The notes below the pieces were generated by a model that saw only the letters and a list, made by a program, of their open reading frames with translations, had not been told where the DNA came from and did no database searches. Both the position numbers and the translations under genes were made by a program. Positions 1 through 64,000 of a DNA stretch of 64,000 bases are shown here, in pieces. The DNA comes from Trichococcus palustris (GTDB lineage: Bacteria > Bacillota > Bacilli > Lactobacillales > Aerococcaceae): NCBI RefSeq assembly GCF_900114465.1, contig NZ_FOTD01000002.1:124001-188000 (forward strand), written 5' to 3'. How positions within the stretch are numbered: position 1 is the stretch's first letter; the number at the start of each line of letters is the position of its first letter.

Positions 1-155
1 ATGCAACGCTGGAAGAAGTGAAGCCTGATGAATTAGTGTTCCGGGACCATTTCGGCTATTATATAATATTGAAAAAGCAATCATATCCTAGTTTATACAT
101 CTATGACGAAGCAGAAGAGAAAGAATATCACTTAAATCGCGTACAACCCAAATAA
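1..155 (+). CDS. 3' end of an unidentified protein (partial)
   Basis: A frame open from the window edge runs to a TAA at 153-155 and encodes about 50 C-terminal residues, ending HLNRVQPK. The peptide is charged and contains a Tyr/Ile patch (GYYIILKK). I do not recognise a family. It is convergent with the glycogen operon and shares a bidirectional terminator with it. That it is coding is inferred from the open frame and the terminator placed 9 bases after the stop. Confidence 0.5.
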   Translation, partial: ATLEEVKPDELVFRDHFGYYIILKKQSYPSLYIYDEAEEKEYHLNRVQPK

Positions 156-163
156 AAACATAC

Positions 164-211
164 GAAGGCGGGATAGAAAATCATTTTTGGATGATTTTCT
201 ATCCCGCCTTC
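164..211. terminator. bidirectional intrinsic terminator
   Basis: A perfect 21-bp inverted repeat (164-184 and 191-211) with a 6-base loop lies between the convergent partial gene and glgP. A and T tracts flank it, so it can end transcription from both sides. Confidence 0.85.
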
Positions 212-225
212 TTTATTTTGTCGCA

Positions 226-2622
226 TCAGCTTTTCGGTTTGATTTTCCATATTTCATCAGCATAGCGTCGGATCGTATAGTCTGACGAGAACGGCCCTGA
301 GTTGGCAATATTCATCAATGCCATCCGGTTCCATTTCCCTCGATCGGCATAGATTCTGTCCGCGCTGTATTGCGCTGCGATATAGCTGTCGAAATCCTTC
401 AACAGGAAGTACTCGTCATTGAATTTCACCAAAGAATCAAAGATATCGCGACCTTCTTGTTCGATGCCCGGAATGGAGCCATCGACAAGCATGTTCAGCA
501 CACGCTTCACACGCGGGTTCTTTTCGTAGATATCGTAGGCATGATAGTTGCCGTTGCGGTAATACGACTGAACTTCTTCACTCTTTAGTCCGAAGACAAA
601 GATATTTTCGTCGCCGACATTGTCCCGGATTTCTACGTTTGCGCCGTCCAAAGTGGCCATTGTTATGGCGCCGTTGGACATCAATTTCATATTGCTCGTC
701 CCGGAAGCTTCTTTACCGGCCAAGGAGATTTGTTCACTGATATCCGCGGCTGGAATGATCAATTCCGCAAGGGAAACGCCGTAATTTTCCACAAAGACGA
801 TTTTGATTTTATCCCCGATGGTAGAGTCATTATTGATCAAATCGGCAATCGCATTGATCAATTTGATGATTTCCTTCGCATAATAATAGCTTGGTGCCGC
901 TTTTGCACCAAAAATGAAGACGCGTTTCGGGAAATCCAAAGAAGGATCATCCTTCAGCTGCAGATAGCGGTCCAAAATATGCATAACGTTCAGCAGTTGG
1001 CGTTTGTAGGCATGCATCCGTTTGATCTGCACATCGAAGATGGCAGTCGGATCGATTTCAATCCCCATTGTTTTCAGTACATAGTCGGCAAACCGCTGTT
1101 TATTTTTCAACTTCACGGTTTCTAAAGCTTCCAAGACTTCTTCATCTTCCCGGAATGCCTTCAACAGACGAATTTCCAATGGATTTTTCTTCCATTCTGC
1201 CCCAATCGTATCATCCAACAAATCCGTCAACGCTTCATTGGCGATTTGAACCCAGCGTCGTTGCGTGATGCCGTTCGTTTTGTTGTTGAACTTCTGAGGA
1301 TACATCACAAAGAAATCGTGCAAGGTTTCAGCCATCAGGATATCGGTATGCAGTTGCGCAACCCCGTTGACGCTGTGGCTGCCGATGATCGCCAAATTGG
1401 CCATTTTGATCTGGCCCTGGTCGATGATGGCTGTCCGGTAGGCCAATTCATTTCCATAGATAGGTATTTTTTTCTCGATGTGACGGCGATTTATTTCGGC
1501 GATGATTTGGTAGATGCGCGGCAATAGCTCCGCAATCATGCCTTCCGGCCAGCGTTCCATCGCTTCCTGCAGAATGGTATGGTTGGTGTAGCTGATCGTT
1601 TTTTTCGTTATTTCCCAAGCCTGATCCCAGCCTAAGCCTTCTTCATCCAACAATATCCGCATCAATTCGGGAATTGCCAAAGTCGGATGGGTATCATTGA
1701 TATGGATGGCGGTCTTTTCCGGAAATTGATTCCAGTCCAGCTTCAGTTTTTTGAAGTACCGGATGATGCTTTGTATCCCTGCGGAAGAGAAGAAATACTC
1801 CTGTTTGACGCGCAATAAGCGCCCTTCATAGTTTGAATCATCAGGATACAACACTTCGGTTATGCGCATGACGTCATCCCGTTCTTCCACTGTGGAAAAA
1901 TTGGCTTCTTCGCCATAGGGGATTTCGGCAGACCATAGACGCAGATTATTGATAACCCCGTTTTTGTATCCGACTTGAGCGGTATCGTAGGGGACGGCCA
2001 AAATATTACGCGTATTTTCATAGCGCACCGTCATCTTGCCATCTTCATCGGCCGCGAGATTCACTTGCCCGCCGAAACGGACGATGACGGCCTTATTTTC
2101 TTTTCTGACTTCCCAGACGTTGCGGTTCCGCAGCCAGTTTTCCGGTAATTCAATTTGGTAGCCGTTGACGAATTTTTGCTGGAACAGACCATAACGGTAA
2201 CGGATACCGTTACCATGGCCTGCAAGACCGGTGGAAGCGATGGAATCCATGAAGCAGGATGCCAATCGCCCTAGACCGCCATTTCCCAAAGCGGGGTCCA
2301 CTTCACCTCGTGCTACTTCATCAAAGTCGAGCCCCAGTTCCTGCATGCCTTCGCGCACGCAATCCAGGATGCCCAAATTCAATAGGTTGCTTTTCAGCAT
2401 TCTTCCCGGCAAAAATTCCATGGAAAAATAGTAGACCTGTTTTGATTGATCTGCTATATAATCTTCAACCGTACTTTTCCACTCTTCAGTGTATAGCCCT
2501 CTCACCAAATCGCCGAGCGCGATGAAACGTTCAGTAGTTGATCCTTCATCATAACCATATGCAAATAATTCTTCGAACTTTTTTGTATATTCTTTTTTGA
2601 ATTCTTGTACATTGAATGCCAT
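226..2622 (-). CDS. glgP: glycogen/maltodextrin phosphorylase
   Basis: 798-residue GT35 alpha-glucan phosphorylase that releases glucose-1-phosphate from alpha-1,4-glucans in the cytoplasm. Full family length. The pyridoxal-phosphate lysine lies in the motif EASGTSNMKL near residue 650, and the N-terminal EFLPGR and GNGGLGRLA motifs are intact. There is no N-terminal extension of the kind used for phosphorylation control in eukaryotes. It starts 20 bases after the stop of the upstream glgB-glgA chimera, so the two are probably co-transcribed; in relatives the usual order is glgB-C-D-A-P. With glgC and glgD absent here, it may act on imported maltodextrins rather than on endogenous glycogen (inference). 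Confidence 0.96.
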   Translation of the reverse strand: MAFNVQEFKKEYTKKFEELFAYGYDEGSTTERFIALGDLVRGLYTEEWKSTVEDYIADQSKQVYYFSMEFLPGRMLKSNLLNLGILDCVREGMQELGLDFDEVARGEVDPALGNGGLGRLASCFMDSIASTGLAGHGNGIRYRYGLFQQKFVNGYQIELPENWLRNRNVWEVRKENKAVIVRFGGQVNLAADEDGKMTVRYENTRNILAVPYDTAQVGYKNGVINNLRLWSAEIPYGEEANFSTVEERDDVMRITEVLYPDDSNYEGRLLRVKQEYFFSSAGIQSIIRYFKKLKLDWNQFPEKTAIHINDTHPTLAIPELMRILLDEEGLGWDQAWEITKKTISYTNHTILQEAMERWPEGMIAELLPRIYQIIAEINRRHIEKKIPIYGNELAYRTAIIDQGQIKMANLAIIGSHSVNGVAQLHTDILMAETLHDFFVMYPQKFNNKTNGITQRRWVQIANEALTDLLDDTIGAEWKKNPLEIRLLKAFREDEEVLEALETVKLKNKQRFADYVLKTMGIEIDPTAIFDVQIKRMHAYKRQLLNVMHILDRYLQLKDDPSLDFPKRVFIFGAKAAPSYYYAKEIIKLINAIADLINNDSTIGDKIKIVFVENYGVSLAELIIPAADISEQISLAGKEASGTSNMKLMSNGAITMATLDGANVEIRDNVGDENIFVFGLKSEEVQSYYRNGNYHAYDIYEKNPRVKRVLNMLVDGSIPGIEQEGRDIFDSLVKFNDEYFLLKDFDSYIAAQYSADRIYADRGKWNRMALMNIANSGPFSSDYTIRRYADEIWKIKPKS

Positions 2623-2642
2623 GTGAATACCAGACCTTTCCG

Positions 2643-4790
2643 TTACTCATTTACTAAAGATTCATATATTTCCAGGTAATCTTTAGCCGGTTCTTTCCAG
2701 CTGAAATCCTGGCTCATCGCTGTTTGTACCATCGCAGCCCAAGCTTTCGGCTGATTCTCGTATACATCCAAGGCCCGGTAGATGGTCCCAAGCAGCGCAT
2801 AGCCGCTGAAGTCCATGAAAGTGAAGCCGGTCCCTTCGCCTGTATAAGCGTTATACGGCACAACGGTATCTTTTAAGCCACCTGTTTCATGAACGATCGG
2901 CAAAGTGCCGTAGCGCAATGAAATCATTTGTGACAAGCCGCATGGTTCAAATGCGGATGGCATCAGGAACAGATCGCTGCCCGCATACATCAATTGCGCC
3001 AACGTGATATCAAAGTCTATCACGGCGCTGAATCGATCCGGGTATTCGGAGGCAAAGTAACGGAACGAATTTTCGTACTCCGCTTCTCCCGTTCCCAAAA
3101 TGGCGATTTGGACATCGCGCGAATTCAATAATTCCTCAGCTTTTTCTTGGACCAATTGATATCCTTTTTGATCCGTCAAGCGTCCGACGCTCGTTATCAA
3201 TGGGATATCAGGGTTCACTTCCAGCCCCAAGCGTTCTTGCAGCGCTGCTTTATTTTTAGCTTTTCCGGATAAATCAGTGCTGGAGAAATGGTAGAGCAGC
3301 TTCGGATCGGTTTCCGGGTTATTGATATCATAGTCGATGCCGTTGATGATCCCTCTTATTTTGCCGCTATTGTAGCGTAGTGCGCCTTCCAATCCTTCGC
3401 CGAATTCCGGTGTTTGGATTTCATTGGCGTAGGATGGACTCACCGTCGTCACGACATCAGAAAAATTGATGCCGCCTTTCAGGAAATTGACGTTATCGTA
3501 ATATTTCACTCCGGCCTCATGGTAGATGTTCATTCCTGTTCCGAAGATGCTGGAAAGTACGACCGGATCAAAGATACCTTGGAAACGGATGTTGTGGATG
3601 GTGATCACTTTACGGATGTCCTTGAATGCCTGCACCCACTTGTAATTGAATCCTAAGCCGCCCATTTCGATTGGCTTCGTCACATTCGCCCAAGCGGTGC
3701 TCTCTTCAGCGATCATGTAGGCATCAGGGGTTCTTTCGAATATTTTTTTGTTCATTTTTTGAAGGAACTGAATGCCTTCACGGTTATGATTGCTGCCGTC
3801 TTCATTCGGTGTCCACGGGCCATCATCGTAGTCCAAGTAGAGCATGTTGGAAACCGCATCGACGCGGATACCGTCCAAATGGAACTCCTCCAGCCAGAAA
3901 ATGGCGTTTGAGATCAGGAAACTGTGCACTTGTGATTTGCCTAAGTCAAAATTCAACGTGCCCCAACGATTGTTGACGCCACGGTTCGGATCCGCATACT
4001 CGAAAGTCGGCGTCCCATCAAAATAGGACAGCGCATAGTCGTTACGGCAGAAATGGCCTGGAACCCAGTCCATGATGACGCCGATGCCTTCTTTATGAGC
4101 CTCTTCAACAAATTCCCGCAATTCCAATAGATTGCCATAGCGCGCAGCCACAGCATAATAGCCGGTGATTTGATAACCCCAAGACGCTTCCAGGGGATGT
4201 TCCATCAATGGCATGAATTCGATATGTGTGTAGCCCATCTCTTTCACATACGGGATCAACGCTTCCGCTAGGTCCTTGAAGGAATACCAACTTCCATCTT
4301 CATGTTTCTTCCAGGAACTGAAATGCACTTCATAGATATTGAGGGGTTTTTGATAAATGGCTTTCCTCTTCTTGTTTGCTTGCCATCTGCCGTCTTTCCA
4401 TTTTTTGTCAGGCATGTCAAGAATGACGGAGGCATCTTTCGGTGGAACTTCATACGCGAAGGAATAAGGATCTATTTTGTATTTCTTCTTGCCGTTCTTA
4501 TCTTCGATATAATATTTGTAGCATTGTCCTTCTTTAGCATCCTCAGTAAAAACAGACCATCCGCCCGTCTTGCCGATTCTATGCATTTCGATAGGTTTCC
4601 AATCGGAAAAATCGCCGACTAATGAAACGCTCTTCGCATTAGGTGCCCAAACCGTAAACCGCCAGCCGTCTTTATTGTCCTCATTGCGTTTTTTACTGCC
4701 AAAAAAACGATAGCTCTCAAAGTGTTCTCCAATGTTAAACAAATACATTTGTTTTTCAAGCTCATTGAGTATGTTCATTTCTGCACTCAT
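2643..4790 (-). CDS. chimeric GlgB-GlgA protein (in-frame fusion, probably non-functional)
   Basis: A single 715-residue frame. Residues 1-385 are the N-terminal part of glycogen branching enzyme: CBM48 module around 35-115, then the GH13 barrel with nucleophile D311 in GIRVDAV and the AEES acid/base region at 361-364. At about W385 (base 3636) the sequence changes abruptly to glycogen synthase, starting near VQAFKDIRK, with ITIHNIRFQGIF and the C-terminal GT5 motif EPCGLSQM at 615-622. Lost are the third GH13 catalytic Asp (HDE region) and C-terminal domain of GlgB, and the N-terminal KTGGL ADP-glucose motif of GlgA. Neither activity should survive. This is what a deletion from glgB to glgA removing glgC and glgD would leave. 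The start has a GAGAGGGGAG ribosome site. An assembly artefact is possible. Confidence 0.9.
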   Translation of the reverse strand: MSAEMNILNELEKQMYLFNIGEHFESYRFFGSKKRNEDNKDGWRFTVWAPNAKSVSLVGDFSDWKPIEMHRIGKTGGWSVFTEDAKEGQCYKYYIEDKNGKKKYKIDPYSFAYEVPPKDASVILDMPDKKWKDGRWQANKKRKAIYQKPLNIYEVHFSSWKKHEDGSWYSFKDLAEALIPYVKEMGYTHIEFMPLMEHPLEASWGYQITGYYAVAARYGNLLELREFVEEAHKEGIGVIMDWVPGHFCRNDYALSYFDGTPTFEYADPNRGVNNRWGTLNFDLGKSQVHSFLISNAIFWLEEFHLDGIRVDAVSNMLYLDYDDGPWTPNEDGSNHNREGIQFLQKMNKKIFERTPDAYMIAEESTAWANVTKPIEMGGLGFNYKWVQAFKDIRKVITIHNIRFQGIFDPVVLSSIFGTGMNIYHEAGVKYYDNVNFLKGGINFSDVVTTVSPSYANEIQTPEFGEGLEGALRYNSGKIRGIINGIDYDINNPETDPKLLYHFSSTDLSGKAKNKAALQERLGLEVNPDIPLITSVGRLTDQKGYQLVQEKAEELLNSRDVQIAILGTGEAEYENSFRYFASEYPDRFSAVIDFDITLAQLMYAGSDLFLMPSAFEPCGLSQMISLRYGTLPIVHETGGLKDTVVPYNAYTGEGTGFTFMDFSGYALLGTIYRALDVYENQPKAWAAMVQTAMSQDFSWKEPAKDYLEIYESLVNE

Positions 4791-4999
4791 TAAAGCACTC
4801 CCCTCTCAACTATATTGTGATTCAAAAAAATCAGAATTGTTATATATCGCTCGATTTAACCTCATCTTCATCATGTTGTTTATCATAACATTTATCGGTT
4901 TGTTTTGCCATAAAGCATAATAAATATATTGAAACAAGTATTATTTTTAGCCATAAATAGGACAAAACTATCCCTTTACAAAAAATCTAATTAACAACA

Positions 5000-5016
5000 A
5001 TGGAAACGAATAACAT
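5000..5016 (-). promoter_or_regulatory. cre (CcpA operator) upstream of the glycogen locus
   Basis: The 17-mer ATGGAAACGAATAACAT matches the published cre consensus WTGNAARCGNWWWWCAW at every position. It lies about 210 bases upstream of the glgB-glgA start in an AT-rich gap (4791-5244) with no gene. A weak promoter-like pair on the minus strand (TTGTCC, 16 bases, TAATAC) lies downstream of it. Carbon catabolite control of glycogen genes is plausible but inferred. Confidence 0.55.
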
Positions 5017-5244
5017 TCTTTCTATATCAATATAGCAGATTCATATTTTTCGTTGATTGTAAAATTAAAGTAAAGTTAGAATATGATTAGAAAACTTAAA
5101 AATAATCTTCTTGCATCCTTGCTCAACGAATAGATCCCTTGTCGGACCGCATACGATAGAGAATTCCAATTTGAATACTTATTCACAAGAAATCAAATCT
5201 TATGAGCAACTATCTTGCGTACGTTTACAATTAAGCTAAAAAAA

Positions 5245-5294
5245 GAATCCCAATTTGTAAATAGTTTAGACATCCTATTTACAAATTGGGATTC
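5245..5294 (-). terminator. intrinsic terminator of the Nudix gene
   Basis: A perfect 20-bp stem (5245-5264 and 5275-5294) with a 10-base loop, followed on the minus strand by a run of seven T. It begins 17 bases after the stop of the Nudix gene. Confidence 0.85.
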
Positions 5295-5310
5295 CTATTG
5301 TTTTTCATTA

Positions 5311-5703
5311 TCATTTGAATCTTTGCATAAGCAGTTCCACCGTTGGGATATCCGCCGGAGCCCAGTCGAGACGATCGAGATTACAAATGCTTTCCCAACG
5401 CATATCTTGATGCTCGGAAAGTTGCGGTTCTCCCTCTTGCAAGCCGCACAGCAGCGTGGCCAACTCCACGGTTCCGAAAGCATATTCATGAATCACGGTA
5501 ACAAGTTTTTCCTTTACGATAACTTTACAATTGAATTCCTCCTGCATTTCACGGATGAGCGCCTCTTCCTCGGATTCGCCCGCCTCCATCTTGCCGCCCG
5601 GAAATTCCCACAGTCCTGCCAACGATTTGCTGCAACCTCTTTGGGCACAGAAGATTTTCCCATCCTTTTCTAACACGGCTCCAACAACCTTTACCATCTT
5701 CAA
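5311..5703 (-). CDS. mutT: Nudix hydrolase, MutT-like (8-oxo-dGTP diphosphatase)
   Basis: 130-residue single Nudix domain, the normal length for MutT. The Nudix box spans residues 37-59: G37, five residues, E43, seven residues, then REMQEEF at 51-57. The catalytic REUxEE core is present, but the Gly normally two residues after it is Asn (N58). MutT proteins cleave oxidised dGTP to prevent A:T to C:G mutations; other (d)NTPs or CTP are possible substrates. It is monocistronic with its own terminator. Confidence 0.85.
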   Translation of the reverse strand: MKMVKVVGAVLEKDGKIFCAQRGCSKSLAGLWEFPGGKMEAGESEEEALIREMQEEFNCKVIVKEKLVTVIHEYAFGTVELATLLCGLQEGEPQLSEHQDMRWESICNLDRLDWAPADIPTVELLMQRFK

Positions 5704-5768
5704 AAAAAACCTCCATTATTTCCTGAAATTCACATGACTTAAATCATGTCTATTCTGGACTATCTTTC

Positions 5769-7058
5769 TCATAAGAATACTTTATTGATTACCCTGCCAT
5801 CCGTGACTTCAGGGAACTTCAACCCGATGGCATGCAGGAAAGTAGGCCCTTCGTCAACCAACCTGCCCTTTTCGATGACGGCATCCGCGTCAATTCCCGG
5901 ACCTGACAGCAGCAGCATCGTGCCGTAGTTTTTCTTTTTGGGGCTGAATCCATGTGTGGCTTTATGCAGCTTGCGATCGGGCAGACTCTTCGCGGTGCTT
6001 TCCATGAAAGGATAGCGGACATCGCTTTCGAAATAGTAGCCGCGTTTCGCCTCTATCATAAACAGGCAGTTCTCGTCCGCTCCCATCTTGCTGGCTTCTT
6101 TGGCAGAATAGATGGTATCGATTCTGTCATCCAAACCTTTCAGGGCATCCAATATCATCTTGTTCGTGATGCTATCGTCCCTGCGGTAAATATAACAAGC
6201 TCCGTCGGCGGCTTTCGCCAACACTTTCCAATCCTTGATGTCTTTCTTCTTATCTAACGTTTGCCAACCTTTATCCAAAAACAAGTGATTGGGGCGGATA
6301 ACGGTATGTGTATCGATCTGATAGTGATCCCCCAATACGGCGAATACCGTATCTTCAAAAATGCCGCTTTCCTTCATGGCGTCCATTATTTGGCCGAGAT
6401 GACGATCCATCCTGACGATGGCTTCCTTCGCCTGATTGCTCAAGACACCGTATCCATGCCGCATGCTATCCAAATCCACAAGGTGGACAGCCATCAGATC
6501 CGGTTGCTTCGTTTTGATGGTATCGACGGCGATTGCTGTGATAAATTCGTCCAATTCCGGTTGTGCGATGCCATTGCGCATTTTCCCGAATTTTTTATTC
6601 ATCGCTAGTGCGTAGCGCATACTGGAAGCAAAAGCGGATACCGTCACTTGGGTTTGCCAGGGGCGATTCGGGAAGATCTCGGCCAGGTTATAATCGATGG
6701 AGGGACTCTTACCCGTCACCGGCCACAGCAAGGCGCAGACCGTATAACCTGCCTGCTTGGCGACGTCAAATATAGTCGCTTTCTTGATTTCTTTTGCATA
6801 CCAATACCAATCAGGGGACTGCCGTTCTGGTTGAAGATGCGTATTGTGAATGACACCATGGCGATTCGGATACATTCCGGTTGCGATCGAAGTATGGGCA
6901 ACATAGGTCAGCGAAGGATAGACAGACTCCACTTCTTTGACTAATGCGCTTCGGTTAATAATTTCTTGAAAATGGGGCAATGTCTTGGCAAAAGCCAAAT
7001 CATCAGCACCAAATGCATCTAATGAAATGATGTACAGTTTTCTTTTCCCCATATCCAC
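5769..7058 (-). CDS. alkaline-phosphatase-superfamily phosphodiesterase (NPP-like)
   Basis: 429 residues of the type I phosphodiesterase/nucleotide pyrophosphatase family. The first metal site is seen in ISLDAFGADD (D14), and the likely nucleophile T51 lies in YPSLTYVAHTS, followed by ATGMYPNRHGV. Later metal ligands are in VHLVDLDSMRHGYG and LGDHYQID. No signal peptide or membrane segment is visible, so it should be cytoplasmic. Substrate unknown: nucleotide or phospholipid-derived diesters are possible. The start is supported by an AGGAGGG ribosome site 8 bases upstream. Confidence 0.88.
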   Translation of the reverse strand: MDMGKRKLYIISLDAFGADDLAFAKTLPHFQEIINRSALVKEVESVYPSLTYVAHTSIATGMYPNRHGVIHNTHLQPERQSPDWYWYAKEIKKATIFDVAKQAGYTVCALLWPVTGKSPSIDYNLAEIFPNRPWQTQVTVSAFASSMRYALAMNKKFGKMRNGIAQPELDEFITAIAVDTIKTKQPDLMAVHLVDLDSMRHGYGVLSNQAKEAIVRMDRHLGQIMDAMKESGIFEDTVFAVLGDHYQIDTHTVIRPNHLFLDKGWQTLDKKKDIKDWKVLAKAADGACYIYRRDDSITNKMILDALKGLDDRIDTIYSAKEASKMGADENCLFMIEAKRGYYFESDVRYPFMESTAKSLPDRKLHKATHGFSPKKKNYGTMLLLSGPGIDADAVIEKGRLVDEGPTFLHAIGLKFPEVTDGRVINKVFL

Positions 7059-7482
7059 GCCCTCCTATACGATTATTTTACCATATGTTTGCATCGCCTT
7101 ATGTGAACGTTTTAAGAAAATGGTAAATATTCGGCAAAAACAACGATTTTTGAAATTCCCTTTAAAACGCTGGCCTTTCTTTTCGCGATAATGCTGCATA
7201 TCTTATTCGAAACAAAACAACAAAAAGAGCATCCTCTGAACCCCATCAAACCTCCCTGGAAAGAACGTTGGCCTTCTTCCCGTGTTACTTGCCGTCGTCA
7301 CTGTTCTGGGGCTCCTGCAGCGTCGGACTTTTCCATGCAGAACCATCCATTCCCTTTGAGATTTGTATCCCGTTTCGGTTCGTCGGTTCGGGATTCCACT
7401 CCATCTCACAATGGACATGCTTGCCGTTTTCCGGCGCACATGTGAAAAAGTCCAGAATGATTGTTCCAGACCTTCTCCATCA
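7059..7482. other. intergenic gap, no supported gene
   Basis: Between the phosphodiesterase start and the DUF4349 stop. After the two stop codons of the DUF4349 gene its frame stays open for about 60 further codons (to about 7290, peptide containing HCEMEWNPEP). It has no good start codon or ribosome site at its head, so it may be a remnant or an extended ancestral C-terminus. Nothing else was recognised. Confidence 0.4.
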
Positions 7483-8604
7483 TTATTTTTCCGTTCTTTT
7501 TTCCTCAGTGGGTTGTTCCGCTGGGCTTTCCGTTTTCACCTCACTGCCGAGCAGTGTATTTTGGCTCATGTCCTCTTTCGATGGTTCTTTCGGATTTTCC
7601 GCTGGCTTATTCGCTGCGTTTTTTGCATCCGTTTTTTTTGGATGTGTGCGCACAAATCTTTCTTTCCTTCTGTCTTCGATTATTTTCTTTTCTTGGAGCT
7701 GTCTTTCTATCCGCTTCTTTCCCCAACGGGTTTTGAAGAATATTTTTTTGATGAGCCAAAACAGCAGAACCAATCCCAATGCGGCAACAATATATGGCAA
7801 TGCATAGATGAGCCCGATGGCAGCATCTTGCACCCAGTAGTAGAAAGCATACACAGAATCCAGGAAAGCTTCTTTTACACGGCCCCAAAACGGAACCGCT
7901 CCTCCGTGGTTCGTGCTGATGCGGGAACGTTCAGTAACCGTTAAATGGAGAGCGGTATAATCGATCAGAGAATCCATATTATCCAATTCGGACTGCAACA
8001 CTTCCCGCTCGGAGATGGTTGCGCTCAGACTGTCTTCGATGGCCAGGATTTGATCGACTGCTTCCGCTTTATCCAACAAGGCCAACAGCCGCTCTTCCTT
8101 CCTTTGCAGCACGCTGATGCGGGTTGCGGTATCTTTGTAGGATTGCGTGACATCCTGGTTGCCGATTTGTTCGCTGATTTTCGTCCCCAGATTTCCCTCC
8201 AAATCCTGCATGAACGGATTTACGGAAGCGTTCGGAATGCGGATGGTATAAGTCCCTTGACGGTAGTTTGTGGATGTGGAAGCAGAATTGTAGATGCCGT
8301 TGTTCCCGCTGTATTCATAGGAATATTCAATATAGGCGCCGTATTTTTTGATAACTTGATTCAAATAATCAACTGAAGCCTGATATTCCAGCGTCTCGTA
8401 GGATAGAGTGATGGTGGTGATGACTTTTTCGCCAATCAGCAACCCTTGACCTGTGGCACTGTCGGTTTTTGCCACCTCCATCGTTGATACGCTGTTGACG
8501 CCAGCCGTATCCTGGGTCGTATTCGTTGTTACATTTGTCCACAAGGAGCAGCCAAACAACGTCAGAGACAGGAGAAATACAATAAATAGTTTCGCTCTCT
8601 TCAC
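7483..8604 (-). CDS. DUF4349 domain lipoprotein with C-terminal membrane anchor
   Basis: 373 residues from a GTG start at 8604, chosen because GGGGAGG lies 8 bases upstream and because it begins a lipoprotein signal directly (VKRAKLFIVFLLSLTLFGC, lipobox LFGC). The DUF4349 region follows (KVITTITLSYETLEY, then coiled-coil-like LQRKEERLLALLDKAEAVDQIL). Next come a hydrophobic segment (YALPYIVAALGLVLLFWLI) and a basic, then Glu/Lys-rich tail. The protein is probably tethered to the outer face of the membrane; function unknown. An upstream ATG at 8736 is in frame but would extend into the terminator of the upstream RNA candidate. Confidence 0.8.
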   Translation of the reverse strand: MKRAKLFIVFLLSLTLFGCSLWTNVTTNTTQDTAGVNSVSTMEVAKTDSATGQGLLIGEKVITTITLSYETLEYQASVDYLNQVIKKYGAYIEYSYEYSGNNGIYNSASTSTNYRQGTYTIRIPNASVNPFMQDLEGNLGTKISEQIGNQDVTQSYKDTATRISVLQRKEERLLALLDKAEAVDQILAIEDSLSATISEREVLQSELDNMDSLIDYTALHLTVTERSRISTNHGGAVPFWGRVKEAFLDSVYAFYYWVQDAAIGLIYALPYIVAALGLVLLFWLIKKIFFKTRWGKKRIERQLQEKKIIEDRRKERFVRTHPKKTDAKNAANKPAENPKEPSKEDMSQNTLLGSEVKTESPAEQPTEEKRTEK

Positions 8605-8699
8605 CAAAATCGCCTCCCCATCAAAAATGCCCATATTCTTATCTAAATTATACAGCATTCCCGAACCAGCTCCTAAAATAAAGCCCTTACAAAAAAAAC

Positions 8700-8907
8700 G
8701 CAAAAAAAAAGATTGAAAGTCCCTAAGAACTTCCAACCTTTTAGTACGGCATGATAAATCATGGATAACTCCTGTTCACAGCAGTTGTTATCAAACATCC
8801 ACATCCTGTGGTGTGCAAAGCACGCATGTCCCGTTAAGATTCGCAATCACCAGCCGCCAAAGCGGAATGAGTAAACTCATCTGATTGCTCGTCGCCTCAT
8901 CGCATGT
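8700..8907 (-). ncRNA. candidate structured small RNA, about 205 nt
   Basis: A transcription unit without a reading frame: promoter at 8913-8941 and intrinsic terminator at 8702-8740. Between them the minus strand folds into several hairpins. GCAATCA pairs with TGATTGC and encloses ATGAGTTTACTCAT and CCGCTTTGGCGG; then come GTGCTTTGCAC, CCACAGGATGTGG, and a GATAAC/GTTATC stem. The two ends can also pair. I do not recognise it as a known riboswitch, T-box, 6S, SRP or tmRNA. It ends about 100 bases before the DUF4349 start, which has its own TATAAT at 8647-8652, so I favour an independent RNA over a leader. Confidence 0.55.
8702..8740 (-). terminator. terminator of the 8.7-8.9 kb RNA
   Basis: A 12-bp stem with two G-U pairs (8709-8720 with 8729-8740) and an 8-base loop, followed on the minus strand by nine T. 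Confidence 0.8.
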
Positions 8908-8912
8908 ATAGA

Positions 8913-8941
8913 ATAATACCATGCCCCCGCTGCAATAGCAA
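8913..8941 (-). promoter_or_regulatory. promoter of the 8.7-8.9 kb RNA
   Basis: TTGCTA (8936-8941) and TATTAT (8913-8918) on the minus strand, separated by exactly 17 bases; sigma-A type. Confidence 0.6.
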
Positions 8942-8961
8942 GCCTATTTCCAAATTAATGC

Positions 8962-9603
8962 TCATTTCCCCTTTTCGAATTGTTGCATCCAAGCTTCTGC
9001 AATCAGTTCATGCCCTTTTCCGGTGGGATGGACGCCGTCTTCCGACAAGGCTTCGTAGCCTACTTCTTCGCCCACTTCGTTAAGATAGCGGTCCAAGCCT
9101 ATGCACTCGGCCCCAAAGTTGTCCGCCAGTTCCCGGACGATGGCGATTTTCGGATCCAAATCTTTGCGCCACATCTTTCGGTCCTCCGGAAAAGGGAACA
9201 CAAACGGCTCCAGCAAAATGATGCGTGCTTGCGATTGGTTCCGCAAGGATGCCAGTAGATGCGTGTAGCACATCTTGAACAAGGCCGCTGTCTTCTCTGT
9301 CCCAAAAAGGCTGTCGTCGCCCACATTTTGCCACGTATCATTGATGCCGATCAAAATGGTCACAACATCCGGCTGAAGGGATACACAATCCTTGTGCCAA
9401 CGCTCAACCAGATCCGTCATTGTGTTGCCGCTGATGCCTCTATTGATGACCTGATAGCATTCTGCTTCGCCGCGACGCTGGAATTCTTGCTGGATCATCG
9501 AAACATAGCCGCTGCCCAGCGAATCGGGATTCGCCCTGTTTCGATGCACGTCAGTGATGCTGTCCCCGATGAAAAGCAGTTTTTGTTTTTGCGTCGTTTC
9601 CAT
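8962..9603 (-). CDS. SGNH/GDSL-family esterase
   Basis: 213 residues from ATG 9603, selected because GGGAGGTGAGGGAG lies just before it; a TTG six codons earlier is in frame. The SGNH blocks are all visible: GDSIT near the N-terminus (Ser nucleophile), GISGNT (Gly), GINDTW (Asn) and DGVHPT (Asp/His). No signal peptide, so cytoplasmic. The family hydrolyses acyl or acetyl esters, often on sugars; the substrate here is unknown. Confidence 0.88.
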   Translation of the reverse strand: METTQKQKLLFIGDSITDVHRNRANPDSLGSGYVSMIQQEFQRRGEAECYQVINRGISGNTMTDLVERWHKDCVSLQPDVVTILIGINDTWQNVGDDSLFGTEKTAALFKMCYTHLLASLRNQSQARIILLEPFVFPFPEDRKMWRKDLDPKIAIVRELADNFGAECIGLDRYLNEVGEEVGYEALSEDGVHPTGKGHELIAEAWMQQFEKGK

Positions 9604-9638
9604 CTCCCTCACCTCCCGCAAATTTTTTCATAAAACAA

Positions 9639-9671
9639 GGGACCGAGACAAAACGCTTTTTGTCCCGGCCC
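9639..9671. terminator. imperfect hairpin between gloA and the SGNH gene
   Basis: Arms 9639-9653 and 9657-9671 pair over the sequence GGGACCGAGACAAAA with few mismatches. It lies after the gloA stop but lacks a long T run. The end motif (AACGCTTTTTGTC) also occurs in the palindromic unit near 24.87 kb. Confidence 0.55.
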
Positions 9672-9691
9672 TGCTGCAAACGTGTAATCGC

Positions 9692-10066
9692 CTATTTATT
9701 TTGGATGACTTCGATCTTATAGCCATCCGGATCGGTGACGAAATAATACCTGACCGATGAGTCCGGCAGGCCTTTGTAGTCCGTGACGGTGAAGCCGGCC
9801 GCCACCTGTTTGTCGTGCAATTCTTCGAATTCATCCACGCCAAGCGCGATGTGCCCGTAGCCATCGCCGATATTATACGGTTCGTGGTCATAGTTGTAGG
9901 TCAATTCCAATTCATAGTCATCGTTTTCCAGGCCTAAATAAACGATCGAGAATTTGTGCTCAGGGTAATCCAACATTTTCTTTTCTTTAAAACCGAAAGC
10001 TTCTTTGTAGAATGCCAATGATTTATCCAGGTGCTGTACGCGAATACAAGTATGAAGCATTTTCAT
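9692..10066 (-). CDS. gloA: lactoylglutathione lyase (glyoxalase I)
   Basis: 124 residues from ATG 10066, supported by AGAGAGGATGG upstream; a longer in-frame start at 10141 lacks a site. Vicinal-oxygen-chelate fold. The metal ligands of E. coli GloA can be placed at H5, E54, H72 and E119 (motifs MLHTC, LELTY, YGHIAL, YKIEV). It converts the methylglyoxal-thiol hemithioacetal to the lactoyl thioester in detoxification. A glutathione reductase gene at the window end fits glutathione use, but bacillithiol cannot be excluded. Confidence 0.9.
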   Translation of the reverse strand: MKMLHTCIRVQHLDKSLAFYKEAFGFKEKKMLDYPEHKFSIVYLGLENDDYELELTYNYDHEPYNIGDGYGHIALGVDEFEELHDKQVAAGFTVTDYKGLPDSSVRYYFVTDPDGYKIEVIQNK

Positions 10067-10210
10067 ATCCAACCATCCTCTCTTTTCTACCTGTCTTTTA
10101 TCATACCGAATATTGCCGTTTTTTTCAAAGTTTTGTCGCAAAAATAGACTTGCTATATCTTGTAATCTGAATTATCCTAGAAGTTAATGATTCAGAGAAG
10201 GAGCCGTCAA

Positions 10211-11050
10211 ATGAAGACATGTGTATATTGTCATAACCGCATTCCAAAAGAAGCTTTAATTTGCCCCATGTGTGGATCAGATGTTTCCGCTTCTGAAGCG
10301 ATCCATAAAGATGAAGTGTATCAAGCCTCTCTATTTGAGGATAACCCAACTGATGTTGTTGACGTCACAAACAAAGAGGATTCTTTACCAAATTCAAGAT
10401 TGCAAAAAAAGGCATTTTCTTTTCAACAGCTGAGAGGTAAATTTGTCCGCTATTGCTCTTTTTTATGGAAGAAAATGAAAGATCCCGATGAATCAAGGAA
10501 AACGCGCCGGGATACCCACGAACTATACGGCTATTTCACCTTCATCGCATCCGCCCTGTTGTCTGCAGGCCTCATCACAAGGATGTTGGCCGCTTTTGCA
10601 GTTCAGTATGACTTGCTGTCGCAGATATCCTTGTTTCCGGCAGTTTCGTTTAAGATCGAACCGCTCGTTTGGTATATGAAGGGTTTCCTGCTGCTTCTAT
10701 TATATTATTTGCTGTTCCCGATCTTATCCTACGTCATCAAAACCTATTTTTTGCATAGACGCCATGCATTTCCTAATTGGATGACGCAATTTGCCGGAAT
10801 GAATGCATTCAGCTTTGTTTTATTGGCCGTCTCCTTTATCTTTGGCATGATCGCCCCTATCCTTATGGCGGTGCCTGTCCTTTTATTATTCCTGATCCAT
10901 TTGATGTCCTATCTCGTGACCTTCATTGCCAGCCTCTACCAGACGATCAATGAGACAAAATACGAAACACTCTATCTGTGCTTAGGCGGCATCAGCGCAC
11001 ATCTGCTCATCATGATCAGCATCACCTATCTGCTCATCTTCAAAATGTAA
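10211..11050 (+). CDS. zinc-ribbon membrane protein of unknown function
   Basis: 279 residues from ATG 10211 (GAAGGAG 8 bases upstream). The N-terminus is a double CxxC zinc ribbon (C4, C7, C18, C21). A polar linker of about 75 residues follows, then a block with four to five hydrophobic segments: FIASALLSAGLITRMLAAFAV, MKGFLLLLLYYLLFPILSYV, FSFVLLAVSFIFGMIAPILMAV and others. The layout resembles other Firmicutes zinc-ribbon/integral membrane proteins; function not known. It is convergent with cdd. Confidence 0.75.
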   Translation: MKTCVYCHNRIPKEALICPMCGSDVSASEAIHKDEVYQASLFEDNPTDVVDVTNKEDSLPNSRLQKKAFSFQQLRGKFVRYCSFLWKKMKDPDESRKTRRDTHELYGYFTFIASALLSAGLITRMLAAFAVQYDLLSQISLFPAVSFKIEPLVWYMKGFLLLLLYYLLFPILSYVIKTYFLHRRHAFPNWMTQFAGMNAFSFVLLAVSFIFGMIAPILMAVPVLLLFLIHLMSYLVTFIASLYQTINETKYETLYLCLGGISAHLLIMISITYLLIFKM

Positions 11051-11100
11051 AACAAGCTGCAGGATTTGCTCGCATAAGCGAGTCATCCTGCAGCTTGTTT
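11050..11100. terminator. bidirectional terminator between the zinc-ribbon gene and cdd
   Basis: A 16-bp perfect inverted repeat (11050-11065 and 11085-11100) with an inner GCTCGCATAAGCGAG hairpin, flanked by A and T runs. Confidence 0.85.
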
Positions 11101-11499
11101 TTAAATATCCATATCGGTGAACGCATACGGCACCAATGCTTTAAGCGTCAGTTCCATGATTTCGCCGTTGTTTTTCGACAGATAGACCGGCGTTTCGTAG
11201 TCGCAAAGTTCCACCATGACTTGCCTGCAGATGCTGCATGGCGGCAAGAAATCTTCGGTATCCCCCGAAATAGCAATGGCCATCACGTCCTCTTTATGAT
11301 AGCCTTTCGCGATGCCGGCAAACAAGGCCGTCCTTTCGGCACAATTGGTCGCACCAAAGGAAACATTCTCGACATTTACCCCGGTGATGACTTCCCCGCT
11401 CTTATAGAGGACAGCCGCACCGACAGGAAAATGCGAATACGGGCAATAGGCATTCTGTTTGGCCTCTTTCGCTTTTGCCACTAATTGTTCAACATCCAT
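11101..11499 (-). CDS. cdd: cytidine deaminase
   Basis: 132-residue homotetrameric-type cytidine deaminase that converts cytidine and deoxycytidine to uridines in pyrimidine salvage. The active site is visible as C53-A-E55 in TNCAERTALF and the PC88SIC91 motif, giving three zinc-bound cysteines and the catalytic Glu. Length is normal. Monocistronic; its stop directly abuts the shared terminator. Confidence 0.95.
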   Translation of the reverse strand: MDVEQLVAKAKEAKQNAYCPYSHFPVGAAVLYKSGEVITGVNVENVSFGATNCAERTALFAGIAKGYHKEDVMAIAISGDTEDFLPPCSICRQVMVELCDYETPVYLSKNNGEIMELTLKALVPYAFTDMDI

Positions 11500-11685
11500 T
11501 TGCTTTCCCTCGCTTATCTTGATGAATCGATTTTTCCATTTCCCCGCATCCCCCGGACAAATAGCCTTAACCCAAGTATACCGACTTTACATCCTTTTTG
11601 CCAATTTTGGCAATACCGCGGCCCTATTTGACACGCATCCGGCACGGAAAGGATGCGAACGAGCGACTGCACTAAAAAAATAAAG

Positions 11686-11724
11686 GAGCGCGAACCCCCC
11701 TTATAATCACGGGTGTTCGCGCTC
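11686..11724 (-). terminator. terminator of the GldA-like gene
   Basis: A 10-bp stem GAGCGCGAAC/GTTCGCGCTC (11686-11695 and 11715-11724) followed on the minus strand by a T-rich run. It starts about 20 bases after the gene's stop. Confidence 0.75.
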
Positions 11725-11745
11725 TTCATTCTTTCTTGAAAATGA

Positions 11746-12864
11746 CTAATCTTTCAATCCCGGAATATTGGCCATATAGTTTTCCAATGCTTTGATTGCT
11801 TGAACCATCAAGGCGGCATTCACTTCATAAGGCAAACCATGAACCGGTGCTTCCGGTTTCGTAGCCAATGTGGCGATGTCCAAGATTTCTTCGTCCGTGA
11901 GACGATCCAAATGCAAGTCATGCAGGCTCTTGGGGATGTCCAGATGTTCATAGAACGGAATCAGGTTATCGATTTCCGCCCATTTCTTCTCGAACGCCAG
12001 TTGTACCAGGATGCCATAGGCGACCTTGTGACCGTGCAGAAAATGATGCGATTCCGGATAAGCGGTGATGGCATCGTGGATTTCATGCGCAATGGTCGTC
12101 CGGGCCAATGTATCCCCCATCCCACCGACCATCCCGCTGATGGAGATGATGACTTCCGCCAATTTCGCGAAGGTCTCCGTAGCTTCACCGGCTTCCAAAC
12201 CGGCGATGGCCATTTCCGCATAGTCAAGGATGGCTTGTCTGCAGATGGAAGCCGCGTGGCGGGCCATCATCAACATCGGCTGATGCTCATTTTCAGGCAA
12301 GGACAGGATTTCATCGGACTCGTACCATTTCGCCAATGTATCCGCCAATCCGGCCACAAAGAAATCTTTGGGGGAATCAACGAGCAATTGCGGATCCAGC
12401 AGCAGGATGGAAGCTTGTTGCGGCATGAAATCATAGCGGATGAATACGCCATCCTCCGTATACATGACGCTCAGCGGTGTCCAAGGCGCACAGTTGCTGG
12501 CCAATGTAGGCACCATGACATTCAGCAGACAGCCCGCTTTGGCTGCCGCATATTTGACGGCATCCATGATTTTACCGCCGCCCACAGCGATGATGGCATC
12601 CGCTTGATGGCTAGTTGCCAGTTCGGCAATGCGATTCACTTCCTCGTAGCTGCATTCTCCGCCGAACTTGTCTTCCCATATTTCAAAGTCCGCCGCATAC
12701 AGGTCATCCAAATAAGGACGGGCTTTTTGCCAGGACACGCCGCCGTGTACGACTACTATTTTTTTTACGAATCTTTCCGAAAGACGTTTCGGCAACGTCG
12801 CCAAGACACCAAGTCTGCACTCATACTCTTGCGGGCCGGGTCTTACGGTTAATGCAGTTGTCAT
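11746..12864 (-). CDS. iron-containing alcohol dehydrogenase family protein, glycerol-dehydrogenase-like
   Basis: 372 residues. The NAD-binding AVGGGKIMDAVK motif lies around residue 93, and metal-ligand regions are visible in AGLADTLAKWYE and in FLHGHKVAYG. It is related to GldA (glycerol to dihydroxyacetone) but has low-similarity insertions, so the substrate is uncertain. It lies 28 bases downstream of luxS on the same strand and ends at its own terminator; co-transcription with luxS is likely. Confidence 0.82.
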   Translation of the reverse strand: MTTALTVRPGPQEYECRLGVLATLPKRLSERFVKKIVVVHGGVSWQKARPYLDDLYAADFEIWEDKFGGECSYEEVNRIAELATSHQADAIIAVGGGKIMDAVKYAAAKAGCLLNVMVPTLASNCAPWTPLSVMYTEDGVFIRYDFMPQQASILLLDPQLLVDSPKDFFVAGLADTLAKWYESDEILSLPENEHQPMLMMARHAASICRQAILDYAEMAIAGLEAGEATETFAKLAEVIISISGMVGGMGDTLARTTIAHEIHDAITAYPESHHFLHGHKVAYGILVQLAFEKKWAEIDNLIPFYEHLDIPKSLHDLHLDRLTDEEILDIATLATKPEAPVHGLPYEVNAALMVQAIKALENYMANIPGLKD

Positions 12865-12892
12865 CTTCCTTTACCTACCTCTCCCAAAATAA

Positions 12893-13354
12893 TCAGACCG
12901 TGCGCACAAACGGGTCTCTGCTGATGCCCGCTGCCAATACTTGTTTCGCATATTCTTTGGCGCCAAACAAGGAATGATCGCGGTAATTGCCGCATTCCTT
13001 CGCTGTCGTTGCCGGAACGACCGTCGTTTCCAAGACGATGTTCAATACTTTTTCCAACGCGGAAGCGATCTCTTCCGTCGTGTGCTCGCCCCAACAAATC
13101 AGATAGAAGCCCGTGCGGCATCCCATCGGGGAAAGGTCGATGACGCCGTCGATGTAGTCGCGGATATTGATCGCCAACAGATGCTCCAATGTATGCAAAG
13201 CGCCTGTCGGTAAGGAATCTTGGTTCGGTTGCACAAAGCGTAAATCAAATTTTGTCACAATCGCTCCTGTTTCGTGTTGTTCATAACCTGCTTGACGGAC
13301 GTAAGGCGCCTTCACCAAGTTGTGGTCGAGTTCAAAACTTTCTACTTTTGCCAT
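12893..13354 (-). CDS. luxS: S-ribosylhomocysteine lyase (autoinducer-2 production)
   Basis: 153 residues, standard LuxS length. The zinc and catalytic residues are visible: H54 and H58 in HTLEHLL with E57, C79 in MGCRTGFY and C121 in KECGNYRDHS. It splits S-ribosylhomocysteine to homocysteine and DPD, the AI-2 precursor, in the activated methyl cycle. No metK or pfs gene is adjacent. A TATAAT at 13414-13419 (minus strand) is a plausible -10 element; no good -35 was seen. Confidence 0.97.
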   Translation of the reverse strand: MAKVESFELDHNLVKAPYVRQAGYEQHETGAIVTKFDLRFVQPNQDSLPTGALHTLEHLLAINIRDYIDGVIDLSPMGCRTGFYLICWGEHTTEEIASALEKVLNIVLETTVVPATTAKECGNYRDHSLFGAKEYAKQVLAAGISRDPFVRTV

Positions 13355-13464
13355 TCTTCATACCCCTTTTCGAATAAAAATATATATTAAAAAATCCTAA
13401 TAGTCACTTTTTCATTATACCGAAGATTTCACAAAACTTCCTTAAAAATTTCGTCTGATTTATG

Positions 13465-13481
13465 CTATCATACAATGATAG
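13465..13481. promoter_or_regulatory. palindromic operator candidate at the AEC transporter promoter
   Basis: Perfect inverted repeat CTATCAT-ACA-ATGATAG, 46 bases upstream of the transporter start. It overlaps a TACAAT hexamer (13471-13476) that could be its -10 box. The cognate regulator is unknown. Confidence 0.45.
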
Positions 13482-13526
13482 GAAGTCGTTCCATAAAACG
13501 ATCCACGAAAGGAGGAACGCGGTACT

Positions 13527-14438
13527 ATGCTTTCCATTGTTTTTCAGCAAATGTTGACGATGTTCGCTCTCATGTTTTTTGGCTTTGTTTTAGTGAAGGC
13601 GAAAGTCATCACCAGTGAAGGGACGCGCCAGATTTCAACGATTTTGTCGCTCTTCGTTATGCCGGCGACGATGATCACGTCCTTCAATGCGGCGTTTGAT
13701 GCGCATCGCTTGAAATTATTGTTTTGGGCTACCTTCGCGGGTTTCCTGACAATTTTCACAAGGATTTTCATCGCCCGCCTCCTTCATAAAAAAGACGACC
13801 GCATCGACCAATATGCCACCATCTTCCCGAATGCGGGTTTCGTGGGTATTCCCTTGGTTCTGGCCACGGTCGGGTATGAAGGGGTCTTCTTCATGTCGGG
13901 TTACATCATGGCAAATAACGTCACGCAATGGACGTATGGACAATACCTTATTTCAGGGGATAAGGAGGCGATGACGCTGCGGCAAACGTTATTGAACCCT
14001 GGGATGATCGGCGCCGTCATTGGTTTGGCCATCTACGTAACCCGCCTACCGGTTCCGGATTTCCTATGGAATGCAACAAACAGTCTGGCCGGTTTGAACA
14101 CGCCCTTGGCCATGGTGATTTTGGGCAGTTACATCGCAAACAGCAATCTGTTGGAAGTATTCGCTTTTCCCAAGGCTTACTGGACTTCGCTGTTGCGGCT
14201 TGTGGTGACCGCTTTTGTCTCCATCTTCATTATTTATTTGCTTCCGATAGACAACTATGTAGTGGAAATCGTCTTAACGATTGCATCCTGTGCTCCCGCT
14301 GCCACAAATACCGCCATCCTGGGCCGGTTATTCGGCGGAGATTACGAATACGGAGCACGCCTTGTGGTTTTGACCACACTGCTTTCTATTCTGACCATCC
14401 CCCTGATCGTGGAATTCGCCCAAACCCTGTTCGGGTGA
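13527..14438 (+). CDS. AEC-family transporter
   Basis: 303 residues with about ten hydrophobic segments covering almost the whole chain. Features of the auxin-efflux-carrier (AEC) family: the N-terminal MFFGFVLVKAKV, the VMPATMITSFN block, NAGFVGIPLVLATVG and the C-terminal APAATNTAILGRLFGGD. Bacterial members move malate, malonate or amino acids; the substrate here cannot be told. AAAGGAGG precedes the start. Divergent from luxS and monocistronic. Confidence 0.88.
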   Translation: MLSIVFQQMLTMFALMFFGFVLVKAKVITSEGTRQISTILSLFVMPATMITSFNAAFDAHRLKLLFWATFAGFLTIFTRIFIARLLHKKDDRIDQYATIFPNAGFVGIPLVLATVGYEGVFFMSGYIMANNVTQWTYGQYLISGDKEAMTLRQTLLNPGMIGAVIGLAIYVTRLPVPDFLWNATNSLAGLNTPLAMVILGSYIANSNLLEVFAFPKAYWTSLLRLVVTAFVSIFIIYLLPIDNYVVEIVLTIASCAPAATNTAILGRLFGGDYEYGARLVVLTTLLSILTIPLIVEFAQTLFG

Positions 14439-14482
14439 AAGGTGCGCTGAAAAATCGGTTGATTCGGATTCTTAAAGATAAG

Positions 14483-14520
14483 AAAAAACTTCGCAGCCTG
14501 TAATGGCTTCGAAGTTTTTT
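14483..14520. terminator. bidirectional terminator between the AEC gene and niaX
   Basis: An 11-bp stem (14483-14493 and 14510-14520), A-rich at its foot and followed by T, with a small inner hairpin CAGCC/GGCTT. Confidence 0.8.
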
Positions 14521-14538
14521 TAGGTTCATTTTTTATTG

Positions 14539-15096
14539 TTAGAGCGATCTTGCGGGGGCCGCGCTTTTTCCGACAACCTTCCAGACAACTTGCGCCAACC
14601 AGAAATCCACCATGCTGTGGATGACGGTGCCGACGCCGATCAGAAGCATGACGGATGTCAACAAACCTTTGTCGTAATAAGCAGTCGTCAAGTTCCCGGC
14701 AAAATAGAATAACGTCACGACGATCACTTCGCAAGTGGCATGCAGGACGCCCAGGACCAAGCTGAATAACAAGGTTTGCTTGCCGCCTTTGGCCAGCTCA
14801 GGTTTCTTTTGGATATATTTCGCTCCGAAATAAGAGAAAATCATATGCGTCGCTGCTCGTAACGTGACAACCAACGGAAATCCGCCTAGCATAAAGCCTA
14901 CTGCTGTACCGAATGCGACAGCAACGGCAATGCCTGGCGAGATAAACATCGCAATCATCGTTGCAACATGGCTTGCCAATGTAAAGGATGCAGGCTCCAA
15001 TATTATTTTAAATGGCGACACCATCGGTATCAGAATCCCGATTGCGATCAATAATGCCGCTATAGTAAGATCTTTTGTTTTCATGCGCGTCTTCAT
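14539..15096 (-). CDS. niaX: niacin ECF transporter S component
   Basis: 185-residue integral membrane protein with about six hydrophobic helices (MKTKDLTIAALLIAIGILIPM at the start), typical of S components of energy-coupling factor vitamin transporters. It needs the shared EcfA/A'/T module encoded elsewhere. Assignment as NiaX rests on its neighbour niaR and on the NiaR operator in its promoter. GGAGGG lies 8 bases before the ATG. Confidence 0.85.
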   Translation of the reverse strand: MKTRMKTKDLTIAALLIAIGILIPMVSPFKIILEPASFTLASHVATMIAMFISPGIAVAVAFGTAVGFMLGGFPLVVTLRAATHMIFSYFGAKYIQKKPELAKGGKQTLLFSLVLGVLHATCEVIVVTLFYFAGNLTTAYYDKGLLTSVMLLIGVGTVIHSMVDFWLAQVVWKVVGKSAAPARSL

Positions 15097-15124
15097 GTTT
15101 ACATCCCTCCAAATATATATTTAC

Positions 15125-15175
15125 AACTGTCTTGACAGTTTCAGTTAATTATATAATTTTTTGTGTAGATGTCAA
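15125..15175 (-). promoter_or_regulatory. niaX promoter with NiaR operator
   Basis: The minus strand carries TTGACA (15170-15175), 16 bases, then TATAAT (15148-15153). Directly after it lies the perfect inverted repeat AACTGTC-TT-GACAGTT (15125-15140) over the expected transcription start. The half-sites resemble known NiaR boxes built around TGTCAAGACA, so repression of niaX at high niacin is expected (inference). Confidence 0.8.
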
Positions 15176-15182
15176 GTGCCCT

Positions 15183-15707
15183 TTAGCCTTCGAAAAGGAT
15201 GCCCGCTTGCTTCAGCTCGTGTTTGATGCGGACCAAAGCCGCTTCATCTTTGCAGGCGATCGTATGGATATGCACACCCCCGGTAAGGGATGATAGCATG
15301 GTCACTTCTTTGGCGGCCACTTTTTTCATGAAATCAGCTACATCATGGCGTGAGCCGATATGCAGTTCCCCGGTTATGGTCCCGTACAAAGGATGCTCCA
15401 CCTGCACATCGACCACTTCACCGCCGTTATCGACAACGATCGTCAATTCCGTTTCGACTTCTGCTTCACTGTGCAGGCAAGCCACTTTGGCGGTGAAGGA
15501 TTTATCCTCCCCTTTTAAGGCTTTGCCCGAAAGATATCCCCTCGGCGTCGCAATCACTTCTATCCCTTTTGCGCGGATCAAGGCGATGTCCCCTACAATG
15601 ATTTGGCGGCTCACCGAAAATTGTTCCGCCAACTGCGTAGCATTGACCGCTTGATCGGATGCCTCCAATATTTTTATGATTTCATTTCTTCTGTCTGTTG
15701 CTTTCAA
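15183..15707 (-). CDS. niaR: niacin-responsive transcriptional repressor NiaR
   Basis: 174 residues from TTG 15707, chosen because AAAGGTGA lies 6 bases upstream; a longer frame to 15779 has no ribosome site. The N-terminal winged helix (RRNEIIKILEASDQAVNATQLAEQFSVSRQIIVGDIALIRAKG) is followed by the C-terminal 3H domain with spaced histidines: HPLYGTITGELHIGSRHDV and GGVHIHTI. The family (B. subtilis YrxA/NiaR) binds nicotinate and represses NAD-precursor genes. It lies upstream of niaX, which has its own promoter in the short gap. Confidence 0.92.
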   Translation of the reverse strand: MKATDRRNEIIKILEASDQAVNATQLAEQFSVSRQIIVGDIALIRAKGIEVIATPRGYLSGKALKGEDKSFTAKVACLHSEAEVETELTIVVDNGGEVVDVQVEHPLYGTITGELHIGSRHDVADFMKKVAAKEVTMLSSLTGGVHIHTIACKDEAALVRIKHELKQAGILFEG

Positions 15708-15884
15708 CTGTATCACCTTTCCTGTGCGGCTTCTCACCCTTAATAGTACCCATTTTTCATCCCTATCGCAAGTGGACAAATCGACCCGAGCCTAATTTCC
15801 CGGAAACGGCAAGAAAAGATGAGTCAAAAACCGTTCTTTCCGGTCTATGCCTCATCTTTTCTTGATCGCAAAACGTATTATTTT

Positions 15885-16285
15885 TTTGAAATAAGAAGCG
15901 CATCATTTTAGGTGTTTCACAGATTCCTAAACTGTTTGACGCCCTCACATGATGGCTAGCGGTCCAAGCCTGCCTCTCGGAATAAAGATGAAGGGTTCTC
16001 TTGGCTCTGTGAGCCAAGACATACTGTTCGACTAACCTGCTGAGGCAGGAAGTCTCTCAGCAATTGCGCTCTACGATGCTCATTTGCATGGGACTCTTAG
16101 GGATTCATCCCTTAGAGTCCCAGTATAAGGTGACCGTAGGGAAAGTTGCAGGCCAGATTTCCTAAATTGTCATGCCTCTTGCGATTTCAATCGCTTAGAG
16201 GCATGATACACTTGGCCGTTTTTTGGTCACAGTGTTTCCTTACTAGTCGAGGCAAGGCGGGCTTGTCCCGCTTTTCTTTTTTCGT
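15885..16285 (+). ncRNA. candidate large structured non-coding RNA, about 400 nt
   Basis: This 500-base gap has no credible ORF but is dense in stems. Examples are ACAG/CTGT near 15919, CTTGGCTC/GAGCCAAG (16000-16018), CCTGCTGAGGCAGG (16036-16049), and GGGACTCTTAGGGAT/ATCCCTTAGAGTCCC (16090-16121). A long nested arm has GTGACC (16131) pairing with GGTCAC (16225), GGCCA with TGGCC, and CATGCCTCT with AGAGGCATG around a GCGATTTCAATCGC tip. An intrinsic terminator on the plus strand follows. It is convergent with pheA. It does not look like RNase P, tmRNA, SRP RNA or 6S RNA. The 5' end is uncertain; no strong promoter was found. Confidence 0.55.
16257..16282 (+). terminator. terminator of the 15.9-16.3 kb RNA
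   Basis: GCGGG-cttgt-CCCGC (16257-16271) followed by a T-rich tract on the plus strand. It sits just inside the convergent pheA 3' flank. Confidence 0.75.
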
Positions 16286-17430
16286 CATTTATTTTTTGTG
16301 GCGGCTATGTAGCAGCCGAGCAATCGGAAATAGACGCTGTTTTTCTGAAGCAGCCGCAAAGCGCCGTTCACGTTTTCTTCCGCGATATTGCCCTCGAAGT
16401 CCAAATACAGCAGATATTCCCACTTCTCCCCTTGGACGGGGCGGGACTCGATTTTGATCAAGTTGATGTGGTATTCCGCAAAGTGCCGCAATAATTTGAA
16501 CAGCGTCCCCGCTTCGTTATCCAACGAGAACACCACACTCACCTTGTTGCAGCGCGGGTTTGATTCCAAGTCTTTCCCCAGAATAATGAAACGCGTCGTA
16601 TTTTCGCTCTCGTTTTGGATGTTATCCGCCAGAATGGACAGGCCATGGATTTCGGCTGCCCTTCTGCTGGCGATTGCGCTCTTACGGACATCCTGCGAAT
16701 CCTTCACCAACTTAGCGCTGTCGGACGTGCTATGGAATGGTATTTGACGCCATTTTTCATGGTTTTTGAAGTATTCCGTCGACTGTTGGAACCCTTGCGG
16801 ATGGGAATAGACTTCCTCCACTTCATCCAAGTTTGTCCCTTCCAGCCCGATCAGATGCTGTTCGATTTTGATGTACTGTTCCCCAACGATGGAGAAACCA
16901 TATTTGGCCAATAGGTCATACACCTGCGAAATCGCACCGGTCGAGGAATTCTCGATCGGCAAAACGCCGTAGTCGATTTCCTTGTTCCGGATGGCCAAAA
17001 ACAGAGACTCAAACGTATGGTAGTTTGACGGGTTTGCTGGCGCTTCGTCGAAGTAAGCCAACATCGCCTCTTCACAGAAGGAACCCGTTTCCCCGAAATA
17101 ACCGATTTTCGGATCGTTCTTCGGCGGATGGCTGGCGAACAGCTGGTCGTAATCGACGGTGGAGGCCCGGACATCTTTCTGGACCTCTTTCGATAAGTCC
17201 ATTACCGTCTCCAAAAAGTGACGGACCTGGACCTCGGAATCCTTATCCGTTATCTGCCGGATGTTTTGAAGCAGCACTTGTCGCTCGCGTTCCTTATCGT
17301 AGATCGGTAAAGATTGATTTTTTTTGTAATTGCCTATTTTTTTGGATACCGCCAGTCTTTTCTCGAATAAAGAGACCAATTCCTGATCGATGGCATCCAG
17401 TTCTTTGCGATAGTCCTCTAGATCCGACAT
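16285..17430 (-). CDS. pheA: bifunctional chorismate mutase/prephenate dehydratase (P-protein)
   Basis: 381 residues from ATG 17430, selected by GAGGAG 8 bases upstream. Three modules: chorismate mutase (about 1-90, LEDYRKELDAIDQELVSLFEKR), prephenate dehydratase (about 108-285, YFGETGSFCEEA, GVLPIENSSTG, the NTTRFIIL motif with catalytic Thr) and a C-terminal ACT regulatory domain (VVFSLDNEAGTLFKLL, with ESRP for Phe binding). It turns chorismate into phenylpyruvate and should be feedback inhibited by Phe. Last gene of the leftward aro operon. Confidence 0.95.
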   Translation of the reverse strand: MSDLEDYRKELDAIDQELVSLFEKRLAVSKKIGNYKKNQSLPIYDKERERQVLLQNIRQITDKDSEVQVRHFLETVMDLSKEVQKDVRASTVDYDQLFASHPPKNDPKIGYFGETGSFCEEAMLAYFDEAPANPSNYHTFESLFLAIRNKEIDYGVLPIENSSTGAISQVYDLLAKYGFSIVGEQYIKIEQHLIGLEGTNLDEVEEVYSHPQGFQQSTEYFKNHEKWRQIPFHSTSDSAKLVKDSQDVRKSAIASRRAAEIHGLSILADNIQNESENTTRFIILGKDLESNPRCNKVSVVFSLDNEAGTLFKLLRHFAEYHINLIKIESRPVQGEKWEYLLYLDFEGNIAEENVNGALRLLQKNSVYFRLLGCYIAATKNK

Positions 17431-17451
17431 GTTTCCACTCCTCAGCAAAAA

Positions 17452-18549
17452 TTATTGGTTTTTGTACAATTTGGAGTCCAACAACAAGTCCAAAATCGCG
17501 ATGGCGGTCACGGCTTCCAATACCGGAATCGCGCGCGGCACGATGATCGGGTCATGTCTTCCTTCCACTACCAATTCGGCATTGGTTTTTTCTTCGATGT
17601 CGATGGTTTGCTGTTTGATGGAAATGGACGCCGGTGGTTTGATGGCTACCTTGAACAAAATCGGCATGCCATCGGTGATCCCGCCTACGATGCCGCCGTT
17701 ATGATTGGTGCGCGTTTTGATGGTGTCCCCCTCATAATAGTAGGAATCGTTCGCTTCGGATCCGAGCATTTCGGAAATGCCGAAACCTGCCCCGAATTCC
17801 AACCCCTTGACGGCTGGCACGGAGAAGATGATGTGGGATAGGACCGATTCCACGGAATCAAAGAACGGATTCCCAATTCCGGCTGGGATGCCCAACACGC
17901 AGACTTCTGCCGTTCCGCCTAAGGAATCGCCTTTCGCTTTCGCTTCACGGATGATCTCTCTCACTTGCGGTTCCAGCGCTTCGTTCAGCAAAGGCAGTTC
18001 TTTTTCCGAAAACCCTCTCAGCAGGTCCGGCGTCACTTCGCAATCCGAGAAACTTTCGTCTTGGATATTTGCCACACTCTTGAGATGCGCTCCAATCGTG
18101 ATGCCCTGTTTTTCCAACAGTTGCTTCGCGATGGCACCCGCAAAAACAAGCGGTGCTGTGATCCTTCCAGAAAAATGCCCACTCCCGCGATAGTCGTTGA
18201 ACCCTTCGTAGCGGACATAGCCCGGATAATCCGCTTGGCCCGGACGCATCAGTTTTTTCATTAGGCTGTAGTCCTTGGAACGGGTGTCGCTGTTGCGGAT
18301 GATTGCAGTCAAGGAACTCCCGGTCGTGCGATCATTGAAATAACCGCTCACTATTTCCGGTTGGTCTTTTTCTTTGCGCGGCGTCGTCAAGGCGCTTTGG
18401 CCGGGCGCCCGTCTCTTCATTTCTTTTGCCACGTTTTCCATATCGATTTCATGTCCTGGTGGCAGACCGTCGATGACGATGCCGATAGCGGCGCCGTGTG
18501 ATTCGCCAAAAATGGACACTTTCAATTTATTTCCCCATACATCGCTCAT
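17452..18549 (-). CDS. aroC: chorismate synthase
   Basis: 365 residues from ATG 18549, which overlaps the aroA stop as ATGA, so translation is coupled. A frame extending to 18645 is only an upstream shadow. Family motifs are present: GESHGAAIGIVIDGLPPG, RRAPGQ, RPGQADYPG and FSGRITAP. It is FMN-dependent and converts EPSP to chorismate, the branch point for Phe, Tyr, Trp and folate. There are 21 bases to pheA. Confidence 0.97.
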   Translation of the reverse strand: MSDVWGNKLKVSIFGESHGAAIGIVIDGLPPGHEIDMENVAKEMKRRAPGQSALTTPRKEKDQPEIVSGYFNDRTTGSSLTAIIRNSDTRSKDYSLMKKLMRPGQADYPGYVRYEGFNDYRGSGHFSGRITAPLVFAGAIAKQLLEKQGITIGAHLKSVANIQDESFSDCEVTPDLLRGFSEKELPLLNEALEPQVREIIREAKAKGDSLGGTAEVCVLGIPAGIGNPFFDSVESVLSHIIFSVPAVKGLEFGAGFGISEMLGSEANDSYYYEGDTIKTRTNHNGGIVGGITDGMPILFKVAIKPPASISIKQQTIDIEEKTNAELVVEGRHDPIIVPRAIPVLEAVTAIAILDLLLDSKLYKNQ

Positions 18550-19835
18550 TGAATCTTGCCCCCTATTGATTGATAATCTTCCCAAAAATTGGGGTACGAT
18601 TTTGATACGCATTCCGCATCCGTAACAGTGATCGGTTCTTCGCACACCGTAGCCGCAATGGCCAGCATCATGGCGATGCGGTGGTCTTTGAAACTCCAGA
18701 CCCGTTCGCCGCCTTTCAATGATTTGATACCATTGATCAGCAAGCCCTCCGGAAGTTCCTGGATATCCGCTCCCAATTTTTTGAGTTGGCTGGCGGTCGC
18801 CTCCAAGCGATCACATTCTTTGATCCGCAATCTGCCGGCGTTGATGATTTCGGTTCTGCCTTCGCTCAGGCAAGCCGTCAATGCCACCACCGGGATGATA
18901 TCCGGACATTGGGCTGCATCGATCAGCGTACCGTGAAGGCCTTCGTTGGCCGTACCGATCATCCCTGTGTCCACTTGTTGGAAAGTGACGCCCATCGCCT
19001 CCAGAATGGAGACCACTGCCCGGTCACCCTGCAACGAATCTTTTGATAGGTCTTCGACCTGAACAGCATTCCCCAAGGCGTCGGCACAAAGGAAAAAGGC
19101 CGCTTGAGAGTAGTCGCCTTCAATGCGGTAATCCGTCGCATGATAGCTTTGATTCCCTTTGATGATGAACTTTTGATTCCCCTGATTTTCGATGTCCACG
19201 CCGAAGTCTTTCATGACCTGCAGCGTCAAATCGATGTAGCCGACCGATTCCAAAGGCGTCGTGATCGTGATCACGGAGTCTCCCGCCAACAAAGGCAACG
19301 TGAACAGCAGACCGGTGATGAATTGGGAACTCACATTGCCCGGGAACGAAAAGTGTCCCGGCTTCAGCATCCCATCGACCGTCAGATTCAATTCATCTTC
19401 TGTCGCCTGATAAGAAATGCCTTGTTCCTCAAAAATATCGTAATAGATGGTCAACGGGCGCTTGCCTAAATTCCCTCTCCCGACAAAACGGCTGACGCCG
19501 GCAAACAAGGTTGCGATCGGAACAATGAAACGAAGCGTCGAGCCTGATTCATTGCAATCGATGACGCGTTCCTCGGAGCTGGCGGCATCGCCGGTCCTCT
19601 TTACATTGCGTCCTGCTCCATGGATGGTCAACGTACTGCCGTCCTGTTCGATGGTTGCACCAAAAGTTTTCATTGCCTCGGTCGTCGCGATAATATCATC
19701 CGACAGGGCGATATTATCGATTTTACAACTGCCGTCGGAAAGGGCTGCACAGATCACTGCACGATGCGCCAAACTTTTTGAAGGCGGCACAGTGACTGAA
19801 CCCGAGAGTTTTTGGGGTAAAATTGTCAAATCCAT
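18546..19835 (-). CDS. aroA: 3-phosphoshikimate 1-carboxyvinyltransferase (EPSP synthase)
   Basis: 429 residues, full-length two-domain EPSP synthase that condenses shikimate-3-phosphate with PEP. Motifs: VPPSKSLAHRAVICAALS (Lys and Ser that bind substrate), ESGSTLRF, RLRIKECDRLEA and DHRIAMMLAIA. Its stop overlaps the aroC start by four bases. It follows aroB after 35 bases. Confidence 0.97.
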   Translation of the reverse strand: MDLTILPQKLSGSVTVPPSKSLAHRAVICAALSDGSCKIDNIALSDDIIATTEAMKTFGATIEQDGSTLTIHGAGRNVKRTGDAASSEERVIDCNESGSTLRFIVPIATLFAGVSRFVGRGNLGKRPLTIYYDIFEEQGISYQATEDELNLTVDGMLKPGHFSFPGNVSSQFITGLLFTLPLLAGDSVITITTPLESVGYIDLTLQVMKDFGVDIENQGNQKFIIKGNQSYHATDYRIEGDYSQAAFFLCADALGNAVQVEDLSKDSLQGDRAVVSILEAMGVTFQQVDTGMIGTANEGLHGTLIDAAQCPDIIPVVALTACLSEGRTEIINAGRLRIKECDRLEATASQLKKLGADIQELPEGLLINGIKSLKGGERVWSFKDHRIAMMLAIAATVCEEPITVTDAECVSKSYPNFWEDYQSIGGKIQ

Positions 19836-19870
19836 TTTATTCCTCCCGTTTCTTTTTTCTATATTCTCTT

Positions 19871-20941
19871 CTATACTATTCTTTCTAAATCATCAAAAAA
19901 TGAAATGGATTCGTTCTGGATGATGCTCTCGCCGATTTCTTTCAGCAGAATGACCTTTAGATGATCGCCCAGGTTCTTCTTATCCAGGGTCATGATGGCC
20001 AGGAAACTGTCCCACTCGCCGACCTGGAATTCGGTCGGCAGTCCGATTTGTTTTGCCAATGCTTCGATTTCATCGGCCGTGCCCGGTTTGGTGATGCCCT
20101 TTTTTTCGGAAAGACGGGTGATCGCCACCATGCCGATCGTGATGGCTTCGCCATGGGAGTACTTGGAATAATCTGTGTAGGTTTCGAGCGCATGCCCGAT
20201 GGTGTGCCCGAAGTTCAGCAGCATCCGTTCCCCGGTATCTTTTTCATCCGTTTCGACTACTCTCCGTTTGATATCGCAACAGGTATAGAGGATGTCCTCT
20301 ATATGAAGCATCAATTCTTCCCTTGTGTGCATCGTCTTCAAAAAATCGAAGAATGCCGCATTTTTGATGCAGCCATATTTGATGACTTCGCCCATGCCAT
20401 CACGGAAATAATGGTCCGGCAAAGTGTCCAGCATTTGCGGATCGATGAATACTTTCTTGGGTTGGTAGAAGGCTCCCACCAAGTTTTTCCCTCTCGCTAG
20501 ATCCACGCCCACTTTTCCGCCGATGCTGCTGTCAACCTGCGCCAACAATGACGTCGGAATTTGGATGAACGGGACACCGCGCAAATAACTGGATGCCGCA
20601 AACCCTGTGACATCGCCGATGACGCCGCCGCCCAAGGCAATGATCAGCTCATCGCGCGTCAACTGGAAATCCAATAATTGATCGTAAATGCGGGGAAGGA
20701 CCATAAAATCTTTCGTATGTTCCCCCGCAGGCAACGTAATCAGGACCGTTTCATAACCAGCCGCCTGCAATCCGGACTCCAATTGGCTTCCATAATACAT
20801 GCCGACATTGTTATCGGTGACGATGGCGATTTTGCTGCCGCTATAGATTTTTTTGATTTCTTCAGGCAAACGATGGCGCAATCCATTTTCAATAACGATA
20901 GTGTAGCTGTTGTTTCCAAGACCCACTTGTAACTCTGACAT
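19871..20941 (-). CDS. aroB: 3-dehydroquinate synthase
   Basis: 356 residues from ATG 20941 (GGAGTG upstream). NAD-dependent and metal-dependent cyclisation of DAHP to dehydroquinate. Visible motifs: ALGGGVIGDVTGFAASSYLRGVPF for NAD binding, IGGKVGVDLARGKNLVGAFYQPK, and metal ligands in E..KYG and NFGHTIGHALE. Second gene of the leftward operon, 48 bases behind aroF. Confidence 0.97.
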   Translation of the reverse strand: MSELQVGLGNNSYTIVIENGLRHRLPEEIKKIYSGSKIAIVTDNNVGMYYGSQLESGLQAAGYETVLITLPAGEHTKDFMVLPRIYDQLLDFQLTRDELIIALGGGVIGDVTGFAASSYLRGVPFIQIPTSLLAQVDSSIGGKVGVDLARGKNLVGAFYQPKKVFIDPQMLDTLPDHYFRDGMGEVIKYGCIKNAAFFDFLKTMHTREELMLHIEDILYTCCDIKRRVVETDEKDTGERMLLNFGHTIGHALETYTDYSKYSHGEAITIGMVAITRLSEKKGITKPGTADEIEALAKQIGLPTEFQVGEWDSFLAIMTLDKKNLGDHLKVILLKEIGESIIQNESISFFDDLERIV

Positions 20942-20989
20942 TTTTCCACTCCTCACTTAGATCGAGACCAGACAAAAAGATTTCTATCC

Positions 20990-22015
20990 TTATTCTACCT
21001 TATCCAAGTGTTTCCCTTCAATGGCAATCAGTTGTTTTACGGTAGCCATCAATTGATCGAACTCGTCCGGGTTCAAACATTGTTGGCCATCACTCCATGC
21101 GTTCTCAGGGTCATGATGGATTTCGATCATCAAACCGTTTGCGCCGGACATGACTGCCGCTTTGGACATCGATGGTACCAGGTAAGAAGAACCGCCCGCA
21201 TGGCTTGGATCGATGATGATCGGCAAGTGGGAAAGCTTTTGGATAACCGGTACAGCTTGAATATCCAACGTATTACGCGTTTCCGACTCAAAAGTACGGA
21301 TGCCGCGTTCGCATAGAATGACGTTCTCATTCCCTTCGGACATGATGTATTCCGCCGACATCAACCATTCTTCATAGGTTGCCGACAAACCACGTTTCAA
21401 TAGCACTGGTGTCTTTGTCTTGCCGACTTCCTTCAATAGATCGAAGTTCTGCATGTTTCTGGCACCGATTTGGATAAGATCGACATCTGCCTCGAACTCA
21501 TCGACGAATTTCGTGGACATCAACTCCGTTACGATCGGCAGGCCGGTCGCTTCTTTCGCCAATTTCAATAAGCGCAGCCCTTCCAATTCCAAACCTTGGA
21601 AGCTGTATGGCGAGGTCCGCGGTTTGAACGCTCCGCCACGCAAGAAGTTTGCGCCGGCAGCTTTCGCGCGGCGGGCAATATTGATGATCTGTTCTTCCCC
21701 TTCAACGGAACAAGGGCCTGCAATCACACCGAAGTAGCCGTTCCCGATGCGTTGACCATCGATTTCAACAACTGTATCATCCGGATGGAACTTGCGATTG
21801 GCTTTCTTGTAAGGTTCTTGCACCTTCAAGACGCGTTCGACGATATGGTGTTGTTGGATGCTGTCCATCGACACTTTCGTCGTGTCGCCTACCAAGCCCA
21901 AAATGGTCATGTTTTCGCCCACTACCGGGCTGACGATGACGCCCTTATCCGTCAAACGTTTTGTCAGTTCATTGATTTCCTCTTGTTTTGCGTTTTTCTT
22001 TAAGATGATGATCAT
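20990..22015 (-). CDS. aroF: 3-deoxy-7-phosphoheptulonate synthase, type I-beta
   Basis: 341 residues: an N-terminal ferredoxin-like regulatory domain (about 1-70, IIILKKNAKQEEINELTKRL) joined to the KDO8P/DAHP synthase barrel (AGPCSVEGEEQI, FKPRTSPYSFQGL, IIDPSHAGG). It condenses PEP and erythrose-4-phosphate in the first shikimate step. In relatives the N-terminal domain mediates Phe/Tyr feedback. A leader with a terminator (22016-22378) precedes it, pointing to attenuation as well. Confidence 0.95.
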   Translation of the reverse strand: MIIILKKNAKQEEINELTKRLTDKGVIVSPVVGENMTILGLVGDTTKVSMDSIQQHHIVERVLKVQEPYKKANRKFHPDDTVVEIDGQRIGNGYFGVIAGPCSVEGEEQIINIARRAKAAGANFLRGGAFKPRTSPYSFQGLELEGLRLLKLAKEATGLPIVTELMSTKFVDEFEADVDLIQIGARNMQNFDLLKEVGKTKTPVLLKRGLSATYEEWLMSAEYIMSEGNENVILCERGIRTFESETRNTLDIQAVPVIQKLSHLPIIIDPSHAGGSSYLVPSMSKAAVMSGANGLMIEIHHDPENAWSDGQQCLNPDEFDQLMATVKQLIAIEGKHLDKVE

Positions 22016-22049
22016 ATTGTGTTCCCCCTGTTTTGTTTTCTCATGCTTT

Positions 22050-22088
22050 AAAAAAAAACGGCGCTCATTTTTATATGAGCACCGTTTT
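22050..22088 (-). terminator. attenuator terminator in the aroF leader
   Basis: A 14-bp stem (22055-22068 with 22075-22088; one G-U pair in the RNA) and a 6-base loop, followed on the minus strand by at least nine T. It sits 40 bases upstream of the aroF start and downstream of the operon promoter, so it must be bypassed for expression. Confidence 0.8.
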
Positions 22089-22207
22089 GAAGCTTCGTAT
22101 CCAAAAATTCCGATGTCCCGTTGATTTGCTTGACATCTTAATCTTTACATCCATGATGTAGTCTCATATTCACCCTATGAAGTTTTTCGCAAACAAAATA
22201 GCCAGCG

Positions 22208-22360
22208 CTAAAAAAGAAGCCCCAGAATGTAAAGTATGTAAAATAAAAGTTTGTTTGCAAATGATTCATAATGTTCAGTGAGTTCATCAATTGGACCTCT
22301 TCTCTTTTGTATCATTTTTTGTATCCAAGCGATCGCATCTTCTGCCCGAATGAGCACCAT
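22208..22360 (-). CDS. possible leader peptide or small protein in the aroF leader
   Basis: A 50-codon frame starting about 20 bases after the predicted transcription start. The first half is amphipathic (RAEDAIAWIQKMIQKRRG); the C-terminal third is hydrophobic and rich in Phe/Tyr codons (LLFYILYILGLLF). It lacks a good ribosome site. Aromatic codons upstream of an attenuator fit a leader peptide sensing charged tRNA-Phe/Tyr, but it could equally be a chance frame. Confidence 0.3.
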   Translation of the reverse strand: MVLIRAEDAIAWIQKMIQKRRGPIDELTEHYESFANKLLFYILYILGLLF

Positions 22361-22378
22361 AAACAATCGATTTCCACT

Positions 22379-22406
22379 ATTATAGCAAATACTCTCATCT
22401 AATCAA
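22379..22406 (-). promoter_or_regulatory. promoter of the aroF-B-A-C-pheA operon
   Basis: TTGATT (22401-22406), 16 bases, then TATAAT (22379-22384) on the minus strand, the latter preceded by TGC as an extended -10. The resulting leader is about 355 nt. Confidence 0.7.
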
Positions 22407-22442
22407 GTCTTTTTTTAATTATTTTTTAATTTAATTTTTATC

Positions 22443-22471
22443 TTGAAATTTAATGCCCCATCAACTACACT
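22443..22471 (+). promoter_or_regulatory. candidate promoter of aroE-aroK-tyrA
   Basis: TTGAAA (22443-22448), 17 bases, TACACT (22466-22471). It would give a very short leader because AAAAGGAG starts at about 22477, so the true promoter could lie further upstream. Confidence 0.35.
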
Positions 22472-22492
22472 TTGCTAAAAGGAGTGAAAAAA

Positions 22493-23305
22493 ATGCAATT
22501 TTTTGGATTATTTGGCGAGCATTTAAGCCACAGCTTTTCCGAGAGAATTCATACGGAATTTTATAAGCTGATCGGCCTGCCCGCTGCCTATAAACATTTT
22601 GAGATCGCTCCGGATGATATCGAAAGCGCTATTGCAGGCATCCGTGTCCTGCAGTTGACAGGCGTCAACGTCACCATTCCATACAAACAAACCGTCATCC
22701 CTTATATGGATGACATCACACCCGAAGCCCTGAGGATCGGTGCCGTAAATACGATTACGGTGAAGGATGGCAAGCTTTACGGCGCAAATACGGATTATTA
22801 CGGTTTCGGAACCATGTTGGAATCAAGTGGTGTTCTTGTCAAAAATCAAACCGCGATGGTCCTGGGATTCGGCGGATCCGCAAAAGCGGTTGTCCTGTAC
22901 CTGTTGGATCATGGCGTCAAAAATATTATCATTGTTTCACGTAAAAAAGGCGAACTGACGGACGTCCCTGATGATCCGCGCATCCAGCTGAAGGGCTATG
23001 ATGAAGTCGGATCCGTCACAGGAGAGCTGATCATCAATACGACGCCGCTCGGCATGTTCCCGGATAAAATCGGCATCAGTCCCGTTCCGGTCGAAATCAT
23101 CCGCAACTTCAAATCGGCCGTTGATCTGATCTATAATCCGCGGCAAACAGAGTTTTTGCGTTTAGCGGAAGCAGCCGGCCTAAAAACGTGCGATGGGCTG
23201 AAGATGCTCGTGCATCAAGCCATCAAATCGGAAGAAATTTGGTTGGAACAAGCATTTGAACCAAAAATAAATCAGGCAATTTATGAAAAAATAACGTCAT
23301 CATGA
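22493..23305 (+). CDS. aroE: shikimate dehydrogenase
   Basis: 270 residues from ATG 22493, preceded by AAAGGAGTG at 6 bases. NADPH-dependent reduction of dehydroshikimate. Substrate motif GEHLSHSFSERIH (Ser pair), catalytic Lys in NVTIPYKQ, Asp in GANTDYYGF, and nucleotide loop GFGGSAKA. First of three rightward genes, divergent from aroF. Confidence 0.96.
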   Translation: MQFFGLFGEHLSHSFSERIHTEFYKLIGLPAAYKHFEIAPDDIESAIAGIRVLQLTGVNVTIPYKQTVIPYMDDITPEALRIGAVNTITVKDGKLYGANTDYYGFGTMLESSGVLVKNQTAMVLGFGGSAKAVVLYLLDHGVKNIIIVSRKKGELTDVPDDPRIQLKGYDEVGSVTGELIINTTPLGMFPDKIGISPVPVEIIRNFKSAVDLIYNPRQTEFLRLAEAAGLKTCDGLKMLVHQAIKSEEIWLEQAFEPKINQAIYEKITSS

Positions 23306-23323
23306 GAGAAGCAGGTGAAGAGT

Positions 23324-23830
23324 TTGGGTAAAAATATCGTTCTGATCGGGCTGCCGGGTGCAGGCAAGACGACTCTTGGCAAGTTATTAAGCGAGGCACT
23401 GGGCTTCCCTTTTATCGATTCCGATTGTTATATCGAGGAGCGGACCGGGAAAACCATACCAGAGCTTTTCGAAGCAGGTGAAGAATCTTTCCGCGCCATC
23501 GAAGCGGAGGCGTACAAGGAAATCGCCCTTTTGGAGGACACCGTCATCAGTACCGGTGGCGGCGTCGTGAAAAGAAACGAGAACATTGAAGCGTTGAAGA
23601 AAAATGGGACCATCTATTATATCGATCGTCCGGTCGAAGATATCACCCACGATATCCAAATTTCGAACCGTCCTTTGTTGAAAGATGGTTTGAAAAAGAT
23701 CTACTCTTTAAAAGCTGAAAGAGAAGCCCTCTACAACGCGGCGGCCGACATCGTCATCCGCAATGACAAGCCTTTAGAGGAAATCGTTGCAGCGATTGCG
23801 CAACAACATGCAGCACAAAATAACGAATGA
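23324..23830 (+). CDS. aroK: shikimate kinase
   Basis: About 168 residues. A TTG at 23324 is favoured because AGGTGAAG (23313-23320) is well placed for it; a GTG at 23315 overlapping that site is the alternative. Walker A GLPGAGKTTLG, substrate residues in DSDCYIEERTG and TGGGVV, and a lid with NRPLL. It phosphorylates shikimate at position 3. Nine to eighteen bases after aroE. Confidence 0.94.
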   Translation: MGKNIVLIGLPGAGKTTLGKLLSEALGFPFIDSDCYIEERTGKTIPELFEAGEESFRAIEAEAYKEIALLEDTVISTGGGVVKRNENIEALKKNGTIYYIDRPVEDITHDIQISNRPLLKDGLKKIYSLKAEREALYNAAADIVIRNDKPLEEIVAAIAQQHAAQNNE

Positions 23831-24702
23831 AGGTGATTCCCATTAAGACCCCAAACAAAGATATGACCATCACGATAGTCGGTCTGGGCGTCATCGGCGG
23901 TTCGTTCGCCATGTCCTTGCAGGAGGCCGGTTACCACAATATTTACGGAATCGACATAGACCAAAACACGTTGGATAAGGCCAAGGCTCAACGGATCATC
24001 AAGGAAGGATACACGGACGGGAAAACCATTTTGCCGACTTCCGACCTGGTCATTTTTTCGCTGTATCCCCGCCTGGTCCATGATTTCATCGTAAACCACC
24101 GCACCTTTTTCAAAGATGGCTCGATTTTGACGGATGCGACCGGCGTCAAGAAATTCTTCATCGCCGATATCATGGAAGTCCTGCCCAATTCGATTGATTT
24201 TATCTTTGGCCATCCGATGGCCGGTCGCGAAAAACGCGGCATCGATTTTGCCAGCAGCTCGGTCTACAAAGGGGCAAATTACATTTTGACCCCTATCCCT
24301 TCCAACAAAAAGGAAAATTTGGACTTCATGGAAAGTTTGATCATGGAAATGGGATTCGGCCGGATCACCCGCATTTCCGCCGACTACCATGATGAGCTGA
24401 TTGCCTTTACGAGCCAGTTGCCGCATGCGATTGCGGTTTCCTTGGTGAACAGCGACGTCGAAGGCCGCGAAACCGGAAAATTCACCGGCGACAGCTACCG
24501 GGAATTGACGCGGATCGCCAACATCAATGAGGATCTGTGGAGTGAACTGTTCCTGGAAAACAAGGAACCCCTGCTGAAGAGCATCCAACAATTCGAGGAC
24601 CAGCTGGACCTCATCAAAAATGCGATCAAAACGGATGATAGCGCAGCTTTGAAGGAACTCTTCATCAAATCGACAAAACGCAGAGAACAATTGGATAAAT
24701 AA
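23827..24702 (+). CDS. tyrA: prephenate dehydrogenase
   Basis: 291 residues. The N-terminal Rossmann motif is TIVGLGVIGGSFAMSL. GHPMAGREKRGIDFA and SQLPHAIAVSL place the catalytic region, and the all-alpha C-terminal dimerisation part follows. Oxidative decarboxylation of prephenate to 4-hydroxyphenylpyruvate for Tyr. No C-terminal ACT domain is seen. The ATG overlaps the aroK stop as ATGA, suggesting coupling; a Met 12 codons later is possible. Confidence 0.95.
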   Translation: MKVIPIKTPNKDMTITIVGLGVIGGSFAMSLQEAGYHNIYGIDIDQNTLDKAKAQRIIKEGYTDGKTILPTSDLVIFSLYPRLVHDFIVNHRTFFKDGSILTDATGVKKFFIADIMEVLPNSIDFIFGHPMAGREKRGIDFASSSVYKGANYILTPIPSNKKENLDFMESLIMEMGFGRITRISADYHDELIAFTSQLPHAIAVSLVNSDVEGRETGKFTGDSYRELTRIANINEDLWSELFLENKEPLLKSIQQFEDQLDLIKNAIKTDDSAALKELFIKSTKRREQLDK

Positions 24703-24718
24703 ATTCACTTGAATCCAT

Positions 24719-24750
24719 AAGGAGGCTGGGACATAGGTCCTAGCCTCCTT
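24719..24750 (+). terminator. terminator after tyrA
   Basis: AAGGAGGCT pairs with AGCCTCCTT around a GGGACATAGGTCCT core (24719-24750), 17 bases after the tyrA stop. Confidence 0.7.
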
Positions 24751-24784
24751 CGCATTTCCTAACAATTAATCGTAAACGTGTTCC

Positions 24785-24880
24785 AAAAAGCAGACCTGAA
24801 GTCACTTCACGAATAATGCTCAGACGGTCTGCGACCATCCTCCGCTTATTCGCTCCAGTGATTCGGGTCTAAACGCTTTT
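24785..24880. repeat. imperfect long palindrome (hairpin unit)
   Basis: Left arm about 24785-24816 and right arm about 24846-24880 are imperfect inverted copies (AGACCTGAAGTCACT against AGTGATTCGGGTCT, GAATAA against TTATTC) around a loop with GGTCTGCGACC. Ends in AACGCTTTTTGTC, shared with the hairpin at 9.65 kb. No ORF. It resembles a non-coding palindromic repeat unit. Confidence 0.5.
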
Positions 24881-24908
24881 TGTCTCACTCTCTTTATTTT
24901 TGTTGGCT

Positions 24909-25129
24909 GCGGAGGATTGTGGTTTTCCGGGGAATACCCCGCCGAAAACGGTTAGGCGGGGTTAAAATACAGTTTTCTCCACGGAATAACCTGTCGAAGG
25001 CTCCACGGAAGGTTATTTTCGCGATGGAACAATCAAAAAAACCGTCGTTGACTTTTCGGAAGGTTTTCCCGACATTATCTGCGCCAAATAACCCGCCGCG
25101 CTCCCTCGATCCAGCAATCGAAAATACGG
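24909..25129. repeat. dispersed structured repeat, copy A
   Basis: About 220 bp clearly homologous to 37246-37470. It contains three hairpins: CCCCGCC/GGCGGGG, ATAACCT/AGGTTAT and AAAACC/GGTTTT. Shared blocks include TAAAATACAGT, GACTTTTCGGAAGGTTTTCCC and CCAAATAACCCGCC. Non-coding. The remaining part of the gap to 25312 shows nothing recognisable. Confidence 0.75.
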
Positions 25130-25312
25130 AACAGATCCGCCCTTTTGCTGATCCGTTCTTCGCTACTTTTATCGGCTTTGTTCAACCACAGCCAAAAGAA
25201 CGTCCCTTCCGGAATGCCCTTGGTTGACCATCCCCACATAGTGAATTAAAATGAAGGAAAGGTTTGTCATTGGCGGAACGGCAAAAAATAAACAGAGAGC
25301 TGGCAGATCATC

Positions 25313-26050
25313 ATGCGGGAAACGATTAAAAAAATAAGTTATTACATCATCATTTTTATCTATGCAAGTTTCATCCTAATCACTGGCTATGAATTATTTC
25401 AGATCATTCAGACAAACGGGACACCAAAACAATCGGAGCATTTCCTGAGATTCGTGCAGGCCGGTTTTGGGCTGATTGCCCTGCAATTCCCTACCGTATT
25501 AAGGAAACGAACCTCCATCCTGTTGCCGCAAAGAATCAGCTTCCTTTATGCCATCTTTCTGTATATGGCGCTTTTGCTGGGCAGCATTGGCGGTTTCTAT
25601 AATACCATCACCGATTGGGACAAAATTCAGCATGCCCTGAGCGCCGCTTTAGTAGGGGTCCTCGGTTTTTCCGTCATCGCCAATCTGCAACAGAACGGCA
25701 ATGAAGAGCTGAAGCTGACGCCTTTGCTCTCCTCTCTTTTTTCCTTTTGTTTGGCGACAACCATTGGCGTCTTTTGGGAATTTTACGAATTTTTTGCGGA
25801 TACCTATCTCGGCCAAAACGCCCAAAAATTTATGACGGCCGATGGCACTTTACTGGTAGGACAAGCAGCGCTTGTGGATACGATGGGCGACCTGATCGTC
25901 AACTGCACCGCCGCGGCCATCGTCGCCACTCTGGGCTATATTTCCCTGAAGAAGGACATCGGATGGCTGGAAGGCTATCTTATCGTCATTTCCCAAGATG
26001 AAACGAAGGAGAGAAAGAATAATACTAAGAAAAAAAGGAGAACAAAATGA
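25313..26050 (+). CDS. integral membrane protein (YjdF/DUF2238-like)
   Basis: 245 residues with about six hydrophobic helices and a Lys/Arg-rich C-terminal tail. The motif DWDKIQHALSAALVGVLGF followed by TTIGVFWEFYEFFADTYLG and DTMGDLIVN resembles the DUF2238/YjdF family of membrane proteins. Function unknown. Its ribosome site is weak. The following acetyltransferase start overlaps its stop (ATGA). Confidence 0.7.
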   Translation: MRETIKKISYYIIIFIYASFILITGYELFQIIQTNGTPKQSEHFLRFVQAGFGLIALQFPTVLRKRTSILLPQRISFLYAIFLYMALLLGSIGGFYNTITDWDKIQHALSAALVGVLGFSVIANLQQNGNEELKLTPLLSSLFSFCLATTIGVFWEFYEFFADTYLGQNAQKFMTADGTLLVGQAALVDTMGDLIVNCTAAAIVATLGYISLKKDIGWLEGYLIVISQDETKERKNNTKKKRRTK

Positions 26051-26490
26051 TCCATATCCAAAACCTATCACTGGCCAACATTGACGAAGCCATCCATCTG
26101 GTTGTGGATGATTGGCAACGCAAGTATGTTTTACCCAACGCTGAAATGATTGCATGGGCCTATGTCGATCCCCAAAACCTGTTCCCGCTTGCACTTTATG
26201 ATAACGAGACGCTGGTCGGCCTTGCTTTTGTACGGCGTGAAAAAAACACGGCAATCATGACCCTCCAACAAATCATGATCGGGCAAACTTTTCAATCCAA
26301 GGGCTTCGGCTCCGATGGCACTCGCAGGATAGTCGAATGGATCGAAGAACAGTTCGACTGCCAATTGGTTCAAGCGAACGTCGCCATCGGAAACCAACGC
26401 GGACGCGACACCTTGGAAACAGCCGGGTTTATGAAGCGTTCAACCGATTTGGACAAACGTGAGATCGAAATGATCTATATTATGAAATGA
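26047..26490 (+). CDS. GNAT-family N-acetyltransferase
   Basis: 147 residues with the GNAT fold: N-terminal strand/helix (IHIQNLSLANIDEAIHLVVDDW), a central LVGLAFVRRE strand and the acetyl-CoA loop in QSKGFGSDGTRRIVEWIEE, ending in NQRGRDTLETAGF. The substrate is not predictable. Translationally coupled to the upstream membrane protein. Confidence 0.85.
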   Translation: MIHIQNLSLANIDEAIHLVVDDWQRKYVLPNAEMIAWAYVDPQNLFPLALYDNETLVGLAFVRREKNTAIMTLQQIMIGQTFQSKGFGSDGTRRIVEWIEEQFDCQLVQANVAIGNQRGRDTLETAGFMKRSTDLDKREIEMIYIMK

Positions 26491-26512
26491 TGATAGATAA
26501 GGAGCGAACAAC

Positions 26513-26737
26513 ATGAAACCTGGACAATACGAAGCCTACATCCAATGGCGTGCAAGCATGGTCGATTTTGCGGAGGACCTGGACGATGACGAAGCCGCAC
26601 ACAACATCATTTGGGGCGCAAACGATCCCGATGCGAGAGAAGATTTCAATCTGCTTTTGGCTTTCAAATCTTTGGATCAAGTCAGTTTCAACGAAATGAA
26701 ACTGATGGAGATCCAATACGACAGCGAATTCATCTAA
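26513..26737 (+). CDS. small acidic hypothetical protein
   Basis: 74 residues with AAGGAG upstream of the ATG and a terminator 20 bases after the stop, which makes it a likely real gene. Acidic, no membrane segment, contains FAEDLDDDEAAHNIIWGAND. No family recognised. Probably transcribed with the two genes before it. Confidence 0.65.
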   Translation: MKPGQYEAYIQWRASMVDFAEDLDDDEAAHNIIWGANDPDAREDFNLLLAFKSLDQVSFNEMKLMEIQYDSEFI

Positions 26738-26755
26738 AAACTGTTGGCTATACAC

Positions 26756-26792
26756 AAAAAAGTTGCGGACGCTTTTGCGTCCGCAACTTTTT
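26756..26792. terminator. bidirectional terminator between the hypothetical gene and kdgK
   Basis: A perfect 16-bp stem (AGTTGCGGACGC core, 26756-26772 and 26777-26792) with a TTTT loop, flanked by A and T runs. Confidence 0.85.
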
Positions 26793-26837
26793 CTATTACC
26801 ATCATATCTTACTAGGGAAATGAGGCCATCCCTCTGC

Positions 26838-27842
26838 TTATCGCTTGATTGCGCCCGATTCCGAATTCATGAAGTCCTCTACTTCTTCTTCAGAGAATTG
26901 GTTGCAGTCCCCGTTGATGGTGTGCTTCATGCTGGATGCCGCAATCGCAAAGTCGACGGTGTGTTCCGCTGTGAAGCCTGCTAAAATCCCGTGAAGGATG
27001 CCGGCTGCATAGGCATCGCCCCCGCCTACGCGGTCAACGATCGGCGTGATGGTATGGACGTTGGAATAAGTCGTTTCCCCGTCCTTCCACATCGTCCCCT
27101 GAAGAACATTGTGGCTGGCGGAATGCACTTGACGAATGGTGGAATAGATCACTTCGATGTTCGGGAATTTCTCGGACATCTTATCATAGTAATAGGTCAT
27201 ATCGTCTTTTTCGCTGGTGTTTTCCGCGATGCCCATCAAATACAAAGCATCCAATTTACCGGCGGACAGATAATCCACCATAGGCAATACTTGGTCCAAT
27301 AACGCGCCGCATTCGGCCTGTGTCCATAATTTCGCACGGTAATTGATGTCATAGCTGACTTTGATGCCTCTATTTTTCGCTTCCTTCACCAATGCGACCG
27401 TCCAATCGGCCCAATTCTTCGATAAGGCAGCCGTCACTCCGGAAATGTGGAACAGTTTCACATCGTCAAATAACTGATCGAAAGACCATTCCAATTCTTG
27501 CATGCTTGAAAAACTGGAGTAGGCACGGTCGTAGACGACGGATGCCGCCCGTTCCCCTACACCGCTCTCCAAATAATAGGTCCCGAGGCGTTCCCCGCCT
27601 TTACTCAATAGAGACGTATCCACACCATAGCTCTTTAGATGCTTGCGCACGGCAACGCCTAAGGGATTGGCTGGCACTTTGCTGGCGAATTCCACGTCGT
27701 GGCCAAAGTTGGCCAAACTGATGCCGACATTCGCTTCCCCTCCGCCGTAATGCCCTGTAAAGTTTGTAGAATAGGTCATCAACGTCCCTGGATCTGTTGA
27801 AAGACGCAACATGATTTCACCCAATGTCAAAATTTTACTCAT
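26838..27842 (-). CDS. kdgK: 2-keto-3-deoxygluconate kinase (PfkB family)
   Basis: 334 residues. N-terminal LGEIMLRLSTD and GGGEANVGISLANFG substrate motifs of KdgK, catalytic GGGDAYAAGI (Asp base) near residue 285. It phosphorylates KDG to KDPG in hexuronate/pectin catabolism. The KDPG aldolase gene is not nearby. Its promoter region carries a cre-like site and a candidate IclR operator matching one at the adjacent regulator gene. Confidence 0.9.
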   Translation of the reverse strand: MSKILTLGEIMLRLSTDPGTLMTYSTNFTGHYGGGEANVGISLANFGHDVEFASKVPANPLGVAVRKHLKSYGVDTSLLSKGGERLGTYYLESGVGERAASVVYDRAYSSFSSMQELEWSFDQLFDDVKLFHISGVTAALSKNWADWTVALVKEAKNRGIKVSYDINYRAKLWTQAECGALLDQVLPMVDYLSAGKLDALYLMGIAENTSEKDDMTYYYDKMSEKFPNIEVIYSTIRQVHSASHNVLQGTMWKDGETTYSNVHTITPIVDRVGGGDAYAAGILHGILAGFTAEHTVDFAIAASSMKHTINGDCNQFSEEEVEDFMNSESGAIKR

Positions 27843-27885
27843 CCTATCACACGCTCCTCGATTATCTTTTTATGCCAAAAATATT

Positions 27886-27899
27886 TGAACGCGTTTCCA
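27886..27899. promoter_or_regulatory. cre-like site upstream of kdgK
   Basis: TGGAAACGCGTTCA on the minus strand differs from TGWAANCGNTNWCA at two positions. It lies between the predicted transcription start and the kdgK ATG, so CcpA could block elongation. Confidence 0.4.
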
Positions 27900-27943
27900 T
27901 CGCCCGTTAAAAAAGGTGCGTATTCGCATTCGCTCTACCTTAT

Positions 27944-27962
27944 AATTTCCAAATAAGAAATA
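27944..27962. promoter_or_regulatory. candidate KdgR (IclR-type) operator at kdgK
   Basis: AATTTCC-AAATA-AGAAATA shows the same half-sites and 5-base spacing as the perfect repeat in front of the IclR gene (28976-28994). It lies just downstream of the kdgK start site. A second palindrome, GAAAT-AACTA-ATTTC (27977-27991), abuts the -10 box. Confidence 0.5.
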
Positions 27963-27991
27963 TTGTTTTCGTTTAGGAAATAACTAATTTC

Positions 27992-28020
27992 ATTATACGT
28001 TCAAATGAAACCTTTTTCAA
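27992..28020 (-). promoter_or_regulatory. kdgK promoter
   Basis: TTGAAA (28015-28020), 17 bases, TATAAT (27992-27997) on the minus strand. Leader of about 145 nt. Confidence 0.75.
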
Positions 28021-28116
28021 CGGTTAATACGATAAAAAACGGACTGATTTCAATTAGGCAACTCTAATGAAATAGTTTGTTCACATTTTCAGGAAAACGC
28101 GTTCTTTTCCTGTGCA

Positions 28117-28159
28117 AAAAAATAGGAGACCGGCGTGTTTTGCCTGTCCCCTATTTTTT
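28117..28159 (-). terminator. terminator of the IclR-family gene
   Basis: A-rich stem AAAAAATAGG/CCTATTTTTT (28117-28126 and 28150-28159) extended by GAC/GTC. It lies just after the regulator's stop codon on the minus strand. Confidence 0.7.
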
Positions 28160-28178
28160 CTATAGATATCCATGACTA

Positions 28179-28955
28179 TCAATGGTTGAACGGATTCAAT
28201 CGCTTCAATTCGGCTAACAACTGTCTTTTTGTTTCCAAAACTTTTGCAATCGTCTGTTCTTTCTCAAAACGATATTTCGGCGTGCTGACGCTGAACGCTC
28301 CAAAAATTTTCCCGTTCACTACCAAAGCGGCACCGATGCAGATGACGTCCAAATCGCTTTCTTCGTCATCCGTTGCATAGCCATCTTCTTTTACCTTCGC
28401 AATCTGCTGCTGCAGGATGTTGACATCCGTAATGGTCTTTGGCGTATCCGCGACCAGTTCGACGCGCTTCAGATAAGCCGCCAACGCCTCCTCGTCAAAC
28501 TCGGCCAACAAAGCCTTGCCCATAGCCGAACTATACAGATGATTCGTGTTTCCGATCCGGGAATTGATGTTGGCGATCGCCTTTTGCGTTTCCAGTTTAT
28601 TGACGTACAATATCTCATCCTTATCCAGGATGCCCAAATGGACCGTTTCGTCCAGGCTAGCCTGCAAATTTTTCAAATAGGGATCGGTGACTTTGATGAT
28701 ATCCAAGCCGGCCAAATGGTTGTTCGCATGGCGGATAAGCGCCGTTCCCAACGTGAAAATTTTATTCTGTTCATCTTTTTCGGCATAGCCGATCAACAGC
28801 AAGGTATCCAATATTTTTAATGCCGTTGGACTTGACAGACCCGTATTCGCTGCAATGGCAGTCAACGTTTGCCCTTCACGACTATCCGATAGAAAGTCGA
28901 TAATTTTTGCCGCCTTTATCAGCACTGTCCCGTATGGTTTTTTCTCTTCTGCCAT
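28179..28955 (-). CDS. IclR-family transcriptional regulator, probably of KDG metabolism
   Basis: 258 residues from ATG 28955 (GGGTGA 5 bases upstream; an in-frame GTG at 28964 is the alternative). N-terminal winged helix (IDFLSDSREGQTLTAIAANTGLSSPTALKILDTL) and C-terminal IclR effector domain (ETVHLGILDKDEILYVNKLE, SSAMGKALLAEFDEEAL). Its position upstream of kdgK and the matching palindromes at both promoters suggest it is the KdgR-type repressor; effector KDG or KDPG inferred. Confidence 0.85.
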   Translation of the reverse strand: MAEEKKPYGTVLIKAAKIIDFLSDSREGQTLTAIAANTGLSSPTALKILDTLLLIGYAEKDEQNKIFTLGTALIRHANNHLAGLDIIKVTDPYLKNLQASLDETVHLGILDKDEILYVNKLETQKAIANINSRIGNTNHLYSSAMGKALLAEFDEEALAAYLKRVELVADTPKTITDVNILQQQIAKVKEDGYATDDEESDLDVICIGAALVVNGKIFGAFSVSTPKYRFEKEQTIAKVLETKRQLLAELKRLNPFNH

Positions 28956-28975
28956 GCTATTCACCCGATTTCATT

Positions 28976-28994
28976 TATTTCCTATATGGAAATA
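28976..28994. promoter_or_regulatory. candidate autoregulatory operator of the IclR gene
   Basis: Perfect inverted repeat TATTTCC-TATAT-GGAAATA, 21 bases upstream of the ATG, between a TAAACT -10-like box and the ribosome site. Confidence 0.5.
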
Positions 28995-29118
28995 GTTTAC
29001 ACGAGATTCCGAATTCCGTACAGTTAAATTTCCGAATAGGCAATCCGAAAAAAAATAAGGCAAAATGCCTAGGGAAGCAAGTAGCTCAGGAAATACCCGG
29101 AAACAAGTTTCCTCCGGT

Positions 29119-30255
29119 GAACCGGAGTGCCGCCGGAGCAGAGACTCAAAAAAAATGTATCCTCCGGTCGGCTAGGCTTCGCCGGAGTTCGGCTGCCCGG
29201 AGAAAAGTCTGCTCCGGCCGACATTTTCCTCGCCGGAGCTGGGGACCCGGGAGATCCCCGTTCTCCGGCGAATGCTTCCTTGGTCGGAGATGGCGCTCTG
29301 CTCCGATGAACCGGAGTACCGCCGGAGCAGAGACTCCAAAAAAATGTATCCTCCGGTCGGCTAGGCTTCGCCGGAGTTCAGATGCCCGGAAAAAAGTCTG
29401 CTCCGGCCAACATTTCCCTCGCCGGAGCTGGGTACCCGGGAAATCCCCGTTCTCCGGCGAATGCTTCCTTCAGCGGAGATGGCGCTCTGCTCCGGTGAAC
29501 CGGAGTCCCGCCGGAGCAGAGATTCCAAAAAAAATGTTACCTCCGGTCGGCTAGGCTTCGCCGGAGTTCGGATGCCCGGAAAAAAGTCTGCTCCGGCCAA
29601 CATTCTCCTCGCCGGAGCTGGGTACCCGGGAAATCCCCGTTCTCCGGCGAATGCTTCCTTGGTCGGAGATGACGCTCTGCTCCGATGAACCGGAGTGCCG
29701 CCGGAGCAGAGACTCAAAAAAAATGTTACCTCCGGTCAGCTAGGCTTCGCCGGAGTTCGGATGCCCGGAAAAAAGTCTGCTCCGGCCAACATTTTCCTCG
29801 CCGGAGCTGGGTACCCGGGAAATCCCCGTTCTCCGGCGAATGCTTCCTTCAGCGGAGATGGCGCTCTGCTCCGGTGAACCGGAGTCCCGCCGGAGCAGAG
29901 ATTCCAAAAAAAATGTTACCTCCGGTCAGCTAGGCTTCGCCGGAGTTCGGATTCCCGGAAAAAAGTCTGCTCCGGCCAACATTTCCCTCGCCGGAGCTGG
30001 GTACCCGGAAGATCCCAGTTCCCCGGCGAACGCTTCCTTGGTCGGAGATGGCGCTCTGCTCCGCTGAACCGGAGTACCGCCGGAGCAGAGAATCCAAAAA
30101 AATGTCACCTCCGGTCGGCTAGGCTTCGCCGGAGTTCGGATGCCCGGAAAAAAGTCTGCTCCGGCCAACATTTCCCTCGCCGGAGCTGGGTACCCAGGAG
30201 ATCCCCGTTCTCCGGCGAACGCCTCCTTCAGCGGAGATGGCGTTCTGGTATCCAA
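29119..30255. repeat. tandem array of six 189-190 bp CCGGAG-rich units
   Basis: Six head-to-tail copies start at 29119, 29308, 29497, 29687, 29876 and 30066. Each unit is a string of short inverted repeats based on CTCCGG/CCGGAG, for example CTCCGGT-GA-ACCGGAG and GCTCCGGC...GCCGGAGC, plus an A-run followed by ATGT. Units alternate between a GGTCGGAG and a CAGCGGAG variant near their 3' ends, so the real period is a 379-bp dimer. Long open frames exist on both strands but are by-products. The array lies between the IclR promoter and a terminator at 30283. Confidence 0.9.
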
Positions 30256-30282
30256 ACCTTGTGGGAAAAGTGTAAAAATTTA

Positions 30283-30309
30283 GGGCTGCCTCGAAAAATG
30301 AGGCAGCCC
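30283..30309 (-). terminator. terminator of the DUF1510 gene
   Basis: GGGCTGCCTC/GAGGCAGCCC (30283-30292 and 30300-30309), 17 bases after the gene's stop. The same GGCTG-CTC stem recurs at 37204 and 58526 beside other repeats. Confidence 0.75.
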
Positions 30310-30326
30310 CTTCTATCCCAACATCA

Positions 30327-30947
30327 TCATGGAATTTCTTTTAGTTCTTCGATCTGCGTGACTTGCCATCCTTTTCCATCGATCCAGGATAGGGTGACGC
30401 GGTCAATTTTTGCTTTGGCTTTGTCGGAAACAGTCGTCGTGACTTGTTGGTCACCGGCGTTTCCGACCCACCATTCTACCATTTCAGAGGCGTTGATGCC
30501 CGTCGCCGCTGCTGTCGCTTGTTTGATCTCCGTTCGGTCTGCGGAACCGTCGTCATAATTGGTTACATGTTCCCCCGTTTGGGTCGTTCCGACGGGCGCC
30601 CAATCGCCGGTATAAGCTTTTTCGACATTGCTATCTGTAGAAGCAACTGCCTTAGTCTCCGTTTTCTTAGCTGAACTGTCCGCAGCGGTGCTATCCTTCT
30701 TGCTGTTTTTCGACTTGGAAGAGTCGGATGCGGCGCTGGACTTGGTGCTGCTTACGCTTTGTTCATTTGTTTGGCCTTTCGTCGCCAAGGAGGCAGGTGC
30801 TTCCTCACCGGAACCGTAGAAGAACTGATAAAGTAAAACGAAGCTGAGCAGGACTCCCCCTACGATCGCCAACGCAACATATAGCTTATTTCGTTTATTG
30901 TTTTTATAAAGGTCTTTACGTGTCTGTTTAGGATTATTCTCGGACAT
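30327..30947 (-). CDS. DUF1510 (YrrS-like) membrane-anchored protein
   Basis: 206 residues: a short basic N-terminus, one transmembrane helix (LYVALAIVGGVLLSFVLLYQFFY, about 22-45), a Ser/Lys/Ala-rich low-complexity linker of about 60 residues, and a C-terminal DUF1510 domain (DWAPVGTTQTGEHVTNYDDGS...MVEWWVGNAGDQ). The B. subtilis relative YrrS is encoded next to a penicillin-binding protein, which suggests a cell-envelope role. No such neighbour is present here. Confidence 0.85.
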   Translation of the reverse strand: MSENNPKQTRKDLYKNNKRNKLYVALAIVGGVLLSFVLLYQFFYGSGEEAPASLATKGQTNEQSVSSTKSSAASDSSKSKNSKKDSTAADSSAKKTETKAVASTDSNVEKAYTGDWAPVGTTQTGEHVTNYDDGSADRTEIKQATAAATGINASEMVEWWVGNAGDQQVTTTVSDKAKAKIDRVTLSWIDGKGWQVTQIEELKEIP

Positions 30948-31055
30948 ATGTATACTTCCCTTCTGAATTTACACCAGTTTATCACATTTACAATACGGCA
31001 GGTTTAAATTCCTTTTACAACTATGTGTCAGGGTGGTGCCAAGGCTACCGTTCCC

Positions 31056-31520
31056 TCATTTCCCTTTTAGCCGTGCTTCCCTTTCTTTTGCCGCCCTGAT
31101 CCTTTCCAACACGCCAAATACGCTGTCCACGAAGAAGATCGCCAACGCGATGGCGCCAGAGATTTGCAGCGTCTCGACTAGGCTGGCTTGCGCCGTTACG
31201 TAATCATTGCGGATGAAAGCATAGACAACCTGATAGACACCCATTCCCGGAACTAAAGGGATGAAGCCCGGGATGAAATAAACCGTAACCGGCGTCTTCA
31301 GCTTGCGGGCCAAAAGATGCGACAACCACGCGATGAAAAGGCCGGCGAACAGGGTTGCCGTCACCTTGCTCATGTAAAACAAACCGATCAGATAGACGCC
31401 CCAACCCAACGCTCCCGTCAACGATACGAAAGGCAAGGTCCTCTTCGGCGATTCCAGCGTTATGGCGATGAACCAAACCGAAACATAGGCGATCGCCATT
31501 TGAACGATGATATTTGTCAT
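31056..31520 (-). CDS. threonine/serine exporter, small subunit (ThrE C-terminal half)
   Basis: 154 residues from ATG 31520, which overlaps the upstream gene's stop (ATGA); a longer frame to 31805 is only a shadow of that gene. Four to five hydrophobic helices, with the family motif YFIPGFIPLVPGMGVYQVVYAFI. Corresponds to the DUF3815 half of ThrE, which in Gram-positives is often a separate chain paired with a DUF1212 protein. Exports Thr/Ser by proton exchange in characterised homologues. Confidence 0.88.
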   Translation of the reverse strand: MTNIIVQMAIAYVSVWFIAITLESPKRTLPFVSLTGALGWGVYLIGLFYMSKVTATLFAGLFIAWLSHLLARKLKTPVTVYFIPGFIPLVPGMGVYQVVYAFIRNDYVTAQASLVETLQISGAIALAIFFVDSVFGVLERIRAAKEREARLKGK

Positions 31521-32302
31521 CCGAAAATCTCCCCTCCCACGATCAGTCCTGAACCGATGCCGATTGCGATGAACAAGGCAATGACGAAGGCCTCTAAAAC
31601 TTTGGCTGAGCCGGACATGTAGTCCCCGCGGAACGTATCCCGGATACCGTTCGTCAGCGCGGTTCCCGGAAGCAATGGCATGATGGCACTGATGATGATC
31701 AGGTCGCTTTGCACGGCAAAAGGTGCAACCCTCATCAGAATGGTAGCCACAAGCGCAACCGTAAAGCTGGATAGCATATTCTGGATGAACGGACGTACGC
31801 GCCATTTCCTTCCGAGACGCAAAATGATGGCTACCGCCGTGCTGACCGGCAGCGTCAACAAAAAGTCATTAAAGGTCCCGCCCATCAGGAAGATGAACGA
31901 TTGGATGAAGCCGATGATGGCGAAATCCTGCAGCCGTTCATTGTACTGGATTTCATCGATGTGCTGCAGGGCATGATAGGCCTCATCGAGGGACAGCTTG
32001 TCATCGATGAAATCCCGCGATACCGCATTCACTTTTGAAATTTTATTGAGGTTTGTGGAACGTTCGGTAATTCGTTTCACGACGGTGATGGCGTGCATGT
32101 TCGGGCTGTCCAGCGAAGCGACCAGACCCGTCGTCATGGCCAAGGTATCGGCCATCTCGAGACCGGTCTTATGGAGGATCCTTGTGACCGTATCTTCCAC
32201 ACGGTAGGATTCCGCGTTGCTTTCCAGCATGATTTTGCCGGCCAAAACGGCGGTATCCATATATAATTCATAATCCATTTCAGGATTGGGTTTATTAGTC
32301 AT
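31517..32302 (-). CDS. threonine/serine exporter, large subunit (ThrE N-terminal half)
   Basis: 261 residues from ATG 32302 (GAGAGGAG at 6 bases). Cytoplasmic N-terminal DUF1212 part (AVLAGKIMLESNAESYRVEDTV), then about five membrane helices and IMPLLPGTALTNGIRDTFRGDYMSG. Pairs with the small subunit encoded immediately downstream with a 4-base overlap. Confidence 0.88.
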   Translation of the reverse strand: MTNKPNPEMDYELYMDTAVLAGKIMLESNAESYRVEDTVTRILHKTGLEMADTLAMTTGLVASLDSPNMHAITVVKRITERSTNLNKISKVNAVSRDFIDDKLSLDEAYHALQHIDEIQYNERLQDFAIIGFIQSFIFLMGGTFNDFLLTLPVSTAVAIILRLGRKWRVRPFIQNMLSSFTVALVATILMRVAPFAVQSDLIIISAIMPLLPGTALTNGIRDTFRGDYMSGSAKVLEAFVIALFIAIGIGSGLIVGGEIFG

Positions 32303-32366
32303 AAACGGCTCCTCTCGTATCGAACACAATCACTGTCCATTATAGCTCATTCTGCCTAATAAGTTT

Positions 32367-32412
32367 TCACAAAAAGAAGCATTCTTTTATGCAGAATGCT
32401 TCTTTTTGTGAA
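32367..32412 (-). terminator. terminator of the small 32.4 kb gene
   Basis: A 19-bp perfect stem (32367-32385 and 32393-32411) with a 7-base loop, T-rich on the outgoing side, directly after the stop at 32415. Confidence 0.85.
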
Positions 32413-32414
32413 AT

Positions 32415-32603
32415 TTATTTTTTCTTATCGTCACTGTCGTCAACGATCTTTGCAGTTTCCGGCAATTCCATGAATTCTTCCAATTTTTCGTAGGCTTTTT
32501 CTGTGTTGGTCAGATCGGGGAAGACAATGTCGAAATCATCGCTGATGCGCAGCACAGCTTCATCGCCGGAAAAGGTAGCCGGTACGTTCGTATTCAATGC
32601 CAT
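32415..32603 (-). CDS. small hypothetical protein
   Basis: 62 residues from ATG 32603, preceded by GAAGGAGTG; a longer open frame to 32681 lacks a site. Short, acidic, with a Lys/Asp tail (VDDSDDKKK) and the segment ISDDFDIVFPDLTNTEKAYEKLEEFM. No family recognised. It has its own terminator, which supports it as a real gene. Confidence 0.6.
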   Translation of the reverse strand: MALNTNVPATFSGDEAVLRISDDFDIVFPDLTNTEKAYEKLEEFMELPETAKIVDDSDDKKK

Positions 32604-32701
32604 ATGCGTATTCACTCCTTCAGAAACTTTATTTTGGAAAAGCATAATCCTTCCGCAAGCAAAAGTAAAGTATTTTGCCATCCTTCCGGAAAGGAGTGAC
32701 T

Positions 32702-32866
32702 TCAGAGATCCAACAGCTTCATCAATCCCGCTTCGCTGAACGCCGTGATGGATTCCCCGCCGGACTGTGTGACGGAATCGATCAGTTCCCTTTTTTGGGC
32801 CTGCAGTTCATTGATGCGCTCTTCGATTATTCCGGTTGCGATCATGCCGATGACTTGGTCTACCAC
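32702..32866 (-). pseudogene. 3' remnant of an SNF2-family helicase
   Basis: The minus-strand frame gives about 54 residues (DQVIGMIATGIIEERINELQ...GLMKLLDL, ending in TGA at 32702). They match the usual C-terminus of SNF2/SWI2 helicases (I-x-GTIEEKI-x-ELQ-x-KKELID...). The frame is blocked by TAG directly upstream, and no helicase motifs follow there, so only the tail remains. Identification is by remembered family pattern. Confidence 0.6.
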
Positions 32867-32928
32867 CTAAGCTAACCGCCCCGAGATAAGTGAAAATCAA
32901 TTTTTTTGTTGACTCGACAATTTTATGA

Positions 32929-32957
32929 TTGACAACCCTTTCAATGTGACATACTAT
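32929..32957 (+). promoter_or_regulatory. ccpN operon promoter with CcpN box
   Basis: TTGACA (32929-32934), 17 bases, TACTAT (32952-32957). TGTGACATACT (32945-32955) fits the CcpN consensus TRTGHYATAYW at every position and overlaps the -10 box, so autoregulation of the operon is likely. Confidence 0.65.
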
Positions 32958-32997
32958 ATAACTATTAACACATCACATTAGAATTAGAGGTGAGAAA

Positions 32998-33633
32998 TTG
33001 GAACTTACGGAACGACAAAAACAGATCATCGAAATCGTGAAGAAGCAACAGCCGATTTCCGGGGAGAAGATAGCCTCCCTGCTCGGTTTTGCCCGCGCCA
33101 CCCTTAGGCCGGATTTTTCTCTGCTGACGATGAGCGGCGTCCTCCTGGCCAAACCGAAAGTCGGGTACTTGATCAATGAAGAGCACAGCAATTCCTTTTT
33201 CGTCGATCAGATCGCCAAACAGAGAGTCGAAAAAGTGATGGCCATATCGGTGAACCTCACCAAGGAAACCAGCATCCAGGACGCCATCATCCAGCTCTTC
33301 CTGGAGGACTGCGGTTCCCTCTATGTCACCGACAATCTTGAGATCCTGGGCATCGTCTCCCGCAAGGATCTGTTGAAGAGCGCATTAGGCGAAAACGATT
33401 TGACAAAAATACCGGTCGGCATGGTCATGACGAAAATGCCGAATCTCTATACCGTCTTCAGCGACACCACAGTATTGGACGCCACCAAATTATTGGTTGC
33501 CCATAGAGTCGACGGTCTGCCGGTCATTTCCAGAAAAACCTATGAAGAAACCGGCAGGAAAGAAGTCATCGGAAAATTTTCAAAATCAACCGCCAGCAGA
33601 CTGCTGCTTGATATCTTCAACAAAGACATATAG
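32998..33633 (+). CDS. ccpN: CcpN-type regulator (HTH plus CBS domains)
   Basis: 211 residues from a TTG start with GAGGTGAG upstream. N-terminal winged helix (LTERQKQIIEIVKKQQPISGEKIASLLGFARATLRPD), then two CBS motifs (about 80-140 and 143-205). CcpN of B. subtilis (formerly YqzB) represses gluconeogenic genes in response to nucleotide state. Here it heads an operon with the PPDK regulator and PPDK, which makes control of pyruvate-PEP cycling likely. Confidence 0.88.
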   Translation: MELTERQKQIIEIVKKQQPISGEKIASLLGFARATLRPDFSLLTMSGVLLAKPKVGYLINEEHSNSFFVDQIAKQRVEKVMAISVNLTKETSIQDAIIQLFLEDCGSLYVTDNLEILGIVSRKDLLKSALGENDLTKIPVGMVMTKMPNLYTVFSDTTVLDATKLLVAHRVDGLPVISRKTYEETGRKEVIGKFSKSTASRLLLDIFNKDI

Positions 33634-33648
33634 GAGGCACGCGCACAC

Positions 33649-34476
33649 ATGGAACCTTACGCAATTTACCTTATCTCCGATTCCATCGGGGAGACAGCCG
33701 AGCTGGTCGTCCGTTCCGCCCTGTATCAATTCGAAACGGACAATTACCAAATCAGGAAATATTCCTACGTCCAGACGACGGAAGAAATCGAGAGCATCAT
33801 AGAAAAAGCAGCCTTATCCGAAAACGCCATGATTTTTTATACCTTTGTAAAACGGGAGATGGCTGCCCACATGAAAATGCTGACGGAGCAGAAAAAGCTC
33901 TTCAGCGTGGATATCTATACCCCTATCCTGAACGGATTGTCCCAGCTGTTCCAAATGCAGCCCTTGGAAAAACCGGGCATCAATCGCCAACTGGATGAAG
34001 AGTATTTCAACCGGGTCGAAGCGATCGAATTTTCCGTCAAGTACGACGACGGACGGGACCCGCGCGGCATCGAGAAAGCCGATATCGTCCTGATCGGCGT
34101 ATCGCGGACATCGAAGACGCCGTTGTCCATCTACCTGGCGAACAAGAATCTCAAAGTGGCGAACATCCCGCTCTTCCCCGAATCGAAGCCGCCGAAGGAA
34201 CTTTACCAGATCCCGCCGGAACGCATCATCGGCTTGGTGAACTCGCCGGCGAAATTGAACGAAGTCCGCAAAGAACGCCTGAAATCCTTGGGGCTGCCCC
34301 CTTCGGCCAGCTATGCCGGCATGGAGCGTATCCTGGAGGAACTGGAGTACGCGGATCAGATCATGAAGAAGATCGGCTGCAAAAAAATAGACGTCTCAAA
34401 CAAAGCCATCGAAGAGACGGCTGACCACATCCTGCACTACATGGATGCCCTACATATAAAACGAAAGCAACTATAA
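33649..34476 (+). CDS. ppdR: pyruvate, phosphate dikinase regulatory protein (PDRP)
   Basis: 275 residues of the DUF299/YqfL family: bifunctional Ser/Thr kinase-phosphorylase that uses ADP to inactivate PPDK and phosphate to reactivate it. N-terminal YLISDSIGETAELVVRSAL and P-loop G150VSRTSKT at 150-157 are intact. It lies between ccpN and its predicted target ppdK (15 and 25 bases). Confidence 0.93.
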   Translation: MEPYAIYLISDSIGETAELVVRSALYQFETDNYQIRKYSYVQTTEEIESIIEKAALSENAMIFYTFVKREMAAHMKMLTEQKKLFSVDIYTPILNGLSQLFQMQPLEKPGINRQLDEEYFNRVEAIEFSVKYDDGRDPRGIEKADIVLIGVSRTSKTPLSIYLANKNLKVANIPLFPESKPPKELYQIPPERIIGLVNSPAKLNEVRKERLKSLGLPPSASYAGMERILEELEYADQIMKKIGCKKIDVSNKAIEETADHILHYMDALHIKRKQL

Positions 34477-34501
34477 TCCAACATCAGGGAGGAAGAAGAA
34501 T

Positions 34502-37174
34502 ATGACAAAGCAATGGGTTTACCGTTTTTCAGAAGGATCAAAGGAACAAAAAATGTTATTGGGAGGAAAAGGCGCTAATCTGTCGGAAATGACGAACCTC
34601 GGCTTGCCCATCCCGCCCGGCTTCACCATCAGCACGGAATCCTGTATCCATTTCTTCGATGAAGGGAAAACCCTTTGGCCTGCTTTGAACAAGCAAATTG
34701 AAACCGCTCTTACCGAGTTGGAAGAGACAGTCGGCAAGTCTTTCCATGATCCTGCCAATCCGCTGTTGGTTTCCGTCCGTTCCGGCAGCGCCTTCTCGAT
34801 GCCGGGCATGATGGACACGATCCTGAATCTCGGTCTGAACGATAAATCCGTTGAAGGCTTGGCAGAACAGACGCAGAATCCTACCTTCGCCTACGACAGC
34901 TACCGCCGTTTCATCCAGATGTTCGGTGATGTCGTGAAGAACGTTTCCCGCATCCATTTCGAATCCATCCTGGATACCATCAAGCACGTCAACGGCTACG
35001 AATTCGATAATCAATTGACGTTGGAGGATTTGACCGATCTGATCAGGCAATACAAGGAAGTCTACTTGCGCGAAACCGGCGAAAACTTCCCGCAGGAACC
35101 GATGGACCAATTGCGCCAATCGATCCAGGCCGTCTTCGCTTCCTGGAACAATGAAAGGGCTATCTTGTACCGCGACATCCACCATATCGCACACGATCTC
35201 GGGACAGCCGTCAATGTGCAGAGCATGGTGTTCGGGAACCGCGGCGACGACTCCGGGACCGGCGTCGCCTTCACCCGCAATCCCGCGACGGGAGAAAAGA
35301 AATTGTTCGGCGAATTCCTCATGAACGCCCAAGGGGAAGATGTGGTGGCCGGCATCCGGACCCCACTCAGCATTGATTCCCTACAGCTGGTCATGCCGGC
35401 GGTCTACACCGAATTCAAGACTATCGCAGAGAAATTGGAAGAACACTACCGCGATATGCAGGACATCGAATTCACGATCGAAAAAGGCAAACTGTACCTG
35501 CTGCAGACGCGCAACGGGAAACGGACGGCGACAGCCGCCATCAGCGTGGCCGTGGACTTGGTCAATGAAGGCATCCTTTCCAAGGAGGAAGCTGTGCTGC
35601 GCATCGAAACGGGCCAATTGGATCAGCTGCTCCACCCCACTTTCGATGAAAAGGCCCTGCCGAATGCCATCCTCTTGGCAACCGGGTTGGGCGCTTCGCC
35701 GGGTGCAGCTTCAGGACATATCTACTTCTCCACCCAGGATGCCGAGGAAGCCAACAAACAGGGAATCCCGGTCATTCTGGTCCGCCGCGAAACTTCGCCC
35801 GAAGATTTGGCCGGCATGGTCAGCTCCGAAGGCATCCTGACGGCGCGCGGTGGGATGACCTCCCATGCGGCCGTAGTCGCCCGCGGACTGGGCAAATGTT
35901 GCGTCGCAGGCTGCACCGCTGCCGTCATCAATGAAGATACCCGGACTGTCATCATCGGCGACATCATCCTGCACCAAGGCGATACCCTTTCCATCGACGG
36001 CGCAACCGGAAGGGTCTATGCCGGGAACGTCCCGAAACAAAATCCGACTTTGAGCGGTGACTTCAATACCTTCATGGGCTGGGTCAATGACATCAAGCAA
36101 ATCGGCGTCAAAGCGAATGCGGACTCCCCTGCCGATTTGAGACAGGCCCTTGCATTGGGGGCGGAAGGCATCGGCCTCTGCCGGACTGAGCACATGTTCT
36201 TCCATAAGGACCGGATCCCTGCCATGCGGAAAATGATCCTGGCCCGCTCCGTCGAAGAACGCAAGAAATACCTGTCGCAACTTTTGGGCATGCAGCGTCA
36301 GGATTTCTACGAAATGTTTGCCTTACTGCAGGAAAAACCGATGACCGTCCGTCTGTTGGATCCGCCGCTGCATGAATTCCTGCCGGTCGCCAAAGAAGAC
36401 AAAATCGCCTTGGCCGATGCGATGGATACGACCCTGTCCCAACTGGAGGAACACATCGACTCGCTGCATGAAGTGAATCCGATGCTGGGGCACCGCGGTT
36501 GCCGTCTGGCGGTCACTTACCCGGAAATCTACCGGATGCAGGCGCGCGCCATCATCGAAGGCGCCCTCCAGGCCGCGAAAGAGACCGATAGTGCCATCAC
36601 GCCGGAAATCATGATTCCGCTTGTGTGCGACGTAGATGAGCTGCGCTATGTGAAATCCGAGATTGAGGAAGAAATCGACGAAGTCTTCATTGAACAGAAT
36701 ATAACCATCCCTTACCACATCGGCACCATGATCGAAATCCCGCGGGCAGCGGTCACTTCCGATGAAATCGCCACGGAAGCGGACTTCTTCAGCTTCGGCA
36801 CGAACGACATGACGCAAATGGGCTTCGGCTTCTCGCGTGACGATTCCGGGAAGTTCCTGCAAGAATACGAAGACAAGGGCCTCCTGAAACCCAATCCGTT
36901 CCATTCCCTGGACGTAAAGGGCATCGGCAAACTGGTGAAGCTATCCGCCACTTTAGGGCGCGAAGCCAATCCTGACCTTGTCCTCGGCATCTGCGGCGAA
37001 CACGGCGGCGACCCAAGATCCATCGCCTTCTTCTACAGCATCGGCTTGGATTACGTTTCCTGCTCCCCGTTCCGCGTGCCGATCGCACGTCTGGCCGCGG
37101 CACAGGAAACCATCAAACAACGCAAACAGGAAACACTGCCTGAGCACACGAAGGTGAAAGAAGCAGTGCATTAA
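34502..37174 (+). CDS. ppdK: pyruvate, phosphate dikinase
   Basis: 890 residues, full length. N-terminal ATP-grasp domain (GGKGANLSEMTNLGLPIPPGF, SGSAFSMPGMMDTILNLG), the swivelling phosphohistidine domain with GGMTSHAAVVARG near residue 460 (His carrier preceded by the Thr targeted by PDRP), and the C-terminal PEP/pyruvate barrel with GICGEHGGDP. Interconverts pyruvate + ATP + Pi and PEP + AMP + PPi. Preceded by GGGAGGAAG. Confidence 0.97.
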   Translation: MTKQWVYRFSEGSKEQKMLLGGKGANLSEMTNLGLPIPPGFTISTESCIHFFDEGKTLWPALNKQIETALTELEETVGKSFHDPANPLLVSVRSGSAFSMPGMMDTILNLGLNDKSVEGLAEQTQNPTFAYDSYRRFIQMFGDVVKNVSRIHFESILDTIKHVNGYEFDNQLTLEDLTDLIRQYKEVYLRETGENFPQEPMDQLRQSIQAVFASWNNERAILYRDIHHIAHDLGTAVNVQSMVFGNRGDDSGTGVAFTRNPATGEKKLFGEFLMNAQGEDVVAGIRTPLSIDSLQLVMPAVYTEFKTIAEKLEEHYRDMQDIEFTIEKGKLYLLQTRNGKRTATAAISVAVDLVNEGILSKEEAVLRIETGQLDQLLHPTFDEKALPNAILLATGLGASPGAASGHIYFSTQDAEEANKQGIPVILVRRETSPEDLAGMVSSEGILTARGGMTSHAAVVARGLGKCCVAGCTAAVINEDTRTVIIGDIILHQGDTLSIDGATGRVYAGNVPKQNPTLSGDFNTFMGWVNDIKQIGVKANADSPADLRQALALGAEGIGLCRTEHMFFHKDRIPAMRKMILARSVEERKKYLSQLLGMQRQDFYEMFALLQEKPMTVRLLDPPLHEFLPVAKEDKIALADAMDTTLSQLEEHIDSLHEVNPMLGHRGCRLAVTYPEIYRMQARAIIEGALQAAKETDSAITPEIMIPLVCDVDELRYVKSEIEEEIDEVFIEQNITIPYHIGTMIEIPRAAVTSDEIATEADFFSFGTNDMTQMGFGFSRDDSGKFLQEYEDKGLLKPNPFHSLDVKGIGKLVKLSATLGREANPDLVLGICGEHGGDPRSIAFFYSIGLDYVSCSPFRVPIARLAAAQETIKQRKQETLPEHTKVKEAVH

Positions 37175-37203
37175 GCGATAAGAACGAATGACAAAACGAA
37201 CGG

Positions 37204-37224
37204 GGCTGTCTCTAAGAGGCAGCC
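37204..37224 (+). terminator. terminator after ppdK
   Basis: GGCTGTCTCT/AGAGGCAGCC stem then TTTTCTT, 30 bases after the ppdK stop; directly followed by repeat copy B. Confidence 0.75.
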
Positions 37225-37245
37225 TTTTCTTGTTATGCGTTTGAT

Positions 37246-37470
37246 GCGGAGGGGCATCGGGGGCCGGAATACCCCGCCAAAAGCGCTTCGGCGGGCTAAA
37301 ATACAGTATTTTTTCATAGAATAGCCTTCCGTAGGCGCCGCGGAAGGCTATACTTGGAATGGATCAATCCGAAAAAACCGCCGCCGACTTTTCGGAAGGT
37401 TTTCCCGGCATTCTCTGGGCCAAATAACCCGCCACGTTACCCGAGAACCAGCAACCGATAACATGGAATG
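37246..37470. repeat. dispersed structured repeat, copy B
   Basis: Homologous to 24909-25129. Hairpins: CCCGCC/GGCGGG, ATAGCCTTCCG/CGGAAGGCTAT and AAAACC/GGTTTT. Compared with copy A, the second stem has a compensatory A-T to G-C change (ATAACC/GGTTAT against ATAGCC/GGCTAT), which argues for selection on structure. The rest of the gap to 37769 shows no feature I can support. Confidence 0.75.
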
Positions 37471-37769
37471 CAGGGATTCACGAATGAAGCATTTCGCAAC
37501 AGCCCGTTCGTTTTATTTTGTTCGCCGTTTTTTACGGCTTGCGAAAAGCCATAAAAAAGCCTTCTATTGCTTTTTTAGCCTGTTCATTGAAAGAACTTTT
37601 GTGCTTATTGGCTATTATTCTTATATTGCCTCCAAAAGGTTGTCAACAAGCAGAAAATATGGCAGTATATAAGAAACTTTAGGTGCCAGATGTGAATAAA
37701 GCGGCACCGCGAAGGTTCAATCAAAGACCCTGAAACAATACGAAAATCTACCCTATGGAGGAATGTAAA

Positions 37770-38111
37770 ATGATGGAATTACCTAAATGCCCGAAATGCG
37801 GCTCAGAATACACCTATGAAGACGGCACGATGTTGGTCTGCCCGGAATGTGCCCACGAATGGAGTGCGGACGCAGCAGCAGAAACACAAGAAGACCAATT
37901 GGTTGTGAAGGATGCAAACGGCGCTATCTTGAGCGACGGCGATACCGTTACGGTCATCAAAGACCTGAAAGTAAAAGGAAGCCCCACTGCCTTGAAAGTC
38001 GGCACAAAAGTGAAGAACATCCGCTTGGTCGAAGGCGACCACAATATCGATTGCAAAATCGACGGTTTCGGCGCAATGAAACTGAAATCCGAGTTCGTCA
38101 AGAAGGCTTAA
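37770..38111 (+). CDS. yjdM: PhnA/YjdM-family zinc-ribbon protein
   Basis: 113 residues from ATG 37770 (GGAGG at 8 bases; the earlier in-frame ATG overlaps that site). N-terminal zinc ribbon ([10 protein letters not shown]...[10 protein letters not shown]) and the C-terminal domain ([43 protein letters not shown]). This is the protein long named PhnA; despite the name it is not shown to be a phosphonoacetate hydrolase. Function unclear. Confidence 0.92.
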
Positions 38112-38126
38112 TTTCTCCTGTAATAC

Positions 38127-38170
38127 GAAAACGTGCGAGGCAATCCTATTGGATGGCTTCGCACGTTTTT
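38127..38170 (+). terminator. terminator after yjdM
   Basis: AAAACGTGCGAGGC pairs imperfectly with GCTTCGCACGTTTT and is followed by T; inner hairpin AATCC/GGAT. Confidence 0.8.
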
Positions 38171-38171
38171 T

Positions 38172-38714
38172 ATTTTCATTCATGTGGATGATCGGTGAAT
38201 AGCTATTCTTCGAGGACCTCAACTGCCTTTCAATAATACAGCGGCTGTCACGCCCGACAGCTGGGAGATAGTTTACGGATCACCATTCCTTTCTGGTCGG
38301 ATACCTTTGCAAAAATCCGAATGATCATCACCCCCTACTTCACTTCACCAATCCATTGACGATAAGCGATGCATGATACCCAGTCCGCTCAGAGCAATCA
38401 TGCCCAAATAAAAACACACGCATCACTCAGCATGTGTTTTTGTTTGGGGTATTAACTGGGCATAGACAGGCAACGGAAAGGACAGCCAGTGCGCGAAAAA
38501 CACCATTTTGTCTTTCTGGTCTGCAAAATGATTTGCCTGACGCGAACATTGCGATCACTCCCCTACTATCATTGTAAGAAGCCTGCCTTTTTCTTATCAT
38601 CTTGCCTTCATTATACTAGCCTTCTTTGCCGTTCTCAATAGGTTTACATCATCATTACAATCTTTACGCTTTCTTCATTTTATGAGGCATTTACCCTTTC
38701 GAAAGTGCTTTCTT
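38172..38714. other. gene-free region with two similar short frames and a hairpin
   Basis: On the minus strand two segments, near 38555 and 38330, each start with a GGGG(A/G)GTGAT-type ribosome site and continue with related text (GACCAGAAAG...AATGGTG). They encode 26- and 40-residue frames. Between them, at about 38408-38442, an inverted repeat (AAAAACACA/TGTGTTTTT) could terminate in both directions. The layout recalls type I toxin-antitoxin loci, but neither frame looks like a membrane toxin, so these may be decayed copies. Confidence 0.3.
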
Positions 38715-38743
38715 TTGACTTTTCTGCCGCACTTGCATACAGT
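38715..38743 (+). promoter_or_regulatory. promoter of the epimerase gene
   Basis: TTGACT (38715-38720), 17 bases, TACAGT (38738-38743); 77 bases upstream of the ATG. Confidence 0.55.
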
Positions 38744-38820
38744 TAATCTACCAGGAATATTCCTTCCCTGGTTCACTTATCGAAACTGACAGTCAGTGTG
38801 AACGCAAGGAGGTACGCAAC

Positions 38821-39600
38821 ATGTCCAGCATTTTAATTACCGGTGCAAGCGGGAAAATCGGCCAAACGCTAGTCGCCCATCTCAAAACGAAATACGACCT
38901 AACCTTAGTGGATAGCGACTTTTCCAGTGTGGACGAAAGGCTGCTAAAAGGCACTACTGTGAGAGAATTGGATTTGACCGTCATCGGCAATCTGGATGGC
39001 CTTTTGGAGGGGATCGACTATCTCATCCATCTGGCCGACGATTCTTCTCCCGAAACGGATTTTGATGATGCGCTGATCAATCTGAATTACAGGCTTCCCT
39101 ACAATCTTTTCGACGAGGCATCCAAATACGAAAACTTCGTGAAACGGATTATTTTTGCCAGTTCGCTCGATACAGTCGGCGCCTATCCAAAACATGTACA
39201 AGTCTCCGTGAACGACCCGGTCCGGCCGATGGACCTGTATGGCGTATCGAAAGTCTATTTGGAGGGACTGGCCAACTACTTCGCTTACAACAAAGGACAG
39301 GAGGCAATCGGCATCCGCATCGGAAAGTTTGATGCAGACTTGAACGATCCTTCTCTTGACGAAACCGTGCTTGCGGAATACCTCTCTCCGCGCGACCTGT
39401 GTCAGTTGGTCGACTGCACCTTAACGGCCACTTTGCAGGAACCCTTCCTTTTGGTTAACGGCCTATCGGACAATCGCTTCCCGCGTTTGGATATCCTGCA
39501 GGCACGGACGACCATCGGCTACAAACCACAAGACGATGCCTTCACCCTGAAAGGTTATTTCGGTGTCGATATCGGCGATCCGGTGGAGCTGGATGAATGA
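38821..39600 (+). CDS. NAD-dependent epimerase/dehydratase family protein
   Basis: 259 residues, extended short-chain dehydrogenase fold. N-terminal TGASGKIGQTLVAHL nucleotide loop, DLTVI and HLADDSSPETDFDD region, catalytic pair in DLYGVSKVYLEGL (Tyr and Lys). The ASSLDTVGAYP and RPMDLYGVSK context resembles uronate dehydrogenase-like enzymes, but the substrate is not certain. AAGGAGGT precedes the start. Single gene. Confidence 0.8.
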   Translation: MSSILITGASGKIGQTLVAHLKTKYDLTLVDSDFSSVDERLLKGTTVRELDLTVIGNLDGLLEGIDYLIHLADDSSPETDFDDALINLNYRLPYNLFDEASKYENFVKRIIFASSLDTVGAYPKHVQVSVNDPVRPMDLYGVSKVYLEGLANYFAYNKGQEAIGIRIGKFDADLNDPSLDETVLAEYLSPRDLCQLVDCTLTATLQEPFLLVNGLSDNRFPRLDILQARTTIGYKPQDDAFTLKGYFGVDIGDPVELDE

Positions 39601-39734
39601 TTTCAATGGAAGGAGCAGCCCGCTCCACCAGAATTTTGAATACCGATAATCCACGCCCCGGTCCCTGTACCCTTTCATTTGTGAACAAAATATCTATGTT
39701 TTTGAAAATGCGGTCCTTCTGTTAGAGGTAGCTA

Positions 39735-39763
39735 TTGAACAATAGGAAACGTACTGGTACTAT
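39735..39763 (+). promoter_or_regulatory. promoter of the 39.8 kb membrane protein gene, with palindrome
   Basis: TTGAAC (39735-39740), 17 bases, TACTAT (39758-39763). CTATTG-AA-CAATAG (39732-39745) overlaps the -35 box and may be an operator. Confidence 0.5.
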
Positions 39764-39827
39764 AGCTATTGTGAGAAACTTTTAATATACAAATATATAT
39801 CCGTATATAGATGGAAGGATGACCGTA

Positions 39828-40145
39828 ATGGCAAAGAAAAGTAAAGGCAATCAAATCCAACGCAGAAATGTAACACCAACGGTTCCAAATCTTCACAACA
39901 ACGGCAATGCGCAGGCAACCAAAAATATCCCCGCATCTGAAAATCCGGCATTGCAAAATTCATACACCTATACGATGGCAGGGATGCTGCTGGGTGCATT
40001 AGTGGGCTACTTCTTGTTGGGCAATCTGAATCTAGGTTTCGGGATTGGTATCCTGATCGGTGGTGTCGTCGATGTCTTCTTAAACAACAAGAAGAAAAAG
40101 AAGCGCGAAGCAATCGAAAAAGAAAACGCCGAGAAAAAAGTGTAA
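39828..40145 (+). CDS. small membrane protein with glycine-rich hairpin
   Basis: 105 residues from ATG 39828 (GGAAGGATG upstream; an ATG three codons earlier overlaps the site). A polar Asn/Thr-rich N-terminus of about 45 residues, two hydrophobic segments with glycine spacing (MAGMLLGALVGYFLLGNLNLGFGIGILIGGVVDVFL) and a Lys/Glu-rich tail. No enzyme motif; function unknown. Confidence 0.7.
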   Translation: MAKKSKGNQIQRRNVTPTVPNLHNNGNAQATKNIPASENPALQNSYTYTMAGMLLGALVGYFLLGNLNLGFGIGILIGGVVDVFLNNKKKKKREAIEKENAEKKV

Positions 40146-40200
40146 GCCTATTCCTGATCAGCGCGCGGGTATTGATTGGGAATAAAATTTAAAAATGCTG

Positions 40201-40240
40201 AAAGTGCTGGATTCTGTAACGTACAGAATCCAGCACTTTT
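40201..40240. terminator. terminator after the 39.8 kb membrane protein
   Basis: A 19-bp stem (AAAGTGCTGG/CCAGCACTTT outer part) spanning 40201-40240 with one bulged A, followed by T. Confidence 0.85.
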
Positions 40241-40301
40241 TTCTATTTATAGAAATAATCAATCAAAACCAAGTATGTCCGGATGAAAAAAGAGAAAAAA
40301 A

Positions 40302-40339
40302 AAGTCATAGGCTGAACGGATACATCCAACATATGACTT
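40302..40339 (-). terminator. terminator of tRNA-Leu
   Basis: AAGTCATA/TATGACTT stem (40302-40309 and 40332-40339), with a long T run on the minus strand, 10 bases after the tRNA 3' end. Confidence 0.7.
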
Positions 40340-40348
40340 ATTTTATTA

Positions 40349-40432
40349 TGCGGCCAAGAAGACTCGAACTTCCACGGGAGAAACTCCCACCAGCCCCTCA
40401 AGCTGGCGCGTCTGCCATTCCGCCATGACCGC
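40349..40432 (-). tRNA. tRNA-Leu (anticodon GAG)
   Basis: 84-nt class II tRNA on the minus strand. Acceptor stem GCGGTCA/TGGCCGC with one U-G pair, anticodon arm CCAGC-TTGAGGG-GCTGG giving anticodon GAG (reads CUC/CUU), a long variable arm GGGAGTTTCTCCC, and a T arm with GTTCGAGTC. Discriminator A; CCA is not encoded. Confidence 0.95.
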
Positions 40433-40447
40433 GAAACCAACTATTTC

Positions 40448-40476
40448 ATTATAATATTGAAGCGCTTTTCTGTCAA
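40448..40476 (-). promoter_or_regulatory. tRNA-Leu promoter
   Basis: Full consensus TTGACA (40471-40476), 17 bases, TATAAT (40448-40453) on the minus strand, 16 bases before the tRNA. Confidence 0.9.
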
Positions 40477-40737
40477 CGCCTGTCTGATAATTTATTTCTC
40501 AAACATCTGGAAAGGTAATTTGAGAAAATAAAGCCCATTGCAAATATTTATTGTATAGAATTTACTTGAATATTTCTGTAAGAATTCTCTTCTCCACGGA
40601 TCAATTGAGCCAAACCGATATTTTTCTTCCCTTTACAGCAGTTACCGTTAACAATGAGCATGGTTATTTTGAAACAAAACATTTATTTATTAATGTGATA
40701 ACTCCAGCACCTTCTCGTGAACTGCCGATTTATAATT

Positions 40738-40775
40738 GTTATGATGCATTCCTTGAAATAAGAATACATCATAAC
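40738..40775 (-). terminator. stem-loop downstream of the tad operon
   Basis: GTTATGATG/CATCATAAC plus inner pairs spans 40738-40775, 35 bases after the stop of the TadG-like gene; no clear T run. The gap 40477-40809 is AT-rich and otherwise shows nothing I can support. Confidence 0.45.
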
Positions 40776-40809
40776 GCTTCTTTGAAATTTATATCTAGGT
40801 TTGTATTCG

Positions 40810-41871
40810 TTATTCGATAAGCTTTACCGTTGTATATTTGCTTAATGAATCTAAATCATTGGAACTTGCATCAACAGAGAATTTAGCTCCATTAACATCA
40901 ACTATTTTTGCTATAATACGTCCGTTAATATGACCATTTGGCCCGCCATTATCTGTAACAGTGCCATTTGGTGCATAAAGAATTCCATAAATTTCACTGG
41001 TCCCACCATTAAATGTTATATTTCCATTGATAGAATAAAAAGTCACTGAATCCGCTGAAGTTTGAGCGGCACTATTAGCAGTTATATTCCCAGTAGCAAC
41101 CACGACTCTATCCCCCGGTATACGGGCTGTGATAGTTAAATTCCCGATAAAATAAATATCGTCAGTGCCTGCGACTGCATTATTAAATTCTGCGACTGTT
41201 GTGCAAATAGTAGCTTGAGCTTTTATTAAATTCGAAAAATCCGGCATAGGTATTACGGGATTATTTGTAATCGTGTCCCCTGTAATCGTTCCACTCACAT
41301 TGGCTGTACTTGTAGAGCTGACAACATCACCGTCTATTTCATTCCCTGATCCATTAAAAGAAACCCCATTTCTACCATATACACTTCCACCGATTATGTG
41401 TTTGCCGCCGGTAAAAGTAAGAGCACCGCCGCCAGCAAAAACAGCATAATTAAAAGCATCTCCACCTTCAGTTGCCTTTTGAGCTACTGCACGTGCCTTT
41501 ACATTGGTTTCTAGTAACCCCAAAACTCGAGCAAAAGTATATGAAACATTTTTTGTGGAGACAACTTCAATTTTGCTTGGATTATTATCATAAGTAGTGT
41601 CAACCAATGTTTCTGTTTTTGGAACTCCATTCGCTTCAGCATAATTTTTAGCTGTGGCTTCAGCATCAATGGCTGTCCCCAAGTCCTGTGCTCCAGCCAA
41701 AGCAGCTGCATCCGCTGCATTTTGAAGTTGGCTCTTTTGTACATAAAGGTTACCGACGTCAACGACTAGAGCAGCAAATCCCAGAAGCACCGTTAGCATT
41801 AAAGCAACCATAATCAGCGCTTGACCTTGCTCTTCTTTTTTGAGTCTCTTGATTAGCTTCAGCAACATCAT
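40810..41871 (-). CDS. TadG-like pilus-assembly protein
   Basis: 353 residues from ATG 41871 (GAGAGGTGG upstream). N-terminal Tad-type segment: basic start, EEQGQALIMVALMLTVLLGFAALVVDVGNLYVQKSQLQNAADAAALAGA (TadG-like helix, with the AADAAALAGA repeat that follows it in such proteins). The rest is Gly/Asn/Thr-rich and strand-forming (GGGALTFTGGKHIIGGSVYGRNG, TVTDNGGPNGHINGRIIAK), suggesting an extracellular beta-solenoid-like domain. Last gene of the Tad locus; AT-richer than the genes before it. Probable surface or minor pilus component (inference). Confidence 0.78.
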   Translation of the reverse strand: MMLLKLIKRLKKEEQGQALIMVALMLTVLLGFAALVVDVGNLYVQKSQLQNAADAAALAGAQDLGTAIDAEATAKNYAEANGVPKTETLVDTTYDNNPSKIEVVSTKNVSYTFARVLGLLETNVKARAVAQKATEGGDAFNYAVFAGGGALTFTGGKHIIGGSVYGRNGVSFNGSGNEIDGDVVSSTSTANVSGTITGDTITNNPVIPMPDFSNLIKAQATICTTVAEFNNAVAGTDDIYFIGNLTITARIPGDRVVVATGNITANSAAQTSADSVTFYSINGNITFNGGTSEIYGILYAPNGTVTDNGGPNGHINGRIIAKIVDVNGAKFSVDASSNDLDSLSKYTTVKLIE

Positions 41872-42007
41872 CCCCACCTCTCAAAAAGTATTCTTGTCTT
41901 GAACTGAAAGACTGATCGACTAATTTTCTTAATACCATTTTCCCTAGTCATTTCCATCTATTACATTAACCAAGATATAGAATTGTATCAGTACTGATGT
42001 CAAATCC

Positions 42008-42352
42008 TCAATTATTGAAGATGAGCTTATCTCCAATCTGCAATTTTTCATTTAAGATGTATGCATTCGCTTCAATGACATATTTTGCTTTCCTGACGAT
42101 AGGCGAGATGCTCCCAGGTTTCACGCTGTCCATGATATGAACGACTCGGTTCTCCTTGTCCAAAAAAATGACATCAATCGGGAATTTCATGAAGAAACAA
42201 TGCACGCTATTGCAGGGAGTTATCATTAAACCACTATTTTCGGGTATCGATTTGACACCCATCAAACCGCGGAAACGGCTGAAAAAGGTTTCCGCGATTC
42301 GTAGATCCTCCAAAATGACTTGATTGGTTCTTTCGTTAATTAATTTAGCCAT
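42008..42352 (-). CDS. DUF192 family protein
   Basis: 114 residues from ATG 42352, one base past the stop of the upstream gene. DUF192 features: ETFFSRFRGLMG, ENSGLMITPCNSVHCFFMKFPIDVIFLDKENRVV, KYVIEANA. No signal peptide, unlike many DUF192 proteins that are exported. Function unknown. Tad loci in other bacteria sometimes carry DUF192 genes, so a role in pilus biogenesis is conceivable. Confidence 0.85.
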   Translation of the reverse strand: MAKLINERTNQVILEDLRIAETFFSRFRGLMGVKSIPENSGLMITPCNSVHCFFMKFPIDVIFLDKENRVVHIMDSVKPGSISPIVRKAKYVIEANAYILNEKLQIGDKLIFNN

Positions 42353-42353
42353 A

Positions 42354-44834
42354 TCACATTTTACCTTCCAATACGTTTCTTGCTTTGTTCTCTTCGTGCA
42401 ACGTTTCTTCTGCCCGGTAGGTAAATTGGTAGCCACCGGACTCAAATGAATCCTGATTGTAGATTTCTTTATTTGTAAAAATTTCCCGGTTCAATTTGAA
42501 TATCCCGGGCGGTGAGGTCATAAGTTCGATATGAATCGGAAGATAAGCCTTCGACAGAGAGCGGTACCCTTCCAGCCATTTACGATTGGTGTGACTGGTT
42601 GTTACATGTACCGTCAACAAATAAGGGATTTTAGGGCCATTCAAGACCAAATCAGCATCTGACGACATCTCTCCGAACCCAATAACTATCTCGCCAATTT
42701 TCTTCGGCAACAGCATCTCTTGCGAAGCTTCGGAAAAATCTATCCGCTTATATTCTAAATAACGCGGAATCTGCAGCGCTTTTTTCATTTTCAACACGTA
42801 TAGCAGTCTCCCTATCATAAAAGCAAATAGCGGCAAAAGAAGTACAATAGCCACTGCGGCTCCATTTTTTGCGAAGAAATCTCGAATATTGAGGATGAAC
42901 AATGCTGTTCCAGAAACGACTGTCACAGTTCCTTTTATGTCTGCCTTTACGATCGTCAAGGGATCTTCAGCTGCTACATTCACAGTAAAGTCCTGTTTTT
43001 CCAACGATGCGTCTTCCGACAGGTTGACCGTAAGGGGTGCATCCACTGTTTGGTTTGGTTTCAAAGTAAGGATTTTTTCTTCTGAAGATGCGTTTTCGGA
43101 TGCCAGCGTTACATGCACCGTTTCGCTTCTGCCGGAATGATTTTCCAAACGCAGCGGCATGGTCACCTCTCCGCCCGGTTTCCCGGCCAGATTTGTTTCA
43201 ACCAACGATCCTTCAATTTCGCCGGAAGACACGACTTGATAGGTTCCCATCTCTTTTTCCAAAGTGAAATTACCGCCCGGATAGCTGCCTTGAACGACTA
43301 GGGTAGCGAAGAAGTCACCTTCCACATCAAAAGGCAGCACCATGGTATAGATACCATCTCCCGTTACGGCATCGCCGCTGCTTTCCTGTTCGCCATCGCG
43401 CATGGGATAGATTTCTTGTCTGCCGTCCGCAAAGTTTCCAACCAAATTGAAGCTGTTTATCGTAATATCTTGCGTTCCGTCCATTTGAAGATAGCCGGTT
43501 ACGGTTTGGTTTTCCGACACCTTGAAGATGGCATCTTGGAGAGCCACCTCGCTGGCCAACACGGGCAGTTGCTGCACGGACACTGTCGTCAGGCTGTTCG
43601 TCACAATTGTTCCCCCGTCTTTGATTCGGGTATCCAAGGTATACGTTCCTGCTTGATCGACTTGATCGTAACTTCCCACGTAATTGCCCGCTTCAAGCGT
43701 CAAAGGGATCGTTTCTGTCTCAGAAGCGCCATTTTTAGATACCACAACTTCCACGGACATGTCTTCATTAAGTTCGCCGGTAACGGCAACCGATAACGCA
43801 ATCGGTTCATGGAGCGGTAGCTGTGTATTGGCTTTTGGTTCCACAAGCCAAGATTTTAAGGATAGATCCTTGTCGCCGAACAATTGTACATTGCCCGTCC
43901 CGTTGATGACCAGTTCCCACTCTCCGTTCAATTCTTTGTCTGCTTGATTCATCGTGACGATGCTGTAGTTTTCATTTTTTTGTACGACAACTTTACCTGT
44001 CGTATCCGTTCCGTTTGCCGACCGGACAGTAACGTTGGTACCCGTTGTGTCATTGGCTACTACCATCGTCACCTGTGAGGTATAATTATCCACCTGAAAA
44101 GGCAAAATAGTCTCTCCGGTGACCGGCATTGTTTCGTTCCAAAATCCCTGCCTGTTCTTCAACGTCCGCAGCACTTCAAAAAAGTTGACCGCGATTTCGC
44201 TGGAGCTTCCAAGAAACTTGGCTTCCCCCCGCGTGTCCGTTGCTATCCTCTGTAGCGTGCTTGGGTCAGCAGTACCGAATCCAAGTGCATAGACCGCGTA
44301 ATTCTTAAGCCCGAGTTGGGCTGTCGTTTGCCACAGTGTATCCATGTAGGCGGACATGAAAGCGGCATTTTCGCGCAATGCGTAATCCGGTTCCGGCACG
44401 CCATCCGTCAAGAAGATGATGACTTTCCGGATATTTTTGTCAGTATAGCTGTCCAATTGTTGTTCCGCCTTTTGCAAGGCCAACTGGTAATTGGTGTTCC
44501 CGTCTGCACCCACAATAGCCGCTAGCGTTCCTTTGATTGCCTGTTTGTTCGTTGCATCTCCGACCGATTGCATCGGGGCCAATTCTTTCACGTCCGTCGA
44601 AAAGGAGACGATGCCCACATAATCTTCCGGACTGAGCATATCTACAAAGATTTCAGCGGCCGTCTTCCGGAGATTGCCGGGATCCGTCTCCGCCATGCTG
44701 CCGGATGTGTCGATGACGAGGGATACGGCAATCTCTTCCGAGGTGCTGTTCTCTGCTGCCGATAAGGATGGCATAAATCCGAATCCGACGATAGCCATCG
44801 TTAACCAGATGGTCATTATTTTTTTTAGCTGCAT
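42354..44834 (-). CDS. large von Willebrand factor A membrane protein of the Tad locus
   Basis: 826 residues. Signal peptide (1-26, MTIWLTMAIVGFGFMPSLSA), VWA domain about 35-230 with a complete MIDAS motif D42TSGS46 and later FLTDGVPEPD. A string of beta-sandwich-like segments follows, then a transmembrane helix about 660-682 (VAIVLLLPLFAFMIGRLLYVL) and a 141-residue cytoplasmic tail. The bulk therefore faces outward. It lies between tadC and the DUF192 gene with short spacing, so it is likely a Tad-linked adhesin or assembly factor. Function inferred. Confidence 0.85.
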   Translation of the reverse strand: MQLKKIMTIWLTMAIVGFGFMPSLSAAENSTSEEIAVSLVIDTSGSMAETDPGNLRKTAAEIFVDMLSPEDYVGIVSFSTDVKELAPMQSVGDATNKQAIKGTLAAIVGADGNTNYQLALQKAEQQLDSYTDKNIRKVIIFLTDGVPEPDYALRENAAFMSAYMDTLWQTTAQLGLKNYAVYALGFGTADPSTLQRIATDTRGEAKFLGSSSEIAVNFFEVLRTLKNRQGFWNETMPVTGETILPFQVDNYTSQVTMVVANDTTGTNVTVRSANGTDTTGKVVVQKNENYSIVTMNQADKELNGEWELVINGTGNVQLFGDKDLSLKSWLVEPKANTQLPLHEPIALSVAVTGELNEDMSVEVVVSKNGASETETIPLTLEAGNYVGSYDQVDQAGTYTLDTRIKDGGTIVTNSLTTVSVQQLPVLASEVALQDAIFKVSENQTVTGYLQMDGTQDITINSFNLVGNFADGRQEIYPMRDGEQESSGDAVTGDGIYTMVLPFDVEGDFFATLVVQGSYPGGNFTLEKEMGTYQVVSSGEIEGSLVETNLAGKPGGEVTMPLRLENHSGRSETVHVTLASENASSEEKILTLKPNQTVDAPLTVNLSEDASLEKQDFTVNVAAEDPLTIVKADIKGTVTVVSGTALFILNIRDFFAKNGAAVAIVLLLPLFAFMIGRLLYVLKMKKALQIPRYLEYKRIDFSEASQEMLLPKKIGEIVIGFGEMSSDADLVLNGPKIPYLLTVHVTTSHTNRKWLEGYRSLSKAYLPIHIELMTSPPGIFKLNREIFTNKEIYNQDSFESGGYQFTYRAEETLHEENKARNVLEGKM

Positions 44835-44857
44835 GCTCTGCGCCTCCTTTCCTGCGG

Positions 44858-45775
44858 TTATTTCATTAAGGTGTTCATGACGTTGATGGCAGCCGGTCCC
44901 AGAATGACGACGAATAGCGCCGGAAACATGAGGAATACAATCGGGAAGAGCATCGTAGTCGGTATTTTAGCCGCTTTTGCTTCCGCCCGTTGGCGTTTGC
45001 TCAGCCGCATCGTATCCGCCTGGATCCGCAAGACATTCCCGATGTTGGATCCCATTTCCTCGGCCTGGATGATGGACGTAACGAAAGTCCCCAAATCAGC
45101 GACTTGTGTCCTTTTGACCATATCCCGCAAAGCTTCGGAGCGATCCCTGCCTTTATTCATCTCATTCATGGTGTACAGCAACTCATCGCTCAAAGGCCCT
45201 TTCATCTTGTCCGTCGTCCGATAGATGGCCATGTCGAATGACAGTCCGGCCTCCACACTCACATAGAGGATATCCAAAAAGCTGGGCAAAGCATATTCGA
45301 TCTCCTCTATCCTTTTTTGCGATTTTGACTTCAAGGAAAAATAGGGCAGCAAAAATCCGATGGCGCCCGCCAAGAAAACATACAACGTGTTGGACGGTTG
45401 GGCGGTCACTTTCATCAGATAGTAGGCCACAAACGAAAGGAGGATGCCCAACATCAGCTGGGTGGCGATGACATTGTTGAACTTTATTTTGTCTTTTGCG
45501 CCGCTGCTGCTGAGCAAAAGATCATACTGGTCTTTGATGGCCGATGGCGCCAGATTCCCTAATGTTTGGATTATTTTTTCATAGCCCGGATTGATGACCC
45601 GTTCGGCAAAGGATTCCCGCATTTCTTCATCAAAGACATCGCGGGTATCCGCCATCTCCTTGACATTATCGAGTCGCTCCCGCAGCATCTGTCTGGGACG
45701 CAGCAATAGATCATAGCACAGATAAAACAGAAGCGAACTGGTGACAAACAGCGACAAGTATACAAGCAATTCCAT
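44858..45775 (-). CDS. tadC: Tad inner-membrane platform protein TadC
   Basis: 305 residues of the type II secretion GspF family. Hydrophobic N-terminus, two central helices (LMLGILLSFVAYYLM, LYVFLAGAIGFLLPYF), the T2SSF motif EEIEYALPSFLDILYVSVEAGLSFDMAIYRTTDKMKGPL and C-terminal hydrophobic segment. Pairs with TadB to form the platform for Flp pilus assembly. Confidence 0.92.
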   Translation of the reverse strand: MELLVYLSLFVTSSLLFYLCYDLLLRPRQMLRERLDNVKEMADTRDVFDEEMRESFAERVINPGYEKIIQTLGNLAPSAIKDQYDLLLSSSGAKDKIKFNNVIATQLMLGILLSFVAYYLMKVTAQPSNTLYVFLAGAIGFLLPYFSLKSKSQKRIEEIEYALPSFLDILYVSVEAGLSFDMAIYRTTDKMKGPLSDELLYTMNEMNKGRDRSEALRDMVKRTQVADLGTFVTSIIQAEEMGSNIGNVLRIQADTMRLSKRQRAEAKAAKIPTTMLFPIVFLMFPALFVVILGPAAINVMNTLMK

Positions 45776-45786
45776 TTTTATCCCCC

Positions 45787-46746
45787 CTATAATTTAACTT
45801 TTACGATTTTAGTCAATGCAAAGGCTCCGACTAGTATCATGCCGACCGCAACGCCCAACATCATCAGGCCCAATGGTTCGGTGAATAGGGTGCCGATATA
45901 TTCTGGATTAAACATAAATATCACAGCGGCAATCGCCACCGGCAGGATGCCAATGACAACGGCCGACATCTGGCTCTGCGAAGTGAGTGTGTGGATATCC
46001 CCTTTCAGTTTGACCCGCTCGCGGATGGTTTGGGAGATGGTATCCAGTATTTCGGAAAGGTCCCCACCGACCTGCAGATGAATCAGCAAGGTCGTGATTA
46101 AAATGTCCAGGTCCTCATCATCCGTGCGTTTCGCCAATTCTTGCAAGGCCTCATCCATGTTCTTACCGTAGGAATTGTCACGCAATACTTTCGCAAACTC
46201 GTCGGCGATGGGTGCCTCCATTTCCCTGCTGACGACAGCCATCGCCTGCGGGAAACTGAACCCTGCCCGCAAACCATTGGCGATCAGACTCAACGCCTGC
46301 GGCAATTGGGCATTGAGTTGCTTCGCCCGTTTCTTGCGGGTGCTTTCCACAACGGTTTCCGGCAATCTGTAGCCAAGGATGAATCCCAACGCCAGCAGCA
46401 ACCCGTTATCCGTCAACAGAAACAGCACGCCCCCTAAAAAAAGCCCACTCATTATGGAGATTTCAATGAATTCGATGGGTTTCATCTTGATATACGCCTG
46501 CAATAATTTCAATCTAATGTTCGCATAATAATTGGATTTTTCGATATTTTCTACAACCTGTTTCAACACCCCCAGCAAAAGGGTAGATTGTTTTGTTTCT
46601 TCTTCCGATTGGTATTCCTGAAGCGTCTTGCCCGTCCGTAATAAGCGGTTCTTGATGCTGTATCTGCGCTCAAAAAACAACAAATATAACGTATAGAAGC
46701 AAAAACAGGCTGTCACAAAGATGAACATTACTAACATCGTATCCAT
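45787..46746 (-). CDS. tadB: Tad inner-membrane platform protein TadB
   Basis: 319 residues, GspF-family. Helices near the N-terminus and at about 90-130, the T2SSF motif (NAQLPQALSLIANGLRAGFSFPQAMAVVSREM...LQVGGDLSEILDTISQTIRER) and two C-terminal helices. Four-gene block tadZ-A-B-C is tightly spaced (1-25 bases). Confidence 0.92.
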   Translation of the reverse strand: MDTMLVMFIFVTACFCFYTLYLLFFERRYSIKNRLLRTGKTLQEYQSEEETKQSTLLLGVLKQVVENIEKSNYYANIRLKLLQAYIKMKPIEFIEISIMSGLFLGGVLFLLTDNGLLLALGFILGYRLPETVVESTRKKRAKQLNAQLPQALSLIANGLRAGFSFPQAMAVVSREMEAPIADEFAKVLRDNSYGKNMDEALQELAKRTDDEDLDILITTLLIHLQVGGDLSEILDTISQTIRERVKLKGDIHTLTSQSQMSAVVIGILPVAIAAVIFMFNPEYIGTLFTEPLGLMMLGVAVGMILVGAFALTKIVKVKL

Positions 46747-46747
46747 G

Positions 46748-48148
46748 TCAGCTCCCCTTTCTGAAAGGGTCCAGATTGCTGCCTATTGTTTTGAAAAGGC
46801 TTGGCGGGACGTGCTCGCCGTGCGCTTTTATTTTGTCCAGAAAATTCGGCATGATGCCGGTGGCTTGCAGCTTACCTTTGACGGTTCCGTGTTCATCGAA
46901 TCCATTTTGCTTAAAGATGAAAACATCCTGCAAGGTTACCATATCCCCTTCCAAGCCTATGATTTCACTGATTTTCGTCACTTTCCGCGTGCCATCGATC
47001 ATCCGTTCAACCTGGACAATCAAATCGATGGCAGACGCAACCTGCTCACGGATGGCGCGGGACGGCAATTCAATCCCTGACATCATCACCATCGTCTCCA
47101 AACGGGACAGACTGTCTCTCGGCGTATTGGCATGGATGGTCGTCAAGGAGCCATCATGCCCCGTATTCATCGCCTGCAGCATATCCAAGGCTTCGCCGCC
47201 CCGGACTTCGCCAACGATGATGCGGTCTGGCCGCATCCGCAAGGAATTGACGACGAGATCACGGATGGTGATGTGCCCCTTGCCTTCTATATTGGCCGGC
47301 CTTGATTCCAAGGTGACCACATGCGATTGTTGCAGTTGCACTTCAGCCGCATCCTCGATTGTGACAATCCTTTCCGATTCCGGTATGTAGCTGGAAAGAA
47401 CATTCAGCAGGGTCGTTTTCCCCGAACCGGTTCCTCCCGACACGAGAATATTGATCCGTCCTTTTACGCATAGGCGCAGGAACTCTGCAATGTCGCCATT
47501 TAACGTTCCAAACGTAATCAGATCATCGGTCGTCAAGGGATCCTTGGAAAATTTACGAATGGTGATGGAAGGTCCCTTCACAGCCAATGGCGGAATGATG
47601 ATGTTGACCCGCGAGCCATCGGGCAGACGGGCGTCCACGAGTGGTGAACTCTCATCCACCCTTCTCCCCAAAGGAGAGATGATTTTGTCGATGATGTGCA
47701 TGACATGTTTGTCATTGCGGAATTCGTTGTCCGTCTTCACGATTTTCCCTTTTCGTTCAACGAAAATATTCATGGGACCGTTCACCATGATTTCGGTTAC
47801 GGTATCATCATTCAACAAGTCGCTGATCGGGCCGAATTGATAGATTTCATTCATGACGGACTGGCTTACCTTCTGCTTGTCCGCAAAAGACAGATGCCGT
47901 TTCTGCTCAAAGATCCTGCTTCCGATGATTTCATTTATTTTTTCCAACGTCTTTTTCTGTGCAGAGGCGTCATTGTCCTCTTTTGTCGCAGGGATCTGGT
48001 CAATCACAATCTGCAGGACATCATAGGCCAATTCATCCAGGTCTCTTCTTCTTTTCACCAATCCATTCTGAATTTCTTCTTTTTCTTCGGCATTCGTTGC
48101 CGCTGCAAAGCCGAAATTCCCATAAGTTTCCAGATTCATGTTACTCAC
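46748..48148 (-). CDS. tadA: Tad secretion ATPase TadA/CpaF
   Basis: 466 residues of the GspE/VirB11 superfamily, CpaF branch. N-terminal helical part, NDDTVTEIMVNGP, Walker A VSGGTGSGKTTLLN, Asp box GSRVNIIIPPLA region, RMRPDRIIVGEVRGGEALDMLQAMNTGHDGSLTTIHANTP with Walker B and His box. Powers Flp pilus extension, and possibly retraction. Intact, so the machine is likely functional. Confidence 0.95.
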   Translation of the reverse strand: MSNMNLETYGNFGFAAATNAEEKEEIQNGLVKRRRDLDELAYDVLQIVIDQIPATKEDNDASAQKKTLEKINEIIGSRIFEQKRHLSFADKQKVSQSVMNEIYQFGPISDLLNDDTVTEIMVNGPMNIFVERKGKIVKTDNEFRNDKHVMHIIDKIISPLGRRVDESSPLVDARLPDGSRVNIIIPPLAVKGPSITIRKFSKDPLTTDDLITFGTLNGDIAEFLRLCVKGRINILVSGGTGSGKTTLLNVLSSYIPESERIVTIEDAAEVQLQQSHVVTLESRPANIEGKGHITIRDLVVNSLRMRPDRIIVGEVRGGEALDMLQAMNTGHDGSLTTIHANTPRDSLSRLETMVMMSGIELPSRAIREQVASAIDLIVQVERMIDGTRKVTKISEIIGLEGDMVTLQDVFIFKQNGFDEHGTVKGKLQATGIMPNFLDKIKAHGEHVPPSLFKTIGSNLDPFRKGS

Positions 48149-48172
48149 CCTCTTCTTACTGTTTCTTTGTTT

Positions 48173-49342
48173 TTACGCTTTCATCGGCTCATCCTGAATA
48201 AATTGCATGCGCATTTTATCGATATTTTTGGAAAGGATATTTTTCGGATACTCATAAACAAGCGGCACACCGCGATTCAAAGAGGAAAGTACCCTGCGAT
48301 AATCTAACCCGATCGAAGCATCCACTTTTTTATTCAGTGTAGCTTCCACATCCTTTTTCTTGATGTCTCCTCTGCTGTCTTCTTTGTTCAGTACGATCCG
48401 AAGTTTGGATTGTGGAAAGTTGAGGTCCTTCAAGGTGACGAGCAATGCCTTGGTATTGCGGACGGATGAAATTTCTGGGGCGGTGATGACCAATAGATGG
48501 TCAGCCAGTGCCAAGGCTGGCATAATCGTCTCGATGAACCGCGCCGGCATGTCGACGATGACGTAGTCAAATGACTCCCTTAACGCTTCCAGTATGATGC
48601 GGATATGTTCGGCATTGATGAATTCATTCATTTGTGGTTGGAGGTTTGCCGGCAAGACTTTGATGCCGGACTCGTGGGGAATGAGGTAGCTTTCAATCAA
48701 GTCGCTGTCCATATGCCGGATATCATCGATGACATCCGAAATGGTAAATTTTGGGTACAGATTCAGCGCTAAGGCAGCATTGCCCAAGTCCAAATCCAAA
48801 TCGACGAGGACAATCCTTTTTTCAGGATCCTTTGCCAAGGATACCGCCAGATTGATGGACACGAAAGTCTTCCCGACACCGCCTTTGGTGCTGAATACCG
48901 TGTAGACTTGTCCGAGTTCACTTTTTCTGATTTTTTTCTGAGGAGCTTCCTGTTTGGTGGTCACGGTGCGTTCCTTCAATTGCTGGATACGATAGATGGC
49001 ATTCAGCAACTTTTCCGGATCAACCGGTTTGACCAGTACATCCTTCGCACCGGCAAACAACGCATTGTGCATCGTCTCCTCCAGCAACTCTTCCTCCATC
49101 ATGATGATGCCGGTGTGAGGATACTGGTCAGAAATCTTTTTTGCGAATGCATATCTTTCACCGTTCCTACCGGAACCCATCAACAGAATGTCCGCCGGGG
49201 AGCGTTCCATCGATTCCCAGGTCTGCTCTTCATCGATGAAGTCGCCAGCCAATCGGATATAATCAATGTTTTTCAACATCTCCACAATACGCAGGCGTTC
49301 CGTTTCCGAATCAGCTAATAACAATAATCTCATCTTATTCAC
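48173..49342 (-). CDS. tadZ: TadZ/CpaE-like ParA-family ATPase
   Basis: About 389 residues from a GTG at 49342 (GCGGTGA upstream); in-frame ATGs at 49363 and 49333 are alternatives. The N-terminal receiver-like domain (LLLLADSETERLRIVEMLKNI...AGAKDVLVKPVDPEKLLNAI) is followed by a MinD/ParA ATPase (FSTKGGVGKTFVSINLAVSLA, VLVDLDLDLGNAALAL). Such proteins localise the Tad machine. The gene overlaps or abuts cpaB. Confidence 0.9.
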   Translation of the reverse strand: MNKMRLLLLADSETERLRIVEMLKNIDYIRLAGDFIDEEQTWESMERSPADILLMGSGRNGERYAFAKKISDQYPHTGIIMMEEELLEETMHNALFAGAKDVLVKPVDPEKLLNAIYRIQQLKERTVTTKQEAPQKKIRKSELGQVYTVFSTKGGVGKTFVSINLAVSLAKDPEKRIVLVDLDLDLGNAALALNLYPKFTISDVIDDIRHMDSDLIESYLIPHESGIKVLPANLQPQMNEFINAEHIRIILEALRESFDYVIVDMPARFIETIMPALALADHLLVITAPEISSVRNTKALLVTLKDLNFPQSKLRIVLNKEDSRGDIKKKDVEATLNKKVDASIGLDYRRVLSSLNRGVPLVYEYPKNILSKNIDKMRMQFIQDEPMKA

Positions 49343-49347
49343 TGTGC

Positions 49348-50061
49348 TCACCGCTCTTTCCATGAATCAAAATTTGCTGTTCCGTAATTTGGTAATTCTT
49401 GTTTCACAGTGTCTACAACATTTCGAAGCGTAAAGTAGAACGTTCCATTGACTGCTGCATAGGCGATCACTTCTGCTTGCGCTGGTGTCACTAATAACGT
49501 CAACGATGTAGGGATGCCCGTTTGCTGTCCTTCTGTTCCCGTCGTATAGGGGCCTTTTTCTAAAATTTTAATATTCTGCAGTTGTGTCATTACAACCTTT
49601 TGGTCTGCGGAAGGAGTGTAGTTCACCAAAACGTCAACACTATCACCGGGCATAATGTACCCACCAATACCGCTCGTTTCGGTTGTAGGCACCGTAACCG
49701 CCCTCATATTTTCAGGGATTTGATAGGCCAATGGTGAATCGCCGGTATCCGTCACGATGCGATCGGTCAATACTTGTTCCCCTGCAATCAACGCTGTCGT
49801 GGTTGTACCCCCTACTACATCTGCGATACTCGTATACGTGTCCGCATGCACTGCTTCAGTCGGGATTTTCTTTATTTCCAGCATTTCTTCCGTCACTTTC
49901 ACATGGGCAGGAACCGTGCTGATGGCCACGACCACTTCACTCATTGCCGCTTTATTTTCCTGGCTGGCAGCCTCTACTTGACCCAGATAGAAATACACCA
50001 TCCCTGTAGTGATTAATGCCAAAATTGCTGTGATGATCCAAATTCTCTTTTTTGTTTTCAT
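49348..50061 (-). CDS. cpaB: Flp pilus assembly protein CpaB/RcpC
   Basis: 237 residues. N-terminal membrane anchor (IWIITAILALITTGMVYFYLG), then an SAF-like domain (VVVAISTVPAHVKVTEEMLEIKKIPTEAVHAD...GEQVLTDRI) and the RcpC segment (IPENMRAVTVPTTETSGIGGYIMPGDSVDVLV). In Gram-negatives CpaB works at the secretin; in this outer-membrane-free host it probably interacts with peptidoglycan. Confidence 0.92.
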   Translation of the reverse strand: MKTKKRIWIITAILALITTGMVYFYLGQVEAASQENKAAMSEVVVAISTVPAHVKVTEEMLEIKKIPTEAVHADTYTSIADVVGGTTTTALIAGEQVLTDRIVTDTGDSPLAYQIPENMRAVTVPTTETSGIGGYIMPGDSVDVLVNYTPSADQKVVMTQLQNIKILEKGPYTTGTEGQQTGIPTSLTLLVTPAQAEVIAYAAVNGTFYFTLRNVVDTVKQELPNYGTANFDSWKER

Positions 50062-50151
50062 TCAGATTTCACCTCTCCCTAATTTTTCGAATCATATTAT
50101 CGTTATCGCCAATTATTGTCCCCCAGATTACAAACGTTCTCTATGTATTTG

Positions 50152-50553
50152 TCATTCCATTCTCATACTGACTTGGCTTTGCAGTGTGACGGGGTCAGGC
50201 AGAATGGTACTCGGCAAGAACCCCACTAATGGCGATATCTTTGTTGATACGGTTACGGTTACCTGACTGCCTTTAGTATATGTACTAGGCGAAACAGTCA
50301 CAACTTTGATTCCCGTGACTACAGTTGCTTTTCCTAGGGCAACGGATTGTGCATTAACGAATTCTGTTGCATCCAACACCGATACCGCTCTAGCTCCTTC
50401 TCTCGCCGCTTCGGCAACCGAAATTTTGGCATACAATAGCCAGCCAACATCCATCGATCCTAAAATCAAGATCAAAAGAATCGGCAGAACCAAGGCAATT
50501 TCAACGAGTGATTGTCCTCTTTCACTTTTTCTCAGTTTCGATAAGATTTTCAA
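50152..50553 (-). CDS. tadE: TadE-like pseudopilin
   Basis: 133 residues: basic N-terminus, KSERGQSLVEIALVLPILLILILGSMDVG with Glu at +5 after the Gly cleavage position, then EAAREGARAVSV, the typical TadE tail of the helix. A short Thr/Val-rich extracellular part follows. Probably processed by the prepilin peptidase encoded 18 bases upstream. Confidence 0.9.
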   Translation of the reverse strand: MKILSKLRKSERGQSLVEIALVLPILLILILGSMDVGWLLYAKISVAEAAREGARAVSVLDATEFVNAQSVALGKATVVTGIKVVTVSPSTYTKGSQVTVTVSTKISPLVGFLPSTILPDPVTLQSQVSMRME

Positions 50554-50571
50554 GACAATTACCTTCTTTCA

Positions 50572-51144
50572 TCAAAAAATGTCAATGCCTTGATTATAAA
50601 CAATCAAAACCAGTACGGCTCCACCAGCGATGGCGATACCATAAGGAATATAGATTTTTGTGTAATTCTGACCATTTTTAACGAAACGTTGTTGCAAATG
50701 ATCAATTTTTTCGTTATAGCCAAGTTGGTTCATTAACTGAAATAGAAAACGTATAAGAGATAACACCATTTTCTTTATATAGTCTCGTAATTTCCCCGTA
50801 TATAGCAAGTATACAAGTACCATGAATCCGCCAACCAAAGCAGAATAGAGTGCTGTAACCAGTGAAAAACGCCAGCCCATCAAGGCCCCTATAGCTCCCA
50901 TTAGCTTGACATCTCCGGCACCCATCCCACCCACGACAAAAGGCAGAAAGAATATGGCCAACCCTACTAGCAATCCTCCTATACTCTGTATCAATCCCAT
51001 CCAGCCTCCGGCGAATAAGTTTAACAAAATGCCAATCAAGATTCCTGGAAACGTTATTTTATTCGGTATTTTCCTTTCTTTTGCATCAAAGAAACCTGAT
51101 AACATAACCAGTATTAATAAAAAGATATCATTTGTAAGTGCCAT
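50572..51144 (-). CDS. tadV: prepilin peptidase (TadV/CpaA type)
   Basis: 190 residues, polytopic aspartic protease. Both catalytic Asp regions are visible: FDAKERKIPN near residue 20 and the GAGDVKLMGAIGALMG motif near 75. A C-terminal hydrophobic helix (YGIAIAGGAVLVLIVYNQG) is unusual in being preceded by a charged insert of about 60 residues. Processes the Flp pilins and TadE. Confidence 0.92.
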   Translation of the reverse strand: MALTNDIFLLILVMLSGFFDAKERKIPNKITFPGILIGILLNLFAGGWMGLIQSIGGLLVGLAIFFLPFVVGGMGAGDVKLMGAIGALMGWRFSLVTALYSALVGGFMVLVYLLYTGKLRDYIKKMVLSLIRFLFQLMNQLGYNEKIDHLQQRFVKNGQNYTKIYIPYGIAIAGGAVLVLIVYNQGIDIF

Positions 51145-51281
51145 TTCAATTCTCCTCCCACTGTTTTTTATGATTTAAATATTTATAATTGCAGATAACA
51201 TTTCAGCATAATGGAGTAGCACTTTTAGAAAAAATTCCCGCTAAATAAGCGGGAATTTCACATTAATATTAATATATGCTA

Positions 51282-51452
51282 TCAAGCTGGAACTACTAAT
51301 TTAGTGTTAATCTTGCTGAATATATCACTAATTTTAGCACCTAAAGTAGGCATTACTAAAATTGCTGCAATTGATATTAATGCAATTATCAATGCGTACT
51401 CTACCAAACCTTGCCCTTCTTCTTCTTGAACTAATCTTTTCATGATTTTCAT
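51282..51452 (-). CDS. flp: Flp-family major pilin 1
   Basis: 56 residues, too short for the usual length cutoffs. Class IVb pilin: EEEG13|QGLVEYALIIALISIAAI with Glu at +5 after the predicted cleavage Gly, then a short tail (SKINTKLVVPA). GGGAGG lies 9 bases upstream. Second of two tandem pilin genes. Confidence 0.93.
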   Translation of the reverse strand: MKIMKRLVQEEEGQGLVEYALIIALISIAAILVMPTLGAKISDIFSKINTKLVVPA

Positions 51453-51609
51453 GATGTGTTCCTCCCTAATATATATTATTTTATATAAATTGAACTTAAA
51501 CTAGGTTCATAAGTTCAGTATATATAGTTATTGATTAAAAAACGGATGTACTAAAGAATTCATTTCATTGTGTAATTTACACATTAACCAGTAGATAAAA
51601 TCGGAATTT

Positions 51610-51780
51610 TTATGCAGGAACAATTAATTTATCCTTTATCCCTTCAAACACATTACTAATTTTAGTGCCTAACAAAGGCATTGCTACAATTGCCGCAATC
51701 GAGATTAATGCAATTATCAACGCATACTCCACTAAACCTTGTCCTTCTTCTTCCTGAACTAATCTTCTCATGATTTCCAT
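51610..51780 (-). CDS. flp: Flp-family major pilin 2
   Basis: 56 residues and closely similar to the other pilin: same EEEG|QGLVEYALIIALISIAAI core, with differences in the C-terminal tail (SNVFEGIKDKLIVPA). GAGGAGG lies about 8 bases upstream. First gene of the locus, so probably the most highly transcribed; duplicated pilin genes suggest either dosage or antigenic variants. The 157-base gap to pilin 1 has no gene. Confidence 0.93.
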   Translation of the reverse strand: MEIMRRLVQEEEGQGLVEYALIIALISIAAIVAMPLLGTKISNVFEGIKDKLIVPA

Positions 51781-52527
51781 GATCTTTTCCTCCTCTTTCT
51801 ATCCGCTTCTTTATGTTGTTGTTGTTTATGAGGCGACTTCTTTTGATTGAAATCACTTCATTGAGCAACAACTCCATTTGTCAATAGACATGCCTTCCCA
51901 TTTACAGATCTATTCAAAAATAGAGTTCTTCAAAAACAATTTTAGGCAATAACATTAAATCCTTCTAACCTCTTTATATACATTTCTACTAAAAACGTTT
52001 ATAATTTTTATTAGGATAGTATCTTTTGAACAAATTAAATAAAGCTAGGGTTTAAGAATTTTACTGGAAGATTGAGCGTATCTTTAAAAGTAAGTTTATT
52101 TTACTAACTTGTTAAATTGCTTGTTAAATTTGGATTATCATAGGGATGTTCCGTTGATTAAACAGCCGCAGTGTGTTGTGCTTGGAAGATTTTTAAGATG
52201 AGTTTTGATGATAGGACTTTGTGTTGAATCTCTTTGTTTTTGTGTGGTTGGTGACATTGGTGAAGTTCTTGCTGAAAAAAGTTGGATGGTAAAAGTGGTT
52301 TGATGATGAATTATTGGAAAGAAGAAAGAATTTTGTGGAATGTTTGATGTCGGATTTCATTGATGTGATACGTTGTATTTAACTTATGACTTTATTTTAT
52401 ATTATTTTTATGAATGTTCAATCCACAGATTTACGGATCCTGTATAAAATATAGACACTATTCAGTAATTTGTTCATATTTTTAACATTTGATACGAAAT
52501 TATTGTTTTTTTAAGGAGGTTTTTTTG
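51781..52527. other. AT-rich divergent promoter region, with a G/T-skewed block
   Basis: No supported ORF. It must hold the tad promoter (a TTGACA on the minus strand near 51887 lacks a good -10) and the TetR promoter. From about 52140 to 52370 the plus strand is strongly enriched in G and T, unlike the flanks. Nothing else recognised. Confidence 0.4.
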
Positions 52528-53109
52528 ATGGCAGATGATATGGACAGCAGAAGTACACGCAGAACCAAGCATTTATTTAAGGATGCATTATTGAGATTGT
52601 TGGAAACGGAAAGCTTCGCATACATATCGGTCAAGGATATCGTAGAGACTGCTGACTTTAACCGCACAACTTTCTATAATCATTACATCGACAAATTCGA
52701 TTTACTGGATGACGTAACCAAAGATCTACTGGACGAATTTGGGGATGCCCTCCAAAAAAGCTTTCAAAAGTATTATCCAAACAGTAAAATACTGATGAAA
52801 AAAACAGATATCACCATTTTTGAATTTGTTTATCAGAACAGACACGGCCTTTCGATCTGCAAGCAAACCGAACTTCTGCCGAATTTCTCACAAAAATGTT
52901 CACAGGCTGTGTTGGATAAGCTGATCGATGTATGGTCCCCACAGGTTGATATGGCGGAACACAGATTTAAGGCATATACAAAAATATTTACCTATGGATT
53001 GATGGGTACAATTTCCGGTTGGATGTCTGAAGACTTTTCTACTTCTCCTGAAACGGTTACACAAGAATTTATCGATTTCTACAATTTTAAAGTCGAAAAC
53101 ATGCACTAG
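52528..53109 (+). CDS. TetR-family transcriptional regulator
   Basis: 193 residues from ATG 52528 (AAGGAGGT at 7 bases; a longer frame to 52489 is unlikely). N-terminal helix-turn-helix (TKHLFKDALLRLLETESFAYISVKDIVETADFNRTTFYNHYIDKFDLLDDV) and a C-terminal domain of the DhaS-like TetR_C type (GLMGTISGWMSEDF). Divergent from the tad locus, so it may control it, but no operator was found. Ligand unknown. Confidence 0.85.
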   Translation: MADDMDSRSTRRTKHLFKDALLRLLETESFAYISVKDIVETADFNRTTFYNHYIDKFDLLDDVTKDLLDEFGDALQKSFQKYYPNSKILMKKTDITIFEFVYQNRHGLSICKQTELLPNFSQKCSQAVLDKLIDVWSPQVDMAEHRFKAYTKIFTYGLMGTISGWMSEDFSTSPETVTQEFIDFYNFKVENMH

Positions 53110-53143
53110 TAATCATTAGCTTATTATTTAGCTCCTATAGAAC

Positions 53144-53190
53144 AAAAAAGATGGGACCGCGTTCACAACGAACGCGATCCCATCTTTTTT
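53144..53190. terminator. bidirectional terminator between tetR and sprT
   Basis: A 21-bp stem (53144-53164 and 53170-53190) with one mismatch, flanked by A and T runs. Confidence 0.85.
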
Positions 53191-53218
53191 ATGGTTCTTA
53201 AGCTTCACTTCTGCAAAT

Positions 53219-53668
53219 TTATCCCGCTATCGCCAGCTTCCCGCGGCATTTCCCGCAGACATACTTCTTAGTGTCGATTCTGCGTTTGCGGTGATAGAGC
53301 TGGCCGCACTTGCCGCAACAATACATCCATTTTGGTTTGGTACTCTCTGAGTTGCGCAGATCCTTGACGAAGCGGCTCCCTCCGCTCTGCTTCAACAGCA
53401 GCTTGAAATCCTGATCGATGTGCCGATAGCCGCGCCCTTCCAAGTGCAGATGATAGTGGCACAGCTCGTGCTTCACGACATGCTCGAGTTCTGCCAGTCC
53501 GTGCAGTTCCAGCACGCGCGGGTTGAAGTCGATATCGTGGCTTGCGAGATGGTAGCGCCCGCCCGTCGTGCGCAGGCGGCTGTTGAAATAAGACTTATGC
53601 ACGAAGGGTTTCTGGAAGACGGTGCTCGAGATATGCTCCACCAACTGCTGCAATTCTTGATTATTCAC
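53219..53668 (-). CDS. SprT-like zinc metallopeptidase family protein
   Basis: 149 residues with the SprT core: VVKHELCHYHLHLEGRG containing HExxH, and a C-terminal zinc ribbon (YCCGKCGQLYHRKRRID...YVCGKCRGKLA). Relatives are eukaryotic Spartan and E. coli SprT. Cytoplasmic. It follows tex by 12 bases, a common pairing in Firmicutes. Confidence 0.9.
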   Translation of the reverse strand: MNNQELQQLVEHISSTVFQKPFVHKSYFNSRLRTTGGRYHLASHDIDFNPRVLELHGLAELEHVVKHELCHYHLHLEGRGYRHIDQDFKLLLKQSGGSRFVKDLRNSESTKPKWMYCCGKCGQLYHRKRRIDTKKYVCGKCRGKLAIAG

Positions 53669-53680
53669 TGTTTTCCCCTC

Positions 53681-55861
53681 TTATTTCGTCTGCGGCAACA
53701 TGGTCAAGGCAATCCGGCCTTTGTTCAGGTCGATGGCATCGACCCAGACGGTCACGATATCCCCTACTGCCGCGACGTCGGACGGATGCTTGACGAAACG
53801 GTTGCTCAGCTTGGAGATATGGACCATGCCATCCTGCTTGACGCCGATGTCGACGAAGGCGCCGAAATCGACAACGTTGCGGACGGTTCCCTGCAGTTCC
53901 ATCCCCGGCTTCAGGTCTTCCATGGATAGGACATCCTGGCGCAGCAATGGTTGTGCGATGTCGTCACGCGGATCGCGTCCTGGTTTGGTCAAGCCGGTCA
54001 GGATATCCTGCAGCGTTTCTTTCCCGAGTCCGGTCACTTCCCGGGCTTTGGTCCGGTCCAATGTACCCAAGGCTTCCCGGGCGTGGTCAGTGCCGATGTC
54101 CTTCAGGTTCAGGCCGGCAAGCTCCAGTATTTGTTTGGCAGCCGGATAAGATTCCGGATGGATATCGGTGTTATCCAGGATATTCTTGCCGTCCGCGATG
54201 CGCATGAAGCCGACTGATTGTTCGAAGGCTTTCGGCCCCAAACGCGGCACTTTCTTCAATTGCTGGCGGCTGTCGAACGCCCCGTTTTCTTCCCGGTAAG
54301 CCACGATGTTCGTGGCGATGGTCTTGTTCAGGCCGGCAACGTGCTGCAGCAACGGCGCACTGGCGGTATTCAGGTTGACGCCGACCTGGTTTACGGCCGT
54401 TTCGACGACGAAATCCAGACGCTCACCCAGGCGTTTTTGGGAAACATCGTGCTGGTATTGACCGACACCGACCGATTTCGGATCGATTTTGACCAGTTCC
54501 GCCAATGGGTCCTGCAGGCGGCGGGCGATGCTGACGGCACTCCGTTCTTCGACTTGATAATCCGGGAATTCTTCCCGGGCGATGTCGCTCGCGGAATAGA
54601 CGGAAGCGCCCGCTTCGTTGACGATCACATAATAGACCGTCTGTTTGACCTCTTTGATCTGATCGGAGACGAACAGTTCCGATTCGCGGCTGGCGGTGCC
54701 GTTGCCGATGGCGACCATTTCCACGTTGTAGTCTTCCAGCATCTTGCGGAAGGCTGGGCCTGCGGCGGCGCGTTTCTCCTGCGATGCCGGTTTGTGCGGA
54801 TAGATGACGCTCTTCGCTAATACTTTCCCGGTCGCATCCACGATCGCCAATTTGCAGCCGGTGCGGTAGGCCGGATCCAGTCCGAGGACGGTCTTCCCTT
54901 TCAAAGGCGGCTGCAGCAACAGATTGCGCAGGTTGTCGCCGAAGACGTCGATGGCTTGTTCATCGGCCGCTTCGGTCAATTCGTTGCGGATTTCTCTTTC
55001 GATGGCCGGTCCGATGAAGCGTCGATAGCTGTCTTCATAGGCAGCGATAACGAACGGTGCCGCGATGCTGTTCGGCTTCTTGAGCACTTGCTTGTTCAGG
55101 TAAGCGAAGATTTTGTCTTCATCCACCTGCACGGCCACTTTCAGGATGCCCGCTTTTTCGCCGCGGTTCATCGCCAGGGTGCGGTGGGATACCAATGAGG
55201 AGATGCCTTGTGAGAAGTCATAATACATTTCGTAGACGGCTTTCTCGTCCTTCTCAGCATCCTTCACCGTGCTGACGACCATCCCGGTCTTGCGGGTGAA
55301 ATCGCGGATGTATTCGCGGTAAGCCGGCTCATCGCTGACGATTTCGGCGATGATTTCATGCGCGCCCGCCAACGTTTCTTCTATCGTAACCAATTCCATT
55401 TCAGCGTTCAGGAATTCCTTTGCCTTCGCTTCGACCGTTCCGGCTGTCGGGCCTTCCAGTAGCCAGTCCGCCAAAGGTTCCAGCCCTTTTTCGCGGGCGA
55501 TGGCCGCTTTCGTGCGGCGCTTCTGTTTGTAGGGGCGGTACAGATCCTCCACCCGTTGCATCTTGTCGGCCAATTCGATCTTCTGTTTCAAGGCCGGGGT
55601 CAGTTTGCCCTGCTCCTCGATGATGCGGATGACCTCTTCTTTGCGTTTGTGCAAGTTCGTCAAATAATTGTGGCGCTCTTCGATTTCTCGGATCTCCACT
55701 TCATCCAGGGAGCCGGTCGCTTCCTTCCGATAACGGGCGATGAAAGGAACCGTATTCCCGTCGCCCAATAATGCCAATACTTTTTCGATCTGTGCTGGCC
55801 TGAATTGTTTCAGCTCGGCTTTCACCAAATCCAAGACGATATCTTTTGCTTCTTCTGCCAT
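53681..55861 (-). CDS. tex: Tex: RNA-binding transcriptional accessory protein
   Basis: 726 residues, normal size. Order: N-terminal helical Tex domain (PFIARYRKEATGSLDEVEIREIEERHNYL), YqgF/RNase H-like domain (VLGLDPAYRTGCKLAIVD), helix-hairpin-helix repeats (NLNTASAPLLQHVAGL, FDSRQQLKKVPRLGPKAFEQSVGF) and a C-terminal S1 domain (GMELQGTVRNVVDFGAFVDIGVKQDGMVHIS). Binds nucleic acid; influences transcription and virulence in several bacteria. Confidence 0.96.
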   Translation of the reverse strand: MAEEAKDIVLDLVKAELKQFRPAQIEKVLALLGDGNTVPFIARYRKEATGSLDEVEIREIEERHNYLTNLHKRKEEVIRIIEEQGKLTPALKQKIELADKMQRVEDLYRPYKQKRRTKAAIAREKGLEPLADWLLEGPTAGTVEAKAKEFLNAEMELVTIEETLAGAHEIIAEIVSDEPAYREYIRDFTRKTGMVVSTVKDAEKDEKAVYEMYYDFSQGISSLVSHRTLAMNRGEKAGILKVAVQVDEDKIFAYLNKQVLKKPNSIAAPFVIAAYEDSYRRFIGPAIEREIRNELTEAADEQAIDVFGDNLRNLLLQPPLKGKTVLGLDPAYRTGCKLAIVDATGKVLAKSVIYPHKPASQEKRAAAGPAFRKMLEDYNVEMVAIGNGTASRESELFVSDQIKEVKQTVYYVIVNEAGASVYSASDIAREEFPDYQVEERSAVSIARRLQDPLAELVKIDPKSVGVGQYQHDVSQKRLGERLDFVVETAVNQVGVNLNTASAPLLQHVAGLNKTIATNIVAYREENGAFDSRQQLKKVPRLGPKAFEQSVGFMRIADGKNILDNTDIHPESYPAAKQILELAGLNLKDIGTDHAREALGTLDRTKAREVTGLGKETLQDILTGLTKPGRDPRDDIAQPLLRQDVLSMEDLKPGMELQGTVRNVVDFGAFVDIGVKQDGMVHISKLSNRFVKHPSDVAAVGDIVTVWVDAIDLNKGRIALTMLPQTK

Positions 55862-55985
55862 ATGCTTATTTCCTGCCTTTCCGATTGAAGGGGGCTGTAC
55901 GCTAGGGACCTGCTGTTATCCCGTCGCCGTGTCCCGTTGCGCGCCAAAAGCGTCCCGGGTCCCAGCGTTTTATGTACGGCCTCCG

Positions 55986-56693
55986 TTATTTTCTTACCTT
56001 ATAATCATGCTTCAGCCCGTCTTTGTCAAATACAACTCCGTGCAGCGTGCCGCCGTAGACGGCCCCGCCATCGATGCCGATTTTGTCGTCACTGATCCAG
56101 AGGTCCGAATTATCGTTGTCCCCGTGCAGGACAAAGGTCGGCGTATGCCCAAAGACGATCGTTTTGCCGGTGCGGTTCTTCTTCTGATGGAACGGATGGC
56201 GGATCCAGAGGAAATCTTCCGGATTGCTGTTGTGCCAATCCTTTTTGTCCAGATCGACGCCGGCATGGACAAAGATGTAGTTCTCCCACTCATAGTAGAG
56301 CGGCAGCGTCGCCAAGAAGGCGAGGAAGTCTTTGTAATGGAACTTCATCATCATAGCTATCTCGGTCGGCGAATATTCTTCATCGATGTGGTCATGCAGA
56401 AAACTTTCGAACGTCGCCAAGCCGCCGTTCAGGAAGTAATTCTGGGCATATTCCTCGGGCGCTGCGATGAACTTCTCCAGTATCTCTTCGTGGTTGCCCT
56501 TCAGGTAAACGGCGCCCTTCTGCTCGACCAGTTCCTTCGCCAAAAGGAAGCATGCTTTCGGGTTCTCCCCGCGGTCGCCCAAGTCACCGATGAAGATCAG
56601 CTTTTGCTTCTCTTCGTCCCACTTTTCCAGCAATTTCTTCATTAAAGTGATCTCGCCGTGGACATCACCGACTACAAATACTTCATTTTGCAT
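55986..56693 (-). CDS. calcineurin-like metallophosphoesterase (PrpE/Ser-Thr phosphatase-like)
   Basis: 235 residues with all metal motifs: GDVHG near residue 9, GDLGDRG, GNHEE, HAGVDLD and GHTPT. Similar to bacterial Ser/Thr protein phosphatases and to diadenosine tetraphosphatases; which substrate is used cannot be told. Single gene facing leftward. Confidence 0.85.
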   Translation of the reverse strand: MQNEVFVVGDVHGEITLMKKLLEKWDEEKQKLIFIGDLGDRGENPKACFLLAKELVEQKGAVYLKGNHEEILEKFIAAPEEYAQNYFLNGGLATFESFLHDHIDEEYSPTEIAMMMKFHYKDFLAFLATLPLYYEWENYIFVHAGVDLDKKDWHNSNPEDFLWIRHPFHQKKNRTGKTIVFGHTPTFVLHGDNDNSDLWISDDKIGIDGGAVYGGTLHGVVFDKDGLKHDYKVRK

Positions 56694-56910
56694 ACTCTTC
56701 CCCCACTTTCCCTAAAACTGTCCTCATACACCCATTTTAGCACACTGTTCCTTATCGCGTGCTCCCCTTTTCTTGATAATATATAGATGGGCAGCGTCAA
56801 TTTGTTCATCCTTTTGCTGAATCTACCCCAAAAGTAATCCGCTTTCAATAAAAATACGCATTTTACCGAACATTCTAATCATATTCTTAGGGTATCATTC
56901 ACTTTCTCGG

Positions 56911-56939
56911 TTGCATGCCCGAATCGATTTGGTTATAAT
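56911..56939 (+). promoter_or_regulatory. promoter of the purine permease gene
   Basis: TTGCAT (56911-56916), 17 bases, TATAAT (56934-56939). The 100-base leader has a GATGGGG/CCCCAT stem but does not look like a purine riboswitch. Confidence 0.7.
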
Positions 56940-57039
56940 AGTCAAGTGGCAAACGGATGGGGTTCATTCGAACTTATTTTCACTACCTTCCCCATTGACG
57001 CTGCACACAAAAAAAATACAGATGGGAGATCTTTTCAAA

Positions 57040-58503
57040 ATGGAAAATTTCTTTAAGTTAAAAGAACATGGAACAACGGTTTCTACCGAAATCGTTGCCG
57101 GAATCACAACATTCTTCGCCATGTCCTACATCATTTTCGTCAATCCTTCAATCCTGGCATTAACTGGGATGCCTAGCCAAGCGGTATTTTTGGCAACAAT
57201 CATTTCGGCTGCGGTAAGTACCTTGTTTATGGGCCTTTTCGCTAACGTACCTTACGCTTTGGCTCCGGGTATGGGCTTGAATGCTTTCTTCACTTTCACG
57301 GTTGTATTCTCATTGGGCTTCACTTGGCAACAAGCGTTGGCGATGGTATTCATCTGCGGCTTGCTCAATGTGTTCATCACCGTGACGAAAATCCGTAAAA
57401 TGATCATCAAATCCATCCCTGAAGGCTTGCAACATGCCATCAGCGGTGGGATCGGCATCTTCATCGCCTATATCGGCATCAAGGGTTCAGGCTTCCTGCA
57501 ATACACATCTGATGCTGGTTCTATCCTGTCAGTCAATGGCGCACCTTACGATGCAGCTGCTGAAAGTTATAAAGGTGGGATCGGAGCGATTGTTTCCGGT
57601 GGCGGCATCGTCCCTGCTTTGGTGAACTTCACTTCCAGCCCAGCCTTGTTGGCTTTGATCGGTCTGATCATCACTGTCATTTTGATGGTCAAAAACGTAC
57701 GCGGTGCTATCCTGATCGGCATCGTTGCTACGACTCTTATCGGCTTCCCGATGGGTGTTGTTCACATTTCTGTGGCTGACATGCAAGCGAACTCGCTTGG
57801 CATTGCCTTCAGCCAATTGGGTACAACGTTCGGTGCCGCATTCGGCGCTGAAGGCATGCAATCCTTGTTCGCAGATCCGGCAAAACTGCCATTGGTTCTG
57901 ATGACCATTTTTGCCTTCAGCTTATCTGATACATTCGATACAATCGGTACTTTCATCGGTACTGGCCGTCGCACAGGCATCTTCTCGGTTGAAGACGAAA
58001 AAGCACTTGAAGAAGGATCCGGCTTCAGCTCAAAAATGGACAAAGCTTTGTTCGCTGATTCGATCGGTACTGTCTTCGGTGCTATCTTCGGAACATCCAA
58101 CACAACCACTTATGTGGAAAGTGCTGCCGGTATCGGTGCTGGCGGACGTACTGGTTTGACTGCCGTTACCGTTGCCGTACTGTTCATCATCAGCGCGTTC
58201 TTCGCGCCATTCATCGGCATCGTGCCTGCAGCTGCTACGTCTCCTGCATTGATCATCGTTGGTATCTTGATGATGGGTTCTTTCGTGGAAATCAACTGGA
58301 ATGACCTTGAAGAAGCTATTCCTGCCTTCTTCGCATCCGTCTTCATGGGGCTTTCTTACAGCATCTCTTACGGTATCGCTGCAGGATTCATCTTCTTCTG
58401 TATCGTTAAGGTTGTCAAAGGCAAAATCTATGAAATCCATCCAATCGTTTGGGTTTCAACCGCCCTATTCGTGGCTAACTTCATCATCCTAGCCTTCCTT
58501 TAA
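57040..58503 (+). CDS. pbuG: NCS2-family (AzgA-like) guanine/hypoxanthine permease
   Basis: 487 residues from ATG 57040 (GGGAGATC upstream); the longer open frame begins inside the promoter. About 12 to 14 hydrophobic helices. Family signatures: TEIVAGITTFFAMSYIIFVNPSIL, APGMGLNAFFTFTVV, GFSLSDTFDTIGTFIGTGRR-type region (AFSLSDTFDTIGTFIG) and SNTTTYVESAAGIGAGGRTGLTAV. Proton-coupled purine base uptake; PbuG or PbuO specificity not resolved. Confidence 0.93.
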   Translation: MENFFKLKEHGTTVSTEIVAGITTFFAMSYIIFVNPSILALTGMPSQAVFLATIISAAVSTLFMGLFANVPYALAPGMGLNAFFTFTVVFSLGFTWQQALAMVFICGLLNVFITVTKIRKMIIKSIPEGLQHAISGGIGIFIAYIGIKGSGFLQYTSDAGSILSVNGAPYDAAAESYKGGIGAIVSGGGIVPALVNFTSSPALLALIGLIITVILMVKNVRGAILIGIVATTLIGFPMGVVHISVADMQANSLGIAFSQLGTTFGAAFGAEGMQSLFADPAKLPLVLMTIFAFSLSDTFDTIGTFIGTGRRTGIFSVEDEKALEEGSGFSSKMDKALFADSIGTVFGAIFGTSNTTTYVESAAGIGAGGRTGLTAVTVAVLFIISAFFAPFIGIVPAAATSPALIIVGILMMGSFVEINWNDLEEAIPAFFASVFMGLSYSISYGIAAGFIFFCIVKVVKGKIYEIHPIVWVSTALFVANFIILAFL

Positions 58504-58525
58504 AATCTATTCCTATTATCTTGTG

Positions 58526-58554
58526 AGGCTGTCTCTAACGAGGCAGCCTTTTTC
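58526..58554 (+). terminator. terminator after the purine permease
   Basis: AGGCTGTCTC/GAGGCAGCCT (58526-58535 and 58540-58549) followed by TTTTCT; directly upstream of the second 190-bp array. Confidence 0.8.
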
Positions 58555-58600
58555 TAACCTTATTTTTGGAGTGGCACATAAAAATGGTCTAGAGAGCCGT

Positions 58601-59290
58601 TTCGCCGGAGTTCGGCCGCCTGGAAACGAGTCTCCTCCGGCCAACATTCCCCTGGCCGGAGAAGAGTACCACGGAAGGACTCCGTTCCCCGGCCAACGCC
58701 TCCTTGGTCGGAGCAGCCGCCCTCCTCCGGTTAGCTGCACTTTCGCCGGAGAAGAGACTCCAAAAAAATATTACCTCCGGTCTGCTAGGCTTCGCCGGAG
58801 TTCGGCCGCCTGGAAACGAATCTCCTCCGGCCAACATTCCCCTGGCCGGAGAAGAGTACCACGGAAGGACTCCGTTCCCCGGCCAACGCCTCCTTGGTCG
58901 GAGCAGCCGCCCTCCTCCGGTTAGCTGCACTTTCGCCGGAGAAGAGACTCCAAAAAAATATTACCTCCGGTCTGCTAGGCTTCGCCGGAGTTCGGCCGCC
59001 TGGAAACGAATCTCCTCCGGCCAACATTCCCCTGGCCGGAGAAGAGTACCACGGAAGGACTCCGTTCCCCGGCCAACGCCTCCTTGGTCGGAGCAGCCGC
59101 GCTCCTCCGGTGAGCCACACTTTCGCCGGAGAAGAAACTCCAAAAAAATATTACCTCCGGTCTGCTAGGCTTCGCCGGAGTTCCGCCGCCTGGAAACAAG
59201 CCTGCTCCGGCCAACATTCCCCTCGCCGGAGCAGGATAACCCGGAAGACTCCGTTCCCCGGCGAACGCCTCCTTGGTCGGAGCAGCGTGC
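58601..59290. repeat. second array of 190-bp CCGGAG-rich units (3.6 copies)
   Basis: Exactly 190-bp period: copies begin at 58601, 58791, 58981 and 59171. The first three copies are nearly identical; the fourth diverges and is cut off at about 59290. Same architecture as the 29.1 kb array (A-run, TTACCTCCGGTC, GCTAGGCTTCGCCGGAGTTC core, GCCGGAG hairpins) but with different variant positions. No gene within; long frames on both strands are composition artefacts. Confidence 0.9.
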
Positions 59291-59426
59291 ATGAAATTGG
59301 AGCTGCTTCATGCATCCATCCCAATCATTATCGTATTATTGCCAAAAGTCCATTCATATTTCCTCTTTAACATATAAGATAAAATATGTCCATTTTTTTA
59401 CATGTTCTTTTTTTAAAAATAAATGG

Positions 59427-59455
59427 TTGCGATAATGCATTTTAATCGATATAAT
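59427..59455 (+). promoter_or_regulatory. promoter of the P-type ATPase gene
   Basis: TTGCGA (59427-59432), 17 bases, TATAAT (59450-59455), 25 bases before the riboswitch. Confidence 0.75.
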
Positions 59456-59480
59456 TAACCGAGTGTTAAACTGAATATCT

Positions 59481-59580
59481 CCATAGGGGAGTAACTAGCA
59501 GTATATAACTGTGGTAACGTCAACAATAAGTAGAGTAGTCCTATCTGCTGGTGTTACCTTAAATAGTGAGACTTATGCAT
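59481..59580 (+). promoter_or_regulatory. yybP-ykoY (manganese) riboswitch
   Basis: Contains the diagnostic GGGGAGTA (59486-59493), a GGTAAC/GTTACC helix and the 3' GAGAC element (59568-59572). P1 pairs CATAG (59482) with TTATG (59574). The 3' P1 strand is also the 5' arm of the downstream terminator. Manganese binding should stabilise P1 and free transcription (ON switch). The Lactococcus yoaB leader is the known counterpart. Confidence 0.85.
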
Positions 59581-59627
59581 ACAGTATTGTCCAACAGACA
59601 ATTTTATGCATAAGTCTCTTTTCTTTT
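59568..59627 (+). terminator. riboswitch expression-platform terminator
   Basis: GAGACTTATGCATA (59568-59581) pairs with TATGCATAAGTCTC (59605-59618), followed by a T-rich run; mutually exclusive with riboswitch helix P1. Confidence 0.85.
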
Positions 59628-59664
59628 TAACGCTACTATAACAGGTCAAGAGAGGGGAAACACC

Positions 59665-62334
59665 GTGTCAAAAGAACAATTGAACAAAGCGTTCTTCGCC
59701 CAGAACGAAGAAGAAGTTTTTGCAGAGCTTCAAACAACCAAGGCTGGTCTTTCTAAGGAAGAGGCGGCAAAGAGACTTGCTGAATACGGAGAGAATGTAT
59801 TAGAAGTAGGCGAAAAACGCTCTACTTTGCAAAAATTCTTGGATCAATTCAAGGATTTCATGATTATTGTTTTATTAGCTGCTGCCATTATTTCAGGTAC
59901 TGTCGGTCATGAAATTGCGGATGCCATCATTATCTTGGCTGTTGTTATCATCAATGCTGCTTTAGGGGTATTCCAAGAAAACAAAGCGGAAGAAGCAATC
60001 GAAGCTTTGAAGAAAATGGCTTCTCCTTTAGCCAACGTCAGACGCGGCGGCGAAGTCGTCCAAATCAAATCAGAACTACTTGTGCCTGGCGATATCATCG
60101 TCTTGGAAGCTGGAGACGTTGTTCCTGCAGATGTCCGCTTGTATAGCGTCAATTCGCTTAAAGTAGAAGAAGCTGCTTTGACTGGTGAATCTGTGCCGGT
60201 TGAAAAAGATTTGCTTGATGTAGCGGAAGATGCTCCTCTGGGCGACCGCAAAAACATGGCTTTCTCAAGCACAAACGTTACATATGGCCGTGCAGAAGGT
60301 GTCGTAGCTTTAACAGGTATGAACACGGAAGTCGGCAATATCGCTCATATGCTACAAAATGCAGAAGAAAAGAAAACACCGTTACAAGAAAACCAGGATC
60401 AAATGGGTAAATCATTGACCATCCTGATCTTAGCTATCGCTATTGTGATGTTCATCGTCGGATTCGGGTTCAATGGCCGTCCTTGGTTGGATATGCTGAT
60501 GGTATCCATTTCTGTAGCCGTAGCTGCTATCCCGGAAGGTTTGCCGGCTATCACTACCATCATCTTGGCATTGGGTACGCAAAAAATGGCAAGCAGAAAC
60601 GCGCTTGTCCGTAAATTGCCTGCTGTTGAAACATTGGGTGGTACAGAAGTCATCTGTTCCGATAAAACGGGTACACTGACTCAAAACAAAATGACGATCG
60701 AAAAAGTTTACTACAATGGCCAAGTGCATGACGCTCATGAAGCTATCGATCTATCCTTACCGGTAATGAGAATCATGAACTTCGCGAATGACACGCAAGT
60801 CGCTAACGATAAATCATTGATCGGTGACCCTACTGAAACAGCGATGGTTCAATATGGGTTGGATAAAAACTTTGATCTAGCCGGCGAATTAGCTAAAATG
60901 CCTCGTGTTGCTGAAGTCCCTTTCGAGTCAGATCGTAAAATGGCTTCTACCATCCACACAAACGGCTCTAAATTCTACGTTGCTACCAAAGGTGCGCCGG
61001 ACGAATTATTGAAACGCTGCAACTTCATCGTTAAAAATGGTGTTGTATCACCAATGACGGCAGCAGACAGAGAAGAAATCCTTGAAACAAACCATAGCCT
61101 TGCTATCCAAGCTTTGCGTGTATTGGCTACAGCATACAAAGACATCGATGCTTTACCGGCTGCAATGACTTCCGAGGCTGTTGAACACGACTTAGTATTC
61201 GCTGGTCTGATCGGTGAAATCGATCCAGAGCGTCCAGAAGCTAAATTGGCTATCGCTGAAGCTAAAAAAGCCGGCATCCGCACCGTCATGATCACTGGTG
61301 ACCACAGGGACACTGCTGCTGCCATCGCTACTCGTTTAGGCATCCTTGATGGTACAATGACTGCTCATTCAGTCATCACTGGAGCTGAATTGAATGAAAT
61401 CTCTGATGATGAATTCTTGAAAACCGTTCAAAACTACTCCGTATACGCGCGTGTTTCCCCAGAACATAAAGTACGTATCGTTAAAGCTTGGCAAGATAAT
61501 GGCAAAGTCGTTGCCATGACTGGTGACGGTGTCAACGATGCACCTTCATTGAAACAAGCTGATATCGGTATCGGGATGGGTATCACTGGTACGGAAGTAT
61601 CCAAAGGGGCTTCCGACATGGTCCTTGCTGATGATAACTTTGCCACAATCGTTCACGCAGTTGAAGAAGGACGTAAAGTATTCGCTAATATCCAAAAGGC
61701 TGTCCAATACTTGCTATCCGCTAACTTGGGTGAAGTTTTGACCTTGTTCATCGCTACATTGTTAGGCTGGACCATCCTTGAACCGATCCACTTGTTATGG
61801 ATCAACCTAGTTACCGACGTATTCCCTGCTATCGCTTTAGGTTTGGAAGAAGCTGAAAAAGACGTTATGGAACAAGCTCCGCGTGGACGTTCTTCTAACT
61901 TCTTCTCAAACGGCGTATTCACAAGCATGATTTACCAAGGTATCTATGAAGGCGGCATTACCTTATTCGTGTTCTGGTTGGCTACTTCTTACTATGGTTT
62001 TGATTTGCATATCGCTGAAGCTATGGCTTTCTTGACACTTGGATTCATCCAATTGGCACATGCCTTCAACTGTAAATCTGTGTTCAAATCAATGTTTTCT
62101 GTTAACCCGTTAGGAAACAAGCCATTCAACTATGCCATCTTACTTTCCTTAGTCTTGATGCTATTAGTGGCGTTCATTCCTGGATTGAACACAATCTTCG
62201 GAATCTACGACATGACTGGCCAACAATGGCTAATCGTTGTCTTGGCTGCTTTATCCGTTATTCCATTCGTTGAAATCGCGAAAGCCATTTTACGCGGTGT
62301 TGGATACGATAAAAAAGTCAACGGCATAAAATAA
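59665..62334 (+). CDS. P-type cation ATPase, PMCA/SERCA type; probable Mn2+ exporter (YoaB-like)
   Basis: 889 residues from a GTG start (GAGAGGGG upstream). N-terminal cation-ATPase domain (1-60), TGES at 173-176, PEGL at 290-293, phosphorylated D333 in CSDKTGTLTQNK, TGDGVNDAPSLKQADIG hinge, ten predicted helices. By homology it would be called a calcium ATPase. The manganese riboswitch in its leader, as in front of Lactococcus yoaB, points to Mn2+ export instead or in addition (inference). Confidence 0.93.
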   Translation: MSKEQLNKAFFAQNEEEVFAELQTTKAGLSKEEAAKRLAEYGENVLEVGEKRSTLQKFLDQFKDFMIIVLLAAAIISGTVGHEIADAIIILAVVIINAALGVFQENKAEEAIEALKKMASPLANVRRGGEVVQIKSELLVPGDIIVLEAGDVVPADVRLYSVNSLKVEEAALTGESVPVEKDLLDVAEDAPLGDRKNMAFSSTNVTYGRAEGVVALTGMNTEVGNIAHMLQNAEEKKTPLQENQDQMGKSLTILILAIAIVMFIVGFGFNGRPWLDMLMVSISVAVAAIPEGLPAITTIILALGTQKMASRNALVRKLPAVETLGGTEVICSDKTGTLTQNKMTIEKVYYNGQVHDAHEAIDLSLPVMRIMNFANDTQVANDKSLIGDPTETAMVQYGLDKNFDLAGELAKMPRVAEVPFESDRKMASTIHTNGSKFYVATKGAPDELLKRCNFIVKNGVVSPMTAADREEILETNHSLAIQALRVLATAYKDIDALPAAMTSEAVEHDLVFAGLIGEIDPERPEAKLAIAEAKKAGIRTVMITGDHRDTAAAIATRLGILDGTMTAHSVITGAELNEISDDEFLKTVQNYSVYARVSPEHKVRIVKAWQDNGKVVAMTGDGVNDAPSLKQADIGIGMGITGTEVSKGASDMVLADDNFATIVHAVEEGRKVFANIQKAVQYLLSANLGEVLTLFIATLLGWTILEPIHLLWINLVTDVFPAIALGLEEAEKDVMEQAPRGRSSNFFSNGVFTSMIYQGIYEGGITLFVFWLATSYYGFDLHIAEAMAFLTLGFIQLAHAFNCKSVFKSMFSVNPLGNKPFNYAILLSLVLMLLVAFIPGLNTIFGIYDMTGQQWLIVVLAALSVIPFVEIAKAILRGVGYDKKVNGIK

Positions 62335-62352
62335 TCTGAACCTTAACGCTTT

Positions 62353-62376
62353 AGGGACCCGCTTCTGTGGGTCCCT
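62353..62376 (+). terminator. terminator after the P-type ATPase
   Basis: AGGGACCC/GGGTCCCT (62353-62360 and 62369-62376) followed by six T. Confidence 0.9.
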
Positions 62377-62420
62377 TTTTTCGTAGGATAAGGTGTTATT
62401 CAATTTTTAGAGCCAGTCGA

Positions 62421-62615
62421 GCGAGACCTCATCGGGAATTCCAATATCTTCTAAAGGCATATTACCGATGGACGGCTTCGCCGGGGATCCCGGTATCATC
62501 TGATTGGATTTTCCCGGCGAGCATAACCTCATCGGGAAATCCATTATCTTCCAAGGGCATATTACCGGTGAACGAGGCTTCGCCGGGAATCGAAAGGGAT
62601 ATGAATGTCGAATCC
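62421..62615. repeat. tandem duplication with 100-bp period
   Basis: Two copies begin at 62421 and 62521 (CCTCATCGGGAA at 62427 and 62527, GGCATATTACCG about 30 bases later in each). Each contains a GGCTTCGCCGGG hairpin. Different sequence from the 190-bp family but a similar place, just after a terminator. Confidence 0.75.
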
Positions 62616-62651
62616 CTGATGAAGGATTTTGAAAATATTTCTGGTACATAG

Positions 62652-62713
62652 AAAAGAAACCAGATAATCCACACCACAGTAAGTTCTGTGTGTTTGACTA
62701 TCTGGTTTCTTTT
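62652..62713. terminator. terminator-like long hairpin
   Basis: Perfect 15-bp arms AAAAGAAACCAGATA (62652-62666) and its complement (62699-62713), followed by T on the plus strand. Confidence 0.7.
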
Positions 62714-62890
62714 TTGTTTTTACTTATCTTCTTAGTGCTCGGTTTCTACCTAGGTATTCATCTCGCTCTATCTCAAACGCGTTCTGATTTGCAGGGGATT
62801 CCGTCTAAGCTGGCTAATCCGCATGGGCAAAATCAGCCCATTTGCGGTTAGCCTTCTTAGTACTCATCCCCTAACGCAAATCATCTCGCT
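62714..62890. other. gap with direct and inverted repeats, no gene
   Basis: ATCTCGCTCTATCTCA occurs twice (about 62760 and 62883), each preceded by CTTCTTAGT, framing an inverted repeat GGCTAATCCGCATGGGC/GCCCATTTGCGGTTAGCC (about 62811-62852). The inverted repeat could end transcription of the glutathione reductase gene, though no long T run follows. Confidence 0.45.
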
Positions 62891-64000
62891 CTATCTCATC
62901 GTGACGAATTCTTCTGCTCCGGTCGGGTGGATCGCCACGGTGTTGTCGAAATCGGTTTTGGTGGCACCCATCTTGATGGCCACTGCGAAGCCTTGGATCA
63001 TTTCATCCACGCCGTAACCGATACCGTGCAGGCCGATGACCTTCTCGTTCTCGCCGACGCAGACCAGTTTCATCTTCACCTGTTGGCGGTGGGAAGTGAC
63101 GGCCGTGTACATGGAGGCAAACGATGACTGGTACACTTTTACCTTGTCCTCGCCGTGCGCCTCCACAGCCTCTTTTTCGGTCAATCCTATGGTGCCGATC
63201 GGCGGATGGCTGAAGACGACGGTCGGGATATTCGCATAGTCCAGCTTTTCGGTTGGCTTGTTGTTGAAGAGCCGCTCCGACAATCTTCTGCCGGCCGCAA
63301 TCGCTACGGGCGTCAGCATCTTCTTGCCGTTGACATCGCCCACCGCATAGATGCCGTCGACCGAGGAGTTCTCGTATTCATCGACGATGATGAAGCCTTT
63401 GTCGCTGACTTTGACGTCGGTCGCTTCGATGTTCAAGCCGTCGATGTTGGCGGTCCGGCCGATTGCCCAGATGATCTTATCGACAATCTCGGTGGAACCG
63501 TCCTTCAGATGCAGACTCAACGTGCCGTCCGCATTCTTTTCGACCGCTTTGGGACGAGCATGTGTATGCAGCGTCGGCCCATCCTTTTCGATTTCCTGCA
63601 TGATACCATCAACAATGATGGTATCGTATTTCCGCAGTGGGCTGTCATAGCGGACGAACAGATGTGTATCCACGCCGAGGTTATGCAGCACACCGGCCAA
63701 TTCGATGGCGATGTAGCCCGCGCCCACGACTGCGACCTTCTTCGGCAGCTCTTGCCATTCGAAGAACGTATCGGAAACATCCCCTAGCTCGCTGCCCGGT
63801 ATGTGCGGTCTCACCGGTTTGGCCCCGGTTGCGATCAAAATATGTTTGGCTCTGATTTTTTCACCGTTCACTTCGACGGTATGGTTATCCACAAACCGCG
63901 CATGACCTTCGATGACTTCCACATTGCGGCGTTCAAATCCCGCCGCGTATGAGTTCCGTGAGCGTTCGATATAGGCTTCCCTGTTCTTGAGGAGCGTCGG
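62891..64000 (-). CDS. gor: glutathione-disulfide reductase (5' end beyond the window)
   Basis: At least 369 C-terminal residues; the frame is open to the window edge ([23 protein letters not shown] precedes the first internal GTG), so the FAD-binding N-terminus and redox-active Cys pair lie outside. Visible: [17 protein letters not shown], second nucleotide motif [54 protein letters not shown] and the C-terminal dimerisation [12 protein letters not shown] with the catalytic His. NADPH-dependent reduction of GSSG. Gor rather than dihydrolipoyl dehydrogenase is favoured by the [12 protein letters not shown] and HPTGAEE text. Confidence 0.9.

Follow-up and report, generated by a model that had tools for sequence, protein, structure and literature searches.

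The open frame described here, in Trichococcus palustris, very probably arose when one deletion of some 3.56 kb struck a glgB-glgC-glgD-glgA-glgP operon; it encodes a most likely non-functional fusion of the branching enzyme GlgB with the glycogen synthase GlgA, in a pathway that was most likely disabled recently. The window, i.e. the whole stretch of DNA analysed, comprises 64,000 nucleotides, and all coordinates refer to it unless a locus or contig is named.

The fusion frame and its two parts

We located the fusion from the list of open reading frames and from profile matches on the minus strand, at 2643..4790, where 715 codons run without frameshift from an ATG at 4790 to a stop at 2643-2645; the plus-strand translation of 2643-4790 contains many stops. 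Residues 1-385 (3636..4790, minus strand) derive from GlgB (86-88% identity to same-genus GlgB), and residues 386-715 plus the stop (2643..3635, minus strand) derive from GlgA, from its residue 153 onward (87-89% identity to same-genus GlgA). The two parts meet at a TGG codon (Trp385, 3636..3638, minus strand) that occurs in both glgB and glgA of relatives and marks the deletion join. A ribosome binding site (GAGGGGAG, 4798..4805, minus strand) lies 7 nt 5' of the ATG, and 10 relatives have a comparable purine-rich stretch aligned with it; the start region of the fusion contains conserved upstream blocks common to 10 relatives. The first-pass annotation had described an open frame without frameshift, a good ribosome site and a switch from GlgB to GlgA at about residue 385 (base 3636), all of which we recovered, adding the strand that it had not given.

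Pfam profiles matched CBM48 (PF02922) at residues 30-110 (4461..4703, minus strand), an incomplete alpha-amylase barrel, the last portion of the GT5 domain at residues 382-472 (only positions 149-238 of the 239 of PF08323) and the GT-B C-terminal domain. Among NCBIfam models, the best GlgB model covered residues 8-388 and the best GlgA model residues 382-713, with GlgA profiles beginning at residue 382 or 386 and ending at 712-713. For GlgB, PRK12313 was matched up to position 387 of 633 (572.8 bits, under the cut-off of 577) and the branching enzyme model TIGR01515 up to position 368 of 607 (467.8 bits, barely above the cut-off of 463.95). For GlgA, the match to the synthase model TIGR02095 began at position 154 of 477 and scored above the curated cut-off, that to PRK00654.1-1 began at position 146 of 477 and scored under its cut-off, and the GlgA profile matches ran through to position 476-477 of 477, covering the C-terminal GT-B domain. 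Because the fusion exceeds the curated cut-offs of both TIGR01515 and TIGR02095, automatic annotation could call it by either name.

The GlgB-derived part retains CBM48 and the motifs VDAVSN and AEEST, which we take to be catalytic GH13 motifs of GlgB, and ends ahead of the third motif (SHDE), which lies beyond the junction. The GlgA-derived part lacks the N-terminal donor-binding domain with the KTGGL motif and retains the C-terminal GT-B domain (FEPCGLSQ). Neither the sister GlgB sequence past residue 385 (with ISHDEVVHG) nor the sister GlgA N-terminus (with FFKTGGLGD) was found in the fusion, which bears out the earlier statement that the third catalytic Asp of GlgB and KTGGL are missing. 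Compared with relatives, 251 GlgB residues and about 150 GlgA residues are gone, together with the whole of GlgC and GlgD. An AlphaFold model of the fusion (19 rows) had a mean pLDDT of 58.9, with residues 390-496 below 50, and was set aside: since an intact sister GlgA modelled as a control (6 rows) scored even lower (mean pLDDT of 45.6, residues 125-264 below 50), the low values may reflect a shallow alignment and have no bearing on misfolding. Foldseek with the fusion model returned branching enzymes only among the first 50 matches listed.

Comparison with intact operons

We compared the locus with 31 loci from relatives, corresponding to 10 of the 11 same-genus genomes with both halves, the closest genus outside Trichococcus (G023) and 20 more; the remaining same-genus genome (G008) was left out because its halves lie on two small contigs. 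In 31 of the 31 loci (10 same-genus, 21 more distant), glgB, glgC, glgD and glgA are separate genes in that order, and glgP was found after glgA within the stretch examined in 22. In Trichococcus relatives and in other Lactobacillales, the glgB-C-D-A-P operon occupies the same place and has the same downstream glgP as the fusion, with 86-89% protein identity in both halves for the same-genus operons, and this operon is also present in Lactobacillus acidophilus (available text of PMC4282360). Base 1155 of the fusion is the last that aligned with sister glgB; the sequence past it aligned with sister glgA. In codon alignments, the missing length was 3,559 bp against 7 of the 10 same-genus loci, 3,560, 3,561 and 3,563 bp against the other three, and 3,541 bp against G023. 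The gene order of the 31 relatives supports the first-pass proposal that one deletion reduced the operon to the chimera plus glgP; the size proposed with it (3-3.5 kb) was slightly too small, the same-genus values being 3,559-3,563 bp. The join is in frame at the TGG common to the relatives' glgB and glgA (in L039, TACAAGTGG in glgB and TACCACTGG in glgA). Over an imperfect stretch at the two deletion ends, 9 of 12 bases match in L039; we dropped a microhomology mechanism, as three shared bases are common by chance.

This comparison shows that an ancestor with the standard operon underwent one deletion running from glgB codon 385 to glgA codon 152, which took the rest of glgB, glgC, glgD and the start of glgA, with a chance probability of one in three that the join falls in frame. 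The product lacks the last part of the GlgB barrel, including the third catalytic Asp, and the N-terminal donor-binding part of GlgA, including KTGGL; the third Asp motif and KTGGL are presumably needed for GlgB and GlgA activity, respectively. As both catalytic parts are cut, neither activity would be expected from enzyme anatomy, and glycogen synthase activity is unlikely given the loss of the N-terminal domain.

The collapse during assembly that the first-pass annotation had offered as an option would mean that the cell has a complete operon from which 3.56 kb was dropped by an assembly or gap-closing error. The assembly is a draft of 52 contigs, and the missing segment is present in all 10 same-genus loci examined. 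However, relatives share only the 3-bp TGG at the two ends of this segment, and assemblers need overlaps far above 3 bp; the join is internal to a contig of 260 kb; and none of the contigs carries the lost stretch, in an assembly whose completeness is given as 100. A 3,570-bp probe spanning the missing stretch had no match anywhere in the T. palustris assembly, the same probe matching 3 of 3 relatives as a positive control (in two pieces in G023). We consider an assembly error very improbable and retain the deletion.

We then searched the fusion protein against the T. palustris genome and 59 relatives: 40 of the 59 had separate strong matches for each half, and none of the matches listed for the 59 spanned both. 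Strong GlgB and GlgA matches were missing in 19 of the 59 (one of them, G007, only 63% complete), showing that absence of the glycogen pathway is frequent in the order. Of 398 genomes sampled from the class, 76 matched at a cut-off of 1e-120, with two candidates being scored in each genome, and T. palustris alone had a match spanning both halves. A plasmid search yielded 32 of 1,053 records in which pieces joined together covered 80% of the fusion at one place; these were rejected as further fusions, the 8 records listed all being annotated as two genes and one of them, from Streptococcus suis, carrying ordinary glgA and glgB side by side.

At two loci (L045:7601-8748 and L031:5927-7074, the latter from T. 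patagoniensis), sister glgC is split between two frames near residue 136-139, which is either a sequencing error or another lesion of a glg gene in this genus; with one sister glgC frameshifted, the comparison operons are not all intact. One sister has a stop in its glgP match that was not retained as a lesion, since the reference used starts further upstream and the stop, at residue 4 of that reference, precedes the likely start. Upstream of the fusion, a NUDIX gene (5311-5703, minus strand) was present in 6 of the 11 relatives' loci searched, at 66-68% identity, so not every locus carries it between the PDE gene and glgB.

Age and constraint

We fitted a codon model to 8 of the 12 available rows, with the tree taken from glgP plus the PDE gene. 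The alignments of the NUDIX, DUF4349 and lipase neighbours were kept outside the model, as several relatives lack these genes or have only part of them. On the T. palustris branch, dN/dS was 0.039 in the GlgB part and 0.085 in the GlgA part, compared with 0.083 in glgP and 0.064 in the PDE gene. Likelihood ratio statistics for a separate value on this branch were 0.65, 2.28, 4.18 and 0.31, respectively, so that only the intact glgP shows a hint of faster change. Family-invariant sites were defined over the 31 relatives with at most 2 rows missing, and over 22 for glgP, which had no match in 9 loci. T. palustris has changed at 0 of 102 such sites in the GlgB part, 0 of 87 in the GlgA part (0 of 189 in total) and 1 of 275 in glgP. 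Where the 10 sisters and G023 all agree, it has changed at 13 of 286 sites in the GlgB part, 5 of 223 in the GlgA part (W476G being one of the five) and 28 of 561 in glgP. Neither half of the fusion shows decay.

Supposing that the fusion has evolved neutrally ever since its origin, a joint fit dates that origin to the last 1-2% (0.01-0.02) of the private branch, with an upper bound just under 8%; as the identical fit gave 3% (0.03) for the intact glgP and synonymous sites are near saturation, this figure is a limit with little resolution rather than a measured age. Either the deletion is recent or the protein is still constrained, and we favour recency because what is left of the active-site motifs in both broken enzymes is retained as well. 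A very recent event is the best supported of the three options of the first-pass annotation, given the unchanged invariant sites and the neutral-age bound near 8%.

The third of these options was retention for a new role, for instance glucan binding through CBM48; a regulatory or scaffold function beside GlgP would be another such role. The open frame, the good ribosome site, the dN/dS values as low as those of intact neighbours and the absence of change at invariant sites speak for such a role, and an open frame with preserved constraint is equally expected of a retained protein. A non-catalytic role would, however, free the active-site motifs, the spanning match is confined to T. palustris within the class sample, and recency accounts for the same data without a new function. 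Nothing in the evidence prefers a new role over recency, and we regard it as possible but very unlikely. On the deletion reading, the fusion protein is most likely non-functional, its frame still being open owing to the recency of the event.

Remaining glycogen genes and known fusions

The downstream glgP (226..2622, minus strand) encodes an intact glycogen phosphorylase of 798 aa and starts 20 bp past the fusion stop. The in-frame join would leave ribosome transit toward glgP undisturbed, and downstream expression need not suffer; given the 20-bp gap from stop to start, the ribosome site and the conserved upstream blocks, glgP is probably still expressed. A search of the genome for glgC, glgD and second copies of glgA or glgB had been suggested in the first pass. 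In the T. palustris assembly, the fusion was the sole GT5 match, with no second GT5 synthase; a profile search gave no match for glgD, and for glgC none above the cut-off, with four weak matches below. GT3 synthase, GH77 MalQ and GlgE (N-terminal domain) likewise had no match in this genome. Elsewhere in the genome lies a eukaryote-type branching enzyme that the first pass had not mentioned. The cell would no longer make glycogen from ADP-glucose; in L. acidophilus, removal of glgA or glgB alone abolishes glycogen (available text of PMC4282360).

The eukaryote-type enzyme is a full-length GBE1-like branching enzyme of 679 aa (L038:7751-9790, minus strand, corresponding to G000:C6:243751-245790). 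By sequence it came closest to structures of branching enzymes from rice and human (670 bits for each), versus 204 bits for the best bacterial GlgB, and its gene is flanked by a phage integrase and an IS605-type OrfB. At E<=1e-100 it was found in 2 of 198 genomes of the order, T. palustris included, and given this rarity it was probably acquired horizontally. A 414-aa protein near the GBE1-like gene and the integrase (L038:4972-6216, minus strand) had no Pfam match at E<=0.001.

These genes bear on the possibility that glycogen synthesis was replaced first, by the GBE1-like enzyme and another glucan-forming enzyme, making the operon dispensable. GlgP normally works in the breakdown direction in cells, and it is the only glucan-chain enzyme that we noticed in the genome, which, with the lack of a GT3 synthase, MalQ or GlgE match, argues against replacement. 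In its favour, a full-length GBE1-like enzyme is present here and in just one other genome of the order, and the Waddliaceae and Criblamydiaceae, which carry a GlgA-GlgB fusion, also retain an extra branching enzyme, glgB2 (available text of PMC7935935), which the enzyme found here recalls, although no synthase was found here. On balance, we hold prior replacement to be very improbable. An exchange of the bacterial system still in progress, with the acquired enzyme and GlgP making branched glucan and the fusion constrained as a glucan binder made of CBM48 and the GlgA C-terminal domain, appears very improbable.

The chlamydial fusion was called exceptional, and as of 2021 was the only one reported; its authors favour one deletion and consider the pathway to be disappearing (available text of PMC7935935). 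As in that case, a single frame here joins synthase and branching enzyme, and the glg rearrangement involved the loss of glgC (PMC7935935). The order is GlgA then GlgB in Chlamydiae and GlgB then GlgA here, and the two fusions are independent. In the chlamydial case, according to the available text of PMC7935935, the old glgP has been lost and a GlgE pathway is present, the GlgA domain of Waddlia showed activity in vitro, and the gene order expected before the deletion was never observed. T. palustris, by contrast, has kept glgP and gave no GlgE match, both catalytic domains of its fusion are cut, and its relatives do show the gene order that preceded the deletion.

Among the open-access papers listed, no report of a GlgB-GlgA fusion was found, the chlamydial GlgA-GlgB alone surfacing, and the matches listed for Trichococcus and glycogen included, judged by titles and the beginnings of abstracts, no paper on this fusion; the available text of the Trichococcus genome paper (PMC6950789) has 0 occurrences of "glycogen". 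A comparison of glycine-betaine (OpuAC) domains suggested by that paper gave 2 matches in the T. palustris genome and 0-5 in the 12 relatives, and so did not discriminate between species. The T. palustris frame would then be a second, independent fusion of synthase and branching enzyme, in another phylum, for which close relatives show the single deletion directly, and it may capture pathway loss at an early stage; ideas on enzyme function are unchanged unless the fusion proves active. Another natural fusion involving a branching enzyme is the MalQ-GlgB protein of Neisseria suica (available text of the review PMC11046441), in which the partner differs (MalQ, placed first) and two domains are described, with no truncation mentioned in that text.
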